The translations under genes were made by a program, and so were the position numbers. From positions 1-41,588 of the forward strand of contig JADGDF010000016.1 in NCBI GenBank assembly GCA_016745055.1: 41,588 nt of DNA, written 5' to 3'. The stretch is from Thiotrichaceae bacterium. Its GTDB lineage: Bacteria > Pseudomonadota > Gammaproteobacteria > Beggiatoales > Beggiatoaceae. Shown piece by piece: positions 1 to 41,588 of this stretch (the first letter of the stretch is position 1; every line of letters starts with the position of its first letter). The notes beneath the pieces were generated by a model. The model made no database searches, was not told where the DNA came from, and saw nothing but the letters and a program-made list of their open reading frames with translations.

Positions 1-245
1 GTAGTTCATCTATTTCCTTAGAACCTGTTTAGTTCCTATAACCACTAGTTTAACTTTTCTCCCCATTTTTTCAATACCTTATTTCGCAATAAGTCTAATG
101 GTCTAATATTTAAAATAACCTGTTTAAACAAATTTTCTAATGCCTTGCCATGGATTATGTTTCATGTTACTGAACGAACGCAACAATATTGCTATTATGA
201 GTAACTCTAGCTACAATTTGCGTATTACTTTCAATTATTCTATTT
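1..245. other. Upstream region of phaE, with IS-end-like motifs
   Basis: No gene is visible here. The 11-mer GAACCTGTTTA occurs at 21-31, and AACCTGTTTAAA occurs at 117-128. The same core lies just upstream of the IS5-type transposase at the other end of the window (41349-41362). These may be remains of insertion-sequence ends or chance matches. The region must carry the promoter of phaE, but I cannot point to convincing -35/-10 boxes. Confidence 0.35.
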
Positions 246-1256
246 ATGGATACAAACACTTCCCAATCTTCTGATGATTCAGACTGGCCTCATCTCCAAA
301 AACAATATTGGGAAACATGGTTAAATTTTTCGCGCCAATTACTTGACTTATCTCCCACACACCAAAGTGCTGAACAATTAATTCAAGCGTGGACAACCTT
401 TTTTTCCACTTCTTGGCAAAATTTTGTCGACCAGGTGCCAAAAGAATATCAGCCGATTTTGAAAAAAATATTTGAAGAAAGTCAGCAATATTTTTCATTT
501 AATCAACAGCTACTCGAATTACTAAAAAAATTACCGACCATTGAATTGAACGATGAAAATTGGCAAACACAGTGGGCAAATAACTTTTCTCAACTCAAAC
601 AATATTTGCTTGATTTTCTGGATGAATTTATTACCCCACAATGGAAAGCCCCATTAAAAAATGGGTCACAGTTTGCACATTTATTTGCACTAATGCCTAC
701 AAACCCACTTGCAAACCTTTATTCAAATCACGCTGTACCATGGCAAATTCGAGCTGAAGAAACAAAACAACTTGCTGCGACTTATCAACAGGCTTATCAA
801 GAATATATTGAGTTTTTTAATCAAATTAATTTGAAAAGTATAGAGTTATTGGGTCAAAAATTAAAACATTTATTACAAACAGGACAATCCATTGAAAAAT
901 TGCGCACTTTCTACGATTTGTGGGTAGACTGTTGGGAACAAGCTTATGCTGAACATGCTTTTACAGAAAAATATGCCGAAATTAATGCAAATTTACTCAA
1001 CACTTTTGTTGCGTGGAAATCTAGTGAACAGCAAGCTTCAGATGAGATATTAACTACCTTACATTTACCAACTTATCAAGAGTTTTCTACTGTGACTTTA
1101 CGTATGCAACAGTTACGCAGGGAGCTTAGAATTTTTCAGTCCAAACAAAACGATAATACTGCAACAACAATTTTGCAAAAAGAAATCGCTGAATTACGAA
1201 CAGCCTTTGAAAAATTACAATCCTCACAAGCTAAAATAAACAAGCTTCAATCTTAG
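246..1256 (+). CDS. phaE: Class III PHA synthase subunit PhaE
   Basis: This is the non-catalytic subunit of class III polyhydroxyalkanoate synthase. It binds PhaC and is needed for polymerisation of hydroxyacyl-CoA into storage granules in the cytoplasm. The 336-residue protein has the expected start (QKQYWETWLNF, residues ~19-29) and a helical, Q/E/K-rich C-terminus that looks coiled-coil (about residues 290-336), as in PhaE proteins. It ends 9 nt before phaC, which forms an operon in the order E-C, as in cyanobacteria and opposite to Allochromatium. The start ATG has no clear Shine-Dalgarno sequence, but no better in-frame start fits. Assignment rests mainly on the adjacent phaC and the family-like N-terminus, because PhaE sequences are poorly conserved. 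Confidence 0.88.
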   Translation: MDTNTSQSSDDSDWPHLQKQYWETWLNFSRQLLDLSPTHQSAEQLIQAWTTFFSTSWQNFVDQVPKEYQPILKKIFEESQQYFSFNQQLLELLKKLPTIELNDENWQTQWANNFSQLKQYLLDFLDEFITPQWKAPLKNGSQFAHLFALMPTNPLANLYSNHAVPWQIRAEETKQLAATYQQAYQEYIEFFNQINLKSIELLGQKLKHLLQTGQSIEKLRTFYDLWVDCWEQAYAEHAFTEKYAEINANLLNTFVAWKSSEQQASDEILTTLHLPTYQEFSTVTLRMQQLRRELRIFQSKQNDNTATTILQKEIAELRTAFEKLQSSQAKINKLQS

Positions 1257-1265
1257 GATATTTGT

Positions 1266-2333
1266 ATGTCACCTTTTCAATTTCATCCTCAGCAAGCCAT
1301 TGAAGAACTCATGGCTATGCATCAGAAACTTTTGACTGGCATAAAAACGGTAGCAGATGTTGGAGAAATTGAAGTAGGTACAACCCCTAAAGAGGCAGTT
1401 TACCAAGAAGATAAATTGACGTTGTATCGATATAAACCAATGGTAGATACTACCAATACTGCTCCTTTACTCATTGTTTATGCCTTAGTCAATCGTCCTT
1501 ACATGTTAGATTTACAACCCAATCGTTCACTTATCAAAAATTTGCTGGAAACCGGCCAAAATATTTATCTCATTGACTGGGGGTATCCAGACAAAACGGA
1601 CAAATATATTACACTGTCCGATTATATTAATGGTTATTTGCACCGCTGTGTCAAGGCTATTTGTAAGCGTCATGGTGTGAATAAAATAAATTTACTTGGC
1701 GTATGCCAAGGCGGTACGCTAAGTTTATGTTATAGCGCGTTGTATCCGAAAAAAGTCAAAAATCTCATTACAATGGTAACTCCAGTGGACTTTAAAACCC
1801 CTGAAAATTTGTTAAGCCATTGGATACAAAAGCTGAATATTGATCAACTTGTTGATACTTTAGGTAATATTCCTGGCGAACTACTCAATTGGGCATTTTT
1901 ATCTCTAAAACCTTTTCGCCTCATGAATCAAAAATATTTACATATGGTCGACAAATTAGAAGATACAGAAACTTTCAAAAATTTTCTACGTATGGAAAAA
2001 TGGATTTTTGACAGTCCAGACCAGGCTGGAGAAGCCTTTCGACAATTTGCCAAAGCTTTTTACCAACAAAATGCTTTGATTGAAGGTAAAGTTATGCTGG
2101 ATAAAAAAACTGTCAATTTAAAATACTTAACCATGCCTATTTTGAATATTTATGCGACAGAAGACCATTTGGTGCCACCCGATTCTTCAAGAGCACTCCG
2201 AAAATACATCACGACAGAAGACTATACAGAAATAGATTTTAAGGGTGGACATATAGGTATTTATGTTAGTAGTCGTGCTCAAAAAATTGTGCCATGTGAA
2301 ATAGGAAAATGGCTTAGCCAAAGGGAAGAATAA
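1266..2333 (+). CDS. phaC: Class III PHA synthase catalytic subunit PhaC
   Basis: This is the catalytic subunit that joins 3-hydroxyacyl-CoA units into polyhydroxyalkanoate. The 355-residue length is typical of class III enzymes (class I is near 590). It is an alpha/beta hydrolase with the lipase-like box GVCQGG at residues 145-150, which makes Cys147 the nucleophile. Asp300 (in TEDHLVPP) and His329 (in KGGHIG) complete the triad. Their spacing matches the Cys149/Asp302/His331 triad known from Allochromatium PhaC, shifted by two. It is co-transcribed with phaE just upstream. No phaA, phaB or phasin gene lies nearby, so monomer supply must be encoded elsewhere. Confidence 0.96.
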   Translation: MSPFQFHPQQAIEELMAMHQKLLTGIKTVADVGEIEVGTTPKEAVYQEDKLTLYRYKPMVDTTNTAPLLIVYALVNRPYMLDLQPNRSLIKNLLETGQNIYLIDWGYPDKTDKYITLSDYINGYLHRCVKAICKRHGVNKINLLGVCQGGTLSLCYSALYPKKVKNLITMVTPVDFKTPENLLSHWIQKLNIDQLVDTLGNIPGELLNWAFLSLKPFRLMNQKYLHMVDKLEDTETFKNFLRMEKWIFDSPDQAGEAFRQFAKAFYQQNALIEGKVMLDKKTVNLKYLTMPILNIYATEDHLVPPDSSRALRKYITTEDYTEIDFKGGHIGIYVSSRAQKIVPCEIGKWLSQREE

Positions 2334-2469
2334 AACTTATACTTTTGTTCCCACACTTAAAATAAACAGACATTTGCTAATTATATAAGGGAAGACTACA
2401 ATTTCCTTAATTTTCTTTAAAAATAAAAATTAACACGCATATATGCAGTTAAAAGTTGAGCATTGCTAG

Positions 2470-3459
<990 letters not shown>

Positions 3460-3471
3460 GCGATCATTGAA

Positions 3472-3502
3472 AATGCAAAATTAATCTTGCAAATTTTGCA
3501 TT
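3472..3502 (+). terminator. Palindrome after trxB, possible terminator
   Basis: Perfect 11-bp arms AATGCAAAATT (3472-3482) and AATTTTGCATT (3492-3502) lie 12 nt after the trxB stop. There is no run of T after the stem, so termination is uncertain. The arms resemble the core of the larger palindrome at 28701-28740, so this may be a dispersed repeat rather than a dedicated terminator. Confidence 0.4.
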
Positions 3503-3576
3503 CCTACATGAGAACCAAGTTTAGAGTGGCTATCATCCTAAGTTGATTTTACCGTTAAACTATTCAGGAAGGCATC

Positions 3577-4353
3577 ATGGCACAATTCAGACTACCTGCT
3601 AATTCTGTAATTAAATCAGGTCAACCGATTAATCATGCTGAAGGCAAAAATGTTAAACAATTTGAAGTTTATCGTTGGGACCCTGAAACACCAGATAATC
3701 CACGGCGAGATATTTACGAAATTGACTTAGATCAGTGTGGCCCGATGGTGCTTGATGCTTTGATTAAAATAAAAAGTGATATTGATCCTACGCTGACATT
3801 TCGACGTTCTTGCCGTGAAGGTATTTGTGGCTCATGCGCCATGAACATTAATGGTACCAACACCTTAGCTTGTACAAAACCTATTGCAGATATTAAAGGT
3901 AAAGTTAAAGTACATCCACTACCCCATGTTGAAGTGATTAAGGATTTAGTTCCTGATTTAAGTTATTTCTATGCGCAATACACTGCGATTAAACCGTGGA
4001 TGCAAACACAAACCACTTTACCGCCCGATCGGGAAGCCCTACAGTCTAAAGAAGATAGAGCTAAATTAGATGGTTTATATGAATGTATTTTATGTGCCTG
4101 TTGTTCTACTAGTTGTCCTAGTTATTGGTGGAACGGAGATCGGTTTTTAGGTCCTGCTGTTTTATTACAAGCTCAACGCTGGATTGTCGATAGTCGAGAT
4201 GAAAATGCAGGAGAACGTCTAGATCAATTGGAAGACCCTTTTCGTCTATTTCGTTGTCATACTATCATGAATTGTTCTTATACTTGTCCAAAAGGTTTAA
4301 ATCCTTCTAAAGCCATTGCAGAAATTAAGAAAGAACTAGTCCATAGAAAATAA
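3577..4353 (+). CDS. sdhB: Succinate dehydrogenase iron-sulfur subunit
   Basis: This is the iron-sulfur subunit of complex II. It carries electrons from the SdhA flavin to ubiquinone at the cytoplasmic face of the membrane. The 258-residue protein has the [2Fe-2S] ligands Cys79, 84, 87 and 99 (CREGICGSC...C), the [4Fe-4S] set CILCACC (170, 173, 176) with Cys237, and the [3Fe-4S] ligands Cys180, 227 and 233. The ATG follows a good AGGAAGG site. sdhC, sdhD and sdhA are not beside it, although sdhB is usually last in sdhCDAB. The other subunits must therefore be elsewhere. Frd iron-sulfur proteins are similar, but the sequence fits SdhB better. Confidence 0.93.
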
Positions 4354-4755
4354 AATTAATGTCGTGCATAATTGGCTTCTAATACACTGAGTTTCGTCTC
4401 TTAATATATTAGGAATGGGAACTAAATAAAATCAGAAACAAGACCTGGCAGGTTTTGAAAACCTGCTAGGACTGATTGGAAACTGATGGATGTTATTTAA
4501 TCCCTATTCCTTAGCAGAGAATAAATACCAATATGAAGAATACATGACAGTCATCATGGCAATACATTTCTAGTATTGGGAAATACCATTGATTATGATA
4601 TGCTAAAGTATGATTTTAGTATCCAGCCATAATTATTTGGTTGTTTAAACATTAGAAAATAAAGAATATTGCAATAATCATAGCTTAGACAAATAATTAC
4701 GTTGACTTGCTTAATTTGAGTTACTCAAACTAAACACCTTGGTTGGAAATAAATA
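4354..4755. other. Intergenic region sdhB-nuoE
   Basis: This 402-nt gap has no convincing reading frame. It contains the dispersed palindrome at 4444-4470 (listed separately) and otherwise AT-rich sequence that should hold the nuoE promoter. No tRNA-like fold was recognised. Confidence 0.5.
4444..4470. repeat. Dispersed CCTGGCAGG palindrome, copy 1
   Basis: CCTGGCAGGTTTT (4444-4456) pairs with AAAACCTGCTAGG (4458-4470) around a single G. The only imperfection is one G-T pair. The same palindrome is perfect at 6778-6806 and decayed at 15332-15365. That makes it a repeat family in this window and not a gene-specific signal. Confidence 0.8.
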
Positions 4756-5259
4756 ATGCTCGCGGAAAAACAACAAGCGAATACGCTCTTATCACCAGAA
4801 GATTGTGCAGAAATTGATCGTTGGATTGGTAAATATCCACCTGAACAAAAACTATCCGCAACAATGCCCGCTTTACGTATTGTTCAGGATAATCATGGTG
4901 GTTGGTTAACGACAGAATTAATGGATGCTATTGCAGACTATTTGGATGTGCCAGCCATGGCAGTGTATGAAGTGGCCACTTTCTATTCTATGTACGAATT
5001 AAAACCTGTTGGCAAACATAAGGTTTGTGTATGTACTAATATTTCCTGTATGTTGCGCGGTTCTGATGATGTGGTTACTCATTTTAAAAATAAACTAGGG
5101 ATTAGTTTAGGTGAAACTACGTCGGATAATAAATTCACATTAAAAGAAGTAGAATGTTTAGGTGCTTGTGGTGGTGCGCCAATGATGCAAGTGGGTAAAG
5201 ATTATCACGAAAATTTAACCCCTGAAAAAATTGATGAAATTTTAGCCGCACTAGATTAG
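4756..5259 (+). CDS. nuoE: NADH-quinone oxidoreductase subunit E
   Basis: This is the 24-kDa-type subunit of the NADH-oxidising arm of complex I, with a thioredoxin-like fold and one [2Fe-2S] cluster (N1a). The 167-residue protein shows the ligands Cys93 and Cys98 (CTNISC) and Cys134 and Cys138 (CLGAC), with the family spacing, and the N-terminal helical part seen in bacterial NuoE (YEVATFYSMY at 71-80). Its neighbours are sdhB and rodA, and nuoD, nuoF and nuoG are absent. It may be the only nuoE, separated from the main operon, or a second copy. HoxE and formate dehydrogenase gamma subunits are relatives, but no partner genes for them are nearby. Confidence 0.88.
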   Translation: MLAEKQQANTLLSPEDCAEIDRWIGKYPPEQKLSATMPALRIVQDNHGGWLTTELMDAIADYLDVPAMAVYEVATFYSMYELKPVGKHKVCVCTNISCMLRGSDDVVTHFKNKLGISLGETTSDNKFTLKEVECLGACGGAPMMQVGKDYHENLTPEKIDEILAALD

Positions 5260-5343
5260 CAATATACTTTTCACTATTTCCAATTCTATTAAAGGTGAGT
5301 TCTTCTTGCCTTTATGTTGTTTTATAACTCCTAATATATATCC

Positions 5344-6438
5344 ATGCAAGCTAATTGGGATACTAACCATTTTTTTCACTTAGACAAACCCTTGCTTTTA
5401 GGACTGATGTTGCTGTCTAGTATTGGACTGGTTGTGCTATATAGTGCTGGTGGCGAAGATATTTCTTTGCTGGTTCGTCAAATACAACGAATTGGCATGG
5501 GCTTTGCCATCATGATTATCTTAGCTCAAATTCGTCCCCAATATTTTCTTGATTGGATTCCGTGGATATATCTTTCAGGCATATTACTGCTGATTGCTGT
5601 CTTGATTATTGGTCAATCTAGTCATGGGTCCCAACGTTGGCTAAATTTAGGGTTATTTCGCTTTCAACCTTCTGAAATAATGAAAATTTCAGTCCCTTTA
5701 ACGGTTTGCTGGTATTTAGCCGATAAACCCTTACCTCCAAATATCACTCGAATTACGATTGCATTACTCATTACTTTAGTACCAGTATTATTGATTGCAA
5801 AACAACCAGATTTAGGTACAGCCCTACTAGTTGCAGCCTCTGGTATCTTTGTACTATTTTTATCAGGTTTACAGTGGCGATGGATTATTGGTTTTTTATC
5901 CCTTCTACCTGTTTTATTATGGTCTTTGTGGCAAGTCATGCATCCTTACCAAAGAGAACGGGTGTTAACTCTATTAAATCCAGAAAAAGATGCTTTAGGG
6001 GCGGGTTATCATATTATTCAGTCAAAAATTGCTATTGGTTCTGGTGGCTTATATGGAAAGGGCTGGTTAAATGGTACTCAATCCCATTTAGAGTTTTTGC
6101 CTGAACGTTCAACTGACTTTATTTTTGCCGTGTACAGTGAAGAATTTGGACTACTGGGTGTTTTACTATTACTTGGTATTTACATTTTTATTCTAACACG
6201 AGGGATGTTTCTTGCTGCACAAGCACAAGGTACTTTTGCTCGTCTGTTAGCTAGCAGTTTAGTGATGACTTTTTTTGTCTATATTTTTGTTAATATGGGT
6301 ATGGTAGCAGGTATTTTGCCTGTTGTGGGCCTACCTTTACCTTTAATTAGCTATGGAGGAACATCACTTGTGACGATGATGGCCAGTTTTGGGTTATTAA
6401 TGGCCGTTCATACCCATCGGCGTTTACTATCCAGCTAG
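5344..6438 (+). CDS. rodA: Rod-shape determining glycosyltransferase RodA
   Basis: This is a SEDS-family peptidoglycan glycosyltransferase of the elongasome, an integral inner-membrane protein that polymerises lipid II together with PBP2. The 364-residue length is close to E. coli RodA (370). About ten hydrophobic segments run from residue ~15 to ~355. Family-typical stretches include GLFRFQPSEIMK (~104-115), KQPDLGTALL and, near the end, GLPLPLISYGGTS. FtsW is a paralogue, but the short N-terminus and overall length favour RodA. No pbp2 (mrdA), mreBCD or rlpA lies next to it, so it is detached from the usual rod-shape cluster. A strong hairpin at 6771-6817 lies about 330 nt downstream. Confidence 0.92.
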   Translation: MQANWDTNHFFHLDKPLLLGLMLLSSIGLVVLYSAGGEDISLLVRQIQRIGMGFAIMIILAQIRPQYFLDWIPWIYLSGILLLIAVLIIGQSSHGSQRWLNLGLFRFQPSEIMKISVPLTVCWYLADKPLPPNITRITIALLITLVPVLLIAKQPDLGTALLVAASGIFVLFLSGLQWRWIIGFLSLLPVLLWSLWQVMHPYQRERVLTLLNPEKDALGAGYHIIQSKIAIGSGGLYGKGWLNGTQSHLEFLPERSTDFIFAVYSEEFGLLGVLLLLGIYIFILTRGMFLAAQAQGTFARLLASSLVMTFFVYIFVNMGMVAGILPVVGLPLPLISYGGTSLVTMMASFGLLMAVHTHRRLLSS

Positions 6439-6770
6439 GGATTAAAATTATTACCTTGAGAGGGTGTGTAATTTATTGATTTTAAAAAACTTGAGCCGAC
6501 AGTTTTCACTTTTTGTGGTTAATGGTTTGTAAAGCACTAATACCTTTATTATCAATAAGTTAAAATAATTTAAAAAGTTTTTTTGTTGGGCGAGTATTGT
6601 AATTTCAATGAGTTATGTTCAAATAACATTTGAAATGGTGCTTAAATTTTATCTTTTGGAAACGATAATGACCACGAAAATTACGTTGACGCGTAAAGTC
6701 TCTGTAAGTTATTGTTTATACAATGGAAAAATAAAGTGATATATCAGGCACCTTAGCCGTTTAAGCTATA

Positions 6771-6817
6771 AAAAAAGACCTGGCAGGTTTTTAAAACCTG
6801 CCAGGTTTGTCTTTTTT
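6771..6817 (+). terminator. Perfect palindrome, bidirectional terminator candidate
   Basis: ACCTGGCAGGTTTT (6778-6791) and AAAACCTGCCAGGT (6793-6806) form a perfect 14-bp stem. The stem is flanked by AAAAAAGAC (6771-6779) and GTCTTTTTT (6809-6817), which can also pair. The T run follows the stem on both strands, as expected of a Rho-independent terminator working in either direction. It belongs to the same repeat family as 4444-4470. Confidence 0.7.
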
Positions 6818-6838
6818 GGCTTGAGGGACTGTTACAAT

Positions 6839-6925
6839 TTAACCACAGATAAAACACTGATGTAACCCTGTTAAATTTATGATTTCCTGAAGTAACGCCT
6901 TATTAACTTTGATAGTTTGCCGCAT
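6839..6925 (-). pseudogene. VapB-like antitoxin N-terminal fragment, copy 1
   Basis: The 28-residue frame begins MRQTIKVNKALLQEIINLTG, with the basic-hydrophobic pattern of VapB antitoxin starts (a short beta strand, then a helix with LLQE). It ends after Gly28, where similarity to the second copy is lost, so the dimer and toxin-binding parts are missing. No vapC gene is adjacent. The family call is from pattern only. Confidence 0.4.
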
Positions 6926-6962
6926 AATTGAGTCTCATTTTTATACCTAGGTTAGTTTCTTT
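6863..6962 (-). repeat. Direct repeat, copy 1, with VapB-like antitoxin start
   Basis: This 100-nt segment aligns without gaps to 7485-7584, with about 13 differences counted by eye. On the minus strand it includes the start of a short frame (6839-6925, 28 residues) reading MRQTIKVNKALLQEIINL. That resembles the first ribbon-helix of VapB-type antitoxins. The frame then runs into unrelated sequence and stops. Confidence 0.7.
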
Positions 6963-7030
6963 TTAAAAAAATCATGTGCTATTTTGGCGTTTTTTGCTAT
7001 TATACAATTCTTTTTTCTATACCTACATGA

Positions 7031-7255
7031 CTATTTGTCAAATGCTTCTAGCGGAATATTTTTGTAGTGATAACGGGCGCTGCCACACATAAATAAAGTT
7101 TGCATCGAAACTGTAAACCAAACGATTCTGTTTATCAATACGGCATGACCACAAACCTGCTTTATCACCTTTTAATAGTTCTGGTTTACCAATGCTGACA
7201 ACGGATGCACAATTGCTCAAGTATCGTTTTGATGCATTGATATTTTTTGTTATCT
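7031..7255 (-). pseudogene. YoeB-type toxin remnant, truncated and frameshifted
   Basis: YoeB is an mRNA endonuclease of the RelE superfamily that acts in the ribosomal A site. The minus-strand frame reads IGKPELLKGDKAGLWSCRID then KQNRLVYSF. This matches the YoeB core (GKPEPLK, W-S-R-RI, EHRLVY). Near 7080-7085 the frame is lost. The expected ending appears one frame over as SARYHYKNIP followed by a stop at 7031-7033, and RYHY is the YoeB hallmark end. Upstream, an in-frame stop near 7256 leaves only about 12 codons before the GKPE motif, so the first half of the toxin is gone. No intact yefM antitoxin is present. I regard it as a dead gene. Confidence 0.75.
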
Positions 7256-7472
7256 ATGTTTGACTAATCACGTAAATCATCTAATGCGATCTCCATAATT
7301 CTGAGTTGTCTCATAGTAATTTATCTAAATCCGAAAGCTGGCATTCAGTCCATTGTTGTCTTGAATACTCTTGTTCGGCTTGTTGGAGTTGAACATCCGC
7401 CATTGCTTGTTGTTGCCATAAACGTGTCTGAGATACAGTTTGAATGAGTAATTTTAGTGATTTTTACAAGGT

Positions 7473-7547
7473 TTATTTCTGATCTAACCCTTTTAAATTT
7501 ATGGCTTCCTGAAGTAATGCATTATCAACTTTGATAGTTTTTTGCAT
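7473..7547 (-). pseudogene. VapB-like antitoxin N-terminal fragment, copy 2
   Basis: The 24-residue frame MQKTIKVDNALLQEAINLKG is the better-preserved copy of the antitoxin-like start. It stops after DQK. A neighbouring frame then continues with KSLKLLIQTVSQTRLW, which resembles the next part of VapB-like antitoxins (a helix with LLIQ). The stop therefore looks like a frameshift scar. It lies just downstream of speB on the same strand. Confidence 0.45.
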
Positions 7548-7584
7548 AATTGAGTCTCGTTTTTATTACCAGGTTAGTTTCTTT
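7485..7584 (-). repeat. Direct repeat, copy 2
   Basis: Second member of the 100-bp direct repeat, 622 nt from copy 1 with no net gain or loss of bases. It contains the start of the second antitoxin fragment and about 37 nt upstream of it, so the duplicated unit is a promoter/RBS region plus the 5' part of a gene. Confidence 0.7.
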
Positions 7585-7590
7585 CAACGC

Positions 7591-8508
7591 CTAATCACAT
7601 TCTATTTGAGTTTGGCTACCGTTTTGTGTTTTGAGGTCGAATTTGTGGGCTTTACCCCAAAATGAAATAGCCTTCTGCATTAATTTAGCGGCTGTCATTT
7701 CAGAAACCTGAGTAACATCAGGTATTAACTCAACAATATCCATACCACGCAGCGTAATGTTAAGATTAAAAAATATCGTTTCCAATATCTCAAGTGCCTG
7801 ATACCAATTTAAACCGCCTGGCTGTGGTGTGCCTACACCTGGTACATAGCCTGGATCAAAACCGTCCATATCAATCGTTAACCAAATAGGGCCTTCCAAC
7901 GTTTTGAGATGTTCAAGCAACTGTTGCCAATATTCAGGTTTTCGTAATATCCGATCTCGAAATAAAGTAATATTTTTTTGGGTAATATAATCCATTTCTG
8001 TTTCAAACATCGAGCGGATACCAATCATTGTTAAAGTGTAACCTTGCTCTGAAATACGATACATTGGACAGGCGTGACTATATTCAGAACCTTCATAACT
8101 GGGTCGTAAATCAGCATGGGCATCTAGTTGAATAACATGTCCACCAGTTGGCATCCGCGCTTTGACCAATGCTGGCGTGATAGAGTGTTCTCCGCCTAAA
8201 GCAATCAATAAATTATTTTCAGGCAATTGTGCCGTTATTTTTTCAAGACGGGCATGAAATACTGCTTGCATTTCGTGCTTAATTGGTTCAATAGCGTCCA
8301 ATACACACACATTCATAAATTTCATGGGAGACCATCCCATATCTTCTTCATAAAATTCAAGCTGATCAGTCGCTTTGAGGATTTCTTCTGGTGCATAACA
8401 GGTTCCTTTTTTATAAGAAACCGTTTGTTCCAATGGTACCGGCAATATTAATATATTAGCCTCATTTTCTGGCGCGTTTGGCAAAAGTTGAAAAGGCGTT
8501 GAACTCAT
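7591..8508 (-). CDS. speB: Agmatinase
   Basis: This ureohydrolase makes putrescine and urea from agmatine in the cytoplasm and needs two Mn ions. The 305-residue protein has all metal-ligand motifs: GGEHS (His108), DAHAD (Asp129, His131, Asp133) and IDMDGFDP (Asp213, Asp215). GVGTPQPGG (224-232) follows. Agmatinase fits better than arginase or guanidinobutyrase by length and overall pattern, but substrate cannot be proven from motifs. Its ATG lies 4 nt after the stop of ispH, so the two are probably co-transcribed. AAGG within the end of ispH can serve as ribosome binding site. No speA (arginine decarboxylase) is in the window. Confidence 0.9.
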   Translation of the reverse strand: MSSTPFQLLPNAPENEANILILPVPLEQTVSYKKGTCYAPEEILKATDQLEFYEEDMGWSPMKFMNVCVLDAIEPIKHEMQAVFHARLEKITAQLPENNLLIALGGEHSITPALVKARMPTGGHVIQLDAHADLRPSYEGSEYSHACPMYRISEQGYTLTMIGIRSMFETEMDYITQKNITLFRDRILRKPEYWQQLLEHLKTLEGPIWLTIDMDGFDPGYVPGVGTPQPGGLNWYQALEILETIFFNLNITLRGMDIVELIPDVTQVSEMTAAKLMQKAISFWGKAHKFDLKTQNGSQTQIECD

Positions 8509-8512
8509 TAAA

Positions 8513-9442
8513 TTAAATACCTTCTACCAATTCAGTAGGAATTTTAAAGGCCGTTGTTTCTTGTTCTCCTTTCATTTGCACAATCTGCCGTACTCCCCAA
8601 GATTGTAGGTGTTGCAAAACTTGTTCGATCAAAATTTCAGGCGTAGAGGCCCCTGCAGTAATGCCAATTTTACAATGTTTTGTAAACCAGGATTGTTCCA
8701 AATCTTCTGCACTTTCAATCAAATAAGATTGTACTTTGGCATAAGTGCCGACTTCTTGCAGCCTATTAGAATTGGAACTATTATGCGCTCCTACCACTAA
8801 TAGCACATCAATATCTTTTGCCAATTGTCGTACTGCATTTTGTCGACTTTGAGTCGCATAACAAATATCACTTAACGATGGCCCTTGAATATTTGGAAAA
8901 CGTTGAGTTAACGCATCAATTACTCCACTGGTATCATCAATACTCAAAGTTGTTTGAGTGACATAGGCAAGCTGATCTGGATGACTGATCACTAAATCAG
9001 CAACAGCTTGTTCACTGCATAACACATGGACAGGTGCTTTAATACACCCACGTGTGCCTTCAACTTCAGGATGACCAGCATGACCAATAATGATGACTTC
9101 TAACCCTCGTTTTGCATAATGTTGGGCCTGAAAATGTACCTTTTTGACCAAAGGACAGGTTGCATCAATAATGTGCAGTTGTCTTTGAGTTGCTTGTTCG
9201 ATGACGGAGGTAGCGACGCCATGTGCACTAAAAATACACACAGCCCCTGCTGGTACTTCATCCAATGATTCCACGAAAATTGCGCCATCGTCTCGCAATC
9301 TGTTCACAACATGCCGGTTATGAACAATTTCGTGCAATACGTAAATTGGCGGTGGGTATAATTTTAAGGCGCGTTCTACAATTTCAACAGCTCTAACGAC
9401 ACCTGCACAAAAACCCCGTGGTTGCGCTAAAATGACTTCCAT
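8513..9442 (-). CDS. ispH: 4-hydroxy-3-methylbut-2-enyl diphosphate reductase
   Basis: This is the last enzyme of the non-mevalonate (MEP) isoprenoid pathway. It makes IPP and DMAPP by means of a [4Fe-4S] cluster. The 309-residue protein has the start PRGFCAGV with Cys12 and the other two cluster cysteines at 96 (DATCPLV) and 194 (DICYATQ). The HPEVEGT motif (124-130) carries the catalytic Glu126. Length and order match proteobacterial IspH (LytB). speB follows after 4 nt. Upstream is a 96-nt gap to the TonB receptor gene. The best Shine-Dalgarno-like stretch, AGGAG, lies about 15-19 nt before the ATG, which is farther than usual. Confidence 0.96.
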   Translation of the reverse strand: MEVILAQPRGFCAGVVRAVEIVERALKLYPPPIYVLHEIVHNRHVVNRLRDDGAIFVESLDEVPAGAVCIFSAHGVATSVIEQATQRQLHIIDATCPLVKKVHFQAQHYAKRGLEVIIIGHAGHPEVEGTRGCIKAPVHVLCSEQAVADLVISHPDQLAYVTQTTLSIDDTSGVIDALTQRFPNIQGPSLSDICYATQSRQNAVRQLAKDIDVLLVVGAHNSSNSNRLQEVGTYAKVQSYLIESAEDLEQSWFTKHCKIGITAGASTPEILIEQVLQHLQSWGVRQIVQMKGEQETTAFKIPTELVEGI

Positions 9443-9538
9443 GTTGGCTCTTAATTTACTCCTAATTTGAGATTTAATAGAGGATTACACTGCTGAACTT
9501 AATCTATTTGATTTAAAAAATACTAATATAAACATGAA

Positions 9539-11779
9539 CTAAAAACTTATTCGTAAATTTAACCAATAGGTACGTCCAGGCTGTGGTAACAAAGAATTTA
9601 AATAACCTTTTGAACGCTGCGTAAAATCATTGCCTGCATTGGCAGATTCAACGCCTGGGTGAAAATAATTTTCGTCCAGAATATTTAAAGCTTTCAATGA
9701 AATATCAAAAGTATCGTCATGTATATAAGTTATCACGCCATTTAATGTAAAATAACTGTCTAATTTCTCACCTTGTCCACGTAGAGGATTACGGGTATAC
9801 AATTCCCTTTCTCCAACATAGTTCCCACGTAAATTGATATTCCAACTTTCCCTTAACGGCAAGTTCACACCAATATTAAACTTATGTGGCGCAATGTCAC
9901 CCAATGCTACCTCACCCCCCAACCATTCTGCCAAATCATGATCATAATAAACACTACTACTTGAATCCGTGTAACTATAATTAAAATAACTGCTTATGTC
10001 ATCAAAGTCTTCTGAAATCATATTAGGTAAAAATAATTTTGCACGATATTCAAATCCATACACGTTTCTTGCCCCTGCATTTTCAGCCTCTTCCTTGATA
10101 ACATCTTCATAGCGACTACCATAAATAGAGACTTCATGTAGTAAGTTATCTAATTGTTGAATAGTCACAAATTCTAAATTTTTAGTTTTTTCTGGCTGCA
10201 TATCAGGATTAGCCCCTCTACCATTCCACCCACCCCAAAGTTGTAACGGTGCAGGTTCTTGAAAAGCTTCGCCATATATTAATTTAAACGTCCAACTGTC
10301 TGAGTGTTTATAAATCATGGAAGCGCGTGGATTAACAACATTACCGTACATTGAATTTTGATCATAACGAATGCCTAAATTAAAGCGGTAATTATCTATA
10401 TCAAAGATGCCTTGAATATATCCACCTATATCTCGCGTTGTTTCCAAGTTACTATCTAACATTGCCTGGGGCGGTGATGGTGGAATGTTGTAAACAGGCT
10501 CAGAACTATGTACGACACCACTTCCATTTTCTACGACTGAACTGACTGCAGGTGCCCAATATCCAGGAATATCATACGCATTAGTCAATTCTTTACGCTC
10601 ATATTTCAAGCCTGCTGACAATAATAAATCGTCTCGCAAAGCATATTCAAAATCTTGTTTAAACAGCCAACTGTGGTTATTGGAATTCCATTGTGTAAAA
10701 CTAACATAGGCATACTCTTCCATGCCTTCATTCCAATCTGGTTCAGCTTCAGCCCAATAACCATAACGCCGACTGTCACGATACAGTAATAAAGTGCGGC
10801 TGTTAATCTTATCTGTTAATGTTGTATCGTATTCAGCAAAATATTGGTCACTGTCCTTATTCCAGAATGCATTGTTTTGCACTCGGTCTGCTGGATAATA
10901 AGGACCATAAGCCTCTTTGGTTTTCCAATGAATTAAACCAAGCTTTAAATTTTTATAATGCACATCTGCCAAAATACTATAATCATCAGTAGGATCGTAA
11001 TAATGACCCAACAAGGTACCTTCGTGTTCAATATTTAACAATGGCCCCCAAATTTTGGGATCGTTGTATAATTCTGCCCTTTGAAAACCGTATTTATCGG
11101 TATAATTAGGCTCATCACTTTGAAACACTTTGGTGGATAAAGAAAAACGCATCTCTTGTGTCAATTTGCCTCTAACGCTGGCGTCAATCCCTTTGGACTT
11201 GTGGCTTCCTCGTTGAATATTGACTTCACCTTCCACATCCCCCACTTCCAAATCTTGAGCATCGTTCGTAATTACATTCACCACACCTAAAAAAGCATTT
11301 GGGCCGTAAACAGCACTAGCAGGGCCATACAAAATTTCAATACGTTTAATATTTGACAGTGGGTACTGACGGCTGATAGCGGCTTCATGTGACCATAATA
11401 GATTGTCAATAATGCCATTAATCATGAATAAAGTGCGCGTGGTATAGGGCGTACGATACCCTCGTTGATAGGCATTCATATAAGTTGTGCCATTAGGAAT
11501 AATGACATCAAACCCTGGTAAATCCTGGAATACCTCTGTTAAATCTTGATAACCCCGCTGTTTTATTTCTTCTGCAGTGACAACCATCATTGTAGCTGGC
11601 GCATCTAATAAGGTTTCTTCAATCCCTGATGCCGTTTCTATGGTGACATCTAATAAGTCCTGTAAACCAAGCATTTTTAGTTCATTAATAGATAATTCTT
11701 CTGCCGTTAAATCTTTTTCTATCGCGAAAGTTAACTGTGAAAACAATGTGATTAGTACCAAACAACACATATATTTCAT
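9539..11779 (-). CDS. TonB-dependent outer membrane receptor
   Basis: This is an outer-membrane beta-barrel that imports a ligand with energy from TonB-ExbB-ExbD. The frame is open from 11842, but I place the start at ATG 11779. There the protein begins MKYMCCLVLITLFSQLTFA, a typical signal peptide, which gives 746 residues. A plug domain follows (from about residue 45: ASGIEETLLDAPATMMVVT, then GYQDLTEVFQDLPGFDV), and after that many amphipathic strands rich in aromatic residues. The last residue is Phe, as needed for barrel assembly. The ligand cannot be read from the sequence. Siderophore, cobalamin or a carbohydrate are all possible. It is the last gene of a same-strand group with the TfpX-like protein and the hybrid kinase, 78 nt after the former. 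Confidence 0.92.
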   Translation of the reverse strand: MKYMCCLVLITLFSQLTFAIEKDLTAEELSINELKMLGLQDLLDVTIETASGIEETLLDAPATMMVVTAEEIKQRGYQDLTEVFQDLPGFDVIIPNGTTYMNAYQRGYRTPYTTRTLFMINGIIDNLLWSHEAAISRQYPLSNIKRIEILYGPASAVYGPNAFLGVVNVITNDAQDLEVGDVEGEVNIQRGSHKSKGIDASVRGKLTQEMRFSLSTKVFQSDEPNYTDKYGFQRAELYNDPKIWGPLLNIEHEGTLLGHYYDPTDDYSILADVHYKNLKLGLIHWKTKEAYGPYYPADRVQNNAFWNKDSDQYFAEYDTTLTDKINSRTLLLYRDSRRYGYWAEAEPDWNEGMEEYAYVSFTQWNSNNHSWLFKQDFEYALRDDLLLSAGLKYERKELTNAYDIPGYWAPAVSSVVENGSGVVHSSEPVYNIPPSPPQAMLDSNLETTRDIGGYIQGIFDIDNYRFNLGIRYDQNSMYGNVVNPRASMIYKHSDSWTFKLIYGEAFQEPAPLQLWGGWNGRGANPDMQPEKTKNLEFVTIQQLDNLLHEVSIYGSRYEDVIKEEAENAGARNVYGFEYRAKLFLPNMISEDFDDISSYFNYSYTDSSSSVYYDHDLAEWLGGEVALGDIAPHKFNIGVNLPLRESWNINLRGNYVGERELYTRNPLRGQGEKLDSYFTLNGVITYIHDDTFDISLKALNILDENYFHPGVESANAGNDFTQRSKGYLNSLLPQPGRTYWLNLRISF

Positions 11780-11857
11780 TTTTATTCTTTCAAATAAATG
11801 GCACAAAAATATTGCTTGATCATAATAATAATTTAAGTACATGTTCCGTTTCTATCT

Positions 11858-12730
11858 TTAATTAAACTTATTTTCCTCTTCAATGGGTTGCTTTTCTGGC
11901 AAAGTTCTTTTAAGGCTAGTTTGAAAGGAAGGAATAGGAATTGCGTCAATAATATGACCTGTTTTTCGATCAATCGCAGCAATATGATCAATTTGACTGC
12001 AAACTAGCGGTAAAAAAGCATAAGTGTGAGGTGCTACCTTGTGATCGTTTAAAAACTGTTTCCATAAAGCTTGATAAGTTGGTTGACTCACAACTTTGGT
12101 AATATCTAATTCCTCTGCTAACACATCAGGTAATTGTTCAGGTTGCAATAATTCAAATTCATCGCCCAAAATATAAGGCGGTAAATTAGGCTGATTGCTT
12201 GCCAAAACCGTTTGTTCCATTTTGATGCGACGTAACTCTCCAGCTTCAAAGTTCTCTGGTAACGCCAAAAATGCCTGAGGTATTGGCTTACCGGTTGAAA
12301 ATTGGGAGAGATCAGCTTTAGCAAGCGCCACTTGAGTACTACTCAAGCAAAAAAAACTGCCATTGTGGTAAACCGTCAGCAAGGGACGTTCACGATACAC
12401 CACCCAACTTCCCCACAGTAATGCTGATAATTGCATGGCTATAATCATGGTAATGTCAAATTTCAAACCAGGCTTGCCAGATTTATATAATACAAAAGTC
12501 ATCGTTGGCCCTAAACCAACATCGACAAAAGCAACGGTAAGTATGGCAAACCACACATCATTGGCGCTGAAATAAAAATCGGGATACCAAACAAAAGCAG
12601 TGAGGAAATAAAAACCAAAGAAAATAGCAGCACTGATAGTTAAATGAATGAAAAATACAATAAATTTCTTGCGTAAATTTAGGGTGTACAAAAAGCTAAA
12701 AAATTTCTCTTTAAGCTGGGTCATGTTCAT
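11858..12730 (-). CDS. TfpX/TfpZ-like type IV pilin accessory membrane protein
   Basis: The 290-residue protein resembles the TfpX/TfpZ family, inner-membrane proteins usually coded next to type IV pilin genes and thought to help pilin assembly or stability. Visible marks are a cytoplasmic start, three membrane segments (about residues 22-47, 58-82 and 91-112), the motif VDVGLGPTMTFVLYKSGKPG around 69-88 followed by GLKFDITM, and a periplasmic C-terminal part. No pilin gene is present here. The gene sits 16 nt after a hybrid histidine kinase and before a TonB receptor. Either the family has a second role in this locus, or the pilin is elsewhere. Two ATGs (12730 and 12724) are possible, and I keep the first. 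Confidence 0.72.
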   Translation of the reverse strand: MNMTQLKEKFFSFLYTLNLRKKFIVFFIHLTISAAIFFGFYFLTAFVWYPDFYFSANDVWFAILTVAFVDVGLGPTMTFVLYKSGKPGLKFDITMIIAMQLSALLWGSWVVYRERPLLTVYHNGSFFCLSSTQVALAKADLSQFSTGKPIPQAFLALPENFEAGELRRIKMEQTVLASNQPNLPPYILGDEFELLQPEQLPDVLAEELDITKVVSQPTYQALWKQFLNDHKVAPHTYAFLPLVCSQIDHIAAIDRKTGHIIDAIPIPSFQTSLKRTLPEKQPIEEENKFN

Positions 12731-12746
12731 ATAAGTTAAACCTGTT

Positions 12747-14978
12747 TTAATTTGCTTGCATATAAGGTTTGACTAATTCGCAAATCTCTTTGGTATCAAA
12801 ACTTTTTGCAAGTTGTTTAATGCGTTCGGCGCATTGGCGTGTTGTTTCATCTGTCATGTGAGTCAATTCATCCACATTTTCCAAAATTGCGTAAACATCC
12901 CCTACAGAGGCCAGATCAAAAATTTTTATTGCTCGTTCAGCATTTAAAGTACATTGTTTTACCTCAGTGGTTGTACTTAGGTAATAAGTGTGCGTACTTT
13001 CATCCTGTATTTCATAACACCAAGACAATGCTAAATATTCTTCCAAAAGTTTGAGTAATATTTCAGCACGAACTGGCTTAGGAATAAAGTCATTACACCC
13101 TGATTCAAGGCTTTCTCTTTGGTGATAATCAAATACACTGGCAGAAATTGCAATGACTGGTGTTGTCTGTGTTTGAGGTAAAGTTCTTAATTTACGCGTT
13201 GTTTCGAATCCGTTCATAATGGGCATAACCAAATCCATTAAAATAATGTCAGGTAATACCTCTGGGCTTTGTTCAATACATTCTTGTCCATTAGCAGCTT
13301 CAAAGACTTCAAAACCAAGTGGCATGAGTAAACCGACTAAAACAGCACGATTTTCCCATTTATCATCAACAACCAGTATTTTTTGAGTTTCACCTTCATA
13401 ACCGACAATAGTAGGTGCTGTGGCTGAATTAACATTGGCAAGTCCAAAAACTTCAGGTAGCACTAGGGATAACCAAAATTTAGTGCCTTGTCCTTGATGA
13501 CTTTCAACATATAATTTTCCCCCCATGATTTCTACCAAATTTTTTGTAATCGCCAGCCCAAGTCCTGTTCCTTCTGCGCGGTAATCATGGTCACCAGCTT
13601 GTTGAAAGGGTAAAAAAATGTTATCAATTTCTTCAGGGGCAATGCCAATCCCAGTATCCTCAATTTGAAAACGAATTTTGATGTCATCATAGCCAATTTT
13701 AAAGGCAATACCGCCTTTTTCTGTAAATTTGATTGCATTACCTAATAAATTAATTAATATTTGACGCAACCGTTTTTCATCGGCATGAATGCCTTCTGGT
13801 AGCTGAGAGAGGGGCTCGTAAATAAAAGATAACCCTTTTTGTGCAGCCCGCATCCTAAATAAATCAATAATACTACTTAAAAATTTCTCGAACTGAAAAT
13901 CAGTTGGATACAGTTCAATTTGACCTGCTTCAATTTTTGATAAATCTAAAATATCACTGATAAGCGTAAGTAAATATTCACCACTTTGACGGACAATTTT
14001 AACACCTTCTTTTTGCTTTTCAGTCAAGCTTTTATCTCGTTCAAAAATTTGTACATATCCTAAAATACCGTTGAGCGGCGTCCGCAATTCGTGACTCATA
14101 TTAGCCAGAAAAGTACTTTTAGCCCGATTAGCCCCTTGCGCTTCAATTCTTGCACATTCCGCCGTTTCTTTTGCTTGCTTTAAACGTTCAGTATGAACTT
14201 TTAAATCTTGCACCATTTTATTAAAAGAATTTGCCACATCGCCTAGCTCGTCCTGGGAACGCACGGTAATTAGTTGGGAAAAATCACCTTTCGCTAATCT
14301 TTTAGCTGCACAACTAAGTTCTTCTAATGGTTTAGAAAGAATTCTTGATAGTAAAAAGGTTAATACTGCAGAAATAAATAGGACAATAAATACAGAAGAC
14401 AGTCCTACGCGCTTAAATGTGAGTATAAAATTATCCCACACTTCAGTAATGCTTTTATCCTGATTAGCAATAATATTGCGCGGCGCTTCTGCTTCTAAAC
14501 TGAGTTCAACGTAGCCTGCAATAATTTCACTTTCTTTAACTTCATACAACAATTTGTAACCATCGGAGATTTCAATCAAGGCAACAGGGGTTGAGTTAAA
14601 TGCGGCGAGAGGGATATTAATTTTTTCTTGTGAAATGGCACTAAGAATGCCTTCAGAGAGCATAACCTTGCCTTCAGCATCTGCTATCCGAATACTGCGT
14701 ATAGGTAACCAAAAATGGAGTTCTTTGACAACAGATTCAAGCGTTTCAATTTTAGCTTGATGCAAAGGATCAAATAGGTGGGTGCGCAAATATTTACTAA
14801 CGTTACTTAAAGTAGCACTTTGCGCATTTAAATAATCCCGTTTAGTTTTTTCTTTAAGATTATTTTTTAAATTGTCAGCATCATGCCATAAAATCGTTCC
14901 TAACACCAAAAGTACGCTGATTAAAATGCTAATATTAATAATACTTAAATAAGTAGCGTATTTGGTGCTGATTTTCAT
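12747..14978 (-). CDS. Hybrid sensor histidine kinase with receiver domain
   Basis: This inner-membrane sensor kinase has 743 residues. In order: membrane helix ~10-31, periplasmic sensor region ~32-190 of no recognised family, membrane helix ~193-212, HAMP (~210-262), a short coiled coil, then HisKA with MSHELRTP (phospho-acceptor His296). The HATPase domain follows, with N414 (GNAIKFTE), DTGIGIAP (441-448) and GTGLGL (470-475). Next comes a receiver domain (Asp538-Asp539, phospho-acceptor Asp582, Lys634) and a helical tail from ~685. The tail (GDVYAIL...AERIKQLAKSFD) resembles the tails of both giant kinases upstream. There is no HPt domain in the usual form and no DNA-binding regulator nearby. 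TfpX-like and TonB-receptor genes follow on the same strand. Confidence 0.93.
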   Translation of the reverse strand: MKISTKYATYLSIINISILISVLLVLGTILWHDADNLKNNLKEKTKRDYLNAQSATLSNVSKYLRTHLFDPLHQAKIETLESVVKELHFWLPIRSIRIADAEGKVMLSEGILSAISQEKINIPLAAFNSTPVALIEISDGYKLLYEVKESEIIAGYVELSLEAEAPRNIIANQDKSITEVWDNFILTFKRVGLSSVFIVLFISAVLTFLLSRILSKPLEELSCAAKRLAKGDFSQLITVRSQDELGDVANSFNKMVQDLKVHTERLKQAKETAECARIEAQGANRAKSTFLANMSHELRTPLNGILGYVQIFERDKSLTEKQKEGVKIVRQSGEYLLTLISDILDLSKIEAGQIELYPTDFQFEKFLSSIIDLFRMRAAQKGLSFIYEPLSQLPEGIHADEKRLRQILINLLGNAIKFTEKGGIAFKIGYDDIKIRFQIEDTGIGIAPEEIDNIFLPFQQAGDHDYRAEGTGLGLAITKNLVEIMGGKLYVESHQGQGTKFWLSLVLPEVFGLANVNSATAPTIVGYEGETQKILVVDDKWENRAVLVGLLMPLGFEVFEAANGQECIEQSPEVLPDIILMDLVMPIMNGFETTRKLRTLPQTQTTPVIAISASVFDYHQRESLESGCNDFIPKPVRAEILLKLLEEYLALSWCYEIQDESTHTYYLSTTTEVKQCTLNAERAIKIFDLASVGDVYAILENVDELTHMTDETTRQCAERIKQLAKSFDTKEICELVKPYMQAN

Positions 14979-15008
14979 AATTGCTTAAGTTCCTGCATGA
15001 CTGCAAAG

Positions 15009-15035
15009 CAGTAGAATCACGGAATTATTCTACTG
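15009..15035 (-). terminator. Hairpin before hybrid kinase gene
   Basis: CAGTAGAAT (15009-15017) and ATTCTACTG (15027-15035) form a perfect 9-bp stem with a 9-nt loop. There is no T run. On the minus strand it lies about 30 nt upstream of the kinase start, in its likely leader, so a regulatory role is as possible as termination of the small frame upstream. Confidence 0.35.
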
Positions 15036-15047
15036 ATAAAAGATGGT

Positions 15048-15073
15048 AGACACACGCGAGATAACGTGTGTCT
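15048..15073 (-). terminator. Hairpin after the 37-residue frame
   Basis: AGACACACG (15048-15056) and CGTGTGTCT (15065-15073) make a perfect 9-bp stem with an 8-nt loop, 22 nt after the stop of the small minus-strand frame. The sequence after it on the minus strand (ACCATCTTTTATC) has only a short T run, so it would be a weak terminator. Confidence 0.4.
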
Positions 15074-15094
15074 CAGCGTAAACATTAATTTAAA

Positions 15095-15208
15095 TTAGGA
15101 AAACAAAAGATAATGCGCCAAGGCAGGGTAAGTGGTTGTAAATAAAGTTACAATAAGTAAGTTACCAAAAACTTGACGAATAATATCTAAAAATAAAGCT
15201 ATAGACAT
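15095..15208 (-). CDS. Possible 37-residue membrane peptide
   Basis: A short minus-strand frame starts with ATG at 15208 and stops at 15095. AAAGGAG lies 11 nt before the ATG, which is strong but a little distant. The peptide starts MSIALFLDIIRQVFGN and continues with a hydrophobic stretch (LLIVTLFTTTYPALA, residues 17-31), then ends HYLLFS. It could be one membrane helix or an uncleaved signal-like segment. A hairpin follows. It lies between the second giant kinase and the hybrid kinase on the same strand. I recognise no family. A small membrane protein that modulates the neighbouring sensor kinase is a guess. It could also be a non-functional frame. Confidence 0.42.
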   Translation of the reverse strand: MSIALFLDIIRQVFGNLLIVTLFTTTYPALAHYLLFS

Positions 15209-15331
15209 GAGAGAGATATCTCCTTTAAAGGAAAAACGTTTATTTTACTTTTAGAAGCCATTTCTGTACAGAATAATTAAATCAGCTTAATACGATTGTA
15301 GTAACCAACCTAAAGTATGATGAATAACGTT

Positions 15332-15365
15332 AAATCTGACAGATTTTCAAAACTTGCCGGTTTTT
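15332..15365. repeat. Decayed CCTGGCAGG-type palindrome
   Basis: The stretch from AAATCTGACAGATTTTC to AAAACTTGCCGGTTTTT has the layout of the palindromes at 4444-4470 and 6778-6806, but the two arms no longer match fully. It lies 54 nt after the stop of the giant kinase gene at 15419. Confidence 0.5.
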
Positions 15366-15418
15366 ATGATGGTAAATCACTTAATGATACAGGGTAATCA
15401 AACCAATATTTTAATACA

Positions 15419-18400
15419 CTATCCTTCAATAAAAGGTTCCAATAAATCGGCAATAGGATCTGTATCGTAGTCTTTTGCTGTTTGACGAATTTTATCAATT
15501 AGTGGTGCAAATTCAGATGTCAGAAGTTCCAAATCATCAGCTTGCTTAAGTAAGGCTTTTACATCACCAGTCATACTTGAATGATATAGCATGGCAATTT
15601 GCTCTGCTGATAATAAAGGAATGATTTCTTCTAGCGTGACTTCGTCATTTGAATCTTCTGCATATTCCTCAAATTGCTCGGCCTCTTCTCGCACCTGTAA
15701 TAAGTCAGATATTTTTCCACGCCATTCAATGCTTTCCACTAGAGGTACATCCACTTTAAAACAACTGCCCTGATCAATTTGGCTTTCAACTTGTATTTCT
15801 CCATCTAAAGCTTCTACTAATTTTTTTACAAGAGATAAACCTAAACCTGCACCTTCTGATTTGTGTTTCCAATCACTGATTTGTTCAAAAGGTAAGAATA
15901 TCTTGCCCAAATTTTCTGGAATAATACCACAACCTGTATCTGCTATTTGAAAGCAGATTTTATTTTGATGAGACATCACTGTGAAGGTAATTTCACCTTG
16001 TTGAGTAAATTTTACTGCATTGCTTAATAAATGAGTGAGAATTTGTCTAAGTCTCTTTTCATCTGAAGATATGCCTAAAGGTAATTCAGGCGAGAAAACA
16101 TGATGAAGTTTCAAGCTTTTTTCTTGAGCTCGATGACGAAATATATCTATCAGATTGTTCAAAAAGGTATCGAAACGAATATCTGCCGAAGAAATAGTGG
16201 TTTTTCCCGTTTCTACGGTGGAAATATCAATAATATCATTAATTAATGTTAGTAAATACTTACCGCTTTGTTCAATAAGTTGGCTGCCTTCTTGAGCCGC
16301 TTTGGAAAGGCTTGCATCACGATTAAAAAGTTGAACATACCCTAAAATAGCATTGAGCGGTGTTCTTAATTCATGACTGACATTGGCGAGAAAGGCCGTT
16401 TTGGTTTGATTAGCAATTTCAGCTTGACGACGTGCTATCTCTAAATCTTCAACAAATCGAGCATTTTCCAAGGAAATAGCAATTTGACTAGAAAGTATTG
16501 TTAACACATTCAGGCGATGTTGTGTAAATGCACCCATGGTTAAATTATTTTCAAAATACAAAATTGCCCGTAGCTGTTGCTGATAAACAATTGGAAAGCA
16601 TAAAACTGATTGGGTTTGATGCGTTTTAATGTAAGGCGTTTGGGTGTAAAGCCCTTCACGCGATGCATCAGTTAACACCACATTTTCGTGGGTGCGAGCT
16701 ACGTAATTAATAATTACTTCGGGCAGATGGTTTCCAACCGGCAAAGATTGCAAAGTGATAATTTCTTCCTTATCTATCGCGCTTTCAGCTTCAATGACCC
16801 ACCTATCTTCATAGGGTAAAATCAAAAAACCTCTCTCAGCTCCTGCATTTTCAATGACGATGCGCATCATCTTTTCCAAAAGTTGATTTAATACAATTTC
16901 GCCAGAAAGTGTTTGCGCTGCTTTCATCACACTTTCTAAATCTAATAATTGAGAAGTGCTGGTATGCGTACCTGTGGAAGCTAAAATAGTGGCTGTTGAA
17001 GTGTGTGTTAGTATATTTGTTGAAGTAGATTGGGTATTTTTTTGGATAAGCCATTGAGGATAATGTTCTTCTAAGTCAGTGACTTTAGCGATGGCTCCCC
17101 ATTGTTGGTAGCGATAATGTGCCTCTTTCAAGTAGGTTTGGGCAATTTTTTCCATGTCCCGTTCTAAATAGAACTGAGCTGCAAGTTCATAAGCTAATGC
17201 TTCTTCTTGGAGATATTCATGCTTTTCAGCGCCAGCAATCGCCTTTTCATACCATTCAATTGCGTTAAGTTGTCCTAAAATTCTTGCTTTTTCAGCTTCA
17301 ACTAAGTCATATTTATGCTGATAGTTCATTGGCGCATGAAAAGCCCACATTTCCATCTTTTTTTGATTTGCTTCTACTTGATGAATGATTTGTGATTGTT
17401 TATCAGGCAAAGCTGTAGGATAAGTTGCTAATAAAGCTAAGGAGTAATAGAATTTATGTATGGGAATGACCATCACGCCAACATTGGTCTGTTCATGCTC
17501 TTCAGCCAACACTGCGTTAGCTACTGATTGGGTAAAATCTTTAAATAAGTAATAAAGTACTGATTTTGATAAATAAATACCAAAAGCTGCTAAACCATAG
17601 TTAGTTTCAAGCACACTGGGTAATATTTCATCTTCGTTGAAGGCTTCGCCTATTAAACGGCACGGTTCAGCACTAAGCCCTTGTAAATTAAAGACTGCTT
17701 GTTGCCAAATTTTGACGTAAAGGAGCTGATATTCTTGCCTTATATTTTTGAGCAGGGTATGAAATTTTTTCTGTTGTTGTGCCACCGTTTCCAGTGGTTC
17801 ACCGACCCAAAATAGATAACTGCTACAGTGCATGGCTGTGACACCCGCGAACTCCAAATCTCCAGTTTCTAATCCACTTTGGCTCCCTTCTATTAAAGGC
17901 GCAATGGTTTCTCTTGCATGTTTTTTCCAGTGATGAACCGCTGCATTATAAGCAGCAAATCCTTTAGCTTTTAGTTCTTTTGCGTTAAATTTTTCTAGTA
18001 AATTGATGGCCAATTGACCTGCTTGGTATCCTGCCTCTACTTCTCCTAAGGCTGCGCAAAGTAATAACCCATAAGTTGAATAACCAAAAACAGAAAGAGC
18101 AGAATTTCCATGCTCGGCTGACAATTTAACCATCGTAAATACAATTTGTGGAAAAAGCTCAGGAGCAACGGTATAAGAAGGTGAAATAGCAAAATTTAAA
18201 ATTCGCATGGCCGCTAATTTGTCAGGGGCAGTCATCTCTGGCAGTGTATAGCAATGTTCAATTTCTAACTGTTTTGGTGGCGCTTTTTCTAAATTGACTC
18301 CCAGCATTTCTAGTACTTGTAATGCCGTGTCTAATGCAGCTTTTATTTCATTTTTTGCCATATAAAACTGGATAAGCACTTCATAGACTTTGAGTTTATC

Positions 18401-20848
18401 TAATAATGTTTTGGCTTGTTGCAAAATCATCTGAGCAAGCTTTTTAGTTTGTTCAAAATTAGCGTGTAAAAATTCTACTTCGACGATTTCTACATACAGA
18501 TTAAGTGTCAACTCGTAATTTGTCTGCCAACAATCCTTTGATAAACATTTTAACCCTTCTTTCAAATAGTTAACCGAAGCCCCGTAAGCCGTTGCTGCTT
18601 TTGCCTTTTGGCCAGCTATCAAGTTTAATTCTGCAACTTTAAGGCGTTCAACCTGGTTATTGATTAATTCAATACCACTGTTAAATTGTCCTACGATATC
18701 AAATATTTTTTCTTCCAATATATCAGTAGGCGCATTTTCTAACAGCAAACGACCTATTTTTAAATGAATAGTTTGTTTATGCTCATCCTCAATTAAGGTG
18801 TAAGCAGCTTGTTGCACTCTATCATGTAGAAATTTGAACTGAGACTGAGAAACTTCTTTAAGCTGTTTATAATTATCATTCAAAGGCTGCACAAGCCCTT
18901 CAATGAGAGCCGCCGCTAATGCTGCTAATGTTTCATTTTGGGTTTGCTCATAGATAATAGCTAAAATCGACAAATCAAACTGATTCCCCATACATGCTGC
19001 TAATTGTAAGACGGCTGAGGTGTTTGAAGGTAATTTGTCAATCTTATTGGCCATTAATTCAACCACATTCGCCGTGATATTCTGGCCGGCTATCTGTTTA
19101 ACATCCCATTGCCATTGACGTTGTTTAAAATCAAATTGCAATAATGCTTCTTGATAGAGTGTGTGCAAAAATTGATGCGTAAAAAAAGCATTACCTTGAG
19201 TTTTCTGGTGAATCAAATCAGTGAGCGGTTGAGATAATTGCGCTTCACATTTGAGACTATCTTGTAATAGTTGATTAATATTGGTTAGCTGCAAATTGTG
19301 AAGTTCAATGGTATTAATGCTAACATGTGCCTTTTGCAGTTCGTCTAAGGTCATGATGAATGGATGACTGCTACCTACTTCATTATCCCGATAGGCACCA
19401 ATAATCAGCAGATGTTGGACCTCACCATCAAGCATGATACTTTTAAGCAAACGCAAAGAGGCGGAATCTACCCATTGCAAATCGTCGATAAATAAAATGA
19501 AAGGATGATTTTTATCACATAAGGCTTTAATAAAGTTGAGGAAAAATATCTGAAATCGATTTTGTGCTTCAGTGGGGCCTACTTCTATCACTTTGGGTTG
19601 AGAGCCAATGACTAATTCCAAATCAGGAATCACATCAATAATAATTTGGCCATTATTACCTACCGCATCAAGGATTCTTGTTTGCCAATTGGCCAAAGTA
19701 CCTGTGTTTTCCATCAACAAATAACGACAAAACTCGTTAAATGCTTGCGTAATTGCAGAATAAGGGATATTTTTTTGGAATTGGTCAAACTTGCCTGCTG
19801 TAAAATAACCCCGTTTCTCAGTCATTGATTTATGAACTTCATGCACCAACGCTGTTTTACCCACGCCTGAATAACCGGCAACTAACATCATTTCAGTTTT
19901 TCCTAAACTGACGCGTTCAAAGGTTTGCAGGAGGGTATTAACTTCGTTCTCACGCCCATAGAGCTTTTGTGGAATCTGCAACTTGCCTGAAAAATCATTT
20001 TGAGCCAATTGAAAAGAAACAATCTGACTTGTATTAGCCAACTGCAAGGTGCATTTTTCTAAATCTGCTTTAACGCCAAAAGCAGATTGATAACGATCTT
20101 CAACATTCTTTGCCATCAGTTTCATCACAATATCTGAAACAACTTCAGGCACATCAGGATTAACTTCATATATTGGCTTGGGCGTTTTAGCGATGTGGCA
20201 ATGAACCAACTCTAAAGAGCTTTCAGCTTCAAAGGGTAATTTACCGGTCAACAACTCATAAAAAGTCACCCCTAAAGAATATAAATCGGTACGATAATCC
20301 AAACTTCGATTCATGCGACCAGTTTGTTCTGGCGAAATATAAGGTAAAGTACCTTCGAGTTTTTCAGGGTTTTTGAGTGTAGGATTTTCTCGTGGTAAAC
20401 GACTAGAAATACCAAAGTCAATGATTTTTAATTGACCTTCAGATTGATTCCAAACAATATTTGAAGGATTTATATCTTTATGGATAATATCAGCTTTATG
20501 AAGGTGTCCCAGACTTTCAGTCATTTGAAGGCTGAGAGGAAGAAAATGCTCAATGGGTAACTTACTTAGCGTTTTTAAAGCCTTGCCACCAAAATCTTCC
20601 AAGATGATGACCAACGTATTTTGATATTTTTGCAGACTGTAGACTTTGATAACACCCAATATATCCAAGCTTTTGGTTATCTTATATTCTTGTTGATAAC
20701 GATTGAGAGCTTCTGAGGAAGGATAATCTTGCCTGAGCATCTTTAAGATAACAGGCAAACCATCTGTTTGACGCTTTCCTCGATAAACTATTGAGTTATT
20801 ACTCTCATAAATGAGTTCAGAAACTTGGTAACCCTGAATAGATAGCAT
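15419..20848 (-). CDS. Giant Ser/Thr kinase-ATPase-histidine kinase, copy A
   Basis: This is a 1,809-residue cytoplasmic signalling protein of the trifunctional type known from cyanobacteria (HstK-like) and Beggiatoaceae. In order: Ser/Thr kinase (1-270) with Lys36, HKDINPSN (123-130, catalytic Asp125), DFG (144-146) and SPE (172-174), while the glycine loop is degenerate, as usual here. An AAA/ORC-like ATPase (~293-560) has Walker A GYSGVGKT (325-332) and Walker B Asp455-Asp456. A long TPR-like helical region (~665-1265), a Thr/Ser-rich spacer and a GAF domain (~1305-1465) follow. The histidine kinase has SHELRTP (His1492), N1610 and GAGLGL. There is no receiver domain and no membrane segment. 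Its start lies 6 nt after the stop of copy B, with GGAGG inside the end of B, so the two are co-transcribed. Residues 1-664 are identical to copy B. Confidence 0.94.
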   Translation of the reverse strand: MLSIQGYQVSELIYESNNSIVYRGKRQTDGLPVILKMLRQDYPSSEALNRYQQEYKITKSLDILGVIKVYSLQKYQNTLVIILEDFGGKALKTLSKLPIEHFLPLSLQMTESLGHLHKADIIHKDINPSNIVWNQSEGQLKIIDFGISSRLPRENPTLKNPEKLEGTLPYISPEQTGRMNRSLDYRTDLYSLGVTFYELLTGKLPFEAESSLELVHCHIAKTPKPIYEVNPDVPEVVSDIVMKLMAKNVEDRYQSAFGVKADLEKCTLQLANTSQIVSFQLAQNDFSGKLQIPQKLYGRENEVNTLLQTFERVSLGKTEMMLVAGYSGVGKTALVHEVHKSMTEKRGYFTAGKFDQFQKNIPYSAITQAFNEFCRYLLMENTGTLANWQTRILDAVGNNGQIIIDVIPDLELVIGSQPKVIEVGPTEAQNRFQIFFLNFIKALCDKNHPFILFIDDLQWVDSASLRLLKSIMLDGEVQHLLIIGAYRDNEVGSSHPFIMTLDELQKAHVSINTIELHNLQLTNINQLLQDSLKCEAQLSQPLTDLIHQKTQGNAFFTHQFLHTLYQEALLQFDFKQRQWQWDVKQIAGQNITANVVELMANKIDKLPSNTSAVLQLAACMGNQFDLSILAIIYEQTQNETLAALAAALIEGLVQPLNDNYKQLKEVSQSQFKFLHDRVQQAAYTLIEDEHKQTIHLKIGRLLLENAPTDILEEKIFDIVGQFNSGIELINNQVERLKVAELNLIAGQKAKAATAYGASVNYLKEGLKCLSKDCWQTNYELTLNLYVEIVEVEFLHANFEQTKKLAQMILQQAKTLLDKLKVYEVLIQFYMAKNEIKAALDTALQVLEMLGVNLEKAPPKQLEIEHCYTLPEMTAPDKLAAMRILNFAISPSYTVAPELFPQIVFTMVKLSAEHGNSALSVFGYSTYGLLLCAALGEVEAGYQAGQLAINLLEKFNAKELKAKGFAAYNAAVHHWKKHARETIAPLIEGSQSGLETGDLEFAGVTAMHCSSYLFWVGEPLETVAQQQKKFHTLLKNIRQEYQLLYVKIWQQAVFNLQGLSAEPCRLIGEAFNEDEILPSVLETNYGLAAFGIYLSKSVLYYLFKDFTQSVANAVLAEEHEQTNVGVMVIPIHKFYYSLALLATYPTALPDKQSQIIHQVEANQKKMEMWAFHAPMNYQHKYDLVEAEKARILGQLNAIEWYEKAIAGAEKHEYLQEEALAYELAAQFYLERDMEKIAQTYLKEAHYRYQQWGAIAKVTDLEEHYPQWLIQKNTQSTSTNILTHTSTATILASTGTHTSTSQLLDLESVMKAAQTLSGEIVLNQLLEKMMRIVIENAGAERGFLILPYEDRWVIEAESAIDKEEIITLQSLPVGNHLPEVIINYVARTHENVVLTDASREGLYTQTPYIKTHQTQSVLCFPIVYQQQLRAILYFENNLTMGAFTQHRLNVLTILSSQIAISLENARFVEDLEIARRQAEIANQTKTAFLANVSHELRTPLNAILGYVQLFNRDASLSKAAQEGSQLIEQSGKYLLTLINDIIDISTVETGKTTISSADIRFDTFLNNLIDIFRHRAQEKSLKLHHVFSPELPLGISSDEKRLRQILTHLLSNAVKFTQQGEITFTVMSHQNKICFQIADTGCGIIPENLGKIFLPFEQISDWKHKSEGAGLGLSLVKKLVEALDGEIQVESQIDQGSCFKVDVPLVESIEWRGKISDLLQVREEAEQFEEYAEDSNDEVTLEEIIPLLSAEQIAMLYHSSMTGDVKALLKQADDLELLTSEFAPLIDKIRQTAKDYDTDPIADLLEPFIEG
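18856..20848 (-). repeat. 1,993-nt direct repeat, copy in kinase A
   Basis: This segment encodes residues 1-664 of copy A and matches 24331-26323 at a constant offset of 5,475 nt. The two translations are identical, and no base difference was seen where the DNA was compared line by line. Identity ends abruptly just after codon 664 (YKQLK) and, at the other side, at the start codon. It covers the kinase and ATPase modules only. Confidence 0.92.
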
Positions 20849-20854
20849 ATTTGG

Positions 20855-23800
20855 TTATCCTCCAACAAAAGGTTCCAATAAATCGGCAATGGGGTCAGTA
20901 TCATAGTCTTTCGCAACTTGACGAATTCTATCAATCAATGGCATCAATTTGGGATCAATGTGTTTCAGTTCATTAGCTTGTGCAATCAGGGCATTTACGT
21001 CACCTGTCATGCTTGAATCATACAGAGTAGCAATTTGTCCCACGGATAATAGGTGAATAGTTTCTTCCAACATGGCATTAGTTGTGTTTTCTTCCAATTC
21101 ATCAAATTGTTCAATATCTTTTGAAACCTGTAATAAATCAGCTTTTTTCCCAAACCATTCCACACTTTCTACTAACGGAATATCCACTTTAAAACAACTG
21201 CCTTGATTGATTTGGCTTTCAACATGTAATTCGCCATCCAATGCATCTACCAATTTTTTAACCAGTGATAATCCCAAACCAGCCCCTTCTGATTTATGTT
21301 GCCACTCACTGACTTGTTCAAATGGCAGAAAAATCTTTTCCAAATTTTCAGTAATGATGCCTACACCTGTATCTTCTATCTGAAAGCGAATTTTATCCTT
21401 ATGCAACATCACTGTGAAAGTAATTTTACCTTGTTGAGTAAATTTCACTGCATTGCTTAATAAATGGGTAAGAATCTGTCTCAGCCTTCTTTCATCTGAA
21501 GATATGCCAAATGGCAAGGCCGGTGAAAAAACCATGTCAAATCTTAACCCTTTCTCATGTGCCTGGAGGCAAAAGATATCTGCCAACTTGCTTAGAAAGT
21601 TTTCGAGGCGAATATCTATCGGAAAAACAGTTGTTTCTCCTCTCTCTACTGTAGAAATATCAATGATATCATTAATTAATGTCAGTAAATATTTACCGCT
21701 TTGTTCAATGAGTTGACTACCTTCTTGAGCCGTTTTGGAAAGGCTAGCATCGTGATTAAACAGTTGAACATACCCTAAAATTGCGTTCAAAGGGGTTCTT
21801 AATTCATGGCTAACATTAGCGAGAAAAGCTGTTTTGGTTTGATTGGCGATTTCGGCCTGACGACGTGCTATTTCTAAATCTTCAACAAATCGAGCATTTT
21901 CTAGTGAAATGGCGATTTGACTGGACAATATTGTCAACACATTCAAGCGTTGTGGCGTAAATGCACCTGTGGTTAAATTATTTTCAAAGTATAAAATTGC
22001 TTGTAATTGTTGTTGATAAACAATTGGAAAGCATAGAACTGATTTAGTTTGATGGGTTTTAATGTAGGGAGTTTCAATATATAACCCTTCACAGGATGCA
22101 TTAGCTAATACCACACTCTCATAGGTGTGGGCAACATAATTTACTATCACTTCAGGCAGATGCTCTTGAATTGGTAGAGACTGCAGTATTGTGACTTCAA
22201 CTTTATCTATAGCGCCTTCTGCTTCAATGACCCACTTGTCTTCATATGGTAAGAGCAAGAGACCGCGCTCGGCACCTGCATTTTCAATAACGATACGCAT
22301 CATTTCTTCCAATAATTGGTTTAACACGATTTCGCCAGAAAGTGTTTGCGCTGCTTTCATTACACTTTCTAAATCTAACAATTGTGAAGTACTAGTTTGC
22401 GTTGATAGTTGAATAGTTGCGGTTAAAGTGTTAGTCACAGTAACTGCATGGTTCTCAGTTAACCATTGGGAATAGCGTTCTTCTAAATCTTTTACTTTTG
22501 CAATAGCACCCCACTGTTGATATATATATTGGGCCTTCTTTAGATAAATAGAAGCCGTTTTTTTTCTGCTCTTTAAAAGATAAAATTTAGCCGCTAATTC
22601 ATTGGCAAGTGCTTCATTTTGGGCAAAACCTCTTTCTTTTGCTGCCATAATTGCGTCATCGTATAAAGACATTGCCAGTAATTCTTTTCCTTCATACTGA
22701 GCGGCTTCGGCTTCCAGTAAACAATGGAAGACAAAAAAATTCTCTTCACATTGCACCGAGCACTTTTTGATGAATTCACGGCTAGCTTTAAGGGTAGGTG
22801 CGTAACGTTCTCTTTCCGTTATTGATGATTGTTGTGAATATAAAGAGAATATAGATAAAGCACAGTAAAAGTGATACTCCGATGTGGTAATATGTCCGCC
22901 ACAACCTGCAATGTGCTTTTCAACCGCCGGAATGTAAGATAATGCTTCTTCATACTGTCCAAATAAACAAAGACTTTGCAGCTTGCGTATGTAATAATTT
23001 CCGGCCACCATGGGAACAATTTCCCAGGTCTCAATAAATTCCTGTTCATCAATGATTTCATCGTTAATTTGATAAGAAAAACTTGAATTATCTTGTGTTT
23101 TTCCTAACAGATTGAGTGCTGCCATCTTCATGGTACGACTTAACGCACTGATAAATGTTAATTTTTTTGCATCACAAAATTCAATGGCTATATCTGATTC
23201 TTGAACAATTTCATCCAAGTGTGCACCGCTGGTAAAAAATAGAGGTTGAGCAGGAACACTGAAACAGTAAGAAGCAAAAGCAAGGTTGCCACATTCCATT
23301 GCTTTTAAAAAACCTCTTTTAGCTACTTCAAGGTTGGTTAAAGGATTTGCCATCCAATGATTGATATGCCAGGCAAAAAAAGCCGATTCTTTCGTAATAA
23401 GTTGGGGATCAGGATATTTTTCTTCAATCAAACGAATGCCCATTGTGGCTAAACGATGTCCGGTGACATGGTCACGGAATTGAGTGATAAAAATAACACC
23501 CAACAAGACATAAGCAAAAGCAGAGTGACTAGAATTACCATATTGCAGTGAAAAATTAACACCAACAAAAGTCAAAAGTAAATAAGAATTTGGATGGCCA
23601 ATTAGAGCTAAATCTCCCAATTTTGATAATAAGAATAATATTTCTCTAGCGCGTTCATCTTGCATTTCCGGTAAATCAAATAAACTATCAATGCTTTTGT
23701 CACCTAGTAATTCTTTAAATCTTTCCATTTCAGGTAAAAAGCTGTCAGAATCTACTTTATTCAAAGAGGGAAGGACAACGTCAAATAATAGCAAAGCTTC

Positions 23801-26323
23801 AAAGCCAATTTCCAAAGCACGCAAATATTCAGCTTGAGTACCGTACAGTTCAATTTGAAGGTGATAAACTTTGAGTTTATCTTTAGTAGATGTTGCTAAT
23901 TTTAAGAGTTCGTTTGATAACGCTTCTGCTACTTTAAAATTAGAAGAAAGAAATTCGCTTTCTGACTGTTCCAGGTATAAATTAAAAGCCAATGAATAAT
24001 GAGTGATCCAATGATTCTCAGGAAGGAGTTCAATCGCTATACGTAAATACTGTACAGAAGAAGTATAAGCAACAGATTCTTTAGCCTTTTTGCCAGCCTT
24101 TAAATTCAATTCAGCTAAATGAATTCGCTCATTTTCATCATAAATAATATTCACCCCTTCATTTAGTTGATCAACAATTTTAAAAATATGCTCTTCCAAA
24201 TCTGTAGTATTTTCTAACAGCAAACGACCTATTTTTAAATGAATTGTTTGTTTATGGTCATCCTTAATTAATGCATATGCAGCTTGTTGCACTCTATCAT
24301 GCAAAAATTTGAAAGAAGTCTTTTCGTCCGCTTTAAGCTGTTTATAATTATCATTCAAAGGCTGCACAAGCCCTTCAATGAGAGCCGCCGCTAATGCTGC
24401 TAATGTTTCATTTTGGGTTTGCTCATAGATAATAGCTAAAATCGACAAATCAAACTGATTCCCCATACATGCTGCTAATTGTAAGACGGCTGAGGTGTTT
24501 GAAGGTAATTTGTCAATCTTATTGGCCATTAATTCAACCACATTCGCCGTGATATTCTGGCCGGCTATCTGTTTAACATCCCATTGCCATTGACGTTGTT
24601 TAAAATCAAATTGCAATAATGCTTCTTGATAGAGTGTGTGCAAAAATTGATGCGTAAAAAAAGCATTACCTTGAGTTTTCTGGTGAATCAAATCAGTGAG
24701 CGGTTGAGATAATTGCGCTTCACATTTGAGACTATCTTGTAATAGTTGATTAATATTGGTTAGCTGCAAATTGTGAAGTTCAATGGTATTAATGCTAACA
24801 TGTGCCTTTTGCAGTTCGTCTAAGGTCATGATGAATGGATGACTGCTACCTACTTCATTATCCCGATAGGCACCAATAATCAGCAGATGTTGGACCTCAC
24901 CATCAAGCATGATACTTTTAAGCAAACGCAAAGAGGCGGAATCTACCCATTGCAAATCGTCGATAAATAAAATGAAAGGATGATTTTTATCACATAAGGC
25001 TTTAATAAAGTTGAGGAAAAATATCTGAAATCGATTTTGTGCTTCAGTGGGGCCTACTTCTATCACTTTGGGTTGAGAGCCAATGACTAATTCCAAATCA
25101 GGAATCACATCAATAATAATTTGGCCATTATTACCTACCGCATCAAGGATTCTTGTTTGCCAATTGGCCAAAGTACCTGTGTTTTCCATCAACAAATAAC
25201 GACAAAACTCGTTAAATGCTTGCGTAATTGCAGAATAAGGGATATTTTTTTGGAATTGGTCAAACTTGCCTGCTGTAAAATAACCCCGTTTCTCAGTCAT
25301 TGATTTATGAACTTCATGCACCAACGCTGTTTTACCCACGCCTGAATAACCGGCAACTAACATCATTTCAGTTTTTCCTAAACTGACGCGTTCAAAGGTT
25401 TGCAGGAGGGTATTAACTTCGTTCTCACGCCCATAGAGCTTTTGTGGAATCTGCAACTTGCCTGAAAAATCATTTTGAGCCAATTGAAAAGAAACAATCT
25501 GACTTGTATTAGCCAACTGCAAGGTGCATTTTTCTAAATCTGCTTTAACGCCAAAAGCAGATTGATAACGATCTTCAACATTCTTTGCCATCAGTTTCAT
25601 CACAATATCTGAAACAACTTCAGGCACATCAGGATTAACTTCATATATTGGCTTGGGCGTTTTAGCGATGTGGCAATGAACCAACTCTAAAGAGCTTTCA
25701 GCTTCAAAGGGTAATTTACCGGTCAACAACTCATAAAAAGTCACCCCTAAAGAATATAAATCGGTACGATAATCCAAACTTCGATTCATGCGACCAGTTT
25801 GTTCTGGCGAAATATAAGGTAAAGTACCTTCGAGTTTTTCAGGGTTTTTGAGTGTAGGATTTTCTCGTGGTAAACGACTAGAAATACCAAAGTCAATGAT
25901 TTTTAATTGACCTTCAGATTGATTCCAAACAATATTTGAAGGATTTATATCTTTATGGATAATATCAGCTTTATGAAGGTGTCCCAGACTTTCAGTCATT
26001 TGAAGGCTGAGAGGAAGAAAATGCTCAATGGGTAACTTACTTAGCGTTTTTAAAGCCTTGCCACCAAAATCTTCCAAGATGATGACCAACGTATTTTGAT
26101 ATTTTTGCAGACTGTAGACTTTGATAACACCCAATATATCCAAGCTTTTGGTTATCTTATATTCTTGTTGATAACGATTGAGAGCTTCTGAGGAAGGATA
26201 ATCTTGCCTGAGCATCTTTAAGATAACAGGCAAACCATCTGTTTGACGCTTTCCTCGATAAACTATTGAGTTATTACTCTCATAAATGAGTTCAGAAACT
26301 TGGTAACCCTGAATAGATAGCAT
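20855..26323 (-). CDS. Giant Ser/Thr kinase-ATPase-histidine kinase, copy B
   Basis: This 1,822-residue protein has the same layout as copy A: Ser/Thr kinase 1-270, ATPase ~293-560, TPR-like region ~665-1280, GAF ~1315-1480, histidine kinase with SHELRTP (His1506), and an acidic helical tail ending in LLEPFVGG. Residues 1-664 are identical to A. The TPR-like part is only distantly similar, and the GAF-kinase part is similar with many mostly silent changes. It is the first gene of the tandem, preceded by 573 nt of leader with three inverted repeats, and AGGAG lies 11 nt before its ATG. The different middle parts suggest that the two proteins receive different inputs through partner binding while sharing enzymatic heads. 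Targets are unknown. Confidence 0.94.
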   Translation of the reverse strand: MLSIQGYQVSELIYESNNSIVYRGKRQTDGLPVILKMLRQDYPSSEALNRYQQEYKITKSLDILGVIKVYSLQKYQNTLVIILEDFGGKALKTLSKLPIEHFLPLSLQMTESLGHLHKADIIHKDINPSNIVWNQSEGQLKIIDFGISSRLPRENPTLKNPEKLEGTLPYISPEQTGRMNRSLDYRTDLYSLGVTFYELLTGKLPFEAESSLELVHCHIAKTPKPIYEVNPDVPEVVSDIVMKLMAKNVEDRYQSAFGVKADLEKCTLQLANTSQIVSFQLAQNDFSGKLQIPQKLYGRENEVNTLLQTFERVSLGKTEMMLVAGYSGVGKTALVHEVHKSMTEKRGYFTAGKFDQFQKNIPYSAITQAFNEFCRYLLMENTGTLANWQTRILDAVGNNGQIIIDVIPDLELVIGSQPKVIEVGPTEAQNRFQIFFLNFIKALCDKNHPFILFIDDLQWVDSASLRLLKSIMLDGEVQHLLIIGAYRDNEVGSSHPFIMTLDELQKAHVSINTIELHNLQLTNINQLLQDSLKCEAQLSQPLTDLIHQKTQGNAFFTHQFLHTLYQEALLQFDFKQRQWQWDVKQIAGQNITANVVELMANKIDKLPSNTSAVLQLAACMGNQFDLSILAIIYEQTQNETLAALAAALIEGLVQPLNDNYKQLKADEKTSFKFLHDRVQQAAYALIKDDHKQTIHLKIGRLLLENTTDLEEHIFKIVDQLNEGVNIIYDENERIHLAELNLKAGKKAKESVAYTSSVQYLRIAIELLPENHWITHYSLAFNLYLEQSESEFLSSNFKVAEALSNELLKLATSTKDKLKVYHLQIELYGTQAEYLRALEIGFEALLLFDVVLPSLNKVDSDSFLPEMERFKELLGDKSIDSLFDLPEMQDERAREILFLLSKLGDLALIGHPNSYLLLTFVGVNFSLQYGNSSHSAFAYVLLGVIFITQFRDHVTGHRLATMGIRLIEEKYPDPQLITKESAFFAWHINHWMANPLTNLEVAKRGFLKAMECGNLAFASYCFSVPAQPLFFTSGAHLDEIVQESDIAIEFCDAKKLTFISALSRTMKMAALNLLGKTQDNSSFSYQINDEIIDEQEFIETWEIVPMVAGNYYIRKLQSLCLFGQYEEALSYIPAVEKHIAGCGGHITTSEYHFYCALSIFSLYSQQSSITERERYAPTLKASREFIKKCSVQCEENFFVFHCLLEAEAAQYEGKELLAMSLYDDAIMAAKERGFAQNEALANELAAKFYLLKSRKKTASIYLKKAQYIYQQWGAIAKVKDLEERYSQWLTENHAVTVTNTLTATIQLSTQTSTSQLLDLESVMKAAQTLSGEIVLNQLLEEMMRIVIENAGAERGLLLLPYEDKWVIEAEGAIDKVEVTILQSLPIQEHLPEVIVNYVAHTYESVVLANASCEGLYIETPYIKTHQTKSVLCFPIVYQQQLQAILYFENNLTTGAFTPQRLNVLTILSSQIAISLENARFVEDLEIARRQAEIANQTKTAFLANVSHELRTPLNAILGYVQLFNHDASLSKTAQEGSQLIEQSGKYLLTLINDIIDISTVERGETTVFPIDIRLENFLSKLADIFCLQAHEKGLRFDMVFSPALPFGISSDERRLRQILTHLLSNAVKFTQQGKITFTVMLHKDKIRFQIEDTGVGIITENLEKIFLPFEQVSEWQHKSEGAGLGLSLVKKLVDALDGELHVESQINQGSCFKVDIPLVESVEWFGKKADLLQVSKDIEQFDELEENTTNAMLEETIHLLSVGQIATLYDSSMTGDVNALIAQANELKHIDPKLMPLIDRIRQVAKDYDTDPIADLLEPFVGG
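24331..26323 (-). repeat. 1,993-nt direct repeat, copy in kinase B
   Basis: Partner of the segment at 18856-20848 (offset 5,475 nt). The 18 nt before the two ATGs are also related (GT-GGAG-ATAA pattern), but differ. Recombination between these copies would remove 5,475 bp and leave one chimeric kinase gene. Confidence 0.92.
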
Positions 26324-26896
26324 ATGTAATTATTCTCCTACTACAAGAAACGCGTAGGTTGGAGTACACTTGGAAACTCCAACAATTTTAGTAAATTAAC
26401 TTAAAATCTCAATATTTGATTGATATTAGCATCAAATATATTTTGTAGGGTAACCTATGTTCAAATTATATAGATAGATAGTTTGAACAAGAATATTACT
26501 TACTAATTATATAGGACTTACGTATTGATAAAAGCCCTATAATGAGAAAAAGATAATTTACAGTGAGATAATTTAGTTAAGTTGAGCACTGACAGTTTGT
26601 TGTACTATGTTAATGTACTTAAACTTTTTTCTCAGTGAATCTAAGTATCCACCAAGTTTAGTTGTTAAGTTAATTGAACTGTCGAGTGTTTTTATCTGAT
26701 TAGGCTGCGCAACAAACTTATTTTGTAAGCGCGCTAGTAGACGTGAAAATTACTGCGCTTTTGGTATATGAGTGTGAAAAAGAAGTCAATCGCAGAATTA
26801 CAGAAAATCCAATACTAAATTAATACGTTGACATTTTATTACTCCCAAACTTTGGTTTGGGAGAGCTGAAAACCAAAAATATTCTTTGATTACTTA
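26324..26896. promoter_or_regulatory. Leader/promoter region of the giant kinase operon
   Basis: This 573-nt gap between kinase B and map has no credible gene. Three inverted repeats lie close together upstream of kinase B. GTTGGAGT/ACTCCAAC is at 26358-26365 and 26376-26383. ATATTTGAT/ATCAAATAT is at 26412-26420 and 26431-26439. TGTTCAAA/TTTGAACA is at 26458-26465 and 26482-26489. The first lies 35 nt before the ATG and would be in the messenger. The other two have the size of regulator binding sites. I could not pick a promoter with confidence. Confidence 0.45.
26842..26863 (-). terminator. Hairpin after map
   Basis: CTCCCAAAC (26842-26850) and GTTTGGGAG (26855-26863) form a perfect 9-bp stem with a 4-nt loop, 33 nt after the map stop on the minus strand. 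The following bases (TAATAAAATG) are not a T run, so it is a weak terminator at best. The CCCAAAC-type arms recall the hairpin after rpsB. Confidence 0.45.
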
Positions 26897-27661
26897 CTAA
26901 TTTTCCTCGTCACGTTTAGTCAGAATTTCACAACCGTCAGCTGTGACTAGTACTGTATGCTCCCACTGCGCAGAGTAACTACGATCTTTAGTCACGACCG
27001 TCCAACCATCCCCCAAACGTTTAACATCGCGTTTGCCCATATTAATCATAGGTTCAATAGTAAATATCATGCCAGACTCAAGTAATGGACCAGTTTTTGG
27101 TTTGCCATAATGTAAAACTTGAGGTTCTTCATGAAAGCTACGACCGATGCCATGTCCACAATATTCGCGTACAACTGAAAATTTATTAGACTCTGCATAA
27201 CGTTGAATGGCATGACCAATGTCTCCTAAATAATTGCCTGGTTTGACAGTTTCAATGCCTAAGCGTAAACATTCATAAGTTGTTTTAACAAGTAGCTTAA
27301 CTCTACCCGCCGGTTCTCCAACAATAAACATTTTGCTGCTATCACCGTGGTAACCATCCTTAGTAACGGTGACATCAATATTAACAATATCTCCTTTTTT
27401 GAGTTTTCTATCATTTGGGATACTGTGGCAAACTTGATGGTTAACCGAAGTACAAATAGATTTTGGGTAACTTTTATAATTTAAGGGCGCAGGGACAGCT
27501 TTTTGAACATTAACGATATATTCATGACAAATTCTGTCTAATTCGTTGGTGGTTATCCCTTCTTGAACATAAGGGCCAATCATATCAAGCACATCCGCAG
27601 TTAAACGACCTGCAACACGCATTTTTTCTATTTCTTCAGGAGTTTTTATTAAAATAGCCAT
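26897..27661 (-). CDS. map: Methionine aminopeptidase, type I
   Basis: This enzyme removes the first methionine from new proteins in the cytoplasm. The 254-residue protein has the five metal ligands in family order: Asp96 (NIDV), Asp107 (YHGD), His170 (CGHGIG), Glu203 (TIEP) and Glu234 (QWEHT). His79 (CHSIPN) is the conserved substrate-contact residue. Length matches the proteobacterial type Ia enzyme. It diverges from rpsB, as in many gammaproteobacteria, and the 172 nt between the two starts hold both promoters. glnD, which often follows map, is absent. Instead a 573-nt gap leads to the giant kinases. Confidence 0.97.
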   Translation of the reverse strand: MAILIKTPEEIEKMRVAGRLTADVLDMIGPYVQEGITTNELDRICHEYIVNVQKAVPAPLNYKSYPKSICTSVNHQVCHSIPNDRKLKKGDIVNIDVTVTKDGYHGDSSKMFIVGEPAGRVKLLVKTTYECLRLGIETVKPGNYLGDIGHAIQRYAESNKFSVVREYCGHGIGRSFHEEPQVLHYGKPKTGPLLESGMIFTIEPMINMGKRDVKRLGDGWTVVTKDRSYSAQWEHTVLVTADGCEILTKRDEEN

Positions 27662-27833
27662 GGATAATTGTTAAAAAAGGATTGTTGTTATTGGTATTCT
27701 ATGGTATAAAGCAACCGCCGTTGAGGCAAATACGATTTTTTAATATCACACATACATCGTCACATATATTGGGGTGCTCACGCAAGAGTCAATGTATGGG
27801 ATGTATGGAGGATTAACCCAACCGGAGTATGTT
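27662..27833. promoter_or_regulatory. Divergent map/rpsB promoter and rpsB leader
   Basis: The region separates divergent map and rpsB. TTGAGG (27721-27726) and TATCAC (27744-27749) with 17-nt spacing are a weak promoter candidate for rpsB. In the leader, TTGGG (27769-27773) can pair with CCCAA (27817-27821) just before the CGGAG ribosome binding site (27823-27827). S2 represses rpsB-tsf through the messenger leader in E. coli, so this fold may be the operator. That is inference. Confidence 0.35.
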
Positions 27834-28601
27834 ATGTCAGGTATTTCAATGAGACAAATGCTCGAAGCAGGCGTTCATTTTGGTCACCAAACGCGCTACT
27901 GGAATCCCCAGATGGCGCCCTACATTTTTGGTGATCGCAATAAAATTCACATCATCAATTTAGAACATTCCCTTCCTATGTTCAATGATGCCCTCAATTT
28001 TATCGGTAAATTGGCGGCAAAAAAAGGCAAGATTCTATTTGTAGGCACGAAACGCGCTGCACAAGAACCTATTAAAGAAGCAGCCATGCGTTGTGACATG
28101 CCTTACGTTAACCGTCGTTGGTTAGGAGGGATGTTAACCAATTATAAAACAGTTAAATCTTCCATCAAACGTTTGAAAGACTTAGAGTTGATGGCAAGTG
28201 ATGGCTCGCTCAACCTGCTGTCGAAAAAAGAAGCGTTGGCTCGCACCCGCGAACTTGAAAAATTGGAACGCAGTTTAGGCGGCATTAAAGACATGAATGG
28301 TTTGCCAGATGCACTGTTCATCGTCGACGTTGGCCACGAAAAAATTGCAATTCAAGAAGCTGTGAAATTAAGAATTCCTGTGATTGGCATTGTGGATACT
28401 AACAATAGTCCTAAAAATGTTGATTACATTATTCCTGGCAATGATGATGCTATTCGTTCGATTAGTTTATATGCTAATGGGGTTGCTGACGCAATTCTTG
28501 ACGCACACCAAGCAAACTTGGTTGGTGAAGATGAATTTATCGAAATTGAGGATGCTGAAGCACCCGCGAGTGAAGAACAGGTAGAAGCGGTTGCTGAGTA
28601 A
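27834..28601 (+). CDS. rpsB: 30S ribosomal protein S2
   Basis: S2 is a late-assembling protein of the small ribosomal subunit that binds together with S1. The frame is open from 27774, but the true start is ATG 27834. CGGAG ends 6 nt before it, and the protein then begins [20 protein letters not shown], as in other S2 proteins. It has 255 residues, including the conserved [11 protein letters not shown] (about 23-33), [11 protein letters not shown] and the DTNNSP motif. The C-terminus is acidic ([19 protein letters not shown]), which is common in proteobacteria. tsf follows after 196 nt, a gap filled by two hairpins. Confidence 0.97.
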
Positions 28602-28627
28602 ATTTTTTTCTCAGTAACTTAATGTTC

Positions 28628-28678
28628 CTTGCTTCCAAGCTCTGATTCTCATCTCTCAAAGTAGAGCTTGGGAGCAAG
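28628..28678 (+). terminator. 16-bp stem hairpin between rpsB and tsf
   Basis: CTTGCTTCCAAGCTCT (28628-28643) pairs with AGAGCTTGGGAGCAAG (28663-28678), with a single T-G pair inside and a 19-nt loop. There is no T run after it. In E. coli an attenuating structure lies between rpsB and tsf, so partial termination is plausible. The sequence could also be one more dispersed palindrome of this genome. Confidence 0.5.
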
Positions 28679-28700
28679 TTGATACCTGAAATATTAACGA

Positions 28701-28740
28701 GGAGTGCAAAATTTATTTTGCAAAATAAATTTTGCACTCC
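28701..28740. repeat. Perfect 40-bp palindrome between rpsB and tsf
   Basis: The 40 nt are their own reverse complement, with arms starting GGAGTGCAAAATTTATTTT and centre GC. It lies 57 nt before the tsf start. The arms share GTGCAAAATT/AATTTTGCA with the palindrome after trxB (3472-3502). As RNA it would fold into a 19-bp stem with almost no loop. Confidence 0.85.
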
Positions 28741-28797
28741 TTCATCCTAGTTTTATTCTGAATTTTGAATTCTGTATTGAAAAAAAAGAGGTTTACT

Positions 28798-29676
28798 ATG
28801 GCAGAAGTAACAGCAGCCTTGGTGAAAGAGCTGCGTGAACGTACCGGTGCTGGTATGATGGAATGTAAAAAAGCGTTGGTAGAAACCAGTGGTGATATTG
28901 AGGCTGCCATTGATTTAATGCGTAAAAGCGGTCAAGCAAAAGCTGAAAAGAAATCAGGCCGTATTGCGGCAGAAGGATTAATCGTTGTTGAACAAAACGA
29001 CAGTCATGCAGCACTTTTAGAAGTAAATAGTGAAACTGACTTTGTGTCTAAGGCTGATGACTTTAAAGATTTTTGTCAGGCGGTTGTGAACGCAGTGTTA
29101 CGCGAGCAACCTGCAAATTTGGAAGCCTTAATGGCGGCCCAATTAGAAGGTAAAACAATTGAAGAAACGCGTAAAGATTTGATTGCCAAAATTGGTGAAA
29201 ATGTTAATGTGCGTCGTTTTGCAGTTATTCCCGTCCCGAATAATGGTCAATTGGGCGTCTATTTACACGGTGCCAGAATTGGTGTGTTAGTCGACATACG
29301 TGGTGGTAGTACTGAATTAGCAAAAGATATTGCTATGCATATTGCAGCCAGCCGTCCAGTGTGTGTTTCTGAAGAACAAGTCCCTGCTGATTTGATTACT
29401 AAAGAAAAAGAAATTTACACTGTACAAGCTAAAGAAAGCGGTAAACCTGATAATATCATTGAAAAAATGGTAGAAGGGCGTGTTAAAAAATATTTGGCAG
29501 AAGTTACTTTGGTAGGTCAACCTTTTGTTAAAGACCCAGATCAAACTGTTGGAAAATTATTGCAATCAAAACAAGCGACTGTTGCTAGTTTTGAACGTTT
29601 TGAAGTTGGTGAAGGCATTGAAAAGAAAACAGAAAACTTTGCTGATGAAGTGATGCAGCAAGTCGGTGCCAGTTAA
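28798..29676 (+). CDS. tsf: Elongation factor Ts
   Basis: EF-Ts exchanges GDP for GTP on EF-Tu during translation. The 292-residue protein starts [20 protein letters not shown] and has the UBA-like N-terminal domain with MMECKKAL, then the core with [11 protein letters not shown] (about 80-90) that contacts EF-Tu, and the coiled-coil part. The open frame begins at 28765, but ATG 28798 has AGAGG about 6 nt before it and gives the family N-terminus. It follows rpsB. pyrH and frr, the usual next genes, are missing, and coq7 converges on it instead. Confidence 0.97.
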
Positions 29677-29739
29677 TTTTTTGTCACTTAAATACCTTAG
29701 CGTGCAAAGCTTGTTTTGCTAGATGTTTTTGATAAAACT

Positions 29740-29768
29740 GCGGGTGCTGATTTGAAACCAGCACCGGC
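29740..29768 (+). terminator. Terminator between tsf and coq7
   Basis: GGTGCTG (29743-29749) and CAGCACC (29759-29765) form a 7-bp stem with a 9-nt loop, partly extended by outer G-C pairs and followed by CCTTTTC. It sits between two converging genes and could serve tsf. It is weak for a Rho-independent terminator because the T run is short. Confidence 0.5.
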
Positions 29769-29828
29769 CTTTTCAAAAATTTTCCCACAAACTATTTTTA
29801 AAATTTTTCAATCTACAAAACGCTGACT

Positions 29829-30467
29829 TTATACCCAAAAAGCAGTTTTTGTCATGATTTTAGAAATCTTACTCATTATCCAAGAGATAGGCTTGGGTAA
29901 GTCAACTCCACCAGTATCTATGGCAACTGTGGCATGATGTGATTCATCCTCTTTCATCTGTTCTAAAATAGCACGAGTTTTATCATCTTGTGCAGGTAAA
30001 CGCTGTAAATGTTCGTCAATATGTTGAACGACTTGTTTTTCCGTTTCTGCAACAAATCCTAAACTCCACTTATCTCCAGCTACACCTGCTAATGTGCCAA
30101 TTGCAAATGATCCTGCATACCAAATAGGGTTTAATAAACTTACATGTCCATTAAGTTCTTGAACACGTTCGTGACACCATACAAGATGATCATTTTCTTC
30201 CATAGCAGAACGGTACATATTTTCTTTTACAATGTTTGTCCGTGCAGTGAGTGCTTGCCCTTGATAAAGTGCTTGAGCAGAAACTTCACCCGCATGATTG
30301 ACGCGCATCAATCGCATAGAAAGTTGCTGTTCAATTGTTGTTAAATGAGTGTTTTCTTTTGGCTTTGCAGGGTTAGCACGTTGAGTAGCTAACGGTTTAC
30401 CAAATAAAGTCCGCAGTCCTTGATCAAAATTGACAATCAGTTGGTCGGTACGATTTAATTTTTTCAT
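29829..30467 (-). CDS. coq7: Ubiquinone biosynthesis hydroxylase Coq7
   Basis: This is a di-iron monooxygenase that hydroxylates the demethoxyubiquinone ring in ubiquinone synthesis, at the membrane. It replaces UbiF in many gammaproteobacteria. The 212-residue protein has the six iron ligands: Glu61 (NHAGEVSA), Glu91 and His94 (EENDH), Glu143 (ETEKQV), and Glu175 and His178 (DESHH). A hydrophobic patch (113-130) fits membrane docking. It is transcribed alone, converging with tsf. It supports use of ubiquinone by this organism, consistent with sdhB in the same window. Confidence 0.95.
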   Translation of the reverse strand: MKKLNRTDQLIVNFDQGLRTLFGKPLATQRANPAKPKENTHLTTIEQQLSMRLMRVNHAGEVSAQALYQGQALTARTNIVKENMYRSAMEENDHLVWCHERVQELNGHVSLLNPIWYAGSFAIGTLAGVAGDKWSLGFVAETEKQVVQHIDEHLQRLPAQDDKTRAILEQMKEDESHHATVAIDTGGVDLPKPISWIMSKISKIMTKTAFWV

Positions 30468-30816
30468 ATTTTAAGACCTAACGAGTAAAAACAGGTGATA
30501 AACGGTAAAAAATAACTTTTTTATGGATTGAAACTTGCATATTTTCATGTGGCATGGGAAAAAAGACAAGTTTACGTTTGACACAATTTTGAAATAAAAA
30601 ATCTCAAAATACAACCGCTAATCAGATAAATTTAACCATTTAAATGTTAAAGGTTAGTAATTTTTTATTTATAGTCCCAAACTGTTCTTAAATGTATTAA
30701 GCATTAATTTTTTAAGCTTGAAATTTATAGTGCAACGCACTATTGTATATTTTGGACGATATTTACATTTAGGGGTAAATGTCCAAAAACTCTAATAATC
30801 ATAAGGGGTGACAATT
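30468..30816. promoter_or_regulatory. Divergent region coq7 / exported protein
   Basis: This 349-nt AT-rich region lies between divergent genes. It must contain both promoters. An imperfect inverted repeat (TTTAAC ... GTTAAA, about 30629-30650) is visible, and AAGGGG (30803-30808) is the ribosome binding site for ATG 30817. No reading frame worth naming was found. Confidence 0.4.
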
Positions 30817-32760
30817 ATGAAAACTTTCAGATGTAAAGCCACATTCATAGCGGTTACGCTCGCATTAGGAAGTGCTCCATTTGCAGCGTACGCAGACCTA
30901 GATAGTATTACACTAGGCATACCAAACCATAAAGATGGTGGTTCTTTTAATGATAAAAAGAACTCTTCCTACGAAGTGGTATTGGTCAGCCAAAGTGGTA
31001 ATACTTGGAATTATAGAGTCAAAACGATGAATGGTTTTGCTCTAAGCCATTGGGTACTAGGCGTTCCTAGTTGTGACGGTCATTATGATTCTTATACTGG
31101 TGGTGCTGAAATTGGTAAAGATGGCAGCATCAAAGCTGAAGACTTTGTTGGTATTAAATGGAATTTTGAAGGTGACTTTACTATCGTTTTAGATGGTAAT
31201 TATCCAGTGGCTTCTGTTCCTATGCTGGTTAAAGCTAATACTGGTTATGGTACAGGCACAATTATGGGGCCAGATTGTAGTGCTGGGGCTGAAGATAGCG
31301 GTAGTGGTGATGCAGGTGCTGGCGATGCAGGTATTGATGATACCAACGCAGGCAATACAGACACAAGTGATGATGGTGGTAGCAATATAAGTGATGCTGT
31401 AGATATTACTGCTGCTTACTGTGTTTCCAAATTTACAAGCGGTAGTAGTCAACATGTTATTGGTAGCATGTCTGGTTTTGCCAGCGATTTTGTTTTCACT
31501 GAAAGCAAAGGTGGTCGTCTCGTTGAATATAGTGATGGCACAGCCCATTTTTATGGTTCAGTGAAAGAAGTGACAAAATCTGGCGCTGACATTAATGGCG
31601 GTCGTAATCAGCTCTATATTGATGTCAAACTTGATGGTTTAACTAACATTCCGCCACAAGACCCCAAAGCTAAATGCGATAAGGATGAAGATAACGTTAT
31701 TTGTCGTTATTATCCAACCGTCACTAGTGGTTCACTCACAGGGAAAGATGCATTTGAAGGTGGTGAAATGACCATCTCTCGTAGAGGCCCTGCATTCCAA
31801 GCTGGCCAAGGTGCAAACGCAAAGAATGGTAACTATGGCGCTTCCATGTGGTACAACTTCAGAACAGTTTCTCAACCTATCACAGGTGAAAAAACTTTTC
31901 CTTCATCAGGCAATGGTGACTTTAACATTGAGCTACATGACTGTACAGAAGAAATGGTCAAGGAAAAAGAAAAGGAAAGAGAAAAAAATAGTTGTTCAAG
32001 TGTTATCTATGCTGTGCATGATGGCAACTTGAATGATTCACAATTGCTAACAATTGATCCTTATGACAACTACAAAGTAGCTCCTTTAGGCCCTGAGTAC
32101 AAGGGTTATGATTTGGAAGGTTTGGATATTAGTCCTGAATTAGATTTATATGCTGCTTCTGGTGATGATGCAAAAGGTCATCCTGCTGGTCATCTTTATA
32201 AAGTAGACAGAGCAACAGGTGGCTTAACTCCAGTTGGCCCTATTACTTTTGATTACGCAGGTCAAGCCATTTCTGGTAGAGAAATTTCTGGTTTATCATT
32301 CAACCCTGATGGTCAACTGTGGGGTTGGTCTGAAGAATGTGGTTTAATCAAGATTAATAAGGACGATGCTTCTGCTGAACTAGTTGTGCCTCACGTCGAT
32401 GCAGCAACTGTATGTGCTGATCCTAATCCTGCAAATTATACTGCTCATGTTGAAGATTTGACTTGGGACGAAACAGGTACCTTTATTTACGCAGCAGAAG
32501 GTAACAGATTGTGGAAATTTACCTACGCCTCTGGCATGTTAGAACTCGCGGCAACTATGCCAAAAGGTATTGGTGCTGTTGAAATGATGGAAACGATTCC
32601 TGGTGGCGCAATCTTAATTGGCCAACAAAATAAGACTGCCAATTTGGGTATCCAATCTTTTAATCCTGAAACAGTGCAAATTGAAGCGGGTGTCAATGTG
32701 CAAACAGGTGATTACTACGATATCGAAGGTGTTGCCTGGCCTAAATGTACTGCACAATAA
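30817..32760 (+). CDS. Large exported protein with Asp/Gly linker and propeller-like end
   Basis: I do not recognise a named family. The 647-residue protein starts at ATG 30817 (AAGGGG 8 nt upstream; a GTG at 30808 is less likely) with a signal peptide of about 26 residues ending AAYA. Part 1 (27-153) is beta-rich and has VLGVPSCDGH. A low-complexity linker of Asp, Gly, Ser and Ala (155-190) follows. Part 2 (~195-375) has paired cysteines at 287 and 296. A charged stretch EEMVKEKEKEREKN (378-391) precedes part 3 (394-647), where repeated GLDISPELDLYAASG, GLSFNPDGQLWGW and DLTWDETGTFIYAAEG blocks look like beta-propeller blades. It is probably secreted or surface-bound. A hairpin follows, then another exported protein. 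Confidence 0.72.
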   Translation: MKTFRCKATFIAVTLALGSAPFAAYADLDSITLGIPNHKDGGSFNDKKNSSYEVVLVSQSGNTWNYRVKTMNGFALSHWVLGVPSCDGHYDSYTGGAEIGKDGSIKAEDFVGIKWNFEGDFTIVLDGNYPVASVPMLVKANTGYGTGTIMGPDCSAGAEDSGSGDAGAGDAGIDDTNAGNTDTSDDGGSNISDAVDITAAYCVSKFTSGSSQHVIGSMSGFASDFVFTESKGGRLVEYSDGTAHFYGSVKEVTKSGADINGGRNQLYIDVKLDGLTNIPPQDPKAKCDKDEDNVICRYYPTVTSGSLTGKDAFEGGEMTISRRGPAFQAGQGANAKNGNYGASMWYNFRTVSQPITGEKTFPSSGNGDFNIELHDCTEEMVKEKEKEREKNSCSSVIYAVHDGNLNDSQLLTIDPYDNYKVAPLGPEYKGYDLEGLDISPELDLYAASGDDAKGHPAGHLYKVDRATGGLTPVGPITFDYAGQAISGREISGLSFNPDGQLWGWSEECGLIKINKDDASAELVVPHVDAATVCADPNPANYTAHVEDLTWDETGTFIYAAEGNRLWKFTYASGMLELAATMPKGIGAVEMMETIPGGAILIGQQNKTANLGIQSFNPETVQIEAGVNVQTGDYYDIEGVAWPKCTAQ

Positions 32761-32803
32761 TGTAACTACTTGTTATTAAGCGTTATATTTTAGCCAGTAA
32801 AAT

Positions 32804-32835
32804 TATACGGGAACTCGTATTGGGTGTCCCGTATA
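32804..32835 (+). terminator. Terminator after the propeller-like protein
   Basis: TATACGGGA (32804-32812) and TCCCGTATA (32827-32835) form a perfect 9-bp stem with a 14-nt loop, followed by GTTGTTTTTAAA. This is a reasonable Rho-independent terminator on the plus strand, 44 nt after the stop codon. Confidence 0.65.
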
Positions 32836-32961
32836 GTTGTTTTTAAATCTGGTAAAATTAGTAAATAACCTTCTGATTTTTTGAATTAACGGTTTTATCT
32901 ATAAATTTCATAAATCAATGTGCTGGTATAACATGCTTTAATTTAAAACGGGAGTAGAAAG

Positions 32962-34917
32962 ATGATTAAAAATCACTGGTTAATAGGCACAAGCCTGTTA
33001 CTATCCTTCACTAACTATGCTTATGCACTGCCTGCTAATAATGATGTAACGGGTGCTACGATAATTGGTGCCCTGCCTTATCAAACCTCTCAAAATACAG
33101 GCGACGCAAACCGTACGCCAGAGGAAATGAAACCCAGTTGTGCAGGCACAGAAAGTACCGTTTGGTATCAATACAACCCTTCTGCTGATCAAAATGTGCG
33201 GATTGACACGTTTGGTTCAAATTATGATACGGTTATATCTGTTTGGACAGGTGAACCATTAACAGAAATAATTTGTAGAGATGATTCACATGACACATTG
33301 CAATCTCAAGCAGCGGTACACGTCAAAGCCAATACAACTTATTATATTAATATGGGTGGTGTTGGTGAAACTTCAGGGGATTTAACAGTTAACATCGCAC
33401 AACTACCGGATTTACAAAACGATAACCTTGCTCAAGCCGTTATAGTCGACCAAGTACCTGGTTCGTATCAACAAAGCACGGTTGGTGCAACGAATGAAAC
33501 TGATGCCACCGCACCCAGTTGTGCTACCACAGGCGCTGATGTATGGTTTAAATATACTGCTGATGCTGATCGTATTGTAGTTTTCAATACCTTTGATTCT
33601 GATTTCAACACAGTTTTAAGTGCTTGGGCAGGAAATGGTCACCCACTCACAGAGATAGATTGTAATGATGATGGCACCATTGAAAGTGCCCAATCTCAAA
33701 TCAGTCTACCTGTGTCAGCGGGTCAAACTTATTATATCAATGTTGCTGGTATACGAAGCGATGGCGCATTATTTCCAGAATCAGGGTTAGCCACTTTAAG
33801 TACTGCTTTGCCCGCAGTGCATGATGATTTGGCAAATGCAGTGAATATTGACAATTTACCTTTCAATGCGACACATTCCGCCGCTGGCGCTACCTTGGAA
33901 GGTGGAGAAACTGGGCCAAGTTGCGGTGGTGTCACCAGTGCCAGTGTATGGTATCAATATACCCCCAGTGCTGATGAAAATATTAGCTTTGACACATTGA
34001 GTGCCGACTACGATACCGTTTTATCGGTGTGGACAGGTAATGGACATCCTTTGACTGAAGTGGGTTGTAATGATATGGCTATTCATAAGGAAGATTTTAA
34101 TCAGTCACAAGTAGCTATACCACTGACTGCAAATACGCCTTATTATATTAATGTCAGCACCAATTTCAGTGCAACGCCTGGCTCAGTAACGTTAAATATC
34201 AAACCTATTGTCAATGACATCAAAATCAATAGTCAACCTCAAAGTACCACAATTAATCGTGGTGAGCCAGTCACTTTAAGCATTCAAGCAACAGGTGCCA
34301 TCCCCATTTTATACCAATGGTATCAAGGTAATGTGGGCGATACTTCAACTCAAGTTGGCACAGACTCCTTTGAACTTGTTTTAAAATCTTTAGTAGACAC
34401 AACAAGCTATTGGGTGAAAATGACTAATGAAACAGGTGAAATGTGGAGTGAAGCTGTCACTGTCACCGTCAATCAGGTTTCTAATGGCAAAAAGCTATCC
34501 ATTGATGGGAGTGAAAGTACTGCCAACGCACATTTTGCAGGATTGATCACTGGTGGCAACCAAATGGCTAATACGCTCAGCTTAACTCAAGATAAAGCAG
34601 CGCGAGTGGTCATGAACGTATATCCTGCCGCTGAGCATATTGGTAGTACGGTTAATATTATTATGTTTGCTAACTATGATGGCAATAACTACATGCGCCA
34701 AGGTAGTAAATGGATTGGATGGGATGGTAATCCGGCTAATTTGACAGTTGGAAAATCTAACGTAACGCTTACAACATCGCAAGAAATCTTGTTATTCAGT
34801 GGCTATTTAACTGAGCTGTCTTTAGGTAACGTCAAAGCTTACGCTGGCTACCAACTGGACAATGGAGATATTTTCTATGGTAAAGATGCACCAGTAGACT
34901 TAACAATATTGCCTTAA
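32962..34917 (+). CDS. Exported protein with three PPC-like repeats and an Ig-like domain
   Basis: The 651-residue protein begins with a signal peptide (cut after about YAYA, residue 22), with GGGAG well placed before ATG 32962. Three repeats of about 120 residues follow (~28-145, 153-280, 287-413). Each has PSC...VWYQY (or VWFKY), then a DTFGSNYDTVISVWTG-like block, a second cysteine and a YYIN strand. This is the pattern of pre-peptidase C-terminal (PPC)-like domains. Residues ~418-503 form an Ig-like domain (PVTLSIQATG...YQWYQG...YWVKMTN). A final beta-rich domain (~508-651) is unnamed. No protease or other catalytic domain is seen, so the repeats probably bind a ligand or surface. It sits in tandem with the exported protein upstream. 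Confidence 0.78.
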   Translation: MIKNHWLIGTSLLLSFTNYAYALPANNDVTGATIIGALPYQTSQNTGDANRTPEEMKPSCAGTESTVWYQYNPSADQNVRIDTFGSNYDTVISVWTGEPLTEIICRDDSHDTLQSQAAVHVKANTTYYINMGGVGETSGDLTVNIAQLPDLQNDNLAQAVIVDQVPGSYQQSTVGATNETDATAPSCATTGADVWFKYTADADRIVVFNTFDSDFNTVLSAWAGNGHPLTEIDCNDDGTIESAQSQISLPVSAGQTYYINVAGIRSDGALFPESGLATLSTALPAVHDDLANAVNIDNLPFNATHSAAGATLEGGETGPSCGGVTSASVWYQYTPSADENISFDTLSADYDTVLSVWTGNGHPLTEVGCNDMAIHKEDFNQSQVAIPLTANTPYYINVSTNFSATPGSVTLNIKPIVNDIKINSQPQSTTINRGEPVTLSIQATGAIPILYQWYQGNVGDTSTQVGTDSFELVLKSLVDTTSYWVKMTNETGEMWSEAVTVTVNQVSNGKKLSIDGSESTANAHFAGLITGGNQMANTLSLTQDKAARVVMNVYPAAEHIGSTVNIIMFANYDGNNYMRQGSKWIGWDGNPANLTVGKSNVTLTTSQEILLFSGYLTELSLGNVKAYAGYQLDNGDIFYGKDAPVDLTILP

Positions 34918-34937
34918 AAGCAGGATAAAACGGCCGG

Positions 34938-34956
34938 TGCAGGTTTGTAACCTGCA
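34938..34956. repeat. Short palindrome TGCAGGTT/AACCTGCA
   Basis: An 8-bp perfect stem (34938-34945 with 34949-34956) and a 3-nt loop, 21 nt after the stop of the PPC-repeat protein. It may act as a weak terminator, but there is no T run. The GCAGGTT core also occurs in the other CCTGxCAGGT palindromes of the window. Confidence 0.5.
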
Positions 34957-34960
34957 TCGA

Positions 34961-35218
34961 ATGGGGAATATTACAATTGAAAGTCCTCAGTTAGCGTGCG
35001 CATCTGAGGATTTACCAACAGTTTCTTTGAGTAAAGATAACAAATTGTTGATGGTCACTAAGTTAGGGACAGACATAACCAGTCTGCCCTTAAAAAATCT
35101 AACGTATTCAGAAGCTATAGATTTGTTCCAGAATTTAATCTTTACATTCCAAATCTTTAACACATTTACCTGCCATACTACCACTTGTGCAGGTATCTCT
35201 TGTCGTACACCAAGTTGA
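34961..35218 (+). CDS. Doubtful ORF overlapping the Cys-rich gene
   Basis: A plus-strand frame from ATG 34961 (or GTG 34937) encodes about 85 residues. The first 60 look protein-like (SKDNKLLMVTKLGTDITSLP, LTYSEAIDLFQN), while the last 28 codons lie opposite the end of the cysteine-rich gene on the minus strand. No ribosome binding site is visible. It could be a small cytoplasmic protein or a gene remnant whose end has run into its neighbour. I recognise no family. Confidence 0.25.
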   Translation: MGNITIESPQLACASEDLPTVSLSKDNKLLMVTKLGTDITSLPLKNLTYSEAIDLFQNLIFTFQIFNTFTCHTTTCAGISCRTPS

Positions 35219-35446
35219 CATACCTAATTTGCAACAACATTCACTACAATTTGAATTGTCAATTTTGGACATATCAAATTCGTAACGAGCATTAATAGGT
35301 GCAAAATTTAAGTTTGCCGCATCACGACTTGCTTGCATCGCAGATGACTGAAAATATTGAGAAAAATCTGTCTGTGCATGGCTATTTAGCACTAATCCAA
35401 ACAAAAGAAAGCTTATGCCAATACCCAAATATAGTGTGCGTTTCAT
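35135..35446 (-). CDS. Small exported cysteine-rich protein
   Basis: The protein of 103 residues starts at ATG 35446 (AGGA about 10 nt upstream; a TTG at 35452 is less likely). A signal peptide (MKRTLYLGIGISFLLFGLVL ... SHA) is cut near residue 25. The mature part has an ordinary first half and then eight cysteines in its last 39 residues: the cluster NCSECCCKLG, then single cysteines in STWC, DTC, GKC and LEC. That spacing suggests disulphide bonds or metal binding in the periplasm or outside. I recognise no family. It stands alone between converging or diverging neighbours. Confidence 0.7.
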   Translation of the reverse strand: MKRTLYLGIGISFLLFGLVLNSHAQTDFSQYFQSSAMQASRDAANLNFAPINARYEFDMSKIDNSNCSECCCKLGMSTWCTTRDTCTSGSMAGKCVKDLECKD

Positions 35447-35665
35447 AGTCAATTCATCCTATCATCAAAATAGAAAAATTAGTATATCGTCTTAACGTAA
35501 ATTTTTAAACCAACATATACATCACTGAGAAATTAAAATAATTTATTATATTTGTTTCAATAAATTTTCCAGATAGTTTAAGTATACAACAGCCATAAAT
35601 ATAGATAAACTGCAAAAATTAACTTTTATTTAGCTGCATAGCCTTATTATACTCCCTTGTATTAA

Positions 35666-36325
35666 ATGGAAAATTTCATGCATATAGCCAAATTACTACC
35701 ATCAAATATTTTATCCTCGCAAGCACGAAAACCAACAGGCTTAATTGGTTGTTATATCATGACCAAACTGTTTAACCACGGTAATGCAGATATTAATGCT
35801 TTTGTTAAAGAAACGCTTGAAGTACAAGGCAATGATAGCATTTTAGAAATTGGTTTTGGGCCTGGTAAATTAATTAATGCAATCGCTGAAATAACGGCAG
35901 ATGGTATTGTCGAAGGTATCGACTTTTCAGCAGTCATGCTAAGTCAAGCACAAAAAATTAATAAACACCATATTTTAAACGGGAGAGTGAGGTTACAAAA
36001 GAAAGAGTGTCGCCAACTACCTTTTAAGACGGATTTATTTGATAAAGTATGTTCTACTAACACATTATATTTTTGGAAAACACCTGAAGAATACTTTGCT
36101 GAAATGCTCCGAGTATTAAAGCCAAACGGTAAAGTTGTCATTGGTTTTCGTGATGATAAGCAAATGAAAGGTTTAAATCTCAGTAAAGATATCTTTAGCA
36201 CTTATTCATGTGGAGAAGTTGCTGGCTTGCTATCAAATGCAGGATTTACTGACGTAAAAATATTAGAAAAAGAAGGTAAGCCGTTTCTTTCTTATTGTGC
36301 GATTGGAAATAAACCTCAACGTTAA
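35666..36325 (+). CDS. SAM-dependent methyltransferase, class I
   Basis: The 219-residue cytoplasmic protein has the Rossmann-type methyltransferase core. Motif I is ILEIGFGPGKL (near residues 59-69) for SAM binding, the acidic residue after strand 2 lies in VEGIDFS, motif III-like is LPFKTDLFDKVCSTNTLYFW, and then comes EMLRVLKPNGKVVIGFR. It resembles UbiE/Methyltransf_11 proteins, but the substrate is unknown. An alternative start at ATG 35678 has GGA 7 nt upstream and would remove four residues. The gene ends 15 nt before the end of the converging moxR gene. A ubiquinone-pathway role is not indicated by its context. Confidence 0.85.
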   Translation: MENFMHIAKLLPSNILSSQARKPTGLIGCYIMTKLFNHGNADINAFVKETLEVQGNDSILEIGFGPGKLINAIAEITADGIVEGIDFSAVMLSQAQKINKHHILNGRVRLQKKECRQLPFKTDLFDKVCSTNTLYFWKTPEEYFAEMLRVLKPNGKVVIGFRDDKQMKGLNLSKDIFSTYSCGEVAGLLSNAGFTDVKILEKEGKPFLSYCAIGNKPQR

Positions 36326-36340
36326 TCAGTATACTTTGTT

Positions 36341-37279
36341 TTAAACAGGCACAGAAACTTGTTTCAAAATAGTTTCCACCACATTTTCTCCTGTCAATCC
36401 ACTAAAATGAGCTTGTGTATCTATTTTCAGACGATGAGCAATGACGGGGGCTGCAATTTCTTGGATATGATCAGGAGTGACAAAAACCATTTCATTGAAT
36501 AATGCCAATGCTTGAGCTGTTTTCATCAAGCTCAAAGAAGCACGAGGACTTGCACCCATTTGCACACCAATTGCGGTGCGCGTAGCGGTTACCAACGCAA
36601 CAATATAATGTTTTAGTTCTTCGCTAATATGAACCATTCGAACTGCTTGCTTCAACTGTTCTACTTCTTCGCGAGTTGCACAAGATTTTATTTCTGTTAT
36701 TTGTTGATGATTTGACAAGATGTTGACTTCCTCAGCCTCAGAAACATAACCCAAACTGAATCGCATAGCGAAACGATCCATTTGTGCTTCTGGCAAAGGA
36801 TAAGTACCATGAAATTCTATAGGATTTTGAGTGGCAATGACAAAAAATGCTTCACCCAATTCGTATTTTTTGCCATCCAGACTAATCTGCTTTTCTCCCA
36901 TTGCTTCTAATAATGCGGATTGAGTTCTTGGAGAAGCACGATTTATCTCATCTGCAAGTAAAATTTCAGTAAAAATTGGACCTTGGTGAAAGCAAAAATT
37001 TTGTGCTTGGGGATCAAAAATAGAAACGCCTAGAATGTCAGAAGGTAAGAGATCAGGTGTAAACTGGATGCGTTGAAATGTCATGTGTAATGATTGCGCC
37101 AAGGCTTTTGCCAAAGTTGTTTTACCTGTGCCAGGTAAATCTTCCAACAGCACATGTCCACCACTGGCAAATGCAGCTAGTAATATTCTAATTGCATTGG
37201 ATTGCCCTGTAATAACAGTTTCAAGGCCCTCTTTGATTTTTTGATAAGTATTTAATACAGAAGTAAAATCAGAAGACAT
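36341..37279 (-). CDS. MoxR-family AAA+ ATPase
   Basis: This is a chaperone-like AAA+ ATPase of the MoxR family. Such proteins help load cofactors or mature complexes, usually with a DUF58 and VWA-domain partner. With the start at ATG 37279 (AGGGA 9 nt before; another ATG at 37288 is too close to it) the protein has 312 residues. Walker A is GTGKTT (50-55) with LLEDLPG before it. Walker B is LLADEINRA (Asp110, Glu111), followed by sensor ATQNP and the arginine-rich MDRFAMRF. The usual DUF58 gene is not present on either side: the methyltransferase converges downstream and the cco operon lies upstream. A role in cytochrome oxidase maturation is conceivable but unproven. Confidence 0.92.
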   Translation of the reverse strand: MSSDFTSVLNTYQKIKEGLETVITGQSNAIRILLAAFASGGHVLLEDLPGTGKTTLAKALAQSLHMTFQRIQFTPDLLPSDILGVSIFDPQAQNFCFHQGPIFTEILLADEINRASPRTQSALLEAMGEKQISLDGKKYELGEAFFVIATQNPIEFHGTYPLPEAQMDRFAMRFSLGYVSEAEEVNILSNHQQITEIKSCATREEVEQLKQAVRMVHISEELKHYIVALVTATRTAIGVQMGASPRASLSLMKTAQALALFNEMVFVTPDHIQEIAAPVIAHRLKIDTQAHFSGLTGENVVETILKQVSVPV

Positions 37280-37531
37280 TAACTTCATTCCCTATTGTTT
37301 ATAAAAAAAACACGATATTTAGAAGAGATTTGATAACGTTCACGGGACTTCTCTGTTTCTAAGAACGATTCAATGCCTCAGCGAGACTGATTGTTAATTG
37401 TCCCAACGCATTTGGTCTCCATAAGCTCTCCGTACCATTACGCTTCGCTACTTCGTCACCCGAGTCCATTTGACACTGAGGTTTGTTCAAAAATCTCGAA
37501 AAACGCACAATATAGCATAGTAATCAGCCAA

Positions 37532-37566
37532 GTAGGGTGAGTTAGCAACAGAGTAACGCATCCTAC
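37532..37566. repeat. GTAGGGTG-type imperfect palindrome
   Basis: GTAGGGTGAGTTA (37532-37544) faces TAACGCATCCTAC (37554-37566), matching at 11 of 13 positions. Elements of this form are scattered through some cyanobacterial and sulfur-bacterial genomes, as far as I recall. No second copy is in this window. Confidence 0.6.
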
Positions 37567-37599
37567 ATCCTGCATTAAGATGGTATAACTAATTTTTGC

Positions 37600-37635
37600 A
37601 AAAAAAACCCGACAAATCTTAGACTTGTCAGGTTT
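37600..37635 (-). terminator. Rho-independent terminator of the cco operon
   Basis: On the minus strand, AAACCTGACAAGT, a 5-nt loop and ATTTGTCGGGTTT form a 13-bp stem in RNA (two G-U pairs) followed directly by a run of T. The stem lies at 37605-37635, 24 nt after the ccoP stop. The G-U pairs work only in minus-strand RNA, which fixes the direction. Confidence 0.88.
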
Positions 37636-37659
37636 ATTGGACTACTAAAAAAACTCTGC

Positions 37660-38580
37660 TTATTTTTTATCAGACAAGCTATATACGTAAGCAGCTAACA
37701 AATGAACTTTGGCCTCACCCAGAAAATCACCGTGGGCTGGCATTACACCTTGACGACCATTTTTAAGGGTCTCAAGTAATTCTGCTTTTTTGCTACCATA
37801 TAACCAAACATCATCAGTCAGGTTAGGTGCACCCACAGCAGCCATACCAGTACCAGCAGGTGTGTGACAGGCCATACAAATGCCATCAAATTTTGTTTTG
37901 CCTTTAGCAACTTTATCTGCATCTACGGTTTGGCCAGACAAACTTAAGACATATTCTGCTACATTTTCAATATCTTCATCTGTGGCTAAACCATTTGCCT
38001 GTCCATTAGGCATGACTGCTTGACGACCGTTGGCAATAGAAGTCTTAATCGCTTGTGGCTCACCACCCCATAACCAATCATTGTCAGTTAGATTAGGAAA
38101 GCCTTTACTGCCGCGTGCGTCCGAGCCATGACACACATTACAATAGGTCATGAACAAACGTTTACCCATGGCTACTGCATGATTGTCTTTGGCTAAATCT
38201 TCAACGGGCTTATCCAAAAAGACAGCATATAGTGGGTCATATGCATTTTTTGCTTCTTGCATTTCCTTTTCGTATTGACCAATTTCTGACCAACCCAAAT
38301 AGCCTTTAAAAGAGCCTAAACCTGGATATAAGGCCAGATAAATTAAGCCAAAAATTAAGGTGATAATAAACATCCATAACCACCATCTAGGTAAAGGATT
38401 ATTAAACTCTTCTAAGTTTTCATCCCATACGTGACCCATGGTTTTTACTTCTTCTTGAGACTTGGGGCGATCACCTGACATCCATAATATCAGTAAAAAA
38501 CAGAGAAGAATACCACCAAGCGTACCTGAAATAATAAACCATTCCCAGAAATTACTTGTAAACAATTCTGGATCAAACAT
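37660..38580 (-). CDS. ccoP: Cytochrome cbb3 oxidase subunit CcoP
   Basis: This is the di-heme c-type cytochrome subunit of the high-affinity cbb3 oxygen reductase, anchored in the inner membrane with its hemes in the periplasm. From ATG 38580 (AAGGAG about 7 nt upstream) it has 306 residues. Two membrane helices (about 12-34 and 66-85) are followed by heme-binding CNVCH (147-151) with its methionine in VMPNG, and CMACH (235-239) with VMPAHG. The frame is open further upstream to 38628, but that extension is inside ccoQ. It overlaps ccoQ by 8 nt and is the last gene of the operon, followed by a strong terminator. Confidence 0.96.
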   Translation of the reverse strand: MFDPELFTSNFWEWFIISGTLGGILLCFLLILWMSGDRPKSQEEVKTMGHVWDENLEEFNNPLPRWWLWMFIITLIFGLIYLALYPGLGSFKGYLGWSEIGQYEKEMQEAKNAYDPLYAVFLDKPVEDLAKDNHAVAMGKRLFMTYCNVCHGSDARGSKGFPNLTDNDWLWGGEPQAIKTSIANGRQAVMPNGQANGLATDEDIENVAEYVLSLSGQTVDADKVAKGKTKFDGICMACHTPAGTGMAAVGAPNLTDDVWLYGSKKAELLETLKNGRQGVMPAHGDFLGEAKVHLLAAYVYSLSDKK

Positions 38581-38755
38581 GTTTTTTCTCCTTGTCCGTT
38601 GATTCAAGTGCGTCATCGTCTTCGTCAACGACTGATTGGGCTATATCTTCATAGTGTTTTTTACGCTTACCACTAAATGCCCAAAACACGATCCCAAAAA
38701 ACAGGATCGCGACGATGACTGTCCAAATAGGTTGGAAAGTAACCAAAAATTCCAC
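38573..38755 (-). CDS. ccoQ: Cytochrome cbb3 oxidase small subunit CcoQ
   Basis: The 60-residue protein with one N-terminal membrane helix (about 7-28) and a charged cytoplasmic tail is the CcoQ/FixQ subunit, which stabilises the cbb3 complex. FWAFSGKRKKHYED after the helix is typical. The start is GTG at 38755, two nt after the ccoO stop, with GGAG 8 nt upstream in the end of ccoO. Its end overlaps ccoP by 8 nt, so translation is probably coupled. Confidence 0.93.
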   Translation of the reverse strand: MEFLVTFQPIWTVIVAILFFGIVFWAFSGKRKKHYEDIAQSVVDEDDDALESTDKEKKHV

Positions 38756-38757
38756 GA

Positions 38758-39375
38758 TTATCTCCGTGTCTTAATCGTAGTGCCTAAATTTTGTAGATAG
38801 GCAATCAGTGCATCGACTTCTTTTTTGCCTTCTAACGCTTTAGACGCATTATTGATTTGTTCCTCAGTATAAGGATGACCAAACACGTCTTTCAAAGTAC
38901 GCATTTTCTTTTGAATCAATGGATCATCTAAATCTTTGGTCAACATCCAAGGATAACCTGGCATGACAGATTCAGGGACCACACTGCGTGGATCTCTTAG
39001 GTGTTCACGATGCCAATCGTCACTATAACGTCCGCCTACACGATGTAAGTCAGGCCCAGTACGCTTTGAACCCCACTGGAAAGGACGATCATAGACAAAC
39101 TCACCTGCGACTGAGTAGTGGCCATAACGTTCTGTTTCTGCCCGAAAGGGACGAATCATTTGTGAATGGCATACATAGCAGCCTTCACGAACGTAAATGT
39201 CACGTCCAGCAAGTTCTAGCGCGCTGTAAGGCTTCAGTCCTTCAACGGGTTCAGTCATAGTTTTCATGAAAAACAAGGGCACAATTTGGACTAATGCTCC
39301 CACACTGACCATGAAGATGATGAGAATAATCATCAGACCAATATTTTTCTCGACTTTCTCATGTCCTGTTGACAT
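38758..39375 (-). CDS. ccoO: Cytochrome cbb3 oxidase subunit CcoO
   Basis: This is the mono-heme c-type cytochrome of cbb3 oxidase, passing electrons from CcoP to CcoN. The 205-residue protein has one N-terminal membrane helix (about 13-36), the heme site CYVCH (66-70) followed by SQMIRPF, and the conserved block [19 protein letters not shown]. The [10 protein letters not shown] motif holds the methionine ligand. ATG 39375 has AGGAG upstream. It begins 12 nt after ccoN ends. Confidence 0.97.
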
Positions 39376-39387
39376 TCACTTTTCTCC

Positions 39388-40824
39388 TTAGTGTGCGTGG
39401 GCCAATGGGGCAGGAATGGCATCTTTCACATCTTTGGGATCATAACCGACAACTGTCATGAAAATGTTATATGCCATAAGCAACATGCCCATTAAGAAGG
39501 AAACGCCGCCTAAGAAACGAGTGACGTAGTAAGGGTGCATGGCTGCCACAGATTCTGCAAAGCTATAGGTCAAGGTGCCATCATCATTAACTGCACGCCA
39601 CATTAACCCTTGCATAATACCAGATACCCACATTGCTGAAATATAGAGCACGATACCAATGGTGGCTACCCAGAAGTGAATTTCAACGAGTTTCATGCTG
39701 TAAAGTTTACGTCCAACAAGGCGTGGGATGAGATAATATAAACTACCGATGGTCACTAACGCCATCCAGCCTAATGCGCCAGAATGTACGTGGCCAATGG
39801 TCCAATCCGTGTAGTGAGATAAGGCATTAACGGTCTTAATGGCCATCATGGGACCTTCAAAGGTAGACATACCGTAAAAGGAGATAGACACAATCAAGAA
39901 GCGAATAATAGGATCGCTACGCAGTTTTTCCCAAGCGCCAGATAGGGTCATAATGCCATTAATCATCCCACCCCAAGAAGGTGCTAATAAGATCAAAGAC
40001 ATTACCATACCTAAGGATTGAGTCCAATCAGGCAATGCGGTGTAATGTAAATGGTGAGGACCCGCCCAAATGTAGGTAAAAATCAACGCCCAAAAGTGAA
40101 CAATGGATAAACGGTAGGAGTAAACAGGTCGGCCTGCTTGTTTAGGCACAAAATAGTACATCATGCCTAAAAATGCGGCAGTTAGGAAGAAACCGACAGC
40201 ATTGTGACCATACCACCATTGCACCATTGCATCTTGCACCCCCGCATAAGCAGAGTAAGATTTCCAACTGAGAAAGTCTACTGGCACTGCAGCACTATTT
40301 CCTAAATGTAAAATCGCCACCGTAATAATAAAAGCGCCGTAGAACCAGTTGGCGACATAAATATGCGGTGTTTTACGTTTAACAATGGTGCCAAAAAAGA
40401 CAATAGCGTAAGTTACCCAAATTAAGGTGATAAGAATATCAATAGGCCATTCAAGTTCAGCGTATTCTTTGCTAGACGTAATGCCTAAAGGTAAAGTAAT
40501 CACAGCTCCGATGATGACTAGTTGCCATCCCCAGAAAGTGAGGGCTGCTAGTTTGTCAGAAATGAGCCTGACGTGACAGGTCCGTTGAACAACGTAGTAA
40601 GAGGTTGCAAATAACGCGCTACCGCCGAAAGCAAAAATAACTGCGTTGGTATGTAATGGTCTTAATCGACCAAAACTAAGATAAGGTATGTCAAAATTGA
40701 GCCAAGGCCAGGCAAGTTGAGCTGCGATAAAAACACCTACAGACATCCCAACAATACCCCAGACAATTGTCATAATGGCGAACTGTCTAACGACCTTATA
40801 ATTATAGGTTGTTTGCTCTGCCAT
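39388..40824 (-). CDS. ccoN: Cytochrome cbb3 oxidase catalytic subunit CcoN
   Basis: This is the heme-copper catalytic subunit of cbb3 oxidase. It reduces oxygen at low concentration and pumps protons. The 478-residue protein is all membrane helices (about twelve). Family marks are [18 protein letters not shown] near residue 55, [13 protein letters not shown] (copper ligand histidine), the GPHHLHY histidine pair, and [14 protein letters not shown] near the high-spin heme ligands. GGGAG lies 8 nt before ATG 40824. It is the first gene of ccoNOQP. No FNR-type box (TTGAT-N4-ATCAA) was found in the 390 nt upstream. The assembly genes ccoGHIS are not in the window. Confidence 0.97.
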
Positions 40825-41216
40825 CTGTTTCTCCCGAGTCGTTAAAGATTTTAGATTAAACTGGCTTTTTCTCTAAAAGTTTTAAAGCCAGCATTCCCCC
40901 GAACAGCTAATAGTATCAGCATATTTGCTACTTCTGTCATGCCTTTGACAACCAAGCATCGCCTATTTGTGCTACTCACGTTCTTGTAGATCGATTTATA
41001 GTAGAAATGCAGGTAACAAGCTTTAGTTATCTAGCAACGGTGAGGCTATTTTACACTGCAATGGGTTGGATTGCTATGCTCAGTCACGGCTTAATCAAAT
41101 TTAATGTGAGCGCTTTGAATCATAGCTAAAGCAAAAGGTATATATACTTAAATAGGACAGTCATTTATAAATTATTATGGATATTACTAACAAAAATAAG
41201 CGGGAGGTTTTCAGAT
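40825..41216. promoter_or_regulatory. Promoter region upstream of ccoN
   Basis: This 392-nt gap lies between the cco operon and the small frame at 41217. CTGGCTTT (40861-40868) and AAAGCCAG (40884-40891) form an 8-bp hairpin 37 nt upstream of ccoN, within its likely leader. The rest is AT-rich. I saw no FNR box and no clear promoter. Confidence 0.4.
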
Positions 41217-41291
41217 ATGGCAGGACATCCTATAAACATCGCGGCAATTCCATACGCAAACTTTAACTTACCTATTGAATTTGCTAGATAA
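41217..41291 (+). CDS. Possible 24-residue peptide gene
   Basis: A 25-codon frame starts ATG 41217 with a strong ribosome binding site, GGGAGG (41202-41207), at 9-nt spacing. The peptide begins MAGHPINIAAIPYANF and ends with NLPIEFAR. It has no signal peptide or membrane segment and only a few charged residues. A hairpin follows just after the stop. It might be a leader peptide, a peptide precursor, or the start of a gene that the nearby IS element destroyed. I recognise no family. The good ribosome binding site and hairpin are the only support. Confidence 0.4.
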   Translation: MAGHPINIAAIPYANFNLPIEFAR

Positions 41292-41292
41292 A

Positions 41293-41327
41293 CAAAAAAA
41301 CCTGCAAATTTAATATTCCGCAGGTTT
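41293..41327 (-). terminator. Rho-independent terminator, minus strand
   Basis: AAACCTGC (41298-41305) and GCAGGTTT (41320-41327) form a perfect 8-bp stem. On the minus strand it is followed by a run of seven T. On the plus strand the run is TTTAATCT, which is weaker. It may therefore end a minus-strand gene to its right, where an IS element now sits, and also act after the small plus-strand frame. Confidence 0.65.
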
Positions 41328-41345
41328 AATCTATCTATAACTTAC

Positions 41346-41588
41346 TAAGAACCTGTTTAAAGTCTTTGAAAAAGTATAAAAGTTGTTCGATAATGGTGGA
41401 ATGAGAAAAACATACCCAAGCGACCTAAGTCGCAAACAATTTGAACAAATCCAACCTTTTCTAGAAAGAGCTCGCAAACGTACAAGTCTAAGGAAGGTAG
41501 AACTTTATGAAATCTTTTGTGCAGTATTGTACGTACTCAAAAGTGGTTGTCAGTGGAGAATGCTACCAGAAGGTTTTCCTAAATGGCA
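41346..41588 (+). mobile_element. IS5-family insertion sequence, left part
   Basis: The element is inferred from the transposase start at 41401 and the terminal-repeat-like AAGAACCTGTTTAAAG just before it. The exact end and any target duplication cannot be fixed without the right end. The core GAACCTGTTTA recurs at 21-31. Confidence 0.6.
41401..41588 (+). CDS. IS5-family transposase, N-terminal part (cut by window end)
   Basis: The first 62 codons of a transposase are visible: MRKTYPSDLSRKQFEQIQPF, then LYEIFCAVLYVLKSGCQWRM and LPEGFPKW. This matches the N-terminal DUF4096-type domain of IS5-family transposases, in which the block from VLYVL to CQWRMLP is diagnostic. The DDE catalytic core lies beyond the window. 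The likely left end of the element is near 41346-41349 (AGAACCTGTTTAAAGTC), about 50 nt upstream, as is usual for these small elements. Completeness and subgroup cannot be judged here. Confidence 0.85.
   Translation, partial: MRKTYPSDLSRKQFEQIQPFLERARKRTSLRKVELYEIFCAVLYVLKSGCQWRMLPEGFPKW

Follow-up and report, generated by a model that had tools for sequence, protein, structure and literature searches.

A tandem pair of Beggiatoaceae dual kinases with identical heads and separate sensor lineages, probably shaped by gene conversion between neighbours

Two adjacent genes in a 41,588-nt contig from a Thiotrichaceae bacterium, the whole of which constitutes the window analysed here, encode large dual kinases that share an identical catalytic head and a similar kinase tail around sensor-like middle regions belonging to two different lineages. 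The explanation that we favour, with a probability of roughly 0.8, is that gene conversion or a comparable form of recombination between neighbouring genes overwrites the ends of such proteins while old TPR sensor modules persist between them. The source genome assembly comprises 4.65 Mb in 356 contigs, and we place this filamentous sulfur bacterium in the Beggiatoaceae on the strength of its named relatives, Thiomargarita, Thiotrichales bacterium HSG1 and Parabeggiatoa.

Both genes lie on the minus strand, co-oriented and head to tail. The upstream member, gene B (20855..26323), encodes a protein of 1822 amino acids, the downstream member, gene A (15419..20848), one of 1809, and only 6 nt (20849..20854) separate the stop codon of B from the ATG of A. 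The order of domains in both proteins is a Ser/Thr kinase (residues 10-254, PF00069, E 9e-37), an AAA_16 ATPase (residues 295-483, PF13191, E about 1e-39), a long middle region to which Pfam assigns no domain, then a GAF domain followed by a histidine kinase. Both retain the kinase motifs VILK, HKD and DFG, the Walker A (GYSGVGKT) and Walker B (FIDD) motifs of the ATPase, and the histidine kinase motifs SHELRTP, DTGxG and GxGLGL. The pair thus has the N-terminal Ser/Thr kinase with its catalytic residues and the C-terminal GAF, HisKA and HATPase_c domains that characterize the dual Ser/Thr-His kinases of the cbSTKIII (HstK) type, together with the AAA_16-type NTPase bearing Walker A and B motifs that is expected of a STAND ATPase. 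Among the best 25 NCBIfam families for each protein, none attained its cut-off.

A ribosome-binding-like GGAGG precedes gene A and overlaps the 3' end of gene B, and a consensus scan of the minus strand finds no terminator-like site within or between the two genes. The same scan, which is the sole basis for the assignment, places a terminator-like hairpin 3' of A (15048..15073, minus strand). From this arrangement of sequence signals it is predicted that A and B are probably co-transcribed. Just 5' of the ATG of B is a near-perfect inverted repeat (26358-26383, GTTGGAGT...ACTCCAAC), possibly a regulatory hairpin, with a weak promoter-like site on its far side. On the strand of A, past the terminator-like hairpin, positions 12747-14978 encode a hybrid sensor kinase (HAMP, HisKA, HATPase_c and receiver), whose receiver is a candidate partner for the tails of A and B. 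The TAACTGA repeats known from marine Beggiatoaceae do not occur within the window.

An initial annotation of this DNA had described adjacent genes of about 1,800 codons that share residues 1-664 exactly, and this description holds: the genes have 1809 and 1822 codons, and their exact match extends for 1,993 nt counted from the ATG (18856..20848 in A and 24331..26323 in B, both on the minus strand), covering the Ser/Thr kinase and the AAA_16 ATPase. The tract begins at the ATG, which is where the homology between A and B starts, only 2 nt matching 5' of it, and it ends at codon 664-665, near the point where the homology drops. None of the approximately 419 synonymous sites in the head has changed (NG86). 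The longest run of polymorphic third positions at which A and B agree comprises 384 sites, which exceeds the expectation from shuffled polymorphic sites at p <= 0.002, the smallest value that the 500 permutations used can return. The tract thus has two properties by which gene conversion is recognized, namely identity that includes silent sites and is flanked by diverged homologous sequence, and an identical run longer than chance would produce. Immediately beyond the exact tract, a stretch of B (24209..24313, minus strand) is 91% identical to positions 18734-18838 of A, and the next 41 codons (residues 665-705) have a dS of about 0.5, which is intermediate between the head (0) and the tail (about 1.1); this stretch is possibly the remnant of an older, longer tract that is now decaying.

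Since the silent sites of the head are identical as well as its amino acids, selection on the protein is insufficient to account for the identity, and copying of DNA is needed. The suggestion that selection for an identical head was the cause is unsupported, and the accompanying suggestion of gene conversion is borne out to the extent that the head must have been copied, whether by conversion or by another form of recombination. A second tandem pair of the same genome, on contig C316, served as a control: its heads differ at 236 of 354 synonymous sites (67%), which rules out codon or protein constraint as the reason for the identity. The upstream gene of that second pair (L017 7095-12308; G000 C316 32594-37807) has lost its reading frame over approximately the first 83 kinase residues, with DNA similarity extending past a TAA, and it may be either a decaying gene or the product of a sequence error. 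The exact head is present in two copies in the whole assembly, those of A and B; a search for further copies, which the initial annotation had proposed, found no third.

The tails (15419..16891 in A and 20855..22324 in B, both minus strand) consist according to Pfam of a GAF domain (residues 1320-1460 in A and 1334-1474 in B), HisKA (1483-1548 and 1497-1562), HATPase_c (1596-1703 and 1610-1717) and a C-terminal extension, and they are 81% identical in protein sequence. Their divergence is much greater than that of the heads, with 162 of 284 synonymous sites changed (57%) and a dS of about 1.1 (NG86). The 24 differences previously counted by eye in 190 nt of this region (16261-16450 against 21694-21883) prove to be exact, and 21 of them fall at third codon positions. 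The middles (17159..18808 in A, residues 681-1230; 22589..24283 in B, residues 681-1245; both minus strand) are the most divergent part, being 31% identical in protein, in agreement with the earlier description of distantly similar TPR-like regions, and changed at 232 of 322 synonymous sites (NG86). The base-by-base comparison that had been recommended was carried out in blocks: identity is exact in the head, about 15-30% in protein over most of the length of the middle in 50-codon blocks, and about 59-98% in the corresponding blocks of the tail, where third positions are about 50-70% identical. Given a head that has no silent changes, a tail that has changed at 57% of its silent sites and middles that are 31% identical, no single date of duplication fits the pair, and the contention that one duplication is insufficient stands.

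It may nevertheless be asked whether a simple tandem duplication could have been followed by much faster evolution of the middle while selection kept the head identical. The adjacency and common orientation of A and B are what such a duplication would leave, but the head is identical at silent sites of which two thirds have changed in the C316 pair, and comparison with the rest of the family gives no indication of a fast middle. The head found a match in all 43 of the family genomes searched, some of which have 25-32 matches when matches to the kinase alone are also counted. The sample analysed, 99 family members of which 91 are near full length, was chosen mainly by likeness to the head in the window and is thus a partial census. 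Between orthologues of the same genus the identities of head, middle and tail are, for example, 96/95/97, 87/86/86, 82/81/75 and 72/73/72%; the three parts are about equally conserved, which rules out the middle as a fast-evolving part.

Comparison across genera leads to a different arrangement of relationships for each part of the protein. Gene A and a gene of another genus (G037_C284) are 61% identical in the head, 70% in the middle and 41% in the tail; gene B and a different gene, also from another genus (G038_C207), are 53, 65 and 40% identical in the same order. In trees of the separate parts, A and B group together in head and tail but are widely separated in the middle, where A belongs to a lineage with G037_C284, G033_C247 and others and B to the lineage of G038_C207 (gene L021). 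For the middle, the approximately unbiased (AU) test rejects a single clade of A and B (p 0.0001); in the tail, two groupings are rejected, B with G038_C207 (p 0.001) and A with G037_C284 (p 5e-8). Because the two middles are closer to genes of other genera than to each other, the account by simple duplication with a fast middle can practically be set aside. These comparisons show that each middle stems from its own old sensor lineage, and that both lineages are present in other genera with other ends. What varies is which ends flank a given middle; the sensors themselves are old and stable. The proposal that the pair is a diversifying module in which different inputs share an output is thus partly supported: the combination of different input with shared output is retained and seen in other Beggiatoaceae, but diversification is unsupported for middles that are 65-70% identical across genera. 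Over the sample as a whole, the nearest relative lies within the same genome for 28 of 86 heads, 19 of 86 tails and 10 of 86 middles (head versus middle p 0.0003, tail versus middle p 0.049), values that should be read with the caution that the genes are not independent.

The same mosaic pattern could in principle be produced from the opposite direction, if the two ends had been duplicated together and a new TPR middle had then been recombined into one of the copies as a cassette. Each middle does have homologues set in other frames, but the difference between a tail dS of about 1.1 and a head dS of 0 means that a recent event limited to the head must be postulated in any case. Middle replacement is therefore unlikely as a complete explanation, although it may have contributed at an earlier stage. 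The recent event is confined to the head, and for the older events the overwriting of ends and the movement of middles are both compatible with the data. Another possibility is that the two heads owe their identity to an outside source, each having been replaced by an incoming allele of another strain through horizontal transfer. Segments of mixed affiliation are on record for Beggiatoaceae sensor kinases (MacGregor 2016, PMC5108060), but two events would be necessary and the neighbouring gene is the simplest donor, so that this indirect route is very improbable.

If the assembly is not taken into account, an exact repeat of this length might be mistaken for a biological one when similar heads have merely been merged into one consensus that is used twice, or when the second head has been misplaced. 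The assembly was checked through the ends of contigs. Each end of the 41,588-nt contig (1-100 and 41339-41588) falls in a dispersed repeat for which about 40 genome matches are listed, and the right-hand one is part of an element of approximately 850 bp inside copies of which many other contigs also end. These features suggest a short-read assembly, and an exact repeat of 1,993 nt is longer than a short read. On the other hand, the contig contains no N and all four repeat junctions are assembled, and mosaics are also found in a genome assembled into 10 contigs (G003). Merging, moreover, operates only on copies that are already nearly identical, so that a recent copying event remains even if it occurred. 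The order of the two heads is probably right, since a two-copy repeat around one unique loop should be orderable by graph topology, with the junctions depending on read support. An assembly artefact is accordingly an improbable source of the pattern. The draft assembly may still have merged small differences between the heads, and we place more trust in the statement that they are nearly identical and recently copied than in the statement that they are exactly identical. In another genome (G048), contigs C118 and C152 (L095, L096) end in the same 123 bp of the kinase head with which contig C81 begins; shared heads can thus break assemblies, and near-identical heads may be under-counted for this reason.

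Comparable mosaics are found elsewhere in the Beggiatoaceae. A tandem pair in HSG1 has 83% identity in the head, 30% in the middle and 84% in the tail, with 212 nt exact around the start. In the 10-contig genome, five such kinases are encoded on one strand (L055 and L056; G003 C7 57295-89411), with an opposite-strand gene between the first two, and two neighbours in this array share exact blocks of 445, 1022 and 389 nt beside blocks with a dS of 0.2-0.4; the blocks of exact identity between neighbours are patchy and include the GAF-histidine kinase region. In the complete genomes G002 and G031, used as controls, copies of the gene that are dispersed have no significant identical runs. When adjacent pairs are compared with other pairs within a genome, the median identity is 78 versus 54% for the head and 77 versus 40% for the tail, and 35 versus 35.5% for the middle, an effect that is strong before stratification and still significant for the ends when stratified by genome (head p 0.0016, tail p 0.012). 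Significance is lost when G000, the genome of the window, and G003 are dropped, and since the stratified signal comes mainly from the window's own genome, we make no claim that adjacency is a general driver of similarity between ends. The modular pattern of different input and shared output is real and is found again in other Beggiatoaceae.

A structural interpretation of the middle is available at the level of the fold. The middle of B was modelled together with seven relatives, and the result is an alpha-solenoid of mean pLDDT 83. Its comparison with domain III of MalT (Z 20.5, rmsd 4.2 over 338 residues) speaks for the fold rather than for function, because helical repeats easily reach high Z scores. 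The top structural matches include TPR receptors of the Rap, NprR and AimR type (Z 17-21), and Foldseek also matches PH0952, a STAND protein whose sensor is of the TPR type; a sequence search of solved structures with the middle found no relatives. The modelled middle of B thus has, at fold level, the TPR solenoid that follows the ATPase in a STAND protein, and on grounds of fold and family (PMC6468293) A and B are likely to be STAND switches in which a TPR sensor is joined to two kinase outputs.

The sequence of events that we propose under gene conversion between neighbours is as follows. The middles of A and B come, as the sequences show, from two sensor lineages that are old and distinct. 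Within what the assembly can resolve, one gene has recently received the opening 1,993 nt of the other. This copying would have been ectopic homologous recombination, namely gene conversion, with the neighbouring gene as partner, and older rounds of it may have made the tails alike. A shared head and a similar tail would keep the outputs and the oligomerizing ATPase common to both proteins, while each TPR sensor would answer its own ligand or partner, giving two inputs to one output and possibly mixed oligomers. We offer as a hypothesis that the identity of the heads is maintained by selection, or that A and B assemble into mixed complexes. A more general proposition can be formulated for the STAND dual kinases of the Beggiatoaceae, though we regard it as tentative: that their TPR sensors are old exchangeable cassettes and their output ends are repeatedly homogenized among neighbours, which would allow different sensors to go on working with a single shared output, or within mixed oligomers, and would amount to concerted evolution confined to the output parts and maintained by selection.

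The pattern suggests a way for a bacterium to multiply its inputs without drift of the output, old sensors being kept and catalytic ends copied between neighbours. It also has practical consequences, because trees built from the kinase domain or from the whole protein will mislead about orthology in such families, and because a head shared between genes is a place where draft assemblies can break or be merged. The pair lends itself to testing directly whether two different sensors can operate within one complex when their ATPase heads are identical.

Several known systems resemble the pair in part. The cyanobacterial dual kinases cbSTKIII (HstK) likewise begin with a Ser/Thr kinase and end with GAF-HisKA, occur in many copies in filamentous bacteria, and include an adjacent, co-transcribed pair, alr0709/alr0710 of Anabaena PCC 7120; shuffling among kinase, GAF and HisKA domains between family members has been reported for them (PMC2176072). 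That survey, in the portions drawn on here, works with domain trees and does not describe an identical DNA tract, an analysis of silent sites or lineages of TPR middles. In the STAND ATPases MalT and PH0952, as in A and B, a TPR solenoid sensor lies behind the ATPase core, and the fold of MalT domain III is matched by the middle of B, but A and B carry two kinases as outputs in place of a DNA-binding domain (PMC6468293). Multidomain sensor kinases of Ca. Maribeggiatoa are also Beggiatoaceae signalling proteins with segments of different affiliation, in a study that centred on the REC domains of histidine kinases and not on dual kinases or gene conversion (PMC5108060). With respect to the process, bacterial duplicates such as tufA/tufB are alike within a genome at silent sites, which has been explained by gene conversion (PMC6053082), and A and B show the same likeness between paralogues; that study, however, deals with conversion along the entire gene, whereas in A and B the likeness is confined to the ends and does not extend to the middles. 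The hnwd STAND family of Podospora consists of paralogues that are likewise shaped by recombination between members, but there it is the sensor repeats that recombine and diversify (PMC2873952), whereas the sensors of A and B are old and stable and their ends are homogenized. A limited literature search found no precedent for homogenization confined to both ends around stable TPR sensors. Dual kinases, domain shuffling and full-length concerted evolution are thus each known, and what looks new in this pair is the limitation of homogenization to the ends.
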